Below, piece after piece: positions 1 to 41,770 of a stretch of DNA of 41,770 bases. The notes beneath the pieces are model-generated. The model did not search any database, had not been told where the DNA came from, and saw only the letters and a program-made list of their open reading frames with translations. The stretch's first letter is position 1; every line of letters begins with the position of its first letter. Both the position numbers and the translations under genes were made by a program. The DNA is from Candidatus Nitrosopumilus sp. (lineage in GTDB: Archaea > Thermoproteota > Nitrososphaeria > Nitrososphaerales > Nitrosopumilaceae), in contig JAOUNB010000009.1 of the NCBI GenBank assembly GCA_029881195.1, positions 1-41,770 on the forward strand. The letters are read 5' to 3'.

Positions 1-697
1 TATCAAGTAGAATACGAATCATTCTAGAATGTTTCATGAGATAAGAAATGAGTCATGCCAAATGGATCCAGATGATGTCATTTGATCTACAGAATAATCA
101 AAATCTGATGGTTTCTACACGGCCACTTTTTACTTGTTTTATTGATATTTTGTAAATATGATTTTTTGCATGTTTGAGTCTAGTCAATATAGAATATTAA
201 CATAAAACATGAATTTTATTGCTTTAAAATATTTAAAAAATAATAAAATTTGGAAAATACTTGACTAATCATTCCTCCTAGTAATCGATCTAGGTTACAC
301 ACTATAAATCTCACAGTAAAAATAATTTCTGTGCTTGTCTAAAACGTCAAATTAAGTTAACACTGTTTTAATTATTATATTACTGATAGGTCTACTCATG
401 ACCAATTTAATAAAGGAAACGATGTTTAAAGAAATTACCGATCTTGAACAGATAATGTACTTTAAACAAGAACTAGAGGGCAATAGCGATTAACAAGCAA
501 TCATACACTTATTTTAAAAATTAAGTTCTAGATTTTACCAACTACAGCAGTTGCATGTTAATACAATTATTTACACTTGATATTTCTATTTTTAAAAACA
601 CAGTCCTTGGAAGTAGTGAAATACACTAGTTTTACGATCATATGTTCCATACGATTTTTTATGTCCATGTACTATTCGTATTATTTATTGATATCGG
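1..697. other. AT-rich intergenic region
   Basis: No long reading frame with a recognisable product is present. The stretch holds a perfect 12-base palindrome (CATTCTAGAATG, 20-31), AT-rich runs near 210-250 that could be promoter or terminator material, and a short ORF at 398-493 that is listed separately. A 35-codon frame at 48-155 has no promoter support and no recognisable features. The gene that would own the left end may lie outside the window. Confidence 0.6.
398..493 (+). CDS. Possible 31-residue micro-protein
   Basis: ATG-to-TAA frame of 31 residues starting MTNLIKETMFKEITDLEQ. The peptide is charged, could form an amphipathic helix, and ends in acidic residues. A TATA-like TTATATTA lies at about 374-381, roughly 20 nt before the ATG, which is near but slightly short of the usual leaderless spacing. 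There is no family match that I recognise. A frame this short can arise by chance in AT-rich DNA, so this is only a candidate. Confidence 0.25.
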   Translation: MTNLIKETMFKEITDLEQIMYFKQELEGNSD

Positions 698-1114
698 CTA
701 TGGTTGATCTTTGATGTGTGAACTGTTGCACAATTTTGCCAATTCAAATCCCTCCATTCCACGTGAAGAATCTGGAAAATTTTTTACATATGTTTTGTAA
801 TGACTTAATGCGCTATCACAAGTTTTTGTTCGTACAAGTATCTTTCCTTTTTCATGCCATGCCTTTTCCTCATTGGGTTTTAACTCAATTATTTTAGAAT
901 AAATTATCTTTGCTTCTTCTAAATCTCCATCATCGATATGGTCCTGAGCTACATCATACAGCGTTTTAATTCTATCTTCTAAACTCTTTGGAAGTAGAGG
1001 TATTGTTATTATTCCTATTATTATTGTTGTTATTCCAATAATGAGATATATTGCCAATTTCTTGTTTATTGTTACATTGTTAGTTGGAATGGCAACGTCA
1101 TCATAACCGCCCAT
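698..1114 (-). CDS. Membrane-anchored TPR-repeat protein
   Basis: 138 residues. One hydrophobic segment at about residues 19-42 would anchor the protein in the membrane. It is followed by two to three tetratricopeptide-like helical pairs (about 45-125), with the pattern of small and aromatic residues seen in TPRs, such as GDLEEAKIIYSKIIELKPNE and a following helix pair around AWHEKGKIL. TPRs usually mediate protein-protein contacts, so a scaffold or assembly role is likely, but no partner can be named. The gene stands alone: AT-rich DNA of about 220 bases separates it from the end of gatE, and I see no gene in that gap. Confidence 0.6.
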   Translation of the reverse strand: MGGYDDVAIPTNNVTINKKLAIYLIIGITTIIIGIITIPLLPKSLEDRIKTLYDVAQDHIDDGDLEEAKIIYSKIIELKPNEEKAWHEKGKILVRTKTCDSALSHYKTYVKNFPDSSRGMEGFELAKLCNSSHIKDQP

Positions 1115-1338
1115 AATTTATTATTTAGTTATTTTAGGAAAATAAAGATTGTTCTTAATAGATCAGGCTGTTCATTTTAACCAAATTTGAACTAAGATAT
1201 TTCAGTTTACAATAATATCATTTAAACTAAAAAACTTAAAAGAATCAAATATCATATTTACACAAGGTTTCTGCAATAAACGGCTCAGAATTATATTTCC
1301 CTACATGTAAAGTTAGAATCCCACCTCCCGCATTTTAA

Positions 1339-3255
1339 TCAAATGTTTTCTAATTTTTTCTTAATGTTTTTTAAAAGAATACTATTTACTATTTCACCTG
1401 AAATTTTTCCTCTCAATTCCTTCATAACAATTCCCATTAATGGTCCAATTGCCCGTTCTTTTTGATTTTTCACTATTTCTTGATTTCTTTCAATTATATC
1501 TATAATGATTTCTTCGACTTTTACTTTATCAATAGTTTCAATTGACGCATTTTTCAATGCTTCATCAATTGTTTGGGACTTGCCAGACATGATATTCTCA
1601 TAGATTATCTCAATTGATTCTTTTGCGATTTTTTCTTCTGCTAATAGTTGAAATGATTTCATGATGTTCTCTTCTGTTAATAATTTAGAATTTAGACCAT
1701 TTCTCTCTAAGTTAGTAATTGTAGAACATAAAATTGATGCAACAAAAGTAGGATTGATTTTAATTTTTTCAACAATTTTTTCAAATAATTCAATATAACG
1801 TGAATCAAAAATTTGCTCAGAAAGCTGAAAATTCAATTCATATTTTTTTTGTAATTCTAACAGTGATTCATCCCATGATTTTGGAATATTTTTCCTAGCA
1901 TTTTCTAATTCTTGATTTGTAACCGAGATTGGTGGAATGTCTGTTTCAGGATACATTCTTGATGCACCTGGACGTGGTCTTAAGAATACTGTTTCACCTG
2001 TATGTGTAGCTAATCTCGTTTCTGCAGGAACGCCTTTTCTAGCTTCTTCTAATCTATTGATTATTGAGTTTATTGCAAAATTAATTATTGCAGAGGGGGC
2101 TGCAATAATTAAAAATGCATCATTTTGATTAACTTTTAAAATATTTTTTACAATTAAAATATCATCTTCTTCAATACCATAATTTGGTAGTTCATCAGAA
2201 TGAAAAACTCCCCCAATACCATAAAATTTTACTAATTGTCCTATCTCTTTTCCTAATCTAATTCCTTCAAACGGTGTATATCCAAACATTCCAGAAAAAT
2301 TTTCAATTTTTATTACTTTGATAATTGAATTATCTTTTAATGCCTTTTGAATTATTTTAGATTTACAATTTTTCCAATTTTCTGTGATGTCAAAAATATC
2401 TCTATTTTTTGAAATTTCTTTAAAATCTGAATTCCTTAATTTTTCAGCAATTTTTACTAATCCAAACTGTCTTTTGGCCTCAAATTCTACTACTTTTTCT
2501 AATTGATCTAATTGTTGAACTCCTTTTACTTCCACTACTCCTCCTCCATCTTTTATTGAAACATTGACATCTTGTCGAATTGATCCAATTCCTCTGATTA
2601 CTTTTTTTGTACTTCGTAGTAGTCTACCTAATGATAATGCAATTTTTTTAATTTTTTTAGGATCTCCTTCTACAGGATCTAATGCAATCTCTAAAAGAGG
2701 AATACCAAGACGATCTAAACTATATTCTCTAATATTTCCTTTATCTCCGAGAAGTTTAGCTGCATCTTCTTCAAGACAAATTGATTGTACACCTATCTTC
2801 TCACCGTCAACCTCAATTTGTCCTCCCTGTGAAATCAGCATAGTTCGTTGAAATCCTGTTGTGTTTGAACCATCAATCACTGTTTTTCTCATTGGATAAA
2901 TTTCATTAAAAATTTTGGAATTTAGTGATGTTGCAATTACAAGTGCAAGATCTTTTGCATCGTTATCTAAGTTATGAGGTGGCTCTTCATCTTGTTCAAC
3001 TAAACAACTACTTTCTGAATTTGCATAATAAACTATTGTTTTTGATTTTGATTTTTCAAATAATGCCGCTGGATCATATTCACCCAATTCACTTTTTACC
3101 GCACGTAATTTTCTTTGAAATTTAATAGAATATTCATCTGATTCTATTGATCTACAATTACAAAATAATTTTTTGTTTGTTGCTAATTGTTGATGGATTT
3201 CTAGTCCTACTTTTAATCCAATACCACTTAAAGAAAATTTTGACACTTTATTCAC
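1339..3255 (-). CDS. gatE: Glu-tRNA(Gln) amidotransferase subunit E
   Basis: 638 residues, the normal length for archaeal GatE. It binds mischarged Glu-tRNA(Gln), phosphorylates the glutamyl group and accepts ammonia from GatD to form Gln-tRNA(Gln). The N-terminal two thirds is the GatB-like kinase core: GLKVGLEIHQQL near the start, a conserved segment around residues 130-200 with QISQGG-like and LEEDAAK elements, and MYPETDIPP at about 435. An AspRS-like insertion lies near 270-420. The C-terminal roughly 150 residues form the helical YqeY-like tail that touches tRNA. It follows gatD with a 4-nt gap, so gatDE is an operon. Archaea use this pair because they lack a Gln-tRNA synthetase. Confidence 0.96.
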   Translation of the reverse strand: MNKVSKFSLSGIGLKVGLEIHQQLATNKKLFCNCRSIESDEYSIKFQRKLRAVKSELGEYDPAALFEKSKSKTIVYYANSESSCLVEQDEEPPHNLDNDAKDLALVIATSLNSKIFNEIYPMRKTVIDGSNTTGFQRTMLISQGGQIEVDGEKIGVQSICLEEDAAKLLGDKGNIREYSLDRLGIPLLEIALDPVEGDPKKIKKIALSLGRLLRSTKKVIRGIGSIRQDVNVSIKDGGGVVEVKGVQQLDQLEKVVEFEAKRQFGLVKIAEKLRNSDFKEISKNRDIFDITENWKNCKSKIIQKALKDNSIIKVIKIENFSGMFGYTPFEGIRLGKEIGQLVKFYGIGGVFHSDELPNYGIEEDDILIVKNILKVNQNDAFLIIAAPSAIINFAINSIINRLEEARKGVPAETRLATHTGETVFLRPRPGASRMYPETDIPPISVTNQELENARKNIPKSWDESLLELQKKYELNFQLSEQIFDSRYIELFEKIVEKIKINPTFVASILCSTITNLERNGLNSKLLTEENIMKSFQLLAEEKIAKESIEIIYENIMSGKSQTIDEALKNASIETIDKVKVEEIIIDIIERNQEIVKNQKERAIGPLMGIVMKELRGKISGEIVNSILLKNIKKKLENI

Positions 3256-3259
3256 TCTC

Positions 3260-4549
3260 CTAATCTGATATCTCTAATGCTATATTTTCAAGCATGAGTT
3301 TTTTGACTTCTTCTATATTTTGTGAATTTCCTATTGCCCACATTGTCTTAACTAATGCTACTTCTGGGATCATATTTTCTAATGGAACTATGCCTAAATT
3401 AAGTAAATCCCGACCACTTTCATAAACTGTCATTCTAACTCTACCATCAATACATTGAGAAGTCATCCCTAGAAAAATTCCTTTATTCCTTGCTTTTTTC
3501 ACACTTTCATACATTGTCTTTCCGATATGGCCTAACCCTGTTCCTTCAAAAATTATTCCCTTATACCCCATCTCAATAATTTTTTCTAACAATTCAGGTT
3601 CATATCCAGGATGATATTTTACTAATGCAACTTTAGTATCTAATTTAATTCTTGGATGAAATTCGTTTGTTTTAAAAAAATCTTCTTTAATGTTTTTTTG
3701 AATTTGATTTTCTGTAATTATGAAGGCAGGTTCATCCCCAATTGTTTTAAATGCACCTCTCTTACTAGTATGATTTTTTCTAACTCTAGTTCCTATGTGA
3801 CATGCAATCACTTTATCATTCTCATCCTGATGCATGATAATGTAAATCCCATTAGTATTACTTGACGTGATGAATTTTGTTGCACCGATCAAATTTAATG
3901 CTGCATCAGATGAGGCACGATCTGAAGATCTTTGAGAACCTACAAGTACAATTGGTATTGAAAATCCCGCTAACGCAAATGACAGAAAAGATGATGTATA
4001 ATGCATAGTATCTGTACCATGAGCAATTATTATCCCTACATAATCAGATTTAGAATACTCATTAATTTTTTCAGCAATTTGTAACCAATGTTTAGGCATT
4101 ATGTTTTCAGAATATTCTGAAAATAAAACCTCTGCATCAATATTGGCAATTTTTGCCAGTTCTGGAACTGATGCATTAAGTTCTTGAGCTGATAATACAG
4201 GAGTTACTGAACCTGTTCTATAATCCACCTTACTTGCAATTGTGCCTCCAGTCGACAATAGTAAAATTTTTGGCAATCCTTCACTTTTTTTTATCCATTC
4301 ACTTTTTTCAATTATTTTTTCTGTAACAAGATTTTTCTCAATTTTCTCAATCTCAGCAATTTCTAATCCAATGTTATACCCATTTTTTAATTTTAAAACA
4401 ATATGTTTGTCATCACTGTGTTCATATCTTGGCATAATTATACCCGAATACGTAATATCTGCAACAATCCTGACATAATCTCCGACTGCAATTCTATTTG
4501 CCTTTAGAAATTTTAATGAATTACCCTCGTATCCTCTGTATTCTGACAT
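3260..4549 (-). CDS. gatD: Glu-tRNA(Gln) amidotransferase subunit D
   Basis: 429 residues. GatD is the glutaminase or asparaginase-like half of the archaeal GatDE complex and releases ammonia for GatE. An N-terminal GatD-specific beta-barrel domain (about 1-85) precedes a type I L-asparaginase fold. The nucleophile motif STGGTIAS is at about 99-106 and the second catalytic motif AHGTDTM at about 177-183. The gene has its own TATA-like element (4570-4580) about 26 nt before the ATG and is followed 4 nt later by gatE. The long N-terminal domain separates it from plain asparaginase. Confidence 0.96.
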   Translation of the reverse strand: MSEYRGYEGNSLKFLKANRIAVGDYVRIVADITYSGIIMPRYEHSDDKHIVLKLKNGYNIGLEIAEIEKIEKNLVTEKIIEKSEWIKKSEGLPKILLLSTGGTIASKVDYRTGSVTPVLSAQELNASVPELAKIANIDAEVLFSEYSENIMPKHWLQIAEKINEYSKSDYVGIIIAHGTDTMHYTSSFLSFALAGFSIPIVLVGSQRSSDRASSDAALNLIGATKFITSSNTNGIYIIMHQDENDKVIACHIGTRVRKNHTSKRGAFKTIGDEPAFIITENQIQKNIKEDFFKTNEFHPRIKLDTKVALVKYHPGYEPELLEKIIEMGYKGIIFEGTGLGHIGKTMYESVKKARNKGIFLGMTSQCIDGRVRMTVYESGRDLLNLGIVPLENMIPEVALVKTMWAIGNSQNIEEVKKLMLENIALEISD

Positions 4550-4569
4550 TTATGAGAATTATGTTTAGT

Positions 4570-4580
4570 ATTTAATTAAA
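4570..4580 (-). promoter_or_regulatory. TATA-like box of gatDE
   Basis: On the minus strand TTTAATTAAAT is centred about 26 nt upstream of the gatD ATG, the spacing expected for a leaderless archaeal transcript. It lies in the 32-nt gap after the cdc48 stop codon, so gatDE can be transcribed independently of cdc48. Confidence 0.45.
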
Positions 4581-4581
4581 A

Positions 4582-6768
<2,187 letters not shown>

Positions 6769-6790
6769 ACAGAAATGCCTCCTGTCTAAT

Positions 6791-6797
6791 TTTTATA
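6791..6797 (-). promoter_or_regulatory. TATA box of cdc48
   Basis: Minus-strand TATAAAA is centred 26 nt before the A of the cdc48 ATG, implying a leaderless mRNA. A GGAGG sequence lies at about 6780-6784, but it would be upstream of the inferred start site and so may not serve as a ribosome binding site. Confidence 0.6.
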
Positions 6798-6837
6798 CCT
6801 TTGTGGTAGTTTTCTTAAATTGCAACAGATATCACAA

Positions 6838-6846
6838 GCTTAAAAT
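6838..6846 (+). promoter_or_regulatory. TATA-like box of rpl2
   Basis: GCTTAAAAT is centred about 27-30 nt before the TTG at 6872. This places the transcription start at or just before that codon and supports the shorter start for ribosomal protein L2. Confidence 0.45.
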
Positions 6847-6871
6847 CCTCTTTTCGTGGCAAACGATCAAC

Positions 6872-7606
6872 TTGGGAAAAAGACCATTAGTTAGAAGACG
6901 TGGCCGTGGAGGAATGCAGTTTAGATCCACATCTACTGGTAAAGTAGGCTCCAAAGCAAATTATCCTCGTTTTTCACTTGCAGAACAACATGAAGGTGAA
7001 ATTATCGATTTGGTTCACGAACGTGGACGAGAGGCACCATTAGCTAAAATTCGATTTGAAGACGGCTCTGTTTCATACGTTCCAGCAATTCTCGGAGCTA
7101 AAGTAGGTGAAATCTTACAATTTGGATTAAAATCAAAGATTGAAAAAGGAAATGTAATTAGTGTTCAAAATATTCCTGATGGTACAATTGTTTGTAATAT
7201 TGAAAAACATTTTGGAGATGGTGGTTCTATAGTTAAATCTGCAGGTACTAATGCAACCATTTTCTCTCATGGTGATGAGGGAGTTACTGTTAAACTACCC
7301 TCTGGCCGATTTACTACACTTAATCCAAAGAATAGAGCCATGATTGGCACTCTTGCAGGTGGCGGAGCCAGTGAACGACACTTTATGAGTGCTGGTAACA
7401 AATGGCGCAGTTTTAAAGCTAAAGGAAAAAAATATCCAATTGTCAGAGGTGTTGCTCAAGCAGCATATGTTCATCCACATGGTGGTGGTCGTCATCAACA
7501 CGTTGGACAAAGCTCAACTGTTTCAAGAGATGCACCTCCTGGTGCAAAGGTAGGAAGTATTGCTGCTAGAAAAACTGGTAGAGCTAGAATTAAAGAAAGA
7601 AAGTAG
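6872..7606 (+). CDS. rpl2: Large-subunit ribosomal protein L2 (uL2), TTG start
   Basis: 244 residues. L2 binds 23S rRNA near the peptidyl transferase centre. The protein begins (M)GKRPLVRRRGRGG, the typical archaeal L2 N-terminus, so the TTG at 6872 is the start; the in-frame codons upstream (to 6803) have no L2 character. The OB-like and SH3-like domains follow, and the C-terminus carries the conserved VRGVAQAAYVHPHGGGRHQH region, including the catalytically important His. The gene is isolated from the usual ribosomal operons here, divergent from cdc48, with its own TATA-like element and a hairpin plus T-run overlapping the stop codon. Confidence 0.95.
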   Translation: MGKRPLVRRRGRGGMQFRSTSTGKVGSKANYPRFSLAEQHEGEIIDLVHERGREAPLAKIRFEDGSVSYVPAILGAKVGEILQFGLKSKIEKGNVISVQNIPDGTIVCNIEKHFGDGGSIVKSAGTNATIFSHGDEGVTVKLPSGRFTTLNPKNRAMIGTLAGGGASERHFMSAGNKWRSFKAKGKKYPIVRGVAQAAYVHPHGGGRHQHVGQSSTVSRDAPPGAKVGSIAARKTGRARIKERK

Positions 7607-7615
7607 TTTCTTTTT
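7596..7615 (+). terminator. Hairpin and T-run after rpl2
   Basis: Inverted repeat AAAGAAA-gtag-TTTCTTT followed by two more T residues. It includes the rpl2 stop codon in the loop. It is AU-only and weak as a hairpin, but the T-rich tract is typical of archaeal termination sites. Confidence 0.35.
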
Positions 7616-7654
7616 AACCTAAAATTGATAAATGACTCTTGAAATTTATCTTTA

Positions 7655-7933
7655 ATGTCAAAACAACGAATTAGAATTTTTGTAACTGGAAGAGTACAAG
7701 GAGTTTTTTTTCGTCAGACATTAAAAGTAAAAGCAAAACAAAATGATGTTTACGGTTGGGTAAAAAATCTGAATGATGGTAGAGTTGAGGCTGTCTTAGA
7801 AGGAGATACAGGTAATGTTACTCTACTAATTGAGTGGGCTCATGGTGGACCTGCAAATGCAATTGTTGAAGATGTAGAAATTCAAAATGAAAAATTTACT
7901 GGAGAATTTTCAAAATTTGAGGTTACATATTAA
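7655..7933 (+). CDS. acyP: Acylphosphatase
   Basis: 92 residues, the normal family length. It hydrolyses acyl phosphates such as acetyl phosphate or 1,3-bisphosphoglycerate. The N-terminal signature is clear: RIFVTGRVQGVFFRQ holds the phosphate-binding loop with its catalytic Arg. The second motif GWVKNLNDGRVEAVLEGD contains the catalytic Asn. The C-terminus FSKFEVTY is also typical. The gene starts 48 nt after rpl2 and converges on the next gene, overlapping its stop by 4 nt. Confidence 0.93.
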   Translation: MSKQRIRIFVTGRVQGVFFRQTLKVKAKQNDVYGWVKNLNDGRVEAVLEGDTGNVTLLIEWAHGGPANAIVEDVEIQNEKFTGEFSKFEVTY

Positions 7934-8262
7934 TGGATTTCATCAAATGCTTCCTTAATTATATTACCAAATTCTAAAATTTTCTGCTTTTTACTTATCT
8001 GAATTATTTGTATGGGCTCTTTTCTACTTTTTTGAATTTTAATAATTACTCCTTCTTTTTGAGATTCTATATCTGCAAACCATCTAAAAGTTATTGATTT
8101 ACAAAAAACAATTCTATGCATTCTAACATCCTCAACTACGTTTTCTCCTAAAGAGAAGCAAAATTTTCTAATGGAATCAAAAAGAGGTAATACTGAATTT
8201 GGAATTTGTTTCTTAAAGTCTTCATAATTTCTTTTATTACCAAATGAGATTATTCCTTCCAT
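7930..8262 (-). CDS. Small protein resembling DUF5655
   Basis: 110 residues, soluble and mixed in charge. The central part (about 20-85) runs LPLFDSIRKFCFSLGENV, then an aromatic strand around ITFRWFADIE. This resembles the small DUF5655 domain, which has a helix, then a conserved basic and aromatic strand, then a beta hairpin. That family has no established function. I judged the match by eye only and hold it loosely. The gene lies between acylphosphatase (convergent, 4-nt overlap) and the SRP RNA gene on the same strand, about 30 nt from its 3' end. Confidence 0.5.
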   Translation of the reverse strand: MEGIISFGNKRNYEDFKKQIPNSVLPLFDSIRKFCFSLGENVVEDVRMHRIVFCKSITFRWFADIESQKEGVIIKIQKSRKEPIQIIQISKKQKILEFGNIIKEAFDEIH

Positions 8263-8291
8263 GATCTTGCAGTTTTAATTTAAATTATAAA

Positions 8292-8606
8292 GGTAGTAGT
8301 TCTGCTGGCTCCAGTCTAGACGAATAGCCCCATTTCAAGGCGTACAAGATCCGCCACGTTGACGAGGAAGCGTGGATGCTCCACCTTAGGATTGCTCCCT
8401 CCCGGACCTCATCCCTTTCGATGGTTCGGTCTTAGAAGTTATCCCTTCGAATATTTCTAGTCCTGCAACCACCCGCCTCGGCGTGATTTCATTTCCGCAC
8501 ACCAAGCGGGAATTACCCACTAGAGATTTACCCAACAGTTACTGATCTCTGCATATAGCCGGTTTCAGAACAGGGCACGGCTGGCACCCTAATCCTACCT
8601 ACTACC
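8292..8606 (-). ncRNA. ffs: Signal recognition particle 7S RNA
   Basis: About 315 nt on the minus strand. The two ends pair (GGTAGTAG at the 5' end with CTACTACC at the 3' end), forming the archaeal helix 1 that closes 5' and 3' termini. The Alu part holds a GTGCCAGCCGTGCCC-type loop region, and helix 8 carries the SRP54-binding signature GAGGTCCGGGAGGGAGCA and the facing AAGGTGGAGCA. The sequence is visibly more GC-rich than its surroundings, as structured RNAs are in AT-rich archaea. A TATA-like box sits about 26 nt before the inferred start. The RNA would bind SRP19 and SRP54 and guide membrane and secreted proteins to the translocon. End positions are inferred from the terminal pairing. 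Confidence 0.9.
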
Positions 8607-8628
8607 ATTTTTTATAAAGAAAGTATGT

Positions 8629-8635
8629 TATATTT
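8629..8635 (-). promoter_or_regulatory. TATA-like box of the SRP RNA
   Basis: Minus-strand AAATATA is centred 26 nt upstream of the inferred first base of the SRP RNA. The neighbouring gene on the same strand ends at 8639, so the promoter abuts its stop codon. Confidence 0.5.
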
Positions 8636-8638
8636 GCA

Positions 8639-9553
8639 TTAGGTTTGATTTTCTTTCAGTTTTAAAACCATATTGCAAACTGAGCATATCTTTCCAGTGC
8701 ATTCAGTTCCACATTTTTCACAAGTAATTTTTTCTTTTGAATTTGAAGTTTTAATAATTTGAGAAATTTTGAGAATTGATTGATACAAATTATTTTTAAT
8801 TCCACTATGTTTGTTTTCTAGAGAATTTAGAAATTCACGAATTTCTGTTCTTATTCCCTCATTCATGTGTGGACAAGGTTCTGACTGAAATGGAATATCA
8901 TTTGTAAATGCATAAAACACTATTTCTGATTCATATATCTCACAAAATGGTTTTACCTTTCTTAAAGAATTCAAAGATGTATCAGGATCCATCCACCCAA
9001 TCTTGGTTGTATCCCCTGAAAGCATATTTATTACAAACGTTTGTAATGTATCATCTAAATTATGTCCAGTTGCAATTACATCTGCTCCAACATCTTTTGC
9101 TGCATAATCAATTGCACGTCTTCTTAAAATTCCACAAATTGAACAGGAGGAAGTTCTTTCATTTTCTCTTAATTCTAATGCTTCATTTAGTGTTAATTCG
9201 AACAAATCTTTGTACGAATAAACTTTATGTTCAACATTTAATTTACTACAAAAATTCTCTACAATTTCTAATGCCTCATTTCTATATCCTGGGATTCCTT
9301 CATCTATTGTAATTGCTATAATTCTAAAATTATGAGTAGATGCCATTTCATGAATAATTTTTAATAATGCCAATGAATCTTTTCCACCCGAAACAGCAAC
9401 AGCTACTAATTCATTATATTTAATCATGTTATATTTTGAAATTGTCTTAGCAGTTTTTCTAACAATAGAATTTGAGAAACAAGATGAGCATAATTTTTGA
9501 CCTGAATATTTTCTTGTATATACAGCTGGATTCTGACAACTATCACATATCAT
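8639..9553 (-). CDS. tRNA 2-thiolation enzyme, TtuA/NcsA family
   Basis: 304 residues. These PP-loop ATPases adenylate a tRNA uridine and replace oxygen with sulfur (U54 in TtuA, wobble U34 in NcsA/Ncs6). An N-terminal zinc ribbon (C3-C6, C22-C25) is followed by the PP-loop SGGKDS at 55-60. C137 and C140 with C227 match the three-cysteine [4Fe-4S] site, and a C-terminal zinc ribbon lies at about 280-294. GHNLDDTLQT at about 163 is the other conserved motif. I cannot tell U54 from U34 thiolation by sequence alone. Nearby tRNAs here carry unusual T-loop bases, which is relevant if the target is U54. Confidence 0.88.
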   Translation of the reverse strand: MICDSCQNPAVYTRKYSGQKLCSSCFSNSIVRKTAKTISKYNMIKYNELVAVAVSGGKDSLALLKIIHEMASTHNFRIIAITIDEGIPGYRNEALEIVENFCSKLNVEHKVYSYKDLFELTLNEALELRENERTSSCSICGILRRRAIDYAAKDVGADVIATGHNLDDTLQTFVINMLSGDTTKIGWMDPDTSLNSLRKVKPFCEIYESEIVFYAFTNDIPFQSEPCPHMNEGIRTEIREFLNSLENKHSGIKNNLYQSILKISQIIKTSNSKEKITCEKCGTECTGKICSVCNMVLKLKENQT

Positions 9554-9595
9554 GAATTTTTTTGATTTTTTTCATTAATGATTCTTTAGGTAGTT

Positions 9596-10792
9596 TCATA
9601 TCGTAAACCATCCAGATTTCAAATATGATAAAGCAATGTTAAGGCCAAATAGGATAAAGGTGAATGCATAAATTCCCCACATTACCACATTTACTGATTT
9701 GTTTGATATTTTTTTATCAATAATTGTATGAATGAATTTTCCTCCATCTAAGATTGGTAGAGGAAGCATATTGATAATTCCTATAAAAAATGAAATCATC
9801 CATAACCATAACAAAAACATTGAAACATTGGGATCATTCCATTCGATGAAATTCATTAATGGTTTGTACGCAAATGTATTGTCTCTTATAATTCCTATCA
9901 GTCCTCTCTCAGGGTCTTCCGGAGATGGAGTTATCTCAATTCCAAACTCTAGTGTTTGACTGTCTCTTAATACTGTAACACTTGCTGTTTCACCTGGATT
10001 CAAACTAGGAAAATCAGCTGGACTGAAGATCGGTTTTCCATTAATCGATGTAATGATATCATTTGCAAGTAATCCTGCTTGTTCTGCCCCAGAATTTTCT
10101 ATGATGGATAGAACCAAAACTCCATCAGGTAATTCAAAAAATGTACTAAGAAGTGGTTCTGGTAGTACCATGGCAAAAAACGGATTTGTTAATAAAATAG
10201 CACCTAAAACAAATGCAAAAATTACATTTGATGTTGCCCCTGCTCCAATTACCCTTAACTTTGAAATCTTTTTTGCCTTTTCAAATTCTTCCTCATCTGG
10301 TTCCACAAATCCTGCAAACATTGCAATAAATATTGCAAATCCTCCTGTCTTGATCTTTATTTTTTCCAAAGCAGCAACTATTCCATGTGCTCCTTCATGA
10401 ACTACAAGAACAATTGGAATTGATAATAAAAAGTATGTAATTGATGATGCTGATGTTAATGTCACCCCAGGGATAAGAACTGTTAGTTCTGAGAATTCAG
10501 ATTGTGCAACAAAGAAATTTGAAACATTATTGAGCAAAAACCAAAATGCAAAACCCATCATAATAAAACCTGCAATTACACTAGTATCTGCAAATATTCT
10601 AATTCCTCTTTTTGTTCTACTGAGAATTTTATTTAGGACTGAGTTGACACCTTTGTTTTTGTATACAAGACTGTAAGCTTTTATCTCAAAACCATATTTT
10701 TCTAATTTTAGAGATTTTGCAATTATGACGATTACGACCCATGCAATCAAGACATAGATTATCGAATTCTGGGTGATAAAATCAAGTTCCAA
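9596..10792 (-). CDS. Site-2-protease-like M50 metallopeptidase with PDZ domain
   Basis: 398 residues. An intramembrane zinc protease that would cut transmembrane substrates, probably in stress signalling. Multiple membrane spans are seen (about 10-28, 70-92, 110-130, 150-165, 180-205, 330-350, 370-390). The zinc motif HEGAH lies at 132-136, and the second motif LPLPILDGGKF, which supplies the third zinc ligand, is near 345. A PDZ domain lies at about 220-290 with GAEQAGLLANDIITSINGKP. The start codon is a TTG. It is divergent from cutA with a short intergenic region. Confidence 0.88.
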   Translation of the reverse strand: MELDFITQNSIIYVLIAWVVIVIIAKSLKLEKYGFEIKAYSLVYKNKGVNSVLNKILSRTKRGIRIFADTSVIAGFIMMGFAFWFLLNNVSNFFVAQSEFSELTVLIPGVTLTSASSITYFLLSIPIVLVVHEGAHGIVAALEKIKIKTGGFAIFIAMFAGFVEPDEEEFEKAKKISKLRVIGAGATSNVIFAFVLGAILLTNPFFAMVLPEPLLSTFFELPDGVLVLSIIENSGAEQAGLLANDIITSINGKPIFSPADFPSLNPGETASVTVLRDSQTLEFGIEITPSPEDPERGLIGIIRDNTFAYKPLMNFIEWNDPNVSMFLLWLWMISFFIGIINMLPLPILDGGKFIHTIIDKKISNKSVNVVMWGIYAFTFILFGLNIALSYLKSGWFTI

Positions 10793-10836
10793 ACTAATTG
10801 TTAATTTTTTTATGTTACGTACATTTATCGGTTACT

Positions 10837-11148
10837 ATGAAACCCACAATAATCATCTCAACATATCCTAACAAAGAATCAATTTCTAAAATTGCAAATG
10901 ATTTTGTAAAAAATAAGATAGTGGCATGTGTTAATATTTTAAAAATTTCTTCAATTTATTCTTGGAATGAAAAAATTGAAAATACATCTGAATATCTTGC
11001 TATTTTTAAAACTATGGCGAAAAATAAAAAATTATTAAAAATCAAAATTTTAGAAACACATCCATATGATGTTCCTGAAATAATAGAAATTGAAGTTATT
11101 TCTATTAACAAATCATATCTTAATTGGTTGATTGACTCTACAAATTAA
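10837..11148 (+). CDS. cutA: CutA1 divalent-ion tolerance protein
   Basis: 103 residues from the ATG at 10837. An in-frame ATG lies 13 codons upstream, but that extension is not family-like, and the CutA fold begins at once with MKPTIIISTYPNKES. Conserved features include the VACVNI strand with Cys at about 31, the SIYSWNEKIENTSEYLAIFK region, and the HPYDVPEI loop with its His. CutA1 forms very stable trimers and has been linked to copper tolerance in bacteria, though its true role is unsettled. The gene converges on pelota, whose stop it overlaps by 4 nt. Confidence 0.93.
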   Translation: MKPTIIISTYPNKESISKIANDFVKNKIVACVNILKISSIYSWNEKIENTSEYLAIFKTMAKNKKLLKIKILETHPYDVPEIIEIEVISINKSYLNWLIDSTN

Positions 11149-12188
11149 AATGGAATTGCATACCTAAGCAAGGATACTATTCCGCCCAAACTCGAAACTC
11201 TGAGACCTATGTCTGTAGATGCATCAACGCTGTAAATATTGACTCCTTTACTTTCAGCATCATCGAGAAAATCCATAATTTTCTGCTCATCATTATCTTG
11301 TATTGTTTTATCTGAGAATACCAATGACTCGACTGCACCCATTTGGTTTGCATTAAAAGTTTCATCAAATCCCATTGTAAACCTATGACTCTTTTTATTT
11401 ACAAGAAGCATAACTTCATCAATAATGGATGAAGCTTTGGCTAGTTTGCTATCAGACATTATTTCCTGCATTGCCTGTGATTTTGTAAATGTATAAATTC
11501 CATCTTCTCCTCCGGAATCAATTCCTTCAACAATCTGAATTTTATTTTTTTGTGACTTTTCAATAAAGTTTGCAAATCTTTTTTTTGTTTCACCAGGACC
11601 AAAAATTACTATACAATCTTCTTTTTTAGCAATAGAAAATATTGCTTGTTGAACTTGATCAAAAAATTTTTCAATATTGAAACTGGTTTTGTATCTTTTT
11701 CCACCAGAACCTGAATAAATATTTGGTATAAATTCTAAATGAGTTCCTCGTAATCGTGCAATTCCACAATCAGATGTATCAATTGCTACAAGTACAAAAG
11801 CTTCTTGATTATTGTTTGATTCCAAAAGTTTTTTTTCAATAGATGACCATTTTTTCTTTAAAATTGTAATTGCATCATTTATTTTTAGAATAAATGAATG
11901 ATGTGATCCATGAGGTACTGATTCATTACTTGACTCATAAATTGTTCCACCAACTCTTAATCTATCCAAAACATCATCAAGTAAAATTTTTTCAACGGTT
12001 AATGCAATTCTAACTTTAATCCTTTCTCCTTTATCTGGTCTTGAATAGTCTTTATCTTGTTTTAGAACTCTTGTTGTATCGCCAATAACTTTGTCATCTT
12101 TTTTAATAATTCGACGTAAATTCAAAAGATCATCCGAGTCTTCTGGTATGACTGAAATTGAATTCTCATCAATAATCTTTGTAATCAT
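11145..12188 (-). CDS. pelA: Pelota, mRNA surveillance and ribosome rescue factor
   Basis: 347 residues, full length. Pelota (Dom34) binds the empty A site of stalled ribosomes and, with the EF-Tu-like GTPase aEF1A and ABCE1, splits them. Three domains are visible: an N-terminal Sm-like barrel (1-130) containing VPHGSHHSF, an eRF1-like central domain (about 135-260) with the FGPGETKKRFANF segment, and a C-terminal L7Ae-like domain (about 265-345). Unlike eRF1 it has no GGQ motif. The gene is probably co-transcribed after the hypothetical gene that ends 32 nt upstream. Confidence 0.95.
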   Translation of the reverse strand: MITKIIDENSISVIPEDSDDLLNLRRIIKKDDKVIGDTTRVLKQDKDYSRPDKGERIKVRIALTVEKILLDDVLDRLRVGGTIYESSNESVPHGSHHSFILKINDAITILKKKWSSIEKKLLESNNNQEAFVLVAIDTSDCGIARLRGTHLEFIPNIYSGSGGKRYKTSFNIEKFFDQVQQAIFSIAKKEDCIVIFGPGETKKRFANFIEKSQKNKIQIVEGIDSGGEDGIYTFTKSQAMQEIMSDSKLAKASSIIDEVMLLVNKKSHRFTMGFDETFNANQMGAVESLVFSDKTIQDNDEQKIMDFLDDAESKGVNIYSVDASTDIGLRVSSLGGIVSLLRYAIPF

Positions 12189-12220
12189 AACTATGTTTTA
12201 ATCTACAAAAAGAAAAGAGT

Positions 12221-12637
12221 TTAGCTTGTAGTTTCGTTAGTCTTTGTTTCATCTGTTTTTTTCTTTAGATAGTTTTCAACCCAATCTAAAGTAAGAACGC
12301 CTGATTCTGCTAAATTTGTTAGCGAATTTGCAGATGCTTCACCTGAAACTTTACCATTGTTTCTTCTTAACTGACGCCATTTCAAAGATGTATTTCCACT
12401 TTTTGAATTATAGATTATTCCCAAAATATCTCTTGCATTAACAAATGTGATGTCTCTAATTTTCTTCAAAGTCACTTTATCAGCTGCTTCTACATAAATT
12501 GCTCCCAAACTATCTTCCCTTTCAGCAAATACTTCTGAATCTTCCAAATAACTACGTGGGGCATATGATTTACAAGTACTTGAAATGACAAATCTTCTAA
12601 AACTTTCCAAGGAAGCTGGAGTATCAATTACAACCAT
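12221..12637 (-). CDS. Conserved-looking hypothetical protein upstream of pelota
   Basis: 138 residues, soluble, no signal peptide. The body (about 10-110) has mixed alpha/beta character with aromatic and basic residues, such as ISSTCKSYAPRSYLEDSE and NTSLKWRQLRRNNGKVSG. The C-terminal tail is Lys- and Thr-rich (KKKTDETKTNETTS) and probably disordered. I do not recognise the family. It sits 32 nt ahead of pelota on the same strand, so a shared transcript and a link to translation quality control are possible, but nothing in the sequence proves it. Confidence 0.6.
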   Translation of the reverse strand: MVVIDTPASLESFRRFVISSTCKSYAPRSYLEDSEVFAEREDSLGAIYVEAADKVTLKKIRDITFVNARDILGIIYNSKSGNTSLKWRQLRRNNGKVSGEASANSLTNLAESGVLTLDWVENYLKKKTDETKTNETTS

Positions 12638-12806
12638 TTTGAAAGATTGAACTATTGGCCATTTATCAAGCTTCTTGAAAGACTCAATAGGAATCTACTT
12701 GAATTATGCATGCAGACAGTGATGAACCTATCCCTTTGATTGATGATGAGGATCTTGAGTTCTGAGCCTGCCTTAGGTTTTTAATGTTTGATTAACGTTG
12801 AAAAAT

Positions 12807-13226
12807 ATGCAAACTCTTACAGAATACATAACACTTGAAGTTAAAACACGAAGAGCATTTGTCAATATTACGAATGATATTAGAAATCTAGTTACAAAAA
12901 GTAAAGTCAAAGAAGGACTTTGTCTTGTAAATGCAATGCATATCACTGCTAGTGTTTTTATTAATGATAATGAAGGAGGATTACTTCATGATTTTGAAAA
13001 ATGGTTAGAAGGATTAGCCCCTCACAAACCAACTGATCAATATGATCATAACAAAACTGGTGAAGATAACGCAGATGCTCATCTGAAAAGACAGGTTATG
13101 GGAAGAGAGGTTGTAGTTGCAATAACTAATGGTGAATTAGATTTTGGACCATGGGAGGAAATTTTCTATGGTGAATTTGATGGTAAAAGACCAAAAAGAG
13201 TTTTGGTTAAAATAATTGGAGAATAA
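12807..13226 (+). CDS. YjbQ/UPF0047 family protein
   Basis: 139 residues from the ATG at 12807 (a TTG at 12798 would add three residues). The family is a single-domain trimeric beta-barrel annotated as secondary thiamine-phosphate synthase; its physiological role is unsettled. Typical features are the early [11 protein letters not shown] segment, [20 protein letters not shown], the metal-site segment around [18 protein letters not shown], and [16 protein letters not shown] at the end. The stop codon abuts the convergent zinc-ribbon gene at 13227. Confidence 0.9.
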
Positions 13227-13397
13227 TCATCCAAAATCTGCGTCGCGTTTTTGACTTTGTGATTCATTTTTTCTTGCAGCGGCTCTAAATTCATCATCAT
13301 GATTTTGAGGTCCATGTCCACAGCTTACACATGCAATTTTGAATCCATCTTCATTTTTTTTATATGTTTCACATCCACAGAAGCATGCCACATTCAA
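13227..13397 (-). CDS. 56-residue zinc-ribbon protein
   Basis: A short gene that is easy to miss. From the TTG at 13397 (a GTG at 13391 is the alternative) the product begins MNVACFCGCETYKKNEDG, continues with ACVSCGHGP, and ends in a charged QSQKRDADFG tail. Two cysteine clusters (CFCGC and CVSC) about 15 residues apart form a plausible zinc ribbon. The end of the frame abuts the yjbQ-family stop codon with no gap, and the frame is free of stops between the two regulatory or enzymatic neighbours. No function can be assigned; nucleic-acid or protein binding is typical for such ribbons. Confidence 0.7.
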   Translation of the reverse strand: MNVACFCGCETYKKNEDGFKIACVSCGHGPQNHDDEFRAAARKNESQSQKRDADFG

Positions 13398-13440
13398 ATT
13401 TAATCTCTAAGATGATATATCTTTTGGGATGTAATTTTAC

Positions 13441-13896
13441 TTACATTAATTTACAACATTCACCCATTGGAATTTCATGACCATGTGGACATTTTCTTGG
13501 ATGTTTTAACATTACACAAAGAGCATTTGTAAATTGCTTGTTCATATGATGTTCAATTCCACACACCATTTCTTCATCAATTTCTACTTTCAATGCACTA
13601 TCCATGAGAACTTCTAGTAATCTACTATTTCTCATCATACTCGCTCCTATTCGTTCACCATCTTCTGTGAGTTTTACACCTGCTTTATTATAATTTACAA
13701 GATTCTTATTGTTTAGCTTTTTGAGCATTTGTACAACACTTGGTTGTCTAACATTGAGCATTTTTGCAATGGTGCTAATTTTGACATCTTCTCCTCTTTC
13801 TTTTATGTGCCAAATTGCCTTAAGATACATCTCTACATGTTCTGCTTCTGCAGTACCTACAAAGAGAGTTTCTTCATCATCATTCAATGCATCCAT
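13441..13896 (-). CDS. DtxR/MntR-family metal-dependent regulator
   Basis: 151 residues. An N-terminal winged helix (about 17-75: EMYLKAIWHIKERGEDVKIS, then RQPSVVQMLKKLNNKNLV) is followed by the helical dimerisation and metal-sensing domain (about 80-145). Potential metal ligands include E and H in CGIEHHMNKQF, and CPHGHEIP, typical of the family. There is no C-terminal SH3-like domain, so the protein is of the short MntR/IdeR type. It starts one base after the TrmB-like gene ends, so the two regulators form one operon. Iron or manganese sensing cannot be separated by eye. Confidence 0.9.
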   Translation of the reverse strand: MDALNDDEETLFVGTAEAEHVEMYLKAIWHIKERGEDVKISTIAKMLNVRQPSVVQMLKKLNNKNLVNYNKAGVKLTEDGERIGASMMRNSRLLEVLMDSALKVEIDEEMVCGIEHHMNKQFTNALCVMLKHPRKCPHGHEIPMGECCKLM

Positions 13897-13897
13897 A

Positions 13898-14665
13898 CTA
13901 AACCATCTTTGAATCTTTTAATAAATATTCAAAGTATTGACGTGCAAATCCTGCTAATCCAGCATGATCTGCCCAAATTGCTACAACATCCGAAGTGTTT
14001 GCGCCTCCTATGTCAGGACCTAATAAAATAACAACATATCTTTTATCAGAAATTATGCCTCCTCCAAATAGACCTTTTTTAATTTTGACAGTTGAAACAC
14101 GTTTTATTGCTTTGATTGACTCTTTATCCATTCTATCTGAAGTTAGTATAGTAATATCAACCCCTTTATCGTGAAGTGATCTTAATTTTGGTAATGCTTG
14201 TTTTACAAGATCTACACCTGCTTCAGGTAATGCAATCATGACCTCATTTCTACAAGTATCCACCATTTCCAAAATTTTAGTAGCAATGTTAATTGCACCT
14301 GAAAGCACCCAAATATCTGGTCTTTCACTAGTTCCACTTTTTTCATACAGTGGAACCAATTCATTTAATATTACACTTTGATTCTCTGAGAAATCATTTT
14401 CCATTTTTTGTTTTGTTGTTTCTAATCCTGTAGATGGTGATTTTGCAAAATATTTTGTTGGTCTTGAATCATCTGATCCAATCCATCCTTTATCCTCTAA
14501 AGTTCCTAATACTTCGTAAATTTTTGAATATGGGACTCCTGATTTTTGACTAAGATCTGATGCTGTTAATTCACCAGATTTTAACAGAGCAGAAAATGTT
14601 CTAATTTCGTAACTAGTTAGTCCGATTTTTTCTAATGCCTTTCTTGTTTTATCTGATATGCTCAT
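13898..14665 (-). CDS. TrmB-family transcriptional regulator
   Basis: 255 residues. An N-terminal winged helix-turn-helix (about 1-75: LEKIGLTSYEIRTFSALLKS, SGVPYSKIYEVLGTLEDKGW) is the TrmB signature. A short coiled-coil segment (about 80-105) leads to a C-terminal phospholipase-D-like TrmB effector domain (about 110-245) of the type that senses sugars or other small molecules. The gene is the first of a two-gene operon with the DtxR-like regulator and is divergent from tes. Its own promoter contains a perfect 12-base palindrome (14673-14684) placed between TATA-like box and start codon, which suggests autoregulation. Confidence 0.88.
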   Translation of the reverse strand: MSISDKTRKALEKIGLTSYEIRTFSALLKSGELTASDLSQKSGVPYSKIYEVLGTLEDKGWIGSDDSRPTKYFAKSPSTGLETTKQKMENDFSENQSVILNELVPLYEKSGTSERPDIWVLSGAINIATKILEMVDTCRNEVMIALPEAGVDLVKQALPKLRSLHDKGVDITILTSDRMDKESIKAIKRVSTVKIKKGLFGGGIISDKRYVVILLGPDIGGANTSDVVAIWADHAGLAGFARQYFEYLLKDSKMV

Positions 14666-14672
14666 ATGCGAT

Positions 14673-14684
14673 CTAATCGATTAG
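14673..14684. promoter_or_regulatory. Perfect palindrome in the TrmB-like promoter
   Basis: CTAATCGATTAG lies between the TATA-like TTTAAATA (minus strand, 14691-14698) and the ATG at 14665, where a repressor would block transcription start. It is a candidate operator for the TrmB-like or DtxR-like protein encoded just downstream. The match to any characterised operator was not tested. Confidence 0.45.
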
Positions 14685-14747
14685 TTTTGATATTTAAATC
14701 AGGTATGCCTAATTACTAAATTCCACACGGGGGTGAGTATGAAATGC

Positions 14748-14756
14748 ATTATATAC
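14748..14756 (+). promoter_or_regulatory. TATA box of the tetraether synthase gene
   Basis: ATTATATAC is centred about 32 nt upstream of the ATG at 14784. This favours a short-leader or leaderless mRNA starting near 14778 and argues against the earlier GTG at 14733 and ATG at 14739, which lie upstream of this box. Confidence 0.5.
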
Positions 14757-14783
14757 TATCTCAGAAGAATTTCGGTTACAGAT

Positions 14784-16448
14784 ATGGCACTAATTCAGAT
14801 ATCTAATCAATCGAACAAAAATTTAGGCAAAAAATCCACAATCAGATTTACTCAAAGTATATGTCCAGACTGTAACATGATTCTGGACGCTGAAGTCTTT
14901 GAGAGAGACAACAAAGTCTTCATGTCTAAAGTATGTCCAACTCATGGTGAATGTGAGGAATTATACTTTGGCTCTTATGAAATGTACAAGAAATTCAGTA
15001 CATACTGGATAGATGGGAAAGGTGCACATTCCCCAAATGTAATGATTGACAAATGTTCTTGTCCTAATAACTGTGGATTGTGCTCAAACCATCTTTCACA
15101 CAGCGGACTTGCAAACATGATTGTAACTAATAGATGTGATTTAACATGCTGGTATTGTTTCTTTTATGTAAAGAAAGGACTTGAAGGTGCTTACATGTAT
15201 GAACCAGATCATACTCAAGTCAGAGCAATGATGAAGACTTTACGAGCTGAAAGACCAATTCCAGGAAACTCTATGCAAATTACTGGTGGTGAACCAATGC
15301 TTAGGGAAGATATTGCTGATGTTATCAAAATAATGAAAGAAGAGGGTGTTGATCATATCCAAATGAATACCAATGGCATTAGACATGCAATGGATCCAGA
15401 AGCTGCAAGAGAAGTAAGACTTGCTGGATGTAATAACTTGTATCTTTCCTTTGATGGTGTAACTGCAAGAACAAATCCAAAGAACCACTGGGAAATTCCA
15501 TATGCCCTAGATAGTTGTAGAAAGACAGGTACTACTGTAGTATTTGTTCCGACAGTAATCAAGTCAATCAATGACCATGAACTAGGAGGAATTATAAGAT
15601 ATGCTCAAAAGAACATGGATGTAGTTCATGCTGTAAACTTTCAACCAGTATCACTAACTGGAAGAATGGGTAAAAGTGAACGTGAAAAATATAGAATCAC
15701 AGTTCCTGATTGTGTTCAAAGAATTGAAGAACAAACAAATGGTGAAGTAACTGTTGATGACTGGTTCCCAGTCCCAAGTTGTATGCCACTAACAAATGTG
15801 ATTGAAGCATTCTCAAGTAAACCAAAATATGAACTGTCTATTCACTTTGCTTGTGGTGCAGGAACATATATCTTTGAAGATGCAGATACCAAAAAGTTTG
15901 TTCCATTAACAAAATTCTGTGATATTCAAGGAATGTTAGAATTATTTGAAGATAAAGCAGAAGAAATCCGTTCTGGTAAAAACAAATACTTTACAATGCT
16001 TGAAGTTGTAAGAAAACTCAAAGGTTTTGTTGATACAAAGAAACAACCTGCAGGATTAGACTTGGCAAAGATGTTTGGTAATATTTTGATGAAGAGATCA
16101 TTTGATTCAGTTGGTTCATGGCATGTCAAAGGATTGTTCCTTGGTATGATGCACTTTCAAGACAAATACAACGAAGACTTGGAAAGACTACAAAGATGCG
16201 ATATTCACTATCTTACTCCGGATCTTAGAATAGTCCCATTTTGTGCGTTCAATGTAATTCCGGAATGGTATAGAGATAGAATCCAAAAGAAATATTCGAT
16301 TACTGTAGAGGAATGGGAAGAACGAGAAGGCGTCAAATTAGAAGATGGTCTGTATCGTGGTCTTATGAGACGTGGAGCAGGTGATGAACTTGCTGCTGGT
16401 TGTGCAAAGAGTCAGATGTTCCATGATGCAGCACAAGCAACAATGTAA
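14784..16448 (+). CDS. tes: Radical SAM tetraether lipid synthase (Tes-like)
   Basis: 554 residues from the ATG at 14784; earlier in-frame starts (14733 GTG, 14739 ATG) lie upstream of a good TATA box. Tes joins two archaeol chains by carbon-carbon bonds to make membrane-spanning tetraethers. An N-terminal cysteine-rich region (ICPDC, VCPTHGEC, CSCPNNCGLCSNH) would hold metal or accessory clusters. The radical SAM motif CDLTCWYC (CX3CX2C) follows, then ITGGEPMLRED in the SAM-binding region. The C-terminal part with GLFLGMMHFQDKYNEDLER, RCDIHYLTPDLRIVPFC is characteristic of Tes. Its neighbours are TrmB/DtxR regulators upstream and AglB downstream. Thaumarchaea often have several Tes paralogues, so which lipid step this one serves is open. 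Confidence 0.85.
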   Translation: MALIQISNQSNKNLGKKSTIRFTQSICPDCNMILDAEVFERDNKVFMSKVCPTHGECEELYFGSYEMYKKFSTYWIDGKGAHSPNVMIDKCSCPNNCGLCSNHLSHSGLANMIVTNRCDLTCWYCFFYVKKGLEGAYMYEPDHTQVRAMMKTLRAERPIPGNSMQITGGEPMLREDIADVIKIMKEEGVDHIQMNTNGIRHAMDPEAAREVRLAGCNNLYLSFDGVTARTNPKNHWEIPYALDSCRKTGTTVVFVPTVIKSINDHELGGIIRYAQKNMDVVHAVNFQPVSLTGRMGKSEREKYRITVPDCVQRIEEQTNGEVTVDDWFPVPSCMPLTNVIEAFSSKPKYELSIHFACGAGTYIFEDADTKKFVPLTKFCDIQGMLELFEDKAEEIRSGKNKYFTMLEVVRKLKGFVDTKKQPAGLDLAKMFGNILMKRSFDSVGSWHVKGLFLGMMHFQDKYNEDLERLQRCDIHYLTPDLRIVPFCAFNVIPEWYRDRIQKKYSITVEEWEEREGVKLEDGLYRGLMRRGAGDELAAGCAKSQMFHDAAQATM

Positions 16449-16514
16449 ATCTAATCATTAAAAATTCATTATTCTTTTTTAAAAAGAGTAATAACTATTC
16501 AATCTCAAACGAAC

Positions 16515-18665
16515 TTGTTGATTACACAATCACAATTATTTAATACAAAAAATCTTGATTTTAAGATAAATCATCTGTTAATAATTGGAGTATTAATTCT
16601 AGCATTTTCTATCTCTTTTCTAATTCGTTATCAACCTGCGGAATATGGGTTTGAATTAAATGAATTTGATCCTTTTTTTAATTTCCGTGCCACTCAATTT
16701 ATTGTAGAAAATGGTCTTTCTGAATATTTCCAGTGGCATGATGATATGAGCTGGTATCCGGAAGGACGTGATGTATCAGGAAGTTCACAAGTAATGTTAC
16801 ATATAACAACCGCGATAACATATCAAATTTTTGGAGGTGACTCCTTATTATATAATTTCACAATTTTATTTCCAGTAGTTGTTGGCTCATTAACAGTAGT
16901 CATAATTTTCGCACTAGTTAGAGTTTTGGGTGGAACAACTGCAGGTCTGTTTGCATCATTATTTTTTTCAGTATCTTTACCCGTAATATTACGAGGAACT
17001 TTAGGCTGGTTCAAATCTGAACCACTAGGGTTATTTTTTGGATTGTTGGGATTGTATTTCTTTCTGAGCGGTCTCAAATCTAAAAATAAAAAAATTGCTT
17101 TGGCTAAGGTCATTGCAGGAGGCATCGTATTAGGTTTTGGACTTGCATCATGGGGTGGAATCCAATTCTTTGTAATTCCTATAGGGATTTTTATTTTAGC
17201 AGTACCTTTTGTTAGAAAAGATTTTGAATTCATAATGCAAATAATTCCAATTTTTGTCATTTCATTTTTATTTACATCTATTTTGTTTGAAAGACCTGGA
17301 CCTGGTTTTGTTTTTGGACTTGGAGGTTTTTCCTTAATTATTCCAACTTTGTTTTTGATAACATGCATATTTGTTCAAAAAATAAGTAAACCCAAAAATC
17401 AAATTAGAAATGGTTTATTTTTATTGTTTGCTGTTGTTATTCTTAGCTCATTCTTGATCATGATTAATGTAGAATCTAATTTTTTGCCTTTGCCCAGCTT
17501 CCGATATCTAAATGCTATTAATCCTTTTTTGACAACAACTGATCCATTGGTTGATTCGGTTTCTGAGCATGCTACTACCACCCTTCAACAATCTTTTTTC
17601 ATGAATTCTGTTTTGATGATTTTTGCTGGTTTGGGTATTTGGATAATTTTTAATAAAATTAAATCAAAATCTGTGAATTGTTTTTCAAATGATATGATAA
17701 TATTTGTCCTAATTTTTGCACTATCAGGATCATATGTGAGCTCCGCTTTTGTAAGATTGGAACTTTTTGCCTCAATCTCTATAATCATTCTTTCTTCTAT
17801 TGGCTTATCAATTCTTACAAGAGAAATAATGCACTACAAAAAACCAATCCATCCAATTCAAAGCAAAATACTAAAAATTTCTTTTAGTGTAGCAATTATA
17901 ATTCTAATTATTATCCCCTTGACAATTCCTGCAAATGGAAATTGGATTGCATCTCTTAATATTCCACCAACAATTTTGAATGGTGGAACTGCGTACACCG
18001 TTTCAACAAATGATTGGAAAGAAACCTTAGAATGGATAAAGCTAAACACTCCACCAGATTCAGTGGTTGTCTCATGGTGGGATTATGGCTACTGGATAAC
18101 CACAATGTCTCAAAGAACTACTCTAGTAGATAATGCTACAATTAGTACATCACAAATTCAAAAAATAGCTGAAATATTCCTTAGTACTCCTGATGATGCG
18201 TGGAAAATGCTTCAAGAAATGGAGAGCGACTATGTTGTAGTTTTTGTTGCTGGACAAAAGTTGAGCTTTCAAGATGAAAAATCTCTTTATACTCTCTATG
18301 GAGGAGGAGATGAATCTAAGAAACAATGGTTTATGCGTATAGTTGATGTACCACTAGAAAAATATCTTCATTCAGATGGAATTAGCGGAACCGACTATTT
18401 TTGGAATGAAACCCTACTAGGTAAAATGTTTCCATTTTCTTTGATAGGTTACATAAACCCAAATAATAACAATCAACAATCACTAGAGTACATTCCTGGT
18501 TTTACAGCCATATACACAGATAACATAAAATATCCTCCTGACGGTGATGGTCCATTTCAATTAGTTTATGCTTCACCCTCTTTTACAGAACAGAAAATTG
18601 GACCAGTAATTGGAGTATTTGTTTATGAGGTTAACAAAGATTATTTATTGTATGGTAATGAATAG
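16515..18665 (+). CDS. aglB: Archaeal oligosaccharyltransferase AglB/Stt3
   Basis: 716 residues with a TTG start (a second TTG follows directly). It transfers a lipid-linked glycan to Asn in Asn-X-Ser/Thr sequons on the outer face of the membrane. About 13 membrane segments fill residues 20-470. The first external loop holds the metal motif EFDPFFNFR, a later loop carries the SEH segment (VSEHATTTLQQSF) expected near the active site, and the soluble C-terminal domain has the hallmark WWDYG at 521-525. The likely substrates are S-layer and secreted proteins. It is co-directional with tes and the flippase-like gene downstream. Confidence 0.94.
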   Translation: MLITQSQLFNTKNLDFKINHLLIIGVLILAFSISFLIRYQPAEYGFELNEFDPFFNFRATQFIVENGLSEYFQWHDDMSWYPEGRDVSGSSQVMLHITTAITYQIFGGDSLLYNFTILFPVVVGSLTVVIIFALVRVLGGTTAGLFASLFFSVSLPVILRGTLGWFKSEPLGLFFGLLGLYFFLSGLKSKNKKIALAKVIAGGIVLGFGLASWGGIQFFVIPIGIFILAVPFVRKDFEFIMQIIPIFVISFLFTSILFERPGPGFVFGLGGFSLIIPTLFLITCIFVQKISKPKNQIRNGLFLLFAVVILSSFLIMINVESNFLPLPSFRYLNAINPFLTTTDPLVDSVSEHATTTLQQSFFMNSVLMIFAGLGIWIIFNKIKSKSVNCFSNDMIIFVLIFALSGSYVSSAFVRLELFASISIIILSSIGLSILTREIMHYKKPIHPIQSKILKISFSVAIIILIIIPLTIPANGNWIASLNIPPTILNGGTAYTVSTNDWKETLEWIKLNTPPDSVVVSWWDYGYWITTMSQRTTLVDNATISTSQIQKIAEIFLSTPDDAWKMLQEMESDYVVVFVAGQKLSFQDEKSLYTLYGGGDESKKQWFMRIVDVPLEKYLHSDGISGTDYFWNETLLGKMFPFSLIGYINPNNNNQQSLEYIPGFTAIYTDNIKYPPDGDGPFQLVYASPSFTEQKIGPVIGVFVYEVNKDYLLYGNE

Positions 18666-18839
18666 GTCAAGTCATACATACTCAATCTAAACTTCTGTTG
18701 GTGTTAATTTGAATACCTATATGTAAATTTCAATTAAATGAAATTAAAAGAAAATTAATATCAAAACTTCATTTGCAAAAGATCTTATGTTTTTTAAGTA
18801 TTTTTCAAATCTATTTCATTAAATCAACAAATTGAAAGT

Positions 18840-18905
18840 CTACATAATAAAACTAAAGATAATGAATTATGCTTAAAGCCTACATAATCAAGTACCGATA
18901 ATGAA
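18840..18905 (+). repeat. Imperfect direct repeat ahead of the flippase-like gene
   Basis: Two copies of about 26 nt share CTACATAAT at the left and GATAATGAA at the right: 18840-18866 and 18880-18905. The second copy includes the start codon of the flippase-like gene; the first contains an ATG in the same phase (39 nt upstream) that meets a stop after four codons. A local duplication is the simplest reading. Confidence 0.6.
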
Positions 18906-20391
18906 CAATGTTAGAGTAACATATTCTGGATTAATAGCTTTTGCAGTAGCACTTTCTAGTGTATTTACTGGATTAATATTCACAACAATCGTCACCCGTC
19001 AACTATCTGTTGCAGAATTTGGTACATGGTCTTTGATTGGAAATATTATCACTTATTTCATAATTGGTGAAGGCATAATCACTTATTGGACAGTCAGGCA
19101 GATAGCAAGAGGCGAAAAAATTGGCCGAACAACTGTTTATTCAAGTATTGTATATTCATTTTTATGTATTCCAATTTTCCTAGTAATTGTCTTTACAATT
19201 GCAGATACTAGTAATGCAATTCTAAGCTCGATGATTTTAGCAACAATTCTTGTACCAGTATATGTTATAAACAAAGGAATAACAGCAATAAATCTTGGTA
19301 CCAAGCCTCAGGTTATCAGTTATGGTATCATAGCATTTGAGATATCAAAAATTCCCGCAGGTCTATCTTTTGTATATTTCCTTCAGATGGGTCTAGATGG
19401 AGCAATTTTTGCACTCTTGATTGCAAATATTCTAAAAATCAGCATTCAGATCTTTCTTACTAGAGAGGATATCCAAAATAGATTCAATCTAGATGTTGTT
19501 AAAAGATGGCTCAAAAATTCTTGGGTGTCAATGTATTCAACATTTCCTGACATACTTCAGTGGTTAGATATTTTACTATATCCGATCATTACGGGTTCTG
19601 TTGTTGGTCTTGCTTTCTTTAGTGTTTCAAACACAATAGCTTTCCTTACATATCACTCCAATCTAATTTCTCAAGGTCTTTATTCAAAATTACTTGGAGG
19701 AGGTAAAGCTAGACATCTGCAAGAAAACTTTGCACTTGTGTTATACTTTGCAATTCCATTATTGACAACATCCATAATTTTTTCCAAACCTATTCTTTTT
19801 TTGCTCAATCCAATATACCAGGAATCATCATTTGTTGTAATTTTACTTGCTTTTAAGACATTTTTCTTTACATTAGGTTTGACACTTCAAACTTCATTGT
19901 TAGCAATAGAAAAAATTGATTTGAAAGAAAATTCAACATTTTCTGAACTTGCAAAAAGTAAACTGATATTTGTTCCTACAATAAGATACATAAAACTAGG
20001 AATCTATCTTGCAGTTTTGATCATTCTGTTAGTCTTACTATCAGCCAAGAATTTACCTGAAAGTGAACTTGTAACAATATGGGCTGCTCTTTCTCTAGTT
20101 GTCGAAGTTCCTTTCTTTATTTTTGTGGTATTTTTAACAAAAAAATACATTCAATTCAAATTCCCAATCTCTAATTTCTTGAAATACTTGTTTGCATCCT
20201 TAGTAATGACATCTGTCTATTTTCTGACATCTAATTATCTGATAACATATGATAGCAGTATTTTCAAATTCTTACCTCCATTACTTTTACAATTAACCCT
20301 TTGCGCTGCCGTTTATCTTGGGATCACTTACATTATTGATGAGAAAACTCGTCAATTATTCAAATCAATAATATTTGAATTTAGAAGATAA
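18901..20391 (+). CDS. Wzx-like polysaccharide/lipid flippase family membrane protein
   Basis: 496 residues, with about 12-14 hydrophobic helices from residue 10 to 485. The overall pattern (VTRQLSVAEFGTWSLIGNII near the N-terminus, two halves of the helices) is that of the MOP superfamily of polysaccharide exporters. These proteins flip lipid-linked sugars across the membrane. The gene lies directly downstream of aglB, whose substrate is a lipid-linked glycan, so a role as the glycan flippase is an attractive inference. No substrate residue can be read from the sequence. A duplicated 26-nt segment precedes the start. Confidence 0.75.
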   Translation: MNNVRVTYSGLIAFAVALSSVFTGLIFTTIVTRQLSVAEFGTWSLIGNIITYFIIGEGIITYWTVRQIARGEKIGRTTVYSSIVYSFLCIPIFLVIVFTIADTSNAILSSMILATILVPVYVINKGITAINLGTKPQVISYGIIAFEISKIPAGLSFVYFLQMGLDGAIFALLIANILKISIQIFLTREDIQNRFNLDVVKRWLKNSWVSMYSTFPDILQWLDILLYPIITGSVVGLAFFSVSNTIAFLTYHSNLISQGLYSKLLGGGKARHLQENFALVLYFAIPLLTTSIIFSKPILFLLNPIYQESSFVVILLAFKTFFFTLGLTLQTSLLAIEKIDLKENSTFSELAKSKLIFVPTIRYIKLGIYLAVLIILLVLLSAKNLPESELVTIWAALSLVVEVPFFIFVVFLTKKYIQFKFPISNFLKYLFASLVMTSVYFLTSNYLITYDSSIFKFLPPLLLQLTLCAAVYLGITYIIDEKTRQLFKSIIFEFRR

Positions 20392-20602
20392 TGGAATTCT
20401 CATTTTAAAATATTTGATTAAAAAAGAATTTTTCAATAGTATTAGTTAACTAACTATGCACAGCTTAGCAATGTTATATCTAAAAAATACATGTAGATTA
20501 TGTTGAAATATGGCAATTTTCAGATAAAACTCATAAATTTCTAGAAATCTGCCAAAAATATGTACAGGGAAACAATCATACGATTTGAAACAGTGTTGAA
20601 AA

Positions 20603-21613
20603 TTACAAATTATTTTTAACAAAATTAATAGATTCTACAGGTGTTGGATCAATTCCTGATAAGACTGATCTGTAAATTGAAGCATAGTCTAAAAGATACA
20701 CCAGCCTCATTAATTTTGTTAAAATATTGCCTTCTCCTGAAAAAATTTCTTTATATTCTATATTTCTCCCATCAAAAAATTTCTTTAAGATTTGCCATCT
20801 CTCTTTTGTCTTGATATAATCATCAGCACCCTCAATCATTATCGGAATGACACTACTTTGTTGTTCCCATGAAACAATACCATTGTGAGACGATTCAACC
20901 ACGTCTTCTATTATTGCATGCATTTTTGCATTTTCTTGTAGTGAATTTTTGAATCTAATTGCTGCCGCTTGCAATCCTGCAGGATAATAAATCAATGGAA
21001 TTCCTGATATCCACTCTGCTAAATTTAATGCAGGATTATCTGCCGTTAAATTTTCCGAATTTATGCTACTACTTAATTTCTTCATCTCAACAATTGATTC
21101 AGAAATCTCATTCGTAGGGATTGGTATTACAGGATTTAACACCTTTAACATTGAATACAAAAATCTAGTAAATGATCCCCTTGGAGAATGTATTTTGGGA
21201 ATTTCTCTAAACTCTATTTTCTTCTTCATACAAAATTTTTCCATTTCCCCCCCTGATGAAAAAGAGATGACTTTACAATCTTGTCTGCTTGCAGAATCTA
21301 GTATTGTCAAAGTTTCATCAGTGTTACCAGAAACACTAGTAGTCACAACAAGAGTATCTGAATCAACAGTTTTTGGTAAAATATACCCTTTTACAATTGA
21401 AACATGAATATTTGTTTTTGATAAAATCGAGGAAAATATTGAACCAATAGACCCAGAACCACCCATACCTGCAAAAACCATATGATCTATTCCTTGAAAT
21501 TTTACTGGTTCTAACGATACATTATAGGATTCTTGGGCAATTTCTGGCCATCTATCATAAACTTCATACATTTTTTGACTGTCAAATTTTTGTAATGTTA
21601 GCAAATCAAGCAA
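20603..21613 (-). CDS. Bifunctional phosphoglucose/phosphomannose isomerase
   Basis: 336 residues from a TTG start. It interconverts glucose-6-phosphate, fructose-6-phosphate and mannose-6-phosphate, feeding gluconeogenesis and sugar-nucleotide synthesis. Two SIS domains are seen: the first has FAGMGGSGSIGS at about 47-58 and TTSVSGNTDETLTILD at about 90-105. The second carries SSHNGIVSWEQQ around 242-253, with the conserved His-Asn pair. RGSFTRFLYSMLK at about 145 is the family's central motif. The mannose product is relevant to the AglB and flippase genes nearby, though the gene is on the other strand. Confidence 0.92.
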   Translation of the reverse strand: MLDLLTLQKFDSQKMYEVYDRWPEIAQESYNVSLEPVKFQGIDHMVFAGMGGSGSIGSIFSSILSKTNIHVSIVKGYILPKTVDSDTLVVTTSVSGNTDETLTILDSASRQDCKVISFSSGGEMEKFCMKKKIEFREIPKIHSPRGSFTRFLYSMLKVLNPVIPIPTNEISESIVEMKKLSSSINSENLTADNPALNLAEWISGIPLIYYPAGLQAAAIRFKNSLQENAKMHAIIEDVVESSHNGIVSWEQQSSVIPIMIEGADDYIKTKERWQILKKFFDGRNIEYKEIFSGEGNILTKLMRLVYLLDYASIYRSVLSGIDPTPVESINFVKNNL

Positions 21614-21701
21614 GTATTTTTAAAAAATCAGATGAGGATATAACATTTGATAAAAATTTCTTAGGTTGATTTTAAATATAGTTCTAAAAGTTCTATCTTA
21701 A

Positions 21702-22766
21702 ATGGAAAATACCGATATCCAAATACATTCTTCATTAAGAACAGTAGAGTGGAAAGATAATAAAGTAATAATGATTGATCAAACTAAGTTACCTAATGAA
21801 CTTGTTTTTGTAGAATATCATGATTTTAATCAAGTAGCAAATGCCATCAAAAATTTGGTAGTAAGAGGGGCTCCTGCAATAGGTGTTTCTGGTGCATTTG
21901 GATTGGCATTGGCAGTTTTACAAAGCAATGCAACAACAAAGAATGAATTAATTTCAGATTTAGATAGTGCAAGAAAAATTCTTTTTGCAACTAGACCTAC
22001 TGCAGTAAACTTGGGTTGGGGGTTACAAAAAATCATGAATGTTGCGGAGTCTGGAAACTCAGTTGAACAGATTAAAGAATTAGTAATTTCTGAAGCTAAA
22101 AAAATAGCAGAGGAGGATATTGAAATAAACAAAGCAATGGGAAAGAATGGTTCTATTCTTTTTGATAATAATGACACCATAATGACACACTGTAACGCTG
22201 GTGCATTAGCTACAGTCGCATATGGGACGGCATTAGGTGTAATTAGAGCAACTAGAGAAAGTGGAAAAAATATCAAAGTAATAGCAACTGAGACAAGACC
22301 AATACAGCAGGGTTCGAGATTAACTGTTTTTGAATTAAAACATGACGGATTTGACGTTAGTTTAATCCCAGATACTGCTGTAGGTTACTCTATGGCAAAT
22401 GGATTAGTGAACAAAGTCGTAGTTGGTGCTGATAGAATTGTTAAAACTGGTCATGTTTTTAATAAAATTGGAACTTATCAAGTAGCTACAATGGCAAAAC
22501 AACATGGAATTCCGTTTTATGTTGCAGCACCACTATCTACTATTGATTTACAAAGCAAAGCTGAAGATGTAATCATTGAGATGAGAGAAGGTTCAGAAGT
22601 CACAGGAATTGGTGATAAAAAGACAGCGCCTGATGGTATCCATGTAATTAATCCTGCCTTTGATATGACTCCTCCTGAACTAATTTCAGGAATAATTACA
22701 GAAAAAGGTGTGGCTAGAGCTCCATACGAAGAATCGATTCCAAAATTATTTCAAGCTAATTTATAG
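21702..22766 (+). CDS. mtnA: S-methyl-5-thioribose-1-phosphate isomerase
   Basis: 354 residues. MtnA converts methylthioribose-1-phosphate to methylthioribulose-1-phosphate in methionine salvage, using eIF2B-like folding. Signature elements are LRTVEWKDNKVIMIDQTKLP, VRGAPAIGVSGAFG, HCNAGALATVAYGTALG with Cys164, and VVGADRI with Asp244; Cys and Asp are the catalytic pair. The alternative, ribose-1,5-bisphosphate isomerase of the archaeal AMP pathway, is related, but the RTVEW opening and VRGAPAIG favour MtnA. The DUF59-PqqD gene follows 35 nt later with its own promoter-like TTTTTATTG at about 22771-22779. Confidence 0.9.
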   Translation: MENTDIQIHSSLRTVEWKDNKVIMIDQTKLPNELVFVEYHDFNQVANAIKNLVVRGAPAIGVSGAFGLALAVLQSNATTKNELISDLDSARKILFATRPTAVNLGWGLQKIMNVAESGNSVEQIKELVISEAKKIAEEDIEINKAMGKNGSILFDNNDTIMTHCNAGALATVAYGTALGVIRATRESGKNIKVIATETRPIQQGSRLTVFELKHDGFDVSLIPDTAVGYSMANGLVNKVVVGADRIVKTGHVFNKIGTYQVATMAKQHGIPFYVAAPLSTIDLQSKAEDVIIEMREGSEVTGIGDKKTAPDGIHVINPAFDMTPPELISGIITEKGVARAPYEESIPKLFQANL

Positions 22767-22801
22767 AAAGTTTTTATTGTTTTTCTAAAGTTACTTACAA
22801 T

Positions 22802-23440
22802 ATGAGTACTGTTTCTCCACAAGCAATTGAAGATTCTTTAAAACAATGCATGGATCCTGAAGTTCCTCTAAATATTGTAGAGATGGGATTAATCTATGGA
22901 ATCGATGTTGCAGAAAATAATGATGTTAATATTAAAATGACAATGACCACACAAGGTTGTCCACTTCATGAAACTCTAGTTCAAGATGCAACAAGATATG
23001 CTAAAAAAGTTCCCGGAGTAAATAATGTCAAAATAGACATTGTATGGGAACCTGCATGGTCAATGGATAAAATGACTGAAGAGGGAAAAATGAAACTAAA
23101 AAGTATGGGTGCTGCCATGAACACTCCTGCACCCATTAATTATGAAACTGCGTTGCCTCAAGGCGTTGGAAAGCTAATACAACAAGAAGATGGTTCCATG
23201 GTTTTGGCAAATGAACATGAACAAGGATTTATGGTGAATCAAGCAATAGTAGATTTTTGGAAATCATGTAATGGGCAACGTAAAGTTACAGAATTAGTAG
23301 AAGTCTTTGCACAACAAACAGGTCTTCAAAGAAATCAAGTAGAAAAAGAAGTGATGCAATTATTGCAACAATTACGTGAAGGTGGACTGATTGCTATAGC
23401 AGGTCAACCTGACATACCAAATGTTGAATTTAAAAAATAA
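22802..23440 (+). CDS. MIP18/DUF59 iron-sulfur assembly protein fused to a PqqD-like domain
   Basis: 212 residues. Residues 1-105 are a MIP18/SufT-type domain: DPEVPLNIVEMGLIYGI, TMTTQGCPLHETLVQ with Cys53, and VNNVKIDIVWEPAWSMDKM. Such proteins help load iron-sulfur clusters onto targets. The linker (105-140) is rich in Ala, Pro and Gln. The C-terminal part (about 143-205: FMVNQAIVDFWKSCNGQRKV, then a leucine-rich helix and EGGLIAI) has the look of PqqD, the small winged helix that presents peptide to radical SAM enzymes. The fusion is unusual. The second domain is judged by eye from helix pattern and conserved positions, so it is less certain than the first. Confidence 0.8.
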   Translation: MSTVSPQAIEDSLKQCMDPEVPLNIVEMGLIYGIDVAENNDVNIKMTMTTQGCPLHETLVQDATRYAKKVPGVNNVKIDIVWEPAWSMDKMTEEGKMKLKSMGAAMNTPAPINYETALPQGVGKLIQQEDGSMVLANEHEQGFMVNQAIVDFWKSCNGQRKVTELVEVFAQQTGLQRNQVEKEVMQLLQQLREGGLIAIAGQPDIPNVEFKK

Positions 23441-23442
23441 TT

Positions 23443-24090
23443 CTAAAAAATATAATTCGAATTTGCACCATCAAAATTTATTGTAACGCCTGAAAGATAT
23501 TTTATTTTATTTTCAATTATGGATTTGACAAAATTTCCAATCTCTTGAGGTTCTCCTAGTCTTTTCATAGGTAAGGATTTTTTAAATTCTTTTACATTTT
23601 CTATTAATTCTTGTGTTCTATCCGTATTGATTGGACCTGGAGCAATATTGATACAATTGATATTTTTTTGAGCATATTCTTTGCTTAATACTTTGAAAAC
23701 TTCACTAAATGCTGCACGATATGCAGAAGATATTATTAATTTTGAATTTGGTTCTTTTATTACATTAGAACTGATCAAAAATATGTACCCATTATCATTA
23801 ATTTTAATATTTTGTAAAATGATACAAAATCCTAAAAATAATTGATTGTGATATAATTTCCAATCCTCTTCAGTAATTGTTGAAAATAGTTTTGGAGAAG
23901 GACCTCCAGTATTGAGAACAAGAATGTCAGTCTGTGTATTTTTCTTTAAAAATTTTTTCACACTACACAAATCTGATGTGTCAACATCTTTTTTAGATGT
24001 TGCAAAAACATCGATATTTATTGATTTTAGACAATCTGCTATTGCTTTTCCTATTCCCCTTGAGCCCCCAAGAACTATTGCTCTAGTCAT
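23443..24090 (-). CDS. Short-chain dehydrogenase/reductase-like protein with altered active site
   Basis: 215 residues. A Rossmann fold with LGGSRGIGKAIADCL at 7-21 and LNTGGP at 59-64 in place of NNAG. In the usual YxxxK catalytic motif only Tyr124 is present (SSAYRAAFSEV); the Lys position is Phe128. The Ser region (LISSNVIKEP) and the later APGPINTDRT element, which follows the nicotinamide, are normal. Proteins with NTGGP and a disrupted YxxxK form a divergent SDR group of uncertain activity. It may bind NAD(P) without classical catalysis. It converges on the DUF59-PqqD gene with a 2-nt gap. Confidence 0.8.
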   Translation of the reverse strand: MTRAIVLGGSRGIGKAIADCLKSINIDVFATSKKDVDTSDLCSVKKFLKKNTQTDILVLNTGGPSPKLFSTITEEDWKLYHNQLFLGFCIILQNIKINDNGYIFLISSNVIKEPNSKLIISSAYRAAFSEVFKVLSKEYAQKNINCINIAPGPINTDRTQELIENVKEFKKSLPMKRLGEPQEIGNFVKSIIENKIKYLSGVTINFDGANSNYIF

Positions 24091-24344
24091 GTTTTCCCAA
24101 TAAACTTGATAATTAAATTTCTTTAGTAAACAAAATCGTTCTTATTAAATCAAAAAATTCTCTCTGAACTGATTCATTGTTTAATCATTGAGCAAAAATC
24201 AAAACTGGATTAGCTTGCACAAACGCTATATTTTTTCACCAAATTGTTTGTATTAGTAATCTTGGGAGCTCAAACATTTTTTTCACTAAAATACACCATG
24301 ATGGAATCTCTGTACAGGGATTGCTCTATAGAGGCAAGATATCA

Positions 24345-25955
24345 ATGAATTATCCCTACGGCCTTTCACGCAACCCCTATCCTAGCAGTCCCACCCCAAC
24401 TGAAAAGGATGCACAAATTCTTGGAGGAACTAGGCACATACAAGCCAAAGAATCAATTTTAGAATGCATAAAGGATCTATACAGACAATCATCCAAGCAT
24501 CAATCCCATGATAATGACTTTAGACTAATCACAGTAATTCAGGATGTAGGGTGTGGAAAAACGCATCTTGCTTTGCACATCAAGGGGTTAAGACTAAGAC
24601 AAAATATAGAAAGCACCTATGTGGATCTGGCAACAATTTCTCCTAAAACAAAGGAAAGTTTGTATGATGCAATAATGGCAGGATTCAACAAATCTACATT
24701 TGAGGAACTCAGGGAAAAATTCCTAAAAGACATCTGCGACAAGGCAGACAAGGGTGATCCGCTAGCAAAAAAAGCGCTAGGCTATAAGTTTGTAGACAAA
24801 CTACTTGGAACAACAATCCAAGACAAAACTGACGACATACTAAATAATAAAAAAATGCATTCAAGTGAGAATTTAAAAAAATATTTGGCCTCTAACTATA
24901 CCTCACATGAGTCACTAGTAATTCAAAACATCATTGACAAGATATTTGAACCGATATCAAACCTGGATGAATTTTTAGGAAGACTGTCAGCCATTTCCAA
25001 ATTCAGCCATAACCTTCTTGGTAAAGTTACAGTTTACACATTTGATGAGCTAGATGCAGATCCAAGTTCTGCTGAAATTGTAAAATCAATAATCAACAGA
25101 CACATTCCGTCTTCTGTTGTTATGCTTATTGCAACTCCAGATGAATATTCTGAAATCAAAGAGACCAACGTATCCCTGTTTGACAGACTGGAAAAGGCAA
25201 ACTACAAGATTGATCTGGCAGGTTCAAATTCAATAGACGAACTCTCTGAAATCGCAATAGAATACATCAAGCAAAACAAAAAGAGTGAGAGGTTCACCAA
25301 AAAGCAGCAAAATGACTTGACAGGCAAAATCAGGGTACTGTGTGATGAATTCCCTGATTTTACAAGTGTGCGATCATTAACCAACATTTTGTATCATGCT
25401 ATGGAAAAATCCTGCCAATTAAACCATGAAGAGATCTCTGAAGAGGCACTTGATGAAACTATCAAGAATGCATTTCCTGGATTAAAGATACATGATAGCA
25501 TTTTAGATGTCCCGATAGGACAATTTTTGAAATTGAGACTAGAATCTACAGAAAGCAAATTTCAATCAAAGATAAAAGAGGCAATTTCAAACCTTGTTAA
25601 TTTTGCACATGATACAGGAAAGATAACAAAGCCTGAAAACTCAAAGCGAATGCTGGATGCAATTTACACTGATCAGTACGGGACGAAGATAGGAATTGCA
25701 GTAATAATGGGAAAGGATCACGCTAAGAATTCAGCATCTATTGAGAATGTTCTAAAAGCATCTGCCTTTGTAGACAAGCTGTTGATACTTACAAATACCA
25801 ATGTCCCAAAAAATCCACAAGCTACAATCATCAATATTGATAAAGTAAAAATGGTTGATTTGCTTTACTTTAGTAGCAGATACTCTGATAACAAGATCCT
25901 AGAGCCAGAAAATGAAAAAATCCACACTTTAGCCAAGACTATCTCTATCATCTAA
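24345..25955 (+). CDS. AAA/ORC-like ATPase of unknown function
   Basis: 536 residues from the ATG at 24345; an upstream in-frame TTG at 24321 is less likely. The start NYPYGLSRNPYPSSPTPTE is a proline-rich leader seen in some standalone ATPases. Walker A is VGCGKTH at about 68-74, with Gln in place of the first Gly of GxxxxGKT. Walker B is VTVYTFDELDAD at about 233, followed by a sensor-like MLIATPDEY. Residues about 330-420 resemble a winged-helix or lid region. Residues about 420-536 form a separate alpha/beta domain, with the motif LDAIYTDQYGTKIGIAVIMGK, that could be nuclease-like, but I see no complete catalytic set. No partner gene sits beside it. The family is unknown to me. Confidence 0.6.
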   Translation: MNYPYGLSRNPYPSSPTPTEKDAQILGGTRHIQAKESILECIKDLYRQSSKHQSHDNDFRLITVIQDVGCGKTHLALHIKGLRLRQNIESTYVDLATISPKTKESLYDAIMAGFNKSTFEELREKFLKDICDKADKGDPLAKKALGYKFVDKLLGTTIQDKTDDILNNKKMHSSENLKKYLASNYTSHESLVIQNIIDKIFEPISNLDEFLGRLSAISKFSHNLLGKVTVYTFDELDADPSSAEIVKSIINRHIPSSVVMLIATPDEYSEIKETNVSLFDRLEKANYKIDLAGSNSIDELSEIAIEYIKQNKKSERFTKKQQNDLTGKIRVLCDEFPDFTSVRSLTNILYHAMEKSCQLNHEEISEEALDETIKNAFPGLKIHDSILDVPIGQFLKLRLESTESKFQSKIKEAISNLVNFAHDTGKITKPENSKRMLDAIYTDQYGTKIGIAVIMGKDHAKNSASIENVLKASAFVDKLLILTNTNVPKNPQATIINIDKVKMVDLLYFSSRYSDNKILEPENEKIHTLAKTISII

Positions 25956-26435
25956 ACTCTGATTTTCATGGATTTACAAAGATGAAATTTTACTAATCAA
26001 AGAGAAATATCTTGAAGAAAATCAAAATGTTATTTCATTTTACTGTAAAAATTAATAATACAATAGGATGTTGATTTTTAATCAAAATCTTCATCACTTT
26101 CATAATCAAAGTCAAAATCTTCATCATCTGATGTTCTAATTCGATCTAAAATCACAATGAGCCTTTTTCGTATTTATAAATAAACACTATTCAATTTGAC
26201 ATAATCTTGTGCAAAGAAAATTAGCTGATTCCATATGTATGTAAACTCAATTAGTTATGAATAACCAAACTATGTTCAAAATACGTACAGGTTTAATCGT
26301 ACGAGAATAAATGTCAGTGAAGTGATTACCTTGGATAAAAAGAAAAAATAACAAGACGAATAATCCCTACTTAAATTCTTGATTAACCATCTTTCATTTT
26401 TTGATAGAAATTTTTACTTGGAGATTTTTTACTGC
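25956..26435. other. AT-rich intergenic region with a possible micro-gene
   Basis: Only one element stands out: the acidic 25-codon frame at 26078-26155 with a TATA box next to it. The rest is low-complexity AT-rich DNA. The neighbouring genes point toward this interval (AAA-type ATPase) or are transcribed toward it (hypothetical gene at 26436), so it is a convergent region that may also hold transcription ends. Confidence 0.5.
26078..26155 (-). CDS. Possible 25-residue acidic micro-protein
   Basis: GTG-to-TAA frame starting VILDRIRTSDDEDFDFDY and ending ESDEDFD, with the DEDFD motif twice. Almost half the residues are acidic. A TATA box (TTTATAAATA on the minus strand at about 26171-26180) lies some 20 nt upstream, close to leaderless spacing. 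Short GTG frames can be chance, and the acidic repeat could equally belong to a small RNA. It is listed as a candidate only. Confidence 0.3.
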   Translation of the reverse strand: MILDRIRTSDDEDFDFDYESDEDFD

Positions 26436-26696
26436 TTAGATTTCTTTAATTTTTGTTATTGTCCCTAATACTGAATCCATTTGGATAATTGCTTTTTTTT
26501 CTTTCCATCCAAGTGCAACATACCAATCACCTGAATCACTGTGATATTTTGTTTCTAACGTCCTGATTTTTTCTGGTATGATGTCATATTTTTTTGCAAT
26601 TCCAGATACCGCAAGAGCAATAGCATCTTTTTCTTTTTCTAGTCTTCTTTTCATTAAACCTATTCCTGGACTCATATTATGACTACATTCTATCAT
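26436..26696 (-). CDS. Small hypothetical protein, possibly PepSY-like
   Basis: 86 residues from the first ATG; a second ATG at 26654 (MKRRLEKEKD) would give 72 residues and may be the true start, since the 14 residues before it show no domain. A charged amphipathic helix (about 15-45) leads to a strand region ending GDWYVALGWKEKKAIIQMDS and GTITKIKEI. The last 35 residues resemble one PepSY repeat (Trp, then a paired strand and a D-x-x-x-G turn). There is no signal peptide. Function is unknown. Confidence 0.45.
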   Translation of the reverse strand: MIECSHNMSPGIGLMKRRLEKEKDAIALAVSGIAKKYDIIPEKIRTLETKYHSDSGDWYVALGWKEKKAIIQMDSVLGTITKIKEI

Positions 26697-26795
26697 CTAA
26701 TATAGTTAATTCACAAAATTACTCATAATATTGAATTCTTCTAATTGACATCAATACAATATTTGAAATAGCTATTAATGTGATGAAATAATAAA

Positions 26796-27389
26796 ATGAG
26801 ACTAATTCAAAAATTATCTATTTTCCGACTTGCGAAATCAAGTACACTTGTTTCATTGATATCAATTCTGGCAGTTATTGGTCCTGTGATAGTAGTCTCT
26901 GCAGGTTTTTGGGATGCTATATCCCATCTTCAAAAGGAACCTGAATTTTTTTGGAGTCCATCTCATATGGTAGTATACACTGGCGTCTCTATGACTAGCT
27001 GTGCTGCAATTATGGGATGTATATTGATACTTCGAAAATCAGTTCATGGTTCTCTTAAACTCGGAATCAATCTTGTTATTGTTGGATCTGTTCTTCAAAT
27101 TGTTGCAGGTTTTGGCGATTCATTATCCCATGATGTATTTGGAATTGATGGACTAATATCTTGGTCTCACCAACCATTAGAATTTGGACTAGTTCTTGCA
27201 TCATTAGGGGGAGTGTTGATATTAAAAAACAGAGAACATACTAATCTCAAAGTATTTCTTCCTTTTTCAATTATGGCCTTTTTGTTTTTTACAACTTGGC
27301 TACTTTTTAATCTGATATTGATATTTGGACACATCATTCAATGTATTCAAATCTATGAAATATTTTCTTCAGGCTGTTCTATATTGTAA
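26796..27389 (+). CDS. Multi-span membrane protein, possibly truncated
   Basis: 197 residues with about five membrane segments (22-40, 55-80, 88-108, 128-145, 155-180). A loop near 38-65 holds GFWDAISHLQKEPEFFWSPSH, followed by VVYTGVSM. The conserved-looking WD, SH, PE and PSH residues could bind metal on one face of the membrane. A second pair, GDSLSHDVFG and WSHQPLEFG, repeats the SH pattern. The last 37 bases overlap the opposite-strand gene at 27353, and the C-terminus CSIL ends abruptly after a hydrophobic helix. This suggests either a normal convergent overlap or loss of a longer C-terminus. Function unknown. Confidence 0.6.
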   Translation: MRLIQKLSIFRLAKSSTLVSLISILAVIGPVIVVSAGFWDAISHLQKEPEFFWSPSHMVVYTGVSMTSCAAIMGCILILRKSVHGSLKLGINLVIVGSVLQIVAGFGDSLSHDVFGIDGLISWSHQPLEFGLVLASLGGVLILKNREHTNLKVFLPFSIMAFLFFTTWLLFNLILIFGHIIQCIQIYEIFSSGCSIL

Positions 27390-27844
27390 TTTTTTATTTT
27401 CATGTATGACACTATCATCATTCCCAAAGCTCCTACTAATATTGTAATTCCTGCTGGTATCATTTTCTGAGAATTTGTATTGCCAAATTCTATTTGTAAA
27501 TCAATTTGATTTTTTGAAATATTTGTAATTTTTACAGTGTATATACCACTTTCACTAAAATCAAAATACCCAACTGACATTTTTGTCTGAACTTTTTGTT
27601 CTTTAATTACATTATCATCATTATCTAATATCTGAACAAATATTTCTTCTCCTGCAAATCCTGGCAAGTACAACTTATAATATCCTATATCGACACCTGA
27701 AAATTCTGATTTTACTTCAATTGAATTTGATTGTTTTAATAAAATCGAATCATGCATTTTTTCAGTTTCATTAAAAATTAACGATACCCAAATCATTCCT
27801 ACAATCAATAATATTGTTGAAATCTTGAATGGTGATATCTTCAT
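27353..27844 (-). CDS. Membrane-anchored extracytoplasmic beta-domain protein
   Basis: 163 residues with a hydrophobic segment at the N-terminus (8-25) and another near the C-terminus (133-150). The stretch between (about 30-130) is rich in beta strands: YYKLYLPGFAGEEIFVQILD and VGYFDFSESGIYTVKITNIS. It looks like a small extracellular beta-sandwich, perhaps like PPC or GOLD domains. I cannot name a family. Its 3' end overlaps the convergent membrane-protein gene by 37 bases. Its 5' end faces the tRNA-Arg gene, which lies about 44 bases upstream on the same strand. Confidence 0.55.
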   Translation of the reverse strand: MKISPFKISTILLIVGMIWVSLIFNETEKMHDSILLKQSNSIEVKSEFSGVDIGYYKLYLPGFAGEEIFVQILDNDDNVIKEQKVQTKMSVGYFDFSESGIYTVKITNISKNQIDLQIEFGNTNSQKMIPAGITILVGALGMMIVSYMKIKNYNIEQPEENIS

Positions 27845-27887
27845 TTAATGAAGAAGAAGAATAACTTACTTAATAAGAAAATCTAAA

Positions 27888-27961
27888 GGGCTCGGAGGGC
27901 TTCGATCCCTCGACCTAGCGGTTCGAAGCCGCTCGCACTATCCAGACTGTGCAACGAGTCC
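27888..27961 (-). tRNA. tRNA-Arg (anticodon TCG)
   Basis: 74 nt, cloverleaf complete on the minus strand: D-stem GCAC/GTGC with a GG-containing loop, anticodon stem AGCGG/CCGCT around the loop CTTCGAA (anticodon TCG, reading CGA), T-stem GAGGG/CCCTC. The acceptor stem GGACTCG/CGAGCCC has one A-C mismatch (positions 3 and 70). The T-loop reads ATCGAAG: A replaces the normal T54 and G sits at position 60. No CCA is encoded. The aminotransferase gene begins downstream on the other strand. Confidence 0.85.
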
Positions 27962-28005
27962 AAACAAGTAAGAATTTAACAGGCCTAAATATCTGTCTAG
28001 ATACT

Positions 28006-29181
28006 TTGAAAGTATCAAAAAAAGTAGTTGGTGTTGAATATGCTATTCGAGATATTGTTCTAGCTGCAAGAAAAATAGAACAAAAAGGAATGCAAGTTGA
28101 TTATCTCAATATCGGTGATCCTGTTCAATTTGGGTTCCAACCTCCTGATAATGTAAAACAAGCTCTAATTGATGCAATTAACAAAGGTGAAAATTACTAT
28201 TCTTCATCTGAAGGTATCTTAGAATTAAGACAAGAAATTGCTAAAAAAGAAAATGCCAAGGGTCTTTCAATTAGCGCTGATGAAATTTTAATCACTAATG
28301 GTGTTTCTGAGGGACTTGACATGGTAATCTCCTCAATCGTAGAAGAAGGAGATGAAGTGCTATTGCCTGGACCATATTATCCGCCATATGCTTCCTATGT
28401 GAGACTACATGGTGGGATTCCTGTAGAATTTGCAGTTGACTTGGATAATTCAACACCTGATATTGAGGATATTAAATCAAAAATTACCTCAAAGACTGTT
28501 GCTATATGTCTAATCAGTCCAAACAATCCAACTGGAGTCGTATTCAATGAAAAATCTCTAAAACAACTGGTGGATCTTGCTAATCAAAATAATCTATATA
28601 TCATATGTGACGAAATCTATGATCAAATAATTTTTGATGAAAAGTTTGTCGGAATTGGAAAAGTTGCAGGAGAATCTCCTGTAATTATTCTTAACGGATT
28701 TTCCAAAGTCCATCTAATGTCTGGATGGCGAATTGGATATATTGCATTTAATCAATCACCACAACTTGATGCATTACGAGAACATCTTCCAAAACTAGCT
28801 AGAGTAAGAATTGCAACAAGCCTTCCAGTACAACATGCCGCATTGGAATCACTTCGAGGCCCTCAAAATTATATTAATGATTTTGTCTCTGAAATCAAAA
28901 AACATCGAGACTTGGTTGTAAAACGTCTCAATGAAATGCCTGGTCTTTCTTGTTCGAATCCAAAAGGTGCATTTTATGCATTCCCAAAGATTGAAGACAA
29001 TAGATTTCGTACCGATAAAGAATTTGTAACAAAATTACTAGAATCAAAAGGCGTTCTTACAGTTCACGGTTCAGGATTTGGAGAAAAATATGGCAGTGGA
29101 TATTTTAGACTAGTTTATCTTCCTAGTCTTGAAATATTAGATTCTGCAATGAATAAAATCCAAGACTTTGTTAGTCAGTAA
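28006..29181 (+). CDS. PLP-dependent class I/II aminotransferase
   Basis: 391 residues from the TTG at 28006 (MKVSKKVVGVEYAIRDIV). An in-frame GTG at 27949 lies inside the tRNA-Arg gene, so the later start is preferred; ATTTAAC at about 27974-27980 is a fitting TATA-like element. Fold-type I features: LPGPYYPPYASYVRLHGG, SPNNPTGVVFNEKS, CDEIYDQI with the Asp that contacts the pyridine nitrogen, the PLP lysine K234 in LNGFSKVHLMSGWRIGY, and the final Arg region YFRLVYLPS. It resembles archaeal aspartate or alanine aminotransferases; substrate cannot be settled by eye. Confidence 0.85.
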   Translation: MKVSKKVVGVEYAIRDIVLAARKIEQKGMQVDYLNIGDPVQFGFQPPDNVKQALIDAINKGENYYSSSEGILELRQEIAKKENAKGLSISADEILITNGVSEGLDMVISSIVEEGDEVLLPGPYYPPYASYVRLHGGIPVEFAVDLDNSTPDIEDIKSKITSKTVAICLISPNNPTGVVFNEKSLKQLVDLANQNNLYIICDEIYDQIIFDEKFVGIGKVAGESPVIILNGFSKVHLMSGWRIGYIAFNQSPQLDALREHLPKLARVRIATSLPVQHAALESLRGPQNYINDFVSEIKKHRDLVVKRLNEMPGLSCSNPKGAFYAFPKIEDNRFRTDKEFVTKLLESKGVLTVHGSGFGEKYGSGYFRLVYLPSLEILDSAMNKIQDFVSQ

Positions 29182-29591
29182 CTCCAAACTGAAAACTTTT
29201 TTGGAACAATTTCAATAATACAATCAGTATCATCTAGTAATTCTTTTGCAGACCTATTCTCTAATGTATTAAAGTATCGTAAAAGGATTTTTTTTGCAAT
29301 TGTTTTAACTTTTTTTTTATCTAAAATCAGTTTGGCATCTCCTTGTCCCATTACTCCATAAATATCAGGTGACTTAATTCCTATATCTACACAAAAAGCA
29401 ACATGCTTGTTTTGTTTTGTATTTTTAGCCTTTAGAGTTTTAGAATTTGTTCCAATATGGAATTTTTTTCCACTATATTTGTACCACACCGGGACAATAT
29501 GAGGTATTTTATTTTTACCAATAGTTGATAATCGTAATACTTTCTGAGATTTTAGAAATTCATCTCTTTTGTCCATGTTTTCTAAATCCAA
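29175..29591 (-). CDS. Pyridoxamine 5'-phosphate oxidase-like flavin-binding protein
   Basis: 138 residues; an alternative start at 29576 (MDKRDEFLKSQKV) would remove five residues. The split-barrel fold binds FMN or F420: KVLRLSTIGKNKIPHIVPVW, then KFHIGTNSKTLKAKNTKQNKHVAFCVD, then GVMGQGDAKLI. In archaea such proteins are often F420-dependent, and the F420:NADPH oxidoreductase gene lies a little upstream on the same strand. It overlaps the aminotransferase stop by 7 nt and the preceding small membrane gene by 32 nt (17 nt with the shorter start). Substrate unknown. Confidence 0.75.
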   Translation of the reverse strand: MDLENMDKRDEFLKSQKVLRLSTIGKNKIPHIVPVWYKYSGKKFHIGTNSKTLKAKNTKQNKHVAFCVDIGIKSPDIYGVMGQGDAKLILDKKKVKTIAKKILLRYFNTLENRSAKELLDDTDCIIEIVPKKFSVWSY

Positions 29592-29793
29592 GTACTATCA
29601 TAAAAATCCCAAAGCTTATCATTGCAGCAGAAACTTTCTCATTTGTAAACTCTGAATTTACCAAAAAATCTTCAACAAATTCTGGTCCCCAAATTAATAG
29701 CTGCTGAATCAGAACGATTCCGCCCATAACACAAAATAAAATGCCTATTGCAGTAAACCAATTTCTACCACGTCTATAGTATTCATGACTCAT
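29560..29793 (-). CDS. Small two-span membrane protein
   Basis: 77 residues. Two hydrophobic helices (about 13-33 and 53-68) separated by an acidic loop (GPEFVEDFLVNSEFTNEKVS), with basic residues at both ends (YYRRGRN, RKHGQKR), so both termini are probably cytoplasmic. No catalytic motif. It lies between npdG and the PPOX-like gene in a same-strand cluster, 17 nt from npdG and overlapping the next gene, so it is probably co-transcribed with them. Function unknown. Confidence 0.6.
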   Translation of the reverse strand: MSHEYYRRGRNWFTAIGILFCVMGGIVLIQQLLIWGPEFVEDFLVNSEFTNEKVSAAMISFGIFMIVLGFRKHGQKR

Positions 29794-29809
29794 GATAAAT
29801 AAAAAAGAT

Positions 29810-30481
29810 TTAGATGATTTTGATGCCAGGATTCTTTATCTTGTTTCTAATCATTGCATTAAGTAACAATGGTGTAGACATTTCTGCAAGATATGATAAT
29901 TCAATTGGTCCCAAGTAGATTGATCTTAGACCTTTTATTTCATCAATCAAAGTATTTACAACTTGAACTGAATCATTGTCATCTCCACAAACAAATATGT
30001 CATAATCTAGTTCTAGAGTTGGATTCACTAATTTTTTCTCAGAAATCACATGAAATGCCGAAACCAATCTTGATTTATTTTTCATATGATTTAAAACAAG
30101 TTTGTATGAAAATGGTTTGTTTTCTTTAATTGAAATACACTCAAATCCAACATCCGTCTTTGTCATTGGAACAATTGGAGATACTACTACACAACTATCT
30201 TTGACTTCTGATAATATTCCAGAACACACCGAATCAATATTCTCATAAGGAATTGACAAAATCAAAACATCACTCTCTTTTGCAACTGAGACATTGTCTT
30301 TTCCAGAAATTGATCCTTTTATTTCGCCAAATGCTTCTTTTGCAAGATTTGTATATTCAACTGCAGATTCTGATGCTCTTTCAGCATCTCTAGATCCAAT
30401 AATTACATCATGATTTTGTGACCATCTTAGAGCAAAACCTTTGCCCATGCCACCAGTTCCACCAATAATTCCTACTTTCAT
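29810..30481 (-). CDS. npdG: F420:NADPH oxidoreductase (Fno)
   Basis: 223 residues. It moves a hydride between reduced F420 and NADP+ in the cytoplasm. The N-terminal Rossmann motif is GIIGGTGGMGKGFALRW at about 4-20, followed by the NADP-preferring IIGSRD at about 27-32. The segments VLILSIPYENID and VVVSPIVPM (about 72-105) and the late LGPIELSYLAEMSTPLLLNAM helix are typical of the family. Downstream on the same strand lie a small membrane gene and a PPOX-like flavin or F420 protein, suggesting an F420-related cluster. Confidence 0.9.
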   Translation of the reverse strand: MKVGIIGGTGGMGKGFALRWSQNHDVIIGSRDAERASESAVEYTNLAKEAFGEIKGSISGKDNVSVAKESDVLILSIPYENIDSVCSGILSEVKDSCVVVSPIVPMTKTDVGFECISIKENKPFSYKLVLNHMKNKSRLVSAFHVISEKKLVNPTLELDYDIFVCGDDNDSVQVVNTLIDEIKGLRSIYLGPIELSYLAEMSTPLLLNAMIRNKIKNPGIKII

Positions 30482-30532
30482 GATTATTCATCTGATAATC
30501 TTATTATTATCTTTATTTGAATTCCGAACAAG

Positions 30533-31153
30533 TTGGGACATATTATTTTCCTAAGACATGGTCAAGCAAAAAACAATACTGAGAGAATTTTAGCTGGCAG
30601 AACAGAAGGTATCCCTTTAACTGATATTGGAATAAAGCAAGCAGAACATACTGCTAAATTACTTGAACAGATGAATATCTCTGCAATTTACTCTAGTCCA
30701 ATTCAAAGAGCAAAACATACTGCAGACATTGTTGGAAAACATAACTCTCTTGATGTAATGACTGATGATCGTCTAATTGAGCTTGATATGGGAAAATTTA
30801 CTGGTGTTCCATATGACGAAATTTTTACCAGTCATGGTAATGTCTTCATGAAATTTTACAACGGTGAATTAGAAATAGCTCACAACGGAGTAGAGACTTT
30901 CTCTGAGGTCAAAAAACGAGTTTTAGGAATCGTTGATCATGTAATTGAAAAGCATCCAGATGAAAATGTGGTTCTTGTAACTCACATGGATCCAATCAAA
31001 GCAATGCTTTCTACCATAATTGATCTATCGCCTACTAACCTCTTTGAATTAATTATAGAAAACGCTTCTCTGAATCTCTTTAGAGAAAAAGATCGAAAAT
31101 TCTCTTTATCAGGACTTAATGTAATGCATCCCTCTCGTTTCGATCTGCGTTGA
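30533..31153 (+). CDS. Histidine phosphatase family protein
   Basis: 206 residues with TTG as start (GHIIFLRHGQAKNNTERILA). The phosphohistidine motif RHG is at about 8-10. SPIQRAKHTADIVG (about 55) supplies the second Arg, ELDMGKF and the Glu-rich loop match the phosphoglycerate mutase superfamily, and THMDPIKAML (about 149) carries the second catalytic His. Members remove phosphate from sugars, cofactor precursors such as alpha-ribazole phosphate, or small metabolites; the substrate is not readable. The gene is divergent from npdG and lies before the oxidase operon, whose promoter is separate. Confidence 0.88.
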   Translation: MGHIIFLRHGQAKNNTERILAGRTEGIPLTDIGIKQAEHTAKLLEQMNISAIYSSPIQRAKHTADIVGKHNSLDVMTDDRLIELDMGKFTGVPYDEIFTSHGNVFMKFYNGELEIAHNGVETFSEVKKRVLGIVDHVIEKHPDENVVLVTHMDPIKAMLSTIIDLSPTNLFELIIENASLNLFREKDRKFSLSGLNVMHPSRFDLR

Positions 31154-31175
31154 TATCTAGTAATCTTGAAAACCC

Positions 31176-31182
31176 TTAAATA
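31176..31182 (+). promoter_or_regulatory. TATA-like box of the oxidase operon
   Basis: TTAAATA follows AACCC, which could be a BRE-like element with it. It is centred about 34 nt before the ATG of the first oxidase gene, predicting a transcription start near 31205 and a short leader. Confidence 0.5.
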
Positions 31183-31212
31183 GAAATTATTGTCCACGTC
31201 ATTCAATCGCTA

Positions 31213-31473
31213 ATGAAGAAACTGGTCGTATTATTCTTAGTATTGGCAGTAATAGTTGTAATTCCGGCTGTTCAATCAGCATTTGCTGCAGGTGCTGAAC
31301 CTGGAGAATACCTAGATCGTAGAGTAGTTATTTGGAACTTATTTTTTAAAATGATGACTATAGCATTTGTAGTTGGTGCTGTAGTGTCTGGTACAATGAT
31401 TTGGCAGTGCTGGAGATTTAGAGAATCTCATCCTAAAGCAAAACCAACTGCATATGAGGGGACCGACTGGTAG
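31213..31473 (+). CDS. Oxidase subunit II, N-terminal part (signal and first helix)
   Basis: 86 residues. A signal peptide or anchor (1-25, ending SAFAAG) and then a membrane helix at about 42-65 (WNLFFKMMTIAFVVGAVVSG) followed by a basic stretch CWRFRESHPKAKP. This is the layout of the first half of cytochrome oxidase subunit II: signal, helix I and the cytoplasmic loop. The CuA half is the next gene, 2 nt downstream and in another frame. The two products would have to associate as a split subunit. First gene of the oxidase operon. Confidence 0.8.
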   Translation: MKKLVVLFLVLAVIVVIPAVQSAFAAGAEPGEYLDRRVVIWNLFFKMMTIAFVVGAVVSGTMIWQCWRFRESHPKAKPTAYEGTDW

Positions 31474-31475
31474 AA

Positions 31476-31907
31476 TTGAGCGGACACTCTAACTGGCCTG
31501 AATGGATCTATGTAGGTGTTGTAATTGCATTAATGGTTTGGGTAGGAGCAGAAGCTTGGGAAGCAGAAAGACTTGTGGAGCATGTTCCTGAAGGTGCCGA
31601 GATTATCAAAGTTACTGGACAACAGTGGTTCTGGACTTTTGAGCATGAAGATGGTACCAAAGAAATTGGCGAATTACATGTTGAAAAAGGTAAGGCATAC
31701 AAGTTTGAAATACATTCTAAAGATGTTAATCATTCATTTAACATTCATGATTATGTTATTTTGATGGATGCAATTCCTGGTAGAGTTAATACTGTGTGGT
31801 TTGCACCAACTGATGTCGGAGAACATGATATTCAATGTAGAGAATATTGTGGATTAATTCACTATAATATGAGAGGAACATTATATGTGGAGGAACCATC
31901 ATCTTGA
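31476..31907 (+). CDS. Heme-copper oxidase subunit II, CuA domain
   Basis: 143 residues with a TTG start two bases after the previous stop. A single membrane helix (about 10-28) corresponds to helix II of subunit II. The cupredoxin part follows: GQQWFWTFEHEDG is the aromatic electron-entry patch, and CuA ligands are H86, C121, E123, C125, H129 and M132 (the CREYCGLIHYNM segment). It accepts electrons, probably from a small blue copper protein, and passes them to subunit I. It lacks the first helix, which is encoded by the preceding gene. Confidence 0.93.
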   Translation: MSGHSNWPEWIYVGVVIALMVWVGAEAWEAERLVEHVPEGAEIIKVTGQQWFWTFEHEDGTKEIGELHVEKGKAYKFEIHSKDVNHSFNIHDYVILMDAIPGRVNTVWFAPTDVGEHDIQCREYCGLIHYNMRGTLYVEEPSS

Positions 31908-31930
31908 TAACGCTTTTATCTCAACTATTT

Positions 31931-31935
31931 GGAGG
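31931..31935 (+). promoter_or_regulatory. Shine-Dalgarno site of oxidase subunit I
   Basis: GGAGG lies 9 nt before the ATG at 31945, a good match to the 3' end of archaeal 16S rRNA. It supports translation of this internal operon gene by the leadered route, unlike the leaderless first genes of many units here. Confidence 0.6.
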
Positions 31936-31944
31936 AATTAACTG

Positions 31945-33471
31945 ATGGTTCTAGAACTACAAAAACCACGTCCAATTTGGCAAATAATGTTTTCAACACA
32001 CCATACTGATGTTGGTTTACTTTACCTTATTTCGTCACTAGGATTCTTATTCTTAGGTGGTGCATTAGCTCTTGCAATTAGAGCAGAATTGTTCTTACCA
32101 GGTGCACAAATTATTGGTGACGCAATGACCTTTAACAGAATATTTACCGTTCACGGTACTACGTTGATCTTTTTATTTATCATACCATTTGCATCTTCAG
32201 TTGGTAACTACTTTGTTCCAATTATGGTTAGGTACAAGGATATGGCATATCCAAAACTCAATGCAATTGCATTTTGGATGATTCCACCAGCAGGTGCACT
32301 CATTTGGTTAGGCTTCGCAGACTTTACATGGTATGCAACACCTCCTTACTCAATTATCAGTGCTCCAGGTCCAGCTGCTGACATGTGGATATTTGGCTTA
32401 AAAATCTTAGGTATTTCATCAGTACTTGGTGCCATTAATTTTATCGTCACAATTCTAAAATGTAAACATCCAGACATGTCAATTGGGCAAGTTCCACTTT
32501 TGGCATGGTCATTTTTGTCATCATCTTTGATTATTTTAGTTGCAATCCCAACCTTTGCAGCAGCACTATTAATGCTACTTACCGACAGACTTGGTGTTAG
32601 TGGATTCTTCAATCCTGCGATGGGTGGAGATCCAATTGCATATGCACACTTGTTTTGGTTTACATTTCATCCTGAAGTGTACGTATTAGTAATTCCCGCA
32701 ATTGGAATGATGTATGAAATAATCCCAAGATTTTCAAGAAAACCAATTTACAGTTTCAACTCTGGAATATTCGCATTTGTCTTATTGTCTATAGTTGGAT
32801 TTTCGTCATGGGCACACCACATGTATGCAACAGGCATGTCATTTACCGAAAAAACAGTCTTTATGGTAGGAACTCTTGCAGCAGTGCCAGCATCTGCAAT
32901 GCACGTCTTTAACTTTATTGCAACAATGTGGAATTCTAGAATCAAATTTTCAACACCAATGATGTGGGCAGTTGGTGGTATTGCATTATTCTTCTCTGCA
33001 GGTGCAGGTGGGGTGGCAAATGCTGCCATGCCACTAGACTTTTCAACACATGATACATACTGGGTAGTTGGTCACTTCCATCTCTTTGTGATGGGAACTA
33101 TTGCATTTGGCTCAATTGCTTTCCTCTACTACATGTTCCCATACGTTACAGGAAGAATGTATAATGAAACAATGGGCAAAATCCACTTTGTGATGTCCTT
33201 TATAGGAACAGTGTTGGTATTTTTCACACAACACGTGCTTGGTTTGTATGGTATGCCAAGAAGAATTTTCGATTATCCTCCAATTCCAGAATGGATTGCT
33301 ATGAACCAAATTGCATCTGTTGGTGCAATGATTATTGGTGTCAGTATGGCAATCTTCTTAGCAAACATGATTTACAGTTCTGGAAAAGGACAACTTGCAA
33401 ATACCGAAGATCCATTTGGTGTAGGTGGCAAGTATTACTATCCATTTGAGGCAAAGAATCCATCACATTAG
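31945..33471 (+). CDS. Heme-copper oxidase subunit I
   Basis: 508 residues, 12 helices. The catalytic subunit reduces oxygen to water and pumps protons. Heme ligands are H70 and H379 (low-spin) and H377 (active-site heme); CuB ligands are H242, H291 and H292. The cross-linked Tyr is present (HPEVY, Tyr246), as are Glu244 and the D-channel entrance Asp99 (KDMAYPK), so it is A1-like. The K-channel lysine, however, is replaced by H320 in VPASAMHVFNF where bovine has VPTGVKVFSW; the spacing to flanking heme ligands is identical to bovine, so the alignment has no gap. It follows the CuA gene in the operon. Confidence 0.95.
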   Translation: MVLELQKPRPIWQIMFSTHHTDVGLLYLISSLGFLFLGGALALAIRAELFLPGAQIIGDAMTFNRIFTVHGTTLIFLFIIPFASSVGNYFVPIMVRYKDMAYPKLNAIAFWMIPPAGALIWLGFADFTWYATPPYSIISAPGPAADMWIFGLKILGISSVLGAINFIVTILKCKHPDMSIGQVPLLAWSFLSSSLIILVAIPTFAAALLMLLTDRLGVSGFFNPAMGGDPIAYAHLFWFTFHPEVYVLVIPAIGMMYEIIPRFSRKPIYSFNSGIFAFVLLSIVGFSSWAHHMYATGMSFTEKTVFMVGTLAAVPASAMHVFNFIATMWNSRIKFSTPMMWAVGGIALFFSAGAGGVANAAMPLDFSTHDTYWVVGHFHLFVMGTIAFGSIAFLYYMFPYVTGRMYNETMGKIHFVMSFIGTVLVFFTQHVLGLYGMPRRIFDYPPIPEWIAMNQIASVGAMIIGVSMAIFLANMIYSSGKGQLANTEDPFGVGGKYYYPFEAKNPSH

Positions 33472-33474
33472 GAG
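33471..33474 (+). promoter_or_regulatory. Shine-Dalgarno site of the cupredoxin gene
   Basis: GGAG overlaps the stop codon of subunit I and lies 9 nt before the ATG at 33484. This suggests translational coupling between the two genes. Confidence 0.5.
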
Positions 33475-33483
33475 ATATATGAA

Positions 33484-34446
33484 ATGAGTCACGAGAATAA
33501 CCAAACAGTTTACAGGACAACTTCAGCTAGAACCGGAAAAATGATGATAATTATGTTAGGCATTTGTATTGTCGGCGGAGTAATATTCTTTTCAATGTGG
33601 GACTATTGGATATCAGAACCAGCTCCAGTTGTTGCAATGATGGCAGGTAGTGGTGATCATGCGGCTCCTGCGGCACAAACTGGAAAAACCATTACACAGG
33701 ATCTTGTATTTATTGAATCATCAGACTTTAGAACTTTGGCGTTTAATGCATTGCCCGGAGAACCTGATAACAATCCAACAATCAACATGAATGTTGGAGA
33801 CAAAGTCGTGTTCAATGTAGATAATGGAGGAAAATCCTTTCACTCTTTTGGTGTCACTAAAGATGCTGAAGGATTTGGTGGAATAATTCCTGGAAGTGAA
33901 GTAGCATCAGCATCAAATCCATTAAAACCAGGTGAGGCCGGCTCATCAGAATTTATTGCAGGCGAAGAAGGAACTTACTATTACATATGTACAGTTCCAG
34001 GTCATAGGGAACAAGGAATGGTTGGAGAAATTATCGTTGGTCCTTCACAAGGTGGCAGCTCTCAAGCTGCAGCGGCCCCAACTGGTGTATCTCATGACTT
34101 TATTTTGGACTTTGTAGAGTCTAGCGATTTCAGAACTTTGGCGTTTAATGCATTACCCGGAGAAGATGGACATAATCCAGAAATTAAAGTAAATTCAGGT
34201 GATGAGGTAACTGTTACATCCAATAATCTTGGTAAATCATTTCATGCATTTGGTGTTGTTACAAATCCTGAAGACTTTAACAGTATAGTAATGGATTCTG
34301 CAATTGCATCTGCATCAAACCCGTTAAAACCAGGTGAAGGTGGAAGTGTCACTTTTACTGCTGGTGCACCAGGAACTTACTATTACATATGTACAGTTCC
34401 AGGACATGCATTACAAGGCATGCAAGGTAGTTTCATAGTAGAATAG
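33484..34446 (+). CDS. Membrane-anchored two-domain blue copper protein
   Basis: 320 residues. A membrane anchor at about 19-38 is followed by a short Ala-rich linker and two plastocyanin-like cupredoxin domains (about 70-186 and 204-320). Type 1 copper ligands are complete in both: H120, C169, H174, M179 and H254, C303, H308, M313 (each YICTVPGH...QGM). The two domains are near copies, with identical DNA runs of 23 and 32 nt at a constant 402-base offset. It probably carries electrons to the CuA domain on the outer membrane face, replacing cytochrome c. It sits in the oxidase operon between subunit I and heme A synthase. Confidence 0.9.
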   Translation: MSHENNQTVYRTTSARTGKMMIIMLGICIVGGVIFFSMWDYWISEPAPVVAMMAGSGDHAAPAAQTGKTITQDLVFIESSDFRTLAFNALPGEPDNNPTINMNVGDKVVFNVDNGGKSFHSFGVTKDAEGFGGIIPGSEVASASNPLKPGEAGSSEFIAGEEGTYYYICTVPGHREQGMVGEIIVGPSQGGSSQAAAAPTGVSHDFILDFVESSDFRTLAFNALPGEDGHNPEIKVNSGDEVTVTSNNLGKSFHAFGVVTNPEDFNSIVMDSAIASASNPLKPGEGGSVTFTAGAPGTYYYICTVPGHALQGMQGSFIVE

Positions 34447-34448
34447 TT

Positions 34449-34892
34449 TTGGCAATTCAGTTTCTTGCATTAACAACAATGGTAGTCTTATATTCACTGA
34501 TGTTTATTGGTGGGTACATTTCAGCTGCGGGACTTGGACTGACGTGTCCTGAATGGCCTTTATGTCCAAACGGAGTAATGCCATCAGAAGAATATCTTAT
34601 TGAATGGATTCATAGAACAATTGCTGCAACCACTGGGGTATTAGTAATTGCAACGATGGTTGCAAGTCTACTCAATAAGAATTCTGACTTGAAAATAAAA
34701 ATTACAAGCTCTCTTGCCACTGCATTGGTAATTACACAAATTACACTTGGAGCCTTGGTCATTGACACAAAACTTCATGCAGTACTAGTGGCAATTCACT
34801 TGGGAATTGGAATCTGGTTATTTGCTATGGTATTGTTAACCACATTATTTGCATTCAGAATTTCTAAAATGACTATAAAATCTACAGTTTAG
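34449..34892 (+). CDS. ctaA: Half-size heme A synthase (CtaA-like)
   Basis: 147 residues from a TTG, 2 nt after the cupredoxin stop. Four membrane helices (about 3-26, 52-75, 85-105, 110-135) match one half of the eight-helix CtaA, as in other archaea, so it probably acts as a dimer. GGYISAAGLGLTCPEWPLCP holds the cysteine pair C33 and C39 on the outer loop; H55 (EWIHRT), H110 and H117 are candidate heme ligands. It oxidises the heme O methyl group to a formyl to give heme A for subunit I. It is the last gene of the operon and overlaps the next, convergent gene by 11 nt. Confidence 0.9.
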   Translation: MAIQFLALTTMVVLYSLMFIGGYISAAGLGLTCPEWPLCPNGVMPSEEYLIEWIHRTIAATTGVLVIATMVASLLNKNSDLKIKITSSLATALVITQITLGALVIDTKLHAVLVAIHLGIGIWLFAMVLLTTLFAFRISKMTIKSTV

Positions 34893-35406
34893 GTTTTTTG
34901 AAAATTTTTGGCAGGTAAATGTAGATTATTACTCCTGTAAATACTAAAGCACCAACAATTATCGCACTAAAGAAGATTATCCCAAATGGGCTTTGGGTTC
35001 CCATGTTAAAAGTATAAGTTATGATGCCTTCTTTTCCACTCATATCATACAAGTCAATCTTTACAATATGGTTTCCTTGCTGTCTCCAAACATAATCAAA
35101 ATCCCAATGAGAACCTTCGATGGATTTTGGAGGTATTGTATCTACTTGTTGGTCATTAAAAAAAATTCGAATTCCCATTGTAAATCTATCTACTTCGTTG
35201 TATTCAAATCCTTCAGTTACTTTTACCAAAAATTGGGATGGTTCTCCAACTTGTGGAAATTCAGGTAATGTGGCTACCTGAACTCTGTACCCAGCCTCAA
35301 ATTGCTCTGCAGAATTAAACATTGAATGAGCATACGCTTCATCATAAAATGCGACTGATGAAAATATCAAAATCAAGATCAGAAAAACTGATCGCTTTTT
35401 GGCCAT
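34882..35406 (-). CDS. Secreted/membrane-anchored protein near the oxidase operon
   Basis: 174 residues. A signal peptide (about 1-26, ending DEAYA before HSMF) is followed by an extracellular beta-rich domain (about 30-135) and a C-terminal membrane helix (about 142-165) with a basic tail. The segment EFPQVGEPSQFLVKVTEGFE and the later FDYVWRQQGNHIVKIDLYDM are reminiscent of YtkA-like or FixH-like immunoglobulin-type domains that occur near oxidases, but the match is loose. The mature N-terminal HSM could bind copper. It converges on ctaA with an 11-nt overlap. Function unknown. Confidence 0.6.
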   Translation of the reverse strand: MAKKRSVFLILILIFSSVAFYDEAYAHSMFNSAEQFEAGYRVQVATLPEFPQVGEPSQFLVKVTEGFEYNEVDRFTMGIRIFFNDQQVDTIPPKSIEGSHWDFDYVWRQQGNHIVKIDLYDMSGKEGIITYTFNMGTQSPFGIIFFSAIIVGALVFTGVIIYIYLPKIFKKPKL

Positions 35407-35472
35407 TCAAAGATATTATTATTTCACATGAATATATTGTAAATCAATTATTATGGGGAAATCTTCAAAACC

Positions 35473-35479
35473 TTTAAAT
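35473..35479 (+). promoter_or_regulatory. TATA box of the SRPBCC gene
   Basis: TTTAAAT is centred about 28 nt before the TTG at 35504, the spacing of a leaderless mRNA, and supports TTG as the start codon. Confidence 0.55.
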
Positions 35480-35503
35480 CCTTATTGACAAGAAACTCAA
35501 TCG

Positions 35504-36106
35504 TTGACCCTCGTAACAAAATCAATCGATATTAAGACACCTGTAGAGAATGTTTTTACCTACTTTGCAAGGCCAGAACATGTTTCTGACCAAATAAAAA
35601 ATGAAACAGTAGGTATGACTGTAGTTCCTATGGATATCAAGGAAGGAATGGGTGTTGGTACAACCTTTAGAATTATCGGTGACTTTAGCGGTAAACGTCT
35701 AGAGTGGGATTGTGAGACAACTGAATTCATTAGAAATGAAAAGATAACAGCAAAACAAATTGAAGGTCCATTTAAGAAGTGGCAAATTACAAATGAATTC
35801 AAAGCATTAGGGAATAATCTCACTAGAGTAACCATGTCAGTAGATTACGAAATGCCATTTGGTCCGCTAGGAGCAATCATGGATAAAGCAAAATTTGCAA
35901 AATCTGCTGAGAGAGGAATGGAAACAGCTCTTTACAACGTTAGAGGTTTACTAGAAGGAAATGGTTCAATTCCAGTTTACATCACACTAGATGCATACCA
36001 AAAACTTCTTGCCGAAAAGAAAAAGATGAACGATGTTCCAGTTTCAACTGCACTAACTGCAATTATTGAAAAGTACAATGAAATTGAAGCAAAAACCCAA
36101 AACTAA
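35504..36106 (+). CDS. SRPBCC/START-like ligand-binding protein
   Basis: 200 residues. Residues 1-150 have the polyketide-cyclase/START-like helix-grip pattern: KSIDIKTPVENVFTYFARPEH at the start, a run of strands through GTTFRIIGDFSGKRLEWDCE, and the long C-terminal helix (AKFAKSAERGMETALYNVRGLL). Such folds bind hydrophobic ligands, from lipids to polyketides. A C-terminal extension (about 155-200) with VPVSTALTAIIEKYNEIEA is not part of the fold and may be a small helical tail. Start TTG with a matching TATA box. The bound ligand is unknown. Confidence 0.8.
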   Translation: MTLVTKSIDIKTPVENVFTYFARPEHVSDQIKNETVGMTVVPMDIKEGMGVGTTFRIIGDFSGKRLEWDCETTEFIRNEKITAKQIEGPFKKWQITNEFKALGNNLTRVTMSVDYEMPFGPLGAIMDKAKFAKSAERGMETALYNVRGLLEGNGSIPVYITLDAYQKLLAEKKKMNDVPVSTALTAIIEKYNEIEAKTQN

Positions 36107-36165
36107 ATTTTCATTTATTTTAAAATCTTAAGATTAATAACAACTCTGGGCATATCCCTTTTGGT

Positions 36166-36239
36166 GGGTCTATGGCGCAGCCAGGTAGCGCACCGGACTC
36201 TTAATCCGGTTGTCAAGGGTCCGAATCCCTTTAGACCCG
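36166..36239 (+). tRNA. tRNA-Lys (anticodon CTT)
   Basis: 74 nt including the discriminator G. Acceptor GGGTCTA/TAGACCC pairs fully, D-stem GCGC/GCGC, anticodon stem CCGGA/TCCGG around CTCTTAA (anticodon CTT), T-stem AAGGG/CCCTT. The T-loop reads TCCGAAT, so C replaces the nearly invariant T55. No CCA is encoded. The 266 bases between this gene and the next CDS at 36506 show no gene that I can support. Confidence 0.93.
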
Positions 36240-36505
36240 CTCAATTTTCAAATTCCTTATAGCAACATTTACAAATTTTTAATGCTGAATAGTAAGCCTG
36301 ATAACGAAATGAATTAGAATTTTCAATCATGAATATTTTAATAATTTGTATTGCATTATTGTAATGAGTCATGTATATGTGAAAATTTTGAAAAACAACC
36401 AAAAACTCTTCTAATTACTAAAAAAAACAAATTATGTTTGAATAAGATTATCAATCCCTGTCACTGATAATTATGACGCAATGTTTAATTCAATAAAATG
36501 GAGTC

Positions 36506-37138
36506 ATGAATATGGAAAAATCTAACTTGGGAACTAAAAAATTGGGATTGTTTTTAATTACAGTTTTGTCCATATCACTATTTTCTGCAACTGCATCAGG
36601 CGATATGCAAGAAAATCCATCTACAATTATTGACTATGAGTCCCCTAAACTTTTCGTTCCTAATGATATCTACATCTTATCTAAAAATCCTATTCAAGTA
36701 GATTTCAAAGTGGAGGCAATAGACAATATTGATGGAAGAGTTCAGGTTCAATGCGATAAAATTTCAGGTGCTACTTTCAAACTAGGTAAGACAATTGTCA
36801 GATGCGAAACAAAAGATTCTGTTGGCAATACTAATAGAGCATCTTTTGTTGTGACTATTGGGTATAATATTGTTCAAATACCATCTTGGGTAAAACAGCC
36901 CACGACACTGTGGATTGAAAATTCAATAGACGACAAAACATATGCAAAAACAATGGGATTTCTAATCAAAGAACGACTAATTCATATCCCTTTTGCCAAA
37001 AGTCCAAATTATTCTGAATCTGAAATTCCAATATGGATTAAGACTAATGCTAAATCGTGGATTGACAATGAAATTTCTGATGATGAATACTCTATAATAT
37101 TACAATGGCTGCTTAATCGAAATATCATTCAGCTTTAA
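36506..37138 (+). CDS. Secreted HYR-like protein with two tryptophan-rich repeats
   Basis: 210 residues. A signal peptide (about 8-30, SLFSATASGD) precedes an HYR-like immunoglobulin domain (about 45-120: DNIDGRVQVQCDKISGATFKLGKTIVRC, with a disulfide-possible Cys pair, then SVGNTNRASFVVTI). Two copies of the roughly 40-residue thaumarchaeal repeat follow: IPSWVKQPTTLWIENSIDDK at about 126 and IPIWIKTNAKSWIDNEISDD at about 174, each with two Trp and a run of Ile/Leu after it. This repeat is common on cell-surface proteins of the group; its function is unknown. It lies between tRNA-Lys and tRNA-Pro. Confidence 0.75.
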   Translation: MNMEKSNLGTKKLGLFLITVLSISLFSATASGDMQENPSTIIDYESPKLFVPNDIYILSKNPIQVDFKVEAIDNIDGRVQVQCDKISGATFKLGKTIVRCETKDSVGNTNRASFVVTIGYNIVQIPSWVKQPTTLWIENSIDDKTYAKTMGFLIKERLIHIPFAKSPNYSESEIPIWIKTNAKSWIDNEISDDEYSIILQWLLNRNIIQL

Positions 37139-37198
37139 AATAACAAATTCTCAATTCATTCTTTTTGAATTCTATTCCATCATAAGGAACTATCTGCT

Positions 37199-37280
37199 AG
37201 CTTACCATCGTCCAATGGTTAGGTAATTTGGCCGATCCCTTTCTTATTACGCCTAGAGAGGATAGCATCACCGTTAAAAT
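37199..37280 (+). pseudogene. tRNA-like degenerate sequence beside tRNA-Pro
   Basis: The stretch ACCATCGTCCAATGGTTAGG matches the acceptor-end and D-arm of tRNA-Glu/Gln types, and GGCC then CCTTTC and GCC follow where an anticodon arm would be. Beyond that there is no recognisable T-arm (no TTCRA element) and no acceptor 3' strand. It could be a decayed tRNA-Glu or, less likely, an unrelated small RNA. The gene is only 23 bases before tRNA-Pro. Confidence 0.35.
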
Positions 37281-37302
37281 TTCACCTATGTAGTTATTTT
37301 AT

Positions 37303-37379
37303 GGGGACGTAGGTTAGCTTGGTATTATACTTCCAGCCTCGGGTGCTGGAGATCATGGGTTCAAATCCCATCGTTCCCA
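37303..37379 (+). tRNA. tRNA-Pro (anticodon CGG)
   Basis: 77 nt with discriminator A. Acceptor GGGGACG/CGTTCCC pairs with one G-T wobble, anticodon stem CCAGC/GCTGG around CTCGGGT (anticodon CGG), T-stem ATGGG/CCCAT with the normal loop TTCAAAT. The D-stem is weak (one wobble, one U-U). No CCA is encoded. The 290 bases downstream are AT-rich and hold no gene that I can support. Confidence 0.93.
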
Positions 37380-37669
37380 GACACAACTAAACAATCATTA
37401 GGTAACTCAAAACTCAAATCTTTGTAGATTCAACCGTTTTTTATTAAATTAGTTTTGGCAAAAATCAAAACAGACGTAAAATGAATTAATTAGATTTTAT
37501 AAAAATACTAAAACAATATTATTTTTCAGAAAATATTTTTAATACGTCTCAGGATGTTTTAATATTGATTAATGTTGAATATTGATGTGATTATTCTATA
37601 GAAGATTAGCTAATCATTTATAACATTGATCAACTAGAACATATCTTTTTTTTAAACAAAACAATAGTA

Positions 37670-38410
37670 ATGTCGTCTGGTATATTTCATGTTTCAAATA
37701 AAGAAAAAGACAAACAAAGAAAGGCCAAAAGAGCGATAATCTCTTTTCTAAAAAAATTTGAAAAGACAAAAAAGAAAATTGAAAATGCAGAAGAGTGGTA
37801 TGATTCTGTAAAAGAACTTGAACCCATTCTTGATCATTATAAAGATGATTTACCAAGAGATGTGTATGAAAAATTAAAAAATTCTATTCATATAACAGAT
37901 AAAACCTTTGAAGGGATAAAAACTGCATCAAAAGTATTAAGTTTTGAACTCAAGGCAGCCAATGCAATTCTTCCTGCAATGGGAGTTCCATCTTCTATTG
38001 TGATAGGTGCATCAATTATAGTTGCGGTAATTATAGGTAGCATGGTCATAGTCTCATCACTTGTGTTTGTTGATATAACTATAACAAACTATGAATGTGA
38101 AGATATTCCCGTATTGGCACCCTTGACTAGTTTAGATGAACGATTTGCAGATCTAGGATTATTTTTTAACTTACCTGATAAGATCTCTACAAATACTTCT
38201 GAAACCATACGAATACCTCCAGGAAACATTGAATTTGATGGTCTAACATCTGGTAAAATCATTGTTAAGAGTGATTACATGACGATACCATTTGATGTAC
38301 CAAGAACTATCAAATCTTTAGACTTTGAGGGAACAGATTTGTTGGGACAACAAACCATAGTTGAGATCAATGGGGCATCTGACCATGAATTGACAATCAA
38401 TTGTAAATAA
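37670..38410 (+). CDS. Single-span membrane protein of unknown function
   Basis: 246 residues. A long charged, helical N-terminal region (about 1-100: Lys- and Glu-rich, KKFEKTKKKIENAEEWYD) may form a coiled coil in the cytoplasm. One membrane helix (about 106-132, GASIIVAVIIGSMVIVSS) is followed by an extracellular beta-rich domain (135-246) with a Cys at each end (YECED, TINCK) that could form a disulfide. The layout is like a signalling or scaffold protein with inside helix bundle and outside beta domain. No family recognised. Confidence 0.5.
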   Translation: MSSGIFHVSNKEKDKQRKAKRAIISFLKKFEKTKKKIENAEEWYDSVKELEPILDHYKDDLPRDVYEKLKNSIHITDKTFEGIKTASKVLSFELKAANAILPAMGVPSSIVIGASIIVAVIIGSMVIVSSLVFVDITITNYECEDIPVLAPLTSLDERFADLGLFFNLPDKISTNTSETIRIPPGNIEFDGLTSGKIIVKSDYMTIPFDVPRTIKSLDFEGTDLLGQQTIVEINGASDHELTINCK

Positions 38411-38736
38411 TATAGAATTCAAATATTTTGAATATGTGTAATTATTGAATTCTAGACATTATTTTTTTACAAATTATAAAAATAACAAAGTTCAATTATT
38501 ATTGTAAGCAACATCTCATATCTTGTTGTTACATGGAATTTTGGTTCAAACCATCATTTAAAACATGAGAGTAATTTAGCAATAAAATTGCCTTGTTTTA
38601 AATTTAAAAATTAATCAAAACAATGAGGTGTTTTATCGTTATGAGAATTAATATTTTTATTATCTCTGACCTTTTACATCAAATACTAATCTCTTGACAG
38701 TAGTAGTTCATAATTTGAATTTTTTTAACAACATTG
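38411..38736. other. AT-rich intergenic region with an inverted repeat
   Basis: Holds a perfect inverted repeat of 7-base arms and 3-base spacer, ATTCAAA-tat-TTTGAAT (38417-38433), just after the stop of the membrane-protein gene. It could be a transcription end or a protein-binding site. No coding region is supportable. The Lrp-type gene's operator-like site begins at 38737. Confidence 0.5.
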
Positions 38737-38751
38737 GTTCAATTTTTGAAC
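38737..38751. promoter_or_regulatory. GTTCA-N5-TGAAC site upstream of the Lrp-type gene
   Basis: GTTCAATTTTTGAAC is an inverted repeat of 5-base arms around five bases, about 40 nt before the Lrp-type start codon, just upstream of where a TATA box would lie. A second site of the same form occurs at 39511-39525. The pair is a candidate operator for the regulator encoded at 38791. Confidence 0.45.
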
Positions 38752-38790
38752 ACATGGTGGTATCTTTGCATTTAGTGATTTTTTGGGTAT

Positions 38791-39390
38791 ATGACTATGA
38801 CCGAACCACTCACGCAGTCTAAAAAGGAGATTACAATCGATGCAATAGATAAACAGATTCTAAATCTGTTAATTGCAAACGCAAGGGATTCAACTAGAAC
38901 CATTGTTAAAAAGCTTGCAGGAATGGGAACAAACATGTCTGAGCGTGGAATAGGAAAGAGAATCACGCGATTGGAAAAATTAGGCATAATTCATGGCTAT
39001 ACCACTATGGTGGATCTTAATCAGGTTAACATGTCAATTTTACGTCTGATAACAATAAAATTTACGTCTTCAAAAGATTTTGTAACAAGATTGGCTGAGA
39101 TGAAAGATCATCTTGCGAATGCACCATACTGCGACTTTTCAGCAAGAACCAACGGCAATATAGACTGGATTGAACTAAAATTCTTTAACAATCATGAACA
39201 GGCAAAACAGGAAGAAGATTTGTATCGAGCATGGTTTGGAGATATAATGGAAGACTATAGGTCATATGATTTGGACATACACAAGATGGGTTGGCAGCTG
39301 TTTGATGAAGAAGATTTTGATCGATTTATCAAAACCACTTGCAAAAAAGAAGGTACAGAAACATGCCCAAACATCACGATAAAAAAATAG
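38791..39390 (+). CDS. Lrp/AsnC-type transcriptional regulator
   Basis: 199 residues; ATG at 38791 or 38797. An N-terminal winged helix (about 13-75: IDAIDKQILNLLIANARDST, GIGKRITRLEKLGIIHGYT) is the Lrp/AsnC DNA-binding domain. A RAM-like ligand-binding and dimerisation domain follows (about 80-160), with VNMSILRLITIKFTSSKDF and NIDWIELKFFNN. The C-terminal extension (about 165-199) contains two Cys (KTTCKKEGTETCPN) and a Lys-rich end, longer than usual, possibly a metal or redox site. Two matching inverted repeats (38737 and 39511) suggest autoregulation and control of the next gene. Confidence 0.8.
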   Translation: MTMTEPLTQSKKEITIDAIDKQILNLLIANARDSTRTIVKKLAGMGTNMSERGIGKRITRLEKLGIIHGYTTMVDLNQVNMSILRLITIKFTSSKDFVTRLAEMKDHLANAPYCDFSARTNGNIDWIELKFFNNHEQAKQEEDLYRAWFGDIMEDYRSYDLDIHKMGWQLFDEEDFDRFIKTTCKKEGTETCPNITIKK

Positions 39391-39510
39391 CATACGATAG
39401 AAGTAAATGAGCAGAAATTTTTCGTAGAGACGATATTACATTCAAAGAATAGGCTTGTGGTGATTATTCTTGAATTTTATAGAAAAACAAAATCATATTT
39501 ACGCATGGGA

Positions 39511-39525
39511 GTTCAGATATTGAAC
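39511..39525. promoter_or_regulatory. Second GTTCA-N5-TGAAC site
   Basis: GTTCAGATATTGAAC, the same arms and spacing as the site at 38737, lies about 98 nt before the ATG of the small membrane-protein gene at 39623. Confidence 0.45.
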
Positions 39526-39622
39526 TGTATACTCACACATTAATTCAATATGAGAACAAAACAATACCAAAAAGTTAGCACCATCTCAAGTACTTCTAAG
39601 ACGTTATACTAATTGATAAAAC

Positions 39623-39841
39623 ATGAGTACATACAACATACAAACAGTCTCCAAGAGCACAAAGACAAAACTTGGAGTAATCGGTCTGATTGCCTTACCG
39701 ATTGTTGCAGCAATGTATTCTTCAGGAAGCATGACTCTAGAACCAGTACCTCAAATACTTACTAGTGGAGTATTTCCAATTGGTTTTACCTTGTTCTCTT
39801 GGGGAATTGCTGCTAAAATGGCAATGAAAATGAGAAAATAG
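39623..39841 (+). CDS. Small two-span membrane protein
   Basis: 72 residues. Two hydrophobic helices (about 17-34, LGVIGLIALPIVAAMY, and 47-65, SGVFPIGFTLFSWGIAAKM) with a basic C-terminus (MKMRK). It has no catalytic motif or recognised family. A GTTCA-N5-TGAAC site upstream suggests control by the Lrp-type regulator encoded just before it. The stop codon overlaps an inverted repeat followed by a T-run, so it is probably the last gene of its unit. Confidence 0.65.
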   Translation: MSTYNIQTVSKSTKTKLGVIGLIALPIVAAMYSSGSMTLEPVPQILTSGVFPIGFTLFSWGIAAKMAMKMRK

Positions 39842-39860
39842 AAAGAATGCTCTTTCTTTT
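39841..39860 (+). terminator. Hairpin and T-run after the small membrane gene
   Basis: GAAAGA-atgc-TCTTTC followed by TTTT, overlapping the last base of the stop codon. A short stem with a T-tract, the usual look of an archaeal terminator. Confidence 0.4.
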
Positions 39861-40120
39861 TCTATCTTTTTACAATAATCATCTTCTCAAATTTTTTAAG
39901 ATTATCACAAAAATATTCATGTGTATAAATTGAGCAAAAATATTAAATCAACATGAACAGTTCGTGTGTTTGAATCCGTTAGAAAAAAAGATTCTAATGA
40001 TCCACTAGAAACTCAACCATTATTTTGCAGATAAAAAATAATGTAGATTAGCACAAAACTGAGAAAATAAAAAAGAAAATTTACTAAACAAGAGCATAGG
40101 TATAACCATCAAAGGAATCC

Positions 40121-40476
40121 ATGCAAAACTTAGGATTGAAAATATTATTCCAAAAACTCTCCTTTCTTAACCATCTTTGAAGAATCAGGATGATATTACA
40201 ATTGGATTTAATTCACCATCAGAAGATACTCCAATAGAACCATCAATACTAGTGGAATTAATCAAGATAGTTCATGCAAATGTAGACAAAAACTCTGAAT
40301 CATCGCATGAAGATGAATCACAATCACATGTTGCACCACTAAAGCAGATTGGGGAAAAATTCCAGTAGCAAGATGTAACATGCAAAGATGGAATGATTCT
40401 AGTCTTCAAAAATTCTGATGATAGTTCTGTTTGTGTAAAACCTGCCACAGTTACAAAACTTGTCGAACATGATTAG
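40121..40476 (+). pseudogene. Broken gene for a small secreted protein with the Cys-Lys-Gly/CVKP domain
   Basis: One frame from TTG 40177 runs 63 codons to TAG at 40366-40368 and then continues in the same phase for 35 more codons to TAG at 40474. Before the stop lie NSPSEDTPIEPSILVELIKI and APLKQIGEKFQ; after it come VTCKDGMILVFKNSDDSSVC and VKPATVTKL. The latter is a C-terminal motif of many thaumarchaeal secreted proteins (CKxG...FK.SD.S..CVKP). Upstream of 40177 a hydrophobic stretch at 40121-40176 is in another frame, as if the signal peptide was shifted out. The in-frame amber codon and the lost N-terminus indicate decay, unless the stop is read through. The 260 bases before it hold no gene. 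Confidence 0.6.
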
Positions 40477-40606
40477 GCAAAACCATAAGTCTTGTTCAAT
40501 TATTTTTTATTTTTAGACGAATCCAAAAAGGTTTGAACGTTTTAAGAAAATAAATTGTGATTCCAAAATCTAATCGACACAGAAGACTACTTTCATTTTT
40601 TTATAA

Positions 40607-40765
40607 TCATGGAAAACTTCCATCATCGATTAATTCTTTGTATATTGTTTTTTCAAGACGAGTTTCCGCTGCGCCACATTTACTACACATTCCTATATCA
40701 TCAGGATTTTCTTTGATTTTTTTCTCACATTCTACACATTTGTGAATACCTTTTTTGAATCCCAT
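40607..40765 (-). CDS. Small zinc-ribbon protein
   Basis: 52 residues from the ATG at 40765 (MGFKKGIHKCVECEKKIK); an upstream TTG at 40798 would add 11 residues but they are not family-like. Two CX2C pairs (CVEC and CSKC) about 16 residues apart form a zinc ribbon, followed by AAETRLEKTIYKELIDDGSF, a short basic helix. Small single-ribbon proteins like this are common in thaumarchaea and often bind nucleic acid or act as adaptor subunits. No partner is evident beside it. Confidence 0.65.
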   Translation of the reverse strand: MGFKKGIHKCVECEKKIKENPDDIGMCSKCGAAETRLEKTIYKELIDDGSFP

Positions 40766-40991
40766 ATCAGAATTTTTTTCTAATCCAGATAATAACAATA
40801 TCTAGAACTCTTCAGAATTGAGCCTAAAAGACAAGGTTATTGAAAATCTCTGTTTTAGACATAGATTTTGATGGTTTTACTTCTTAGTCGTTTGAACTAT
40901 TTGAATTGAAAAAGAAATTCCATGGGCCCACGAAGACTCGACCACTAAATTGAGGATAAAAATGGACGCATGTAGGAATAATTTTCAAAGA

Positions 40992-41770
40992 TTATTGTTT
41001 AGGTAGATTATTTTCTTCTAGATAATTATCCCAAGCTTTGATACCTCCATCTAACACTTGGAAATCTATACCATGTTGTGCTAGCTCATATGTTGCGATA
41101 GTTGCACGATTTCCTGAGCCACAAATAACAACTACTGGTTTATCAGTTGGAATTTCAGATAAATTTCCTTCAATAAAAATATCATCTAATGGAATATTTT
41201 TGCTTCCTGAGATCATAGTTGTTTCTAATTCAGAAGGTTCTCGTACATCAAGAAGATAGATGTCATCTTGATTTTGTATTTGCTGATATAATTCTTCAGA
41301 AGACATCAGGGTTGGAGTCATCTTTATTGCAAGGTCATTACCCCATGATTGAATTCCACCTGCAAGATAAGATGTTTTGATACCTGCATTATTCATTATT
41401 TGTACCGAATCTGCTGTTTTACTTTCAGAATCACCAACAAGTACTACATGGATATTTTCCATTACTTTAGGAATTCTATCAAACATAGTATTAATTCTCT
41501 TTTCAAGAGTTGCACCTTCCATTACATCAACCGAAGAGCCTTCAATATGTCCGTTCATGTACAAATTTGAATCTCGCATATCGATAACAATAAGATTAGG
41601 ATCTAAAGTCATTTTTTGTTCTAATTCACTTGGAAGTAATGAAAATGATTCATTTGAATTCATAGATGAAGAGATAATACATTCACCGTGATGTTGCATT
41701 GCCATATGTTCAGCATTAAGACCACACATATTCCCATATGTTACTCCATCAACCCCACATATGGGATTGT
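40992..41770 (-). CDS. Kazal-type inhibitor domain fused to tandem rhodanese domains (5' end cut by window)
   Basis: The frame is open to the window edge, so the N-terminus and start lie outside it. The first visible residues are NPICGVDGVTYGNMCGLNAE, then EHMAMQHHGEC: the Kazal signature C-G-x-D-G-x-T-Y-x-N-x-C. Two rhodanese domains follow: the first (about 30-130 residues in from the Kazal Cys) lacks the catalytic Cys (VVLVGDSES), and the second has the active CGSGNRA loop (Cys at 41121-41123). DVREPSELETTMISGSKNIP and LDGGIKAWDN are the other rhodanese hallmarks. A Kazal domain would be extracellular, so the whole protein should be secreted, and sulfur transfer outside the cell is implied. 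This combination is uncommon. Confidence 0.8.
   Translation of the reverse strand, partial: NPICGVDGVTYGNMCGLNAEHMAMQHHGECIISSSMNSNESFSLLPSELEQKMTLDPNLIVIDMRDSNLYMNGHIEGSSVDVMEGATLEKRINTMFDRIPKVMENIHVVLVGDSESKTADSVQIMNNAGIKTSYLAGGIQSWGNDLAIKMTPTLMSSEELYQQIQNQDDIYLLDVREPSELETTMISGSKNIPLDDIFIEGNLSEIPTDKPVVVICGSGNRATIATYELAQHGIDFQVLDGGIKAWDNYLEENNLPKQ

Follow-up and report, generated by a model that had tools for sequence, protein, structure and literature searches.

A Kazal-rhodanese fusion gene of Nitrosopumilaceae and the recurrent cassette at its N-terminus

The moth protein GmSPI-2, which contains two disulfides, is a potent inhibitor of subtilisin and proteinase K and is able to protect a target protein that is fused to it (PMC4169406). 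Among archaea, a Kazal-type inhibitor (arCOG10350) has been described in a sponge-associated thaumarchaeon, where it was reported as an orthologous group unique to one symbiont (PMC6697440). Here, we analyzed a stretch of 41,770 nucleotides of Candidatus Nitrosopumilus sp. (the window), at the edge of which a reading frame had been predicted to join a Kazal domain to two rhodanese domains. Among the open-access papers searched, six mention both Kazal and rhodanese, and none of these, judged by its title, concerns such a fusion. Every domain involved is known; their combination, and the wide use of a Kazal cassette by Nitrosopumilaceae, are apparently undescribed in the literature searched.

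Gene structure and orthologues of the fusion

The window corresponds to contig C57 of genome G000, which comprises 1.59 Mb in 143 contigs and is 99% complete. According to the original prediction, the frame continues past its first ATG (41729) to the window edge, and this is indeed the case: on the minus strand, the frame 41768..40992 is open to the edge, and the ATG is an internal codon. The last 127 bases of C57 (41644..41770) match exactly the first 127 bases of C117, a second contig of this genome, and no third copy of this stretch was found there. As 127 is a typical k-mer overlap length, C57 and C117 are probably adjacent in a de Bruijn graph with k=127. Joining them through the identical overlap results in a 410-residue gene that begins with GTG at C117:581 (-), which places the real start some 165 residues before the ATG. 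The 5' part of the gene is present on C117:1-581 (-) (locus L003), and its C-terminal 258 codons plus the stop are present at 40992..41768 (-) of the window, as deduced from the open frame, the overlap, the joined translation and an uninterrupted orthologue (L039 of genome G076). Neither a stop codon nor a frameshift, both of which were looked for, separates the Kazal stretch from the ATG in the joined gene. In an alignment with the G076 relative, the GTG coincides with the ATG at which that gene starts, and a TATA-like A/T-rich stretch, CTTTAAATTTAATTTAAA, located about 30 bases upstream of the start, is conserved in both genomes.

Directly upstream of the start in G000 is a gene for tRNA-Val (tac; L003:714-790 (-)). 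A link between the fusion and tRNA genes was rejected: the 12 kb that surround the G076 gene yielded no tRNA, and the nearest one in a third genome, G040, is kilobases away. Elsewhere in the window, the ORF at 36506-37138 (+) has a signal-like N-terminus and a HYR-like region and, judged by eye, possibly encodes another surface protein.

The same architecture, which the original prediction suggested might be sought in other thaumarchaea, was found in three of 250 Nitrosopumilaceae genomes, G000 included, a lower bound because some of these genomes are fragmentary. In Nitrosopumilus sp. 8_1_Jan_SF_Bin66 (G076), the gene is complete and uninterrupted on one contig and is 81% identical, and all 11 cysteines are located at the same positions. 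The fusion of Nitrosopumilus sp. PfA (G040, L040) is 66-69% identical and contains a frameshift in the second rhodanese domain. The presence of the fusion in only three genomes, in one of them frameshifted, indicates that it is not essential. The dN/dS ratio between G000 and G076 (Nei-Gojobori) is 0.16 overall, with values of 0.11 for the Cys pairs, 0.21 for WING-49, 0.20 for both the Kazal domain and rhodanese domain 1, and 0.06 for residues 301-410 (rhodanese domain 2). Thus, both halves of the fusion are under purifying selection, which is strongest on the active rhodanese domain.

These data bear on the possibility that the gene is an assembly chimera of two unrelated genes, linked through a repeated Kazal module common to both, or a decayed, non-functional relic. 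The contig break does fall inside the shared Kazal module, and the frameshift in G040 would fit decay. However, on contig C57 alone the C-terminal half of the Kazal domain already continues into the rhodanese pair, and the complete G076 gene on a single contig contradicts a chimera. The dN/dS of 0.16 argues against both origins, and we therefore consider them extremely improbable.

In a tree of the N-terminal region, G000 groups with G076 (support 87/73) and not with G040, and a rhodanese tree of six rows did not resolve; together, the two trees are compatible with one origin of the fusion or with several. A conserved operon was rejected, as the genes around the fusion are not the same in G000, G076 and G040, except for a multi-copy family of ~140-aa proteins. 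Hence, the gene neighbourhood provides no pathway context that favours sulfur chemistry.

Domains of the 410-residue protein

Extension of the frame beyond position 41770 revealed a hydrophobic N-terminus that ends in PIFA and is predicted to be a signal (residues 1-22), in line with the extracellular location originally suggested. Ala22 is nearly invariant, and an N-terminal hydrophobic segment is present in 61 of 61 Kazal ORFs. The fusion protein is thus probably exported by a Sec-type signal. The signal is immediately followed by a His/Met-rich stretch (residues 23-52), the sequence of which is poorly conserved, by two Cys-pair motifs in residues 54-81 (C54/C65 and C71/C81, pairing assumed), and by a WING-49 domain (residues 93-140), which scores 65.4 bits against the NCBIfam profile NF058652 (cut-off 22). 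The N-terminal modules contain 10 of the 11 cysteines of the protein.

The Kazal domain comprises residues 143-182, with cysteines C148, C156, C167 and C182, after which a linker follows. Residues 143-152, including the first of the four cysteines and P1 Met150, are encoded on C117, and residues 153-182 (NPICGVDGVTYGNMCGLNAEHMAMQHHGEC) are encoded at 41679..41768 (-) of the window. The truncated 258-aa product already matches Pfam Kazal_1 (PF00050) with 26.4 bits (E 7e-6; cut-off 21), and restoring the N-terminus raises the score to 43.9 bits (E 2.3e-11), which bears out the predicted Kazal signature. Among PDB entries, the domain is most closely related to ovomucoid domains and silk protease inhibitor 2, and also to agrin repeats. 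The domain differs from the classical six-cysteine, three-disulfide Kazal domain in having four cysteines, with C1 and C5 absent, and it has the C-x7-C-x10-C-x14-C spacing and the seven-residue reactive-site loop of the GmSPI-2 type. The loop residues are Cys-Thr-Met-Glu-Tyr. One Kazal domain of G000 matches GmSPI-2 at 4.2e-14. This genome also codes for two subtilases of family S8; one of them bears hydrophobic segments at each terminus, and the other begins with a signal-like sequence.

The Pfam Rhodanese profile (PF00581) matches two stretches of the whole protein above the cut-off (93.7 bits, E 1e-26), and they correspond to the one inactive and one active domain that had been foreseen. 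In domain 1 (approximately residues 197-298; 41331..41636 (-); E 1.6e-9 for the fragment alone), alignment with domain 2 places Gly264 at the position of the catalytic cysteine (VVLVGDSESK). Domain 2 (residues 309-399; 41028..41300 (-)) contains a CxxxxR active-site loop, CGSGNR, from Cys368 to Arg373 (41106..41123 (-)), with the cysteine at the same position in G076. Cys368 is the only cysteine outside the N-terminal modules and hence the single catalytic candidate, through which the rhodanese pair would probably transfer sulfur. The genome also encodes a Rhod-Rhod-MBL protein (G000:C96; L086:5217-6674 (-)), in which the rhodanese domains come first and no signal is evident; its rhodanese half and the pair of the fusion share 35% identity over 212 residues. 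The MBL part of this protein matches the persulfide dioxygenases ETHE1 and BpPRF, which suggests that the rhodanese pair of the fusion shares ancestry with persulfide handling. The 410-aa protein itself gave no Pfam match to an MBL domain and is thus not a persulfide dioxygenase-rhodanese fusion. An AlphaFold model built from 13 rows had a pLDDT of 37 and was discarded, so that the fold assignments are based on sequence profiles.

A recurrent cassette in Nitrosopumilaceae

The first ~185 residues of the fusion protein, containing the Cys pairs, WING-49 and the Kazal domain, form a cassette that recurs in other proteins. Kazal_1 was detected in 41 of 398 Thermoproteota genomes (163 genera), and all 41 belong to Nitrosopumilaceae (6 genera); G000 encodes three Kazal proteins (C57/C117, C24 and C82). 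The partners of the cassette in this family are an MBL-fold domain, DUF4377, an SNase-like domain, a cupredoxin, the rhodanese pair, or none. The 33 cassette ORFs fetched comprise 12 with DUF4377 plus MBL, seven with SNase, four without partner, three each with MBL, DUF4377 or the rhodanese pair, and one with a cupredoxin; these counts are not frequencies, because the ORFs were picked by match score and some are possibly present twice in different extents. Forms with MBL or with DUF4377 are also present in genomes assembled as one contig. Since the cassette is common to unrelated exported enzymes, it is not specific to sulfur chemistry. The original prediction was right about the Kazal domain, the rhodanese pair, the archaeal source and the likely export signal, and missed the N-terminal half, the shared cassette and the rarity of the fusion.

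Kazal domains lacking the cassette are mostly joined to cupredoxins, and also to DUF1254/1214 and CHRD-like domains, the latter recognized by eye and not by a Pfam match. One protein of G000 (C24; L036:567-1901) consists of a membrane-anchored Kazal domain and two cupredoxin domains, and similar proteins recur across Nitrosopumilaceae. A protein of another genome (G004, L065:1267-3051) has a hydrophobic N-terminus, a WING-49-like stretch identified by eye, a Kazal domain and DUF1254/DUF1214.

Rhodanese pairs that are 76-80% identical to that of the window carry other N-termini: WING-49 in G059, an SNase-like domain in G024, and a membrane anchor alone in G006. The G024 protein (L010:1498-2709 (-)), whose pair is 76% identical, represents another domain swap. 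More distant, membrane-anchored rhodanese pairs (L030 and L031, in G044 and G088) end in long His/Met-rich tails whose sequence resembles copper-binding sequences.

We also compared 56 distinct archaeal Kazal domains. Their common spacing is C-x7-C-x10-C-x14-C, of which C-x14-C is observed and the earlier spacings are partly imposed, because the regular expression used prescribed the distances between the first three cysteines and left a range for the fourth. Four cysteines are present in 55 of the 56 domains, and C1 and C5 are absent in nearly all; their joint absence is the pattern expected from loss of one disulfide. Thr occupies P2 in 55 of 56 domains, the P1 residue is Met in 31, Leu in 15, Lys in 8, and Arg and Ser in one each, and all 56 have Glu, Gln or Asp at P1' and Tyr or Trp at P2'. 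Judged by their sequences, the reactive-site residues of the archaeal domains are canonical.

Possible function and comparison with known systems

We hold, with about even confidence, that the fusion protein is an exported sulfane-sulfur transferase whose portable Kazal cassette acts as an inhibitor of subtilisin-like proteases outside the cell, and that it is related to the cytoplasmic Rhod-Rhod-MBL protein. In such a protein, the Sec-type signal would be removed after ...PIFA, Cys368 of rhodanese domain 2 would bear sulfane sulfur as a persulfide, and domain 1, having lost its catalytic cysteine, would be structural or regulatory. We infer that outside the cell the Kazal loop, with Met150 at P1, would bind subtilisin-like proteases in the standard substrate-like mode, and that this binding would serve to shield the attached enzyme and its surroundings from proteolysis. 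The cassette would give the same protection to several unrelated exported enzymes. That the enzyme may be guarded against proteases, as originally suggested, is plausible given the canonical loop, a four-cysteine type that is also that of a proven subtilisin inhibitor, and the two subtilases encoded. More tentatively, one exported Kazal cassette may serve marine ammonia-oxidising archaea as general armour that was recombined onto the rhodanese pair, an MBL hydrolase, a nuclease, DUF4377 and copper proteins. With the same reserve, we suggest that each of these enzymes might bear its own protease inhibitor, as a natural counterpart of the engineered GmSPI-2 fusions.

The main rival, which we rate as rather unlikely, is that the cassette is a non-inhibitory binding or anchoring module, directed to the S-layer, the cell surface or a partner, that localises various exported enzymes. 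The Kazal-like domains of follistatin and agrin are not primarily inhibitors, so that such a role is possible. It would be consistent with the agrin repeats among the PDB matches, with the presence of the cassette in many different exported proteins, and with the constant pairing of the Kazal domain with other small Cys-rich modules (Cys pairs and WING-49). However, the loop keeps the inhibitor consensus, with Met, Leu, Lys or Arg at P1 in 55 of 56 domains, and the PDB match with equal cysteine spacing is a proven inhibitor. The cassette might instead target a subtilase of the cell itself, the fused enzyme being recruited to, or controlling, an endogenous extracellular protease; the two S8 subtilases with hydrophobic or signal-like termini could be such targets. 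We consider this improbable, as the subtilase matches of G000 (C66 and C12) are on different contigs from the Kazal genes and the variation of P1 between Met, Leu and Lys suggests several targets. Extracellular copper or thiol handling by the His/Met-rich stretch and the rhodanese thiol chemistry, with the Kazal domain incidental, seems very improbable. His/Met-rich N-termini do recur in cassette proteins, the distant rhodanese pairs L030 and L031 bear His/Met-rich tails, and cupredoxins are frequent among the Kazal partners of the family, but the stretch of the fusion protein adjoins the signal and is poorly conserved.

Protease inhibition by the cassette, if it takes place as we propose, would show how very abundant marine archaea keep their exported enzymes intact in protease-rich water, biofilms or sponges, and it would yield a two-disulfide inhibitor tag. 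A further question prompted by the fusion is whether ammonia oxidisers carry out sulfane-sulfur chemistry outside the cell.

The Kazal domain of the fusion resembles GmSPI-2 in its four cysteines and their C-x7-C-x10-C-x14-C spacing, in lacking the C1-C5 disulfide, in loop length, and in having Thr at P2 and Glu at P1'. It differs in being an archaeal domain with Met at P1 within a multidomain, predicted exported protein, whereas GmSPI-2 is a free-standing insect silk peptide with Thr at P1. The residues around the scissile bond are nearly identical to those of the ovomucoid third domain OMTKY3 (ACTMEY in the fusion and ACTLEY in OMTKY3). OMTKY3 has three disulfides; the archaeal domain, in contrast, lacks C1 and C5. 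An inactive first and an active second rhodanese domain are shared with the C96 Rhod-Rhod-MBL protein and with the persulfide dioxygenase-rhodanese fusions to which that protein is similar, CstB and BpPRF (PDB 3r2u, 3tp9, 5ve3). Unlike the fusion protein, the C96 protein has neither a signal nor a Kazal cassette and contains an MBL dioxygenase-like domain. The Cys-pair, WING-49 and Kazal cassette is ~54-79% identical to those of other Nitrosopumilaceae proteins, in which the partner enzyme differs and DUF4377 in some cases precedes the cassette. Finally, the inhibitor of the sponge symbiont (PMC6697440) shares the Kazal-type annotation and the thaumarchaeal host; no rhodanese is mentioned for it, and the Kazal domains described here span Nitrosopumilaceae.
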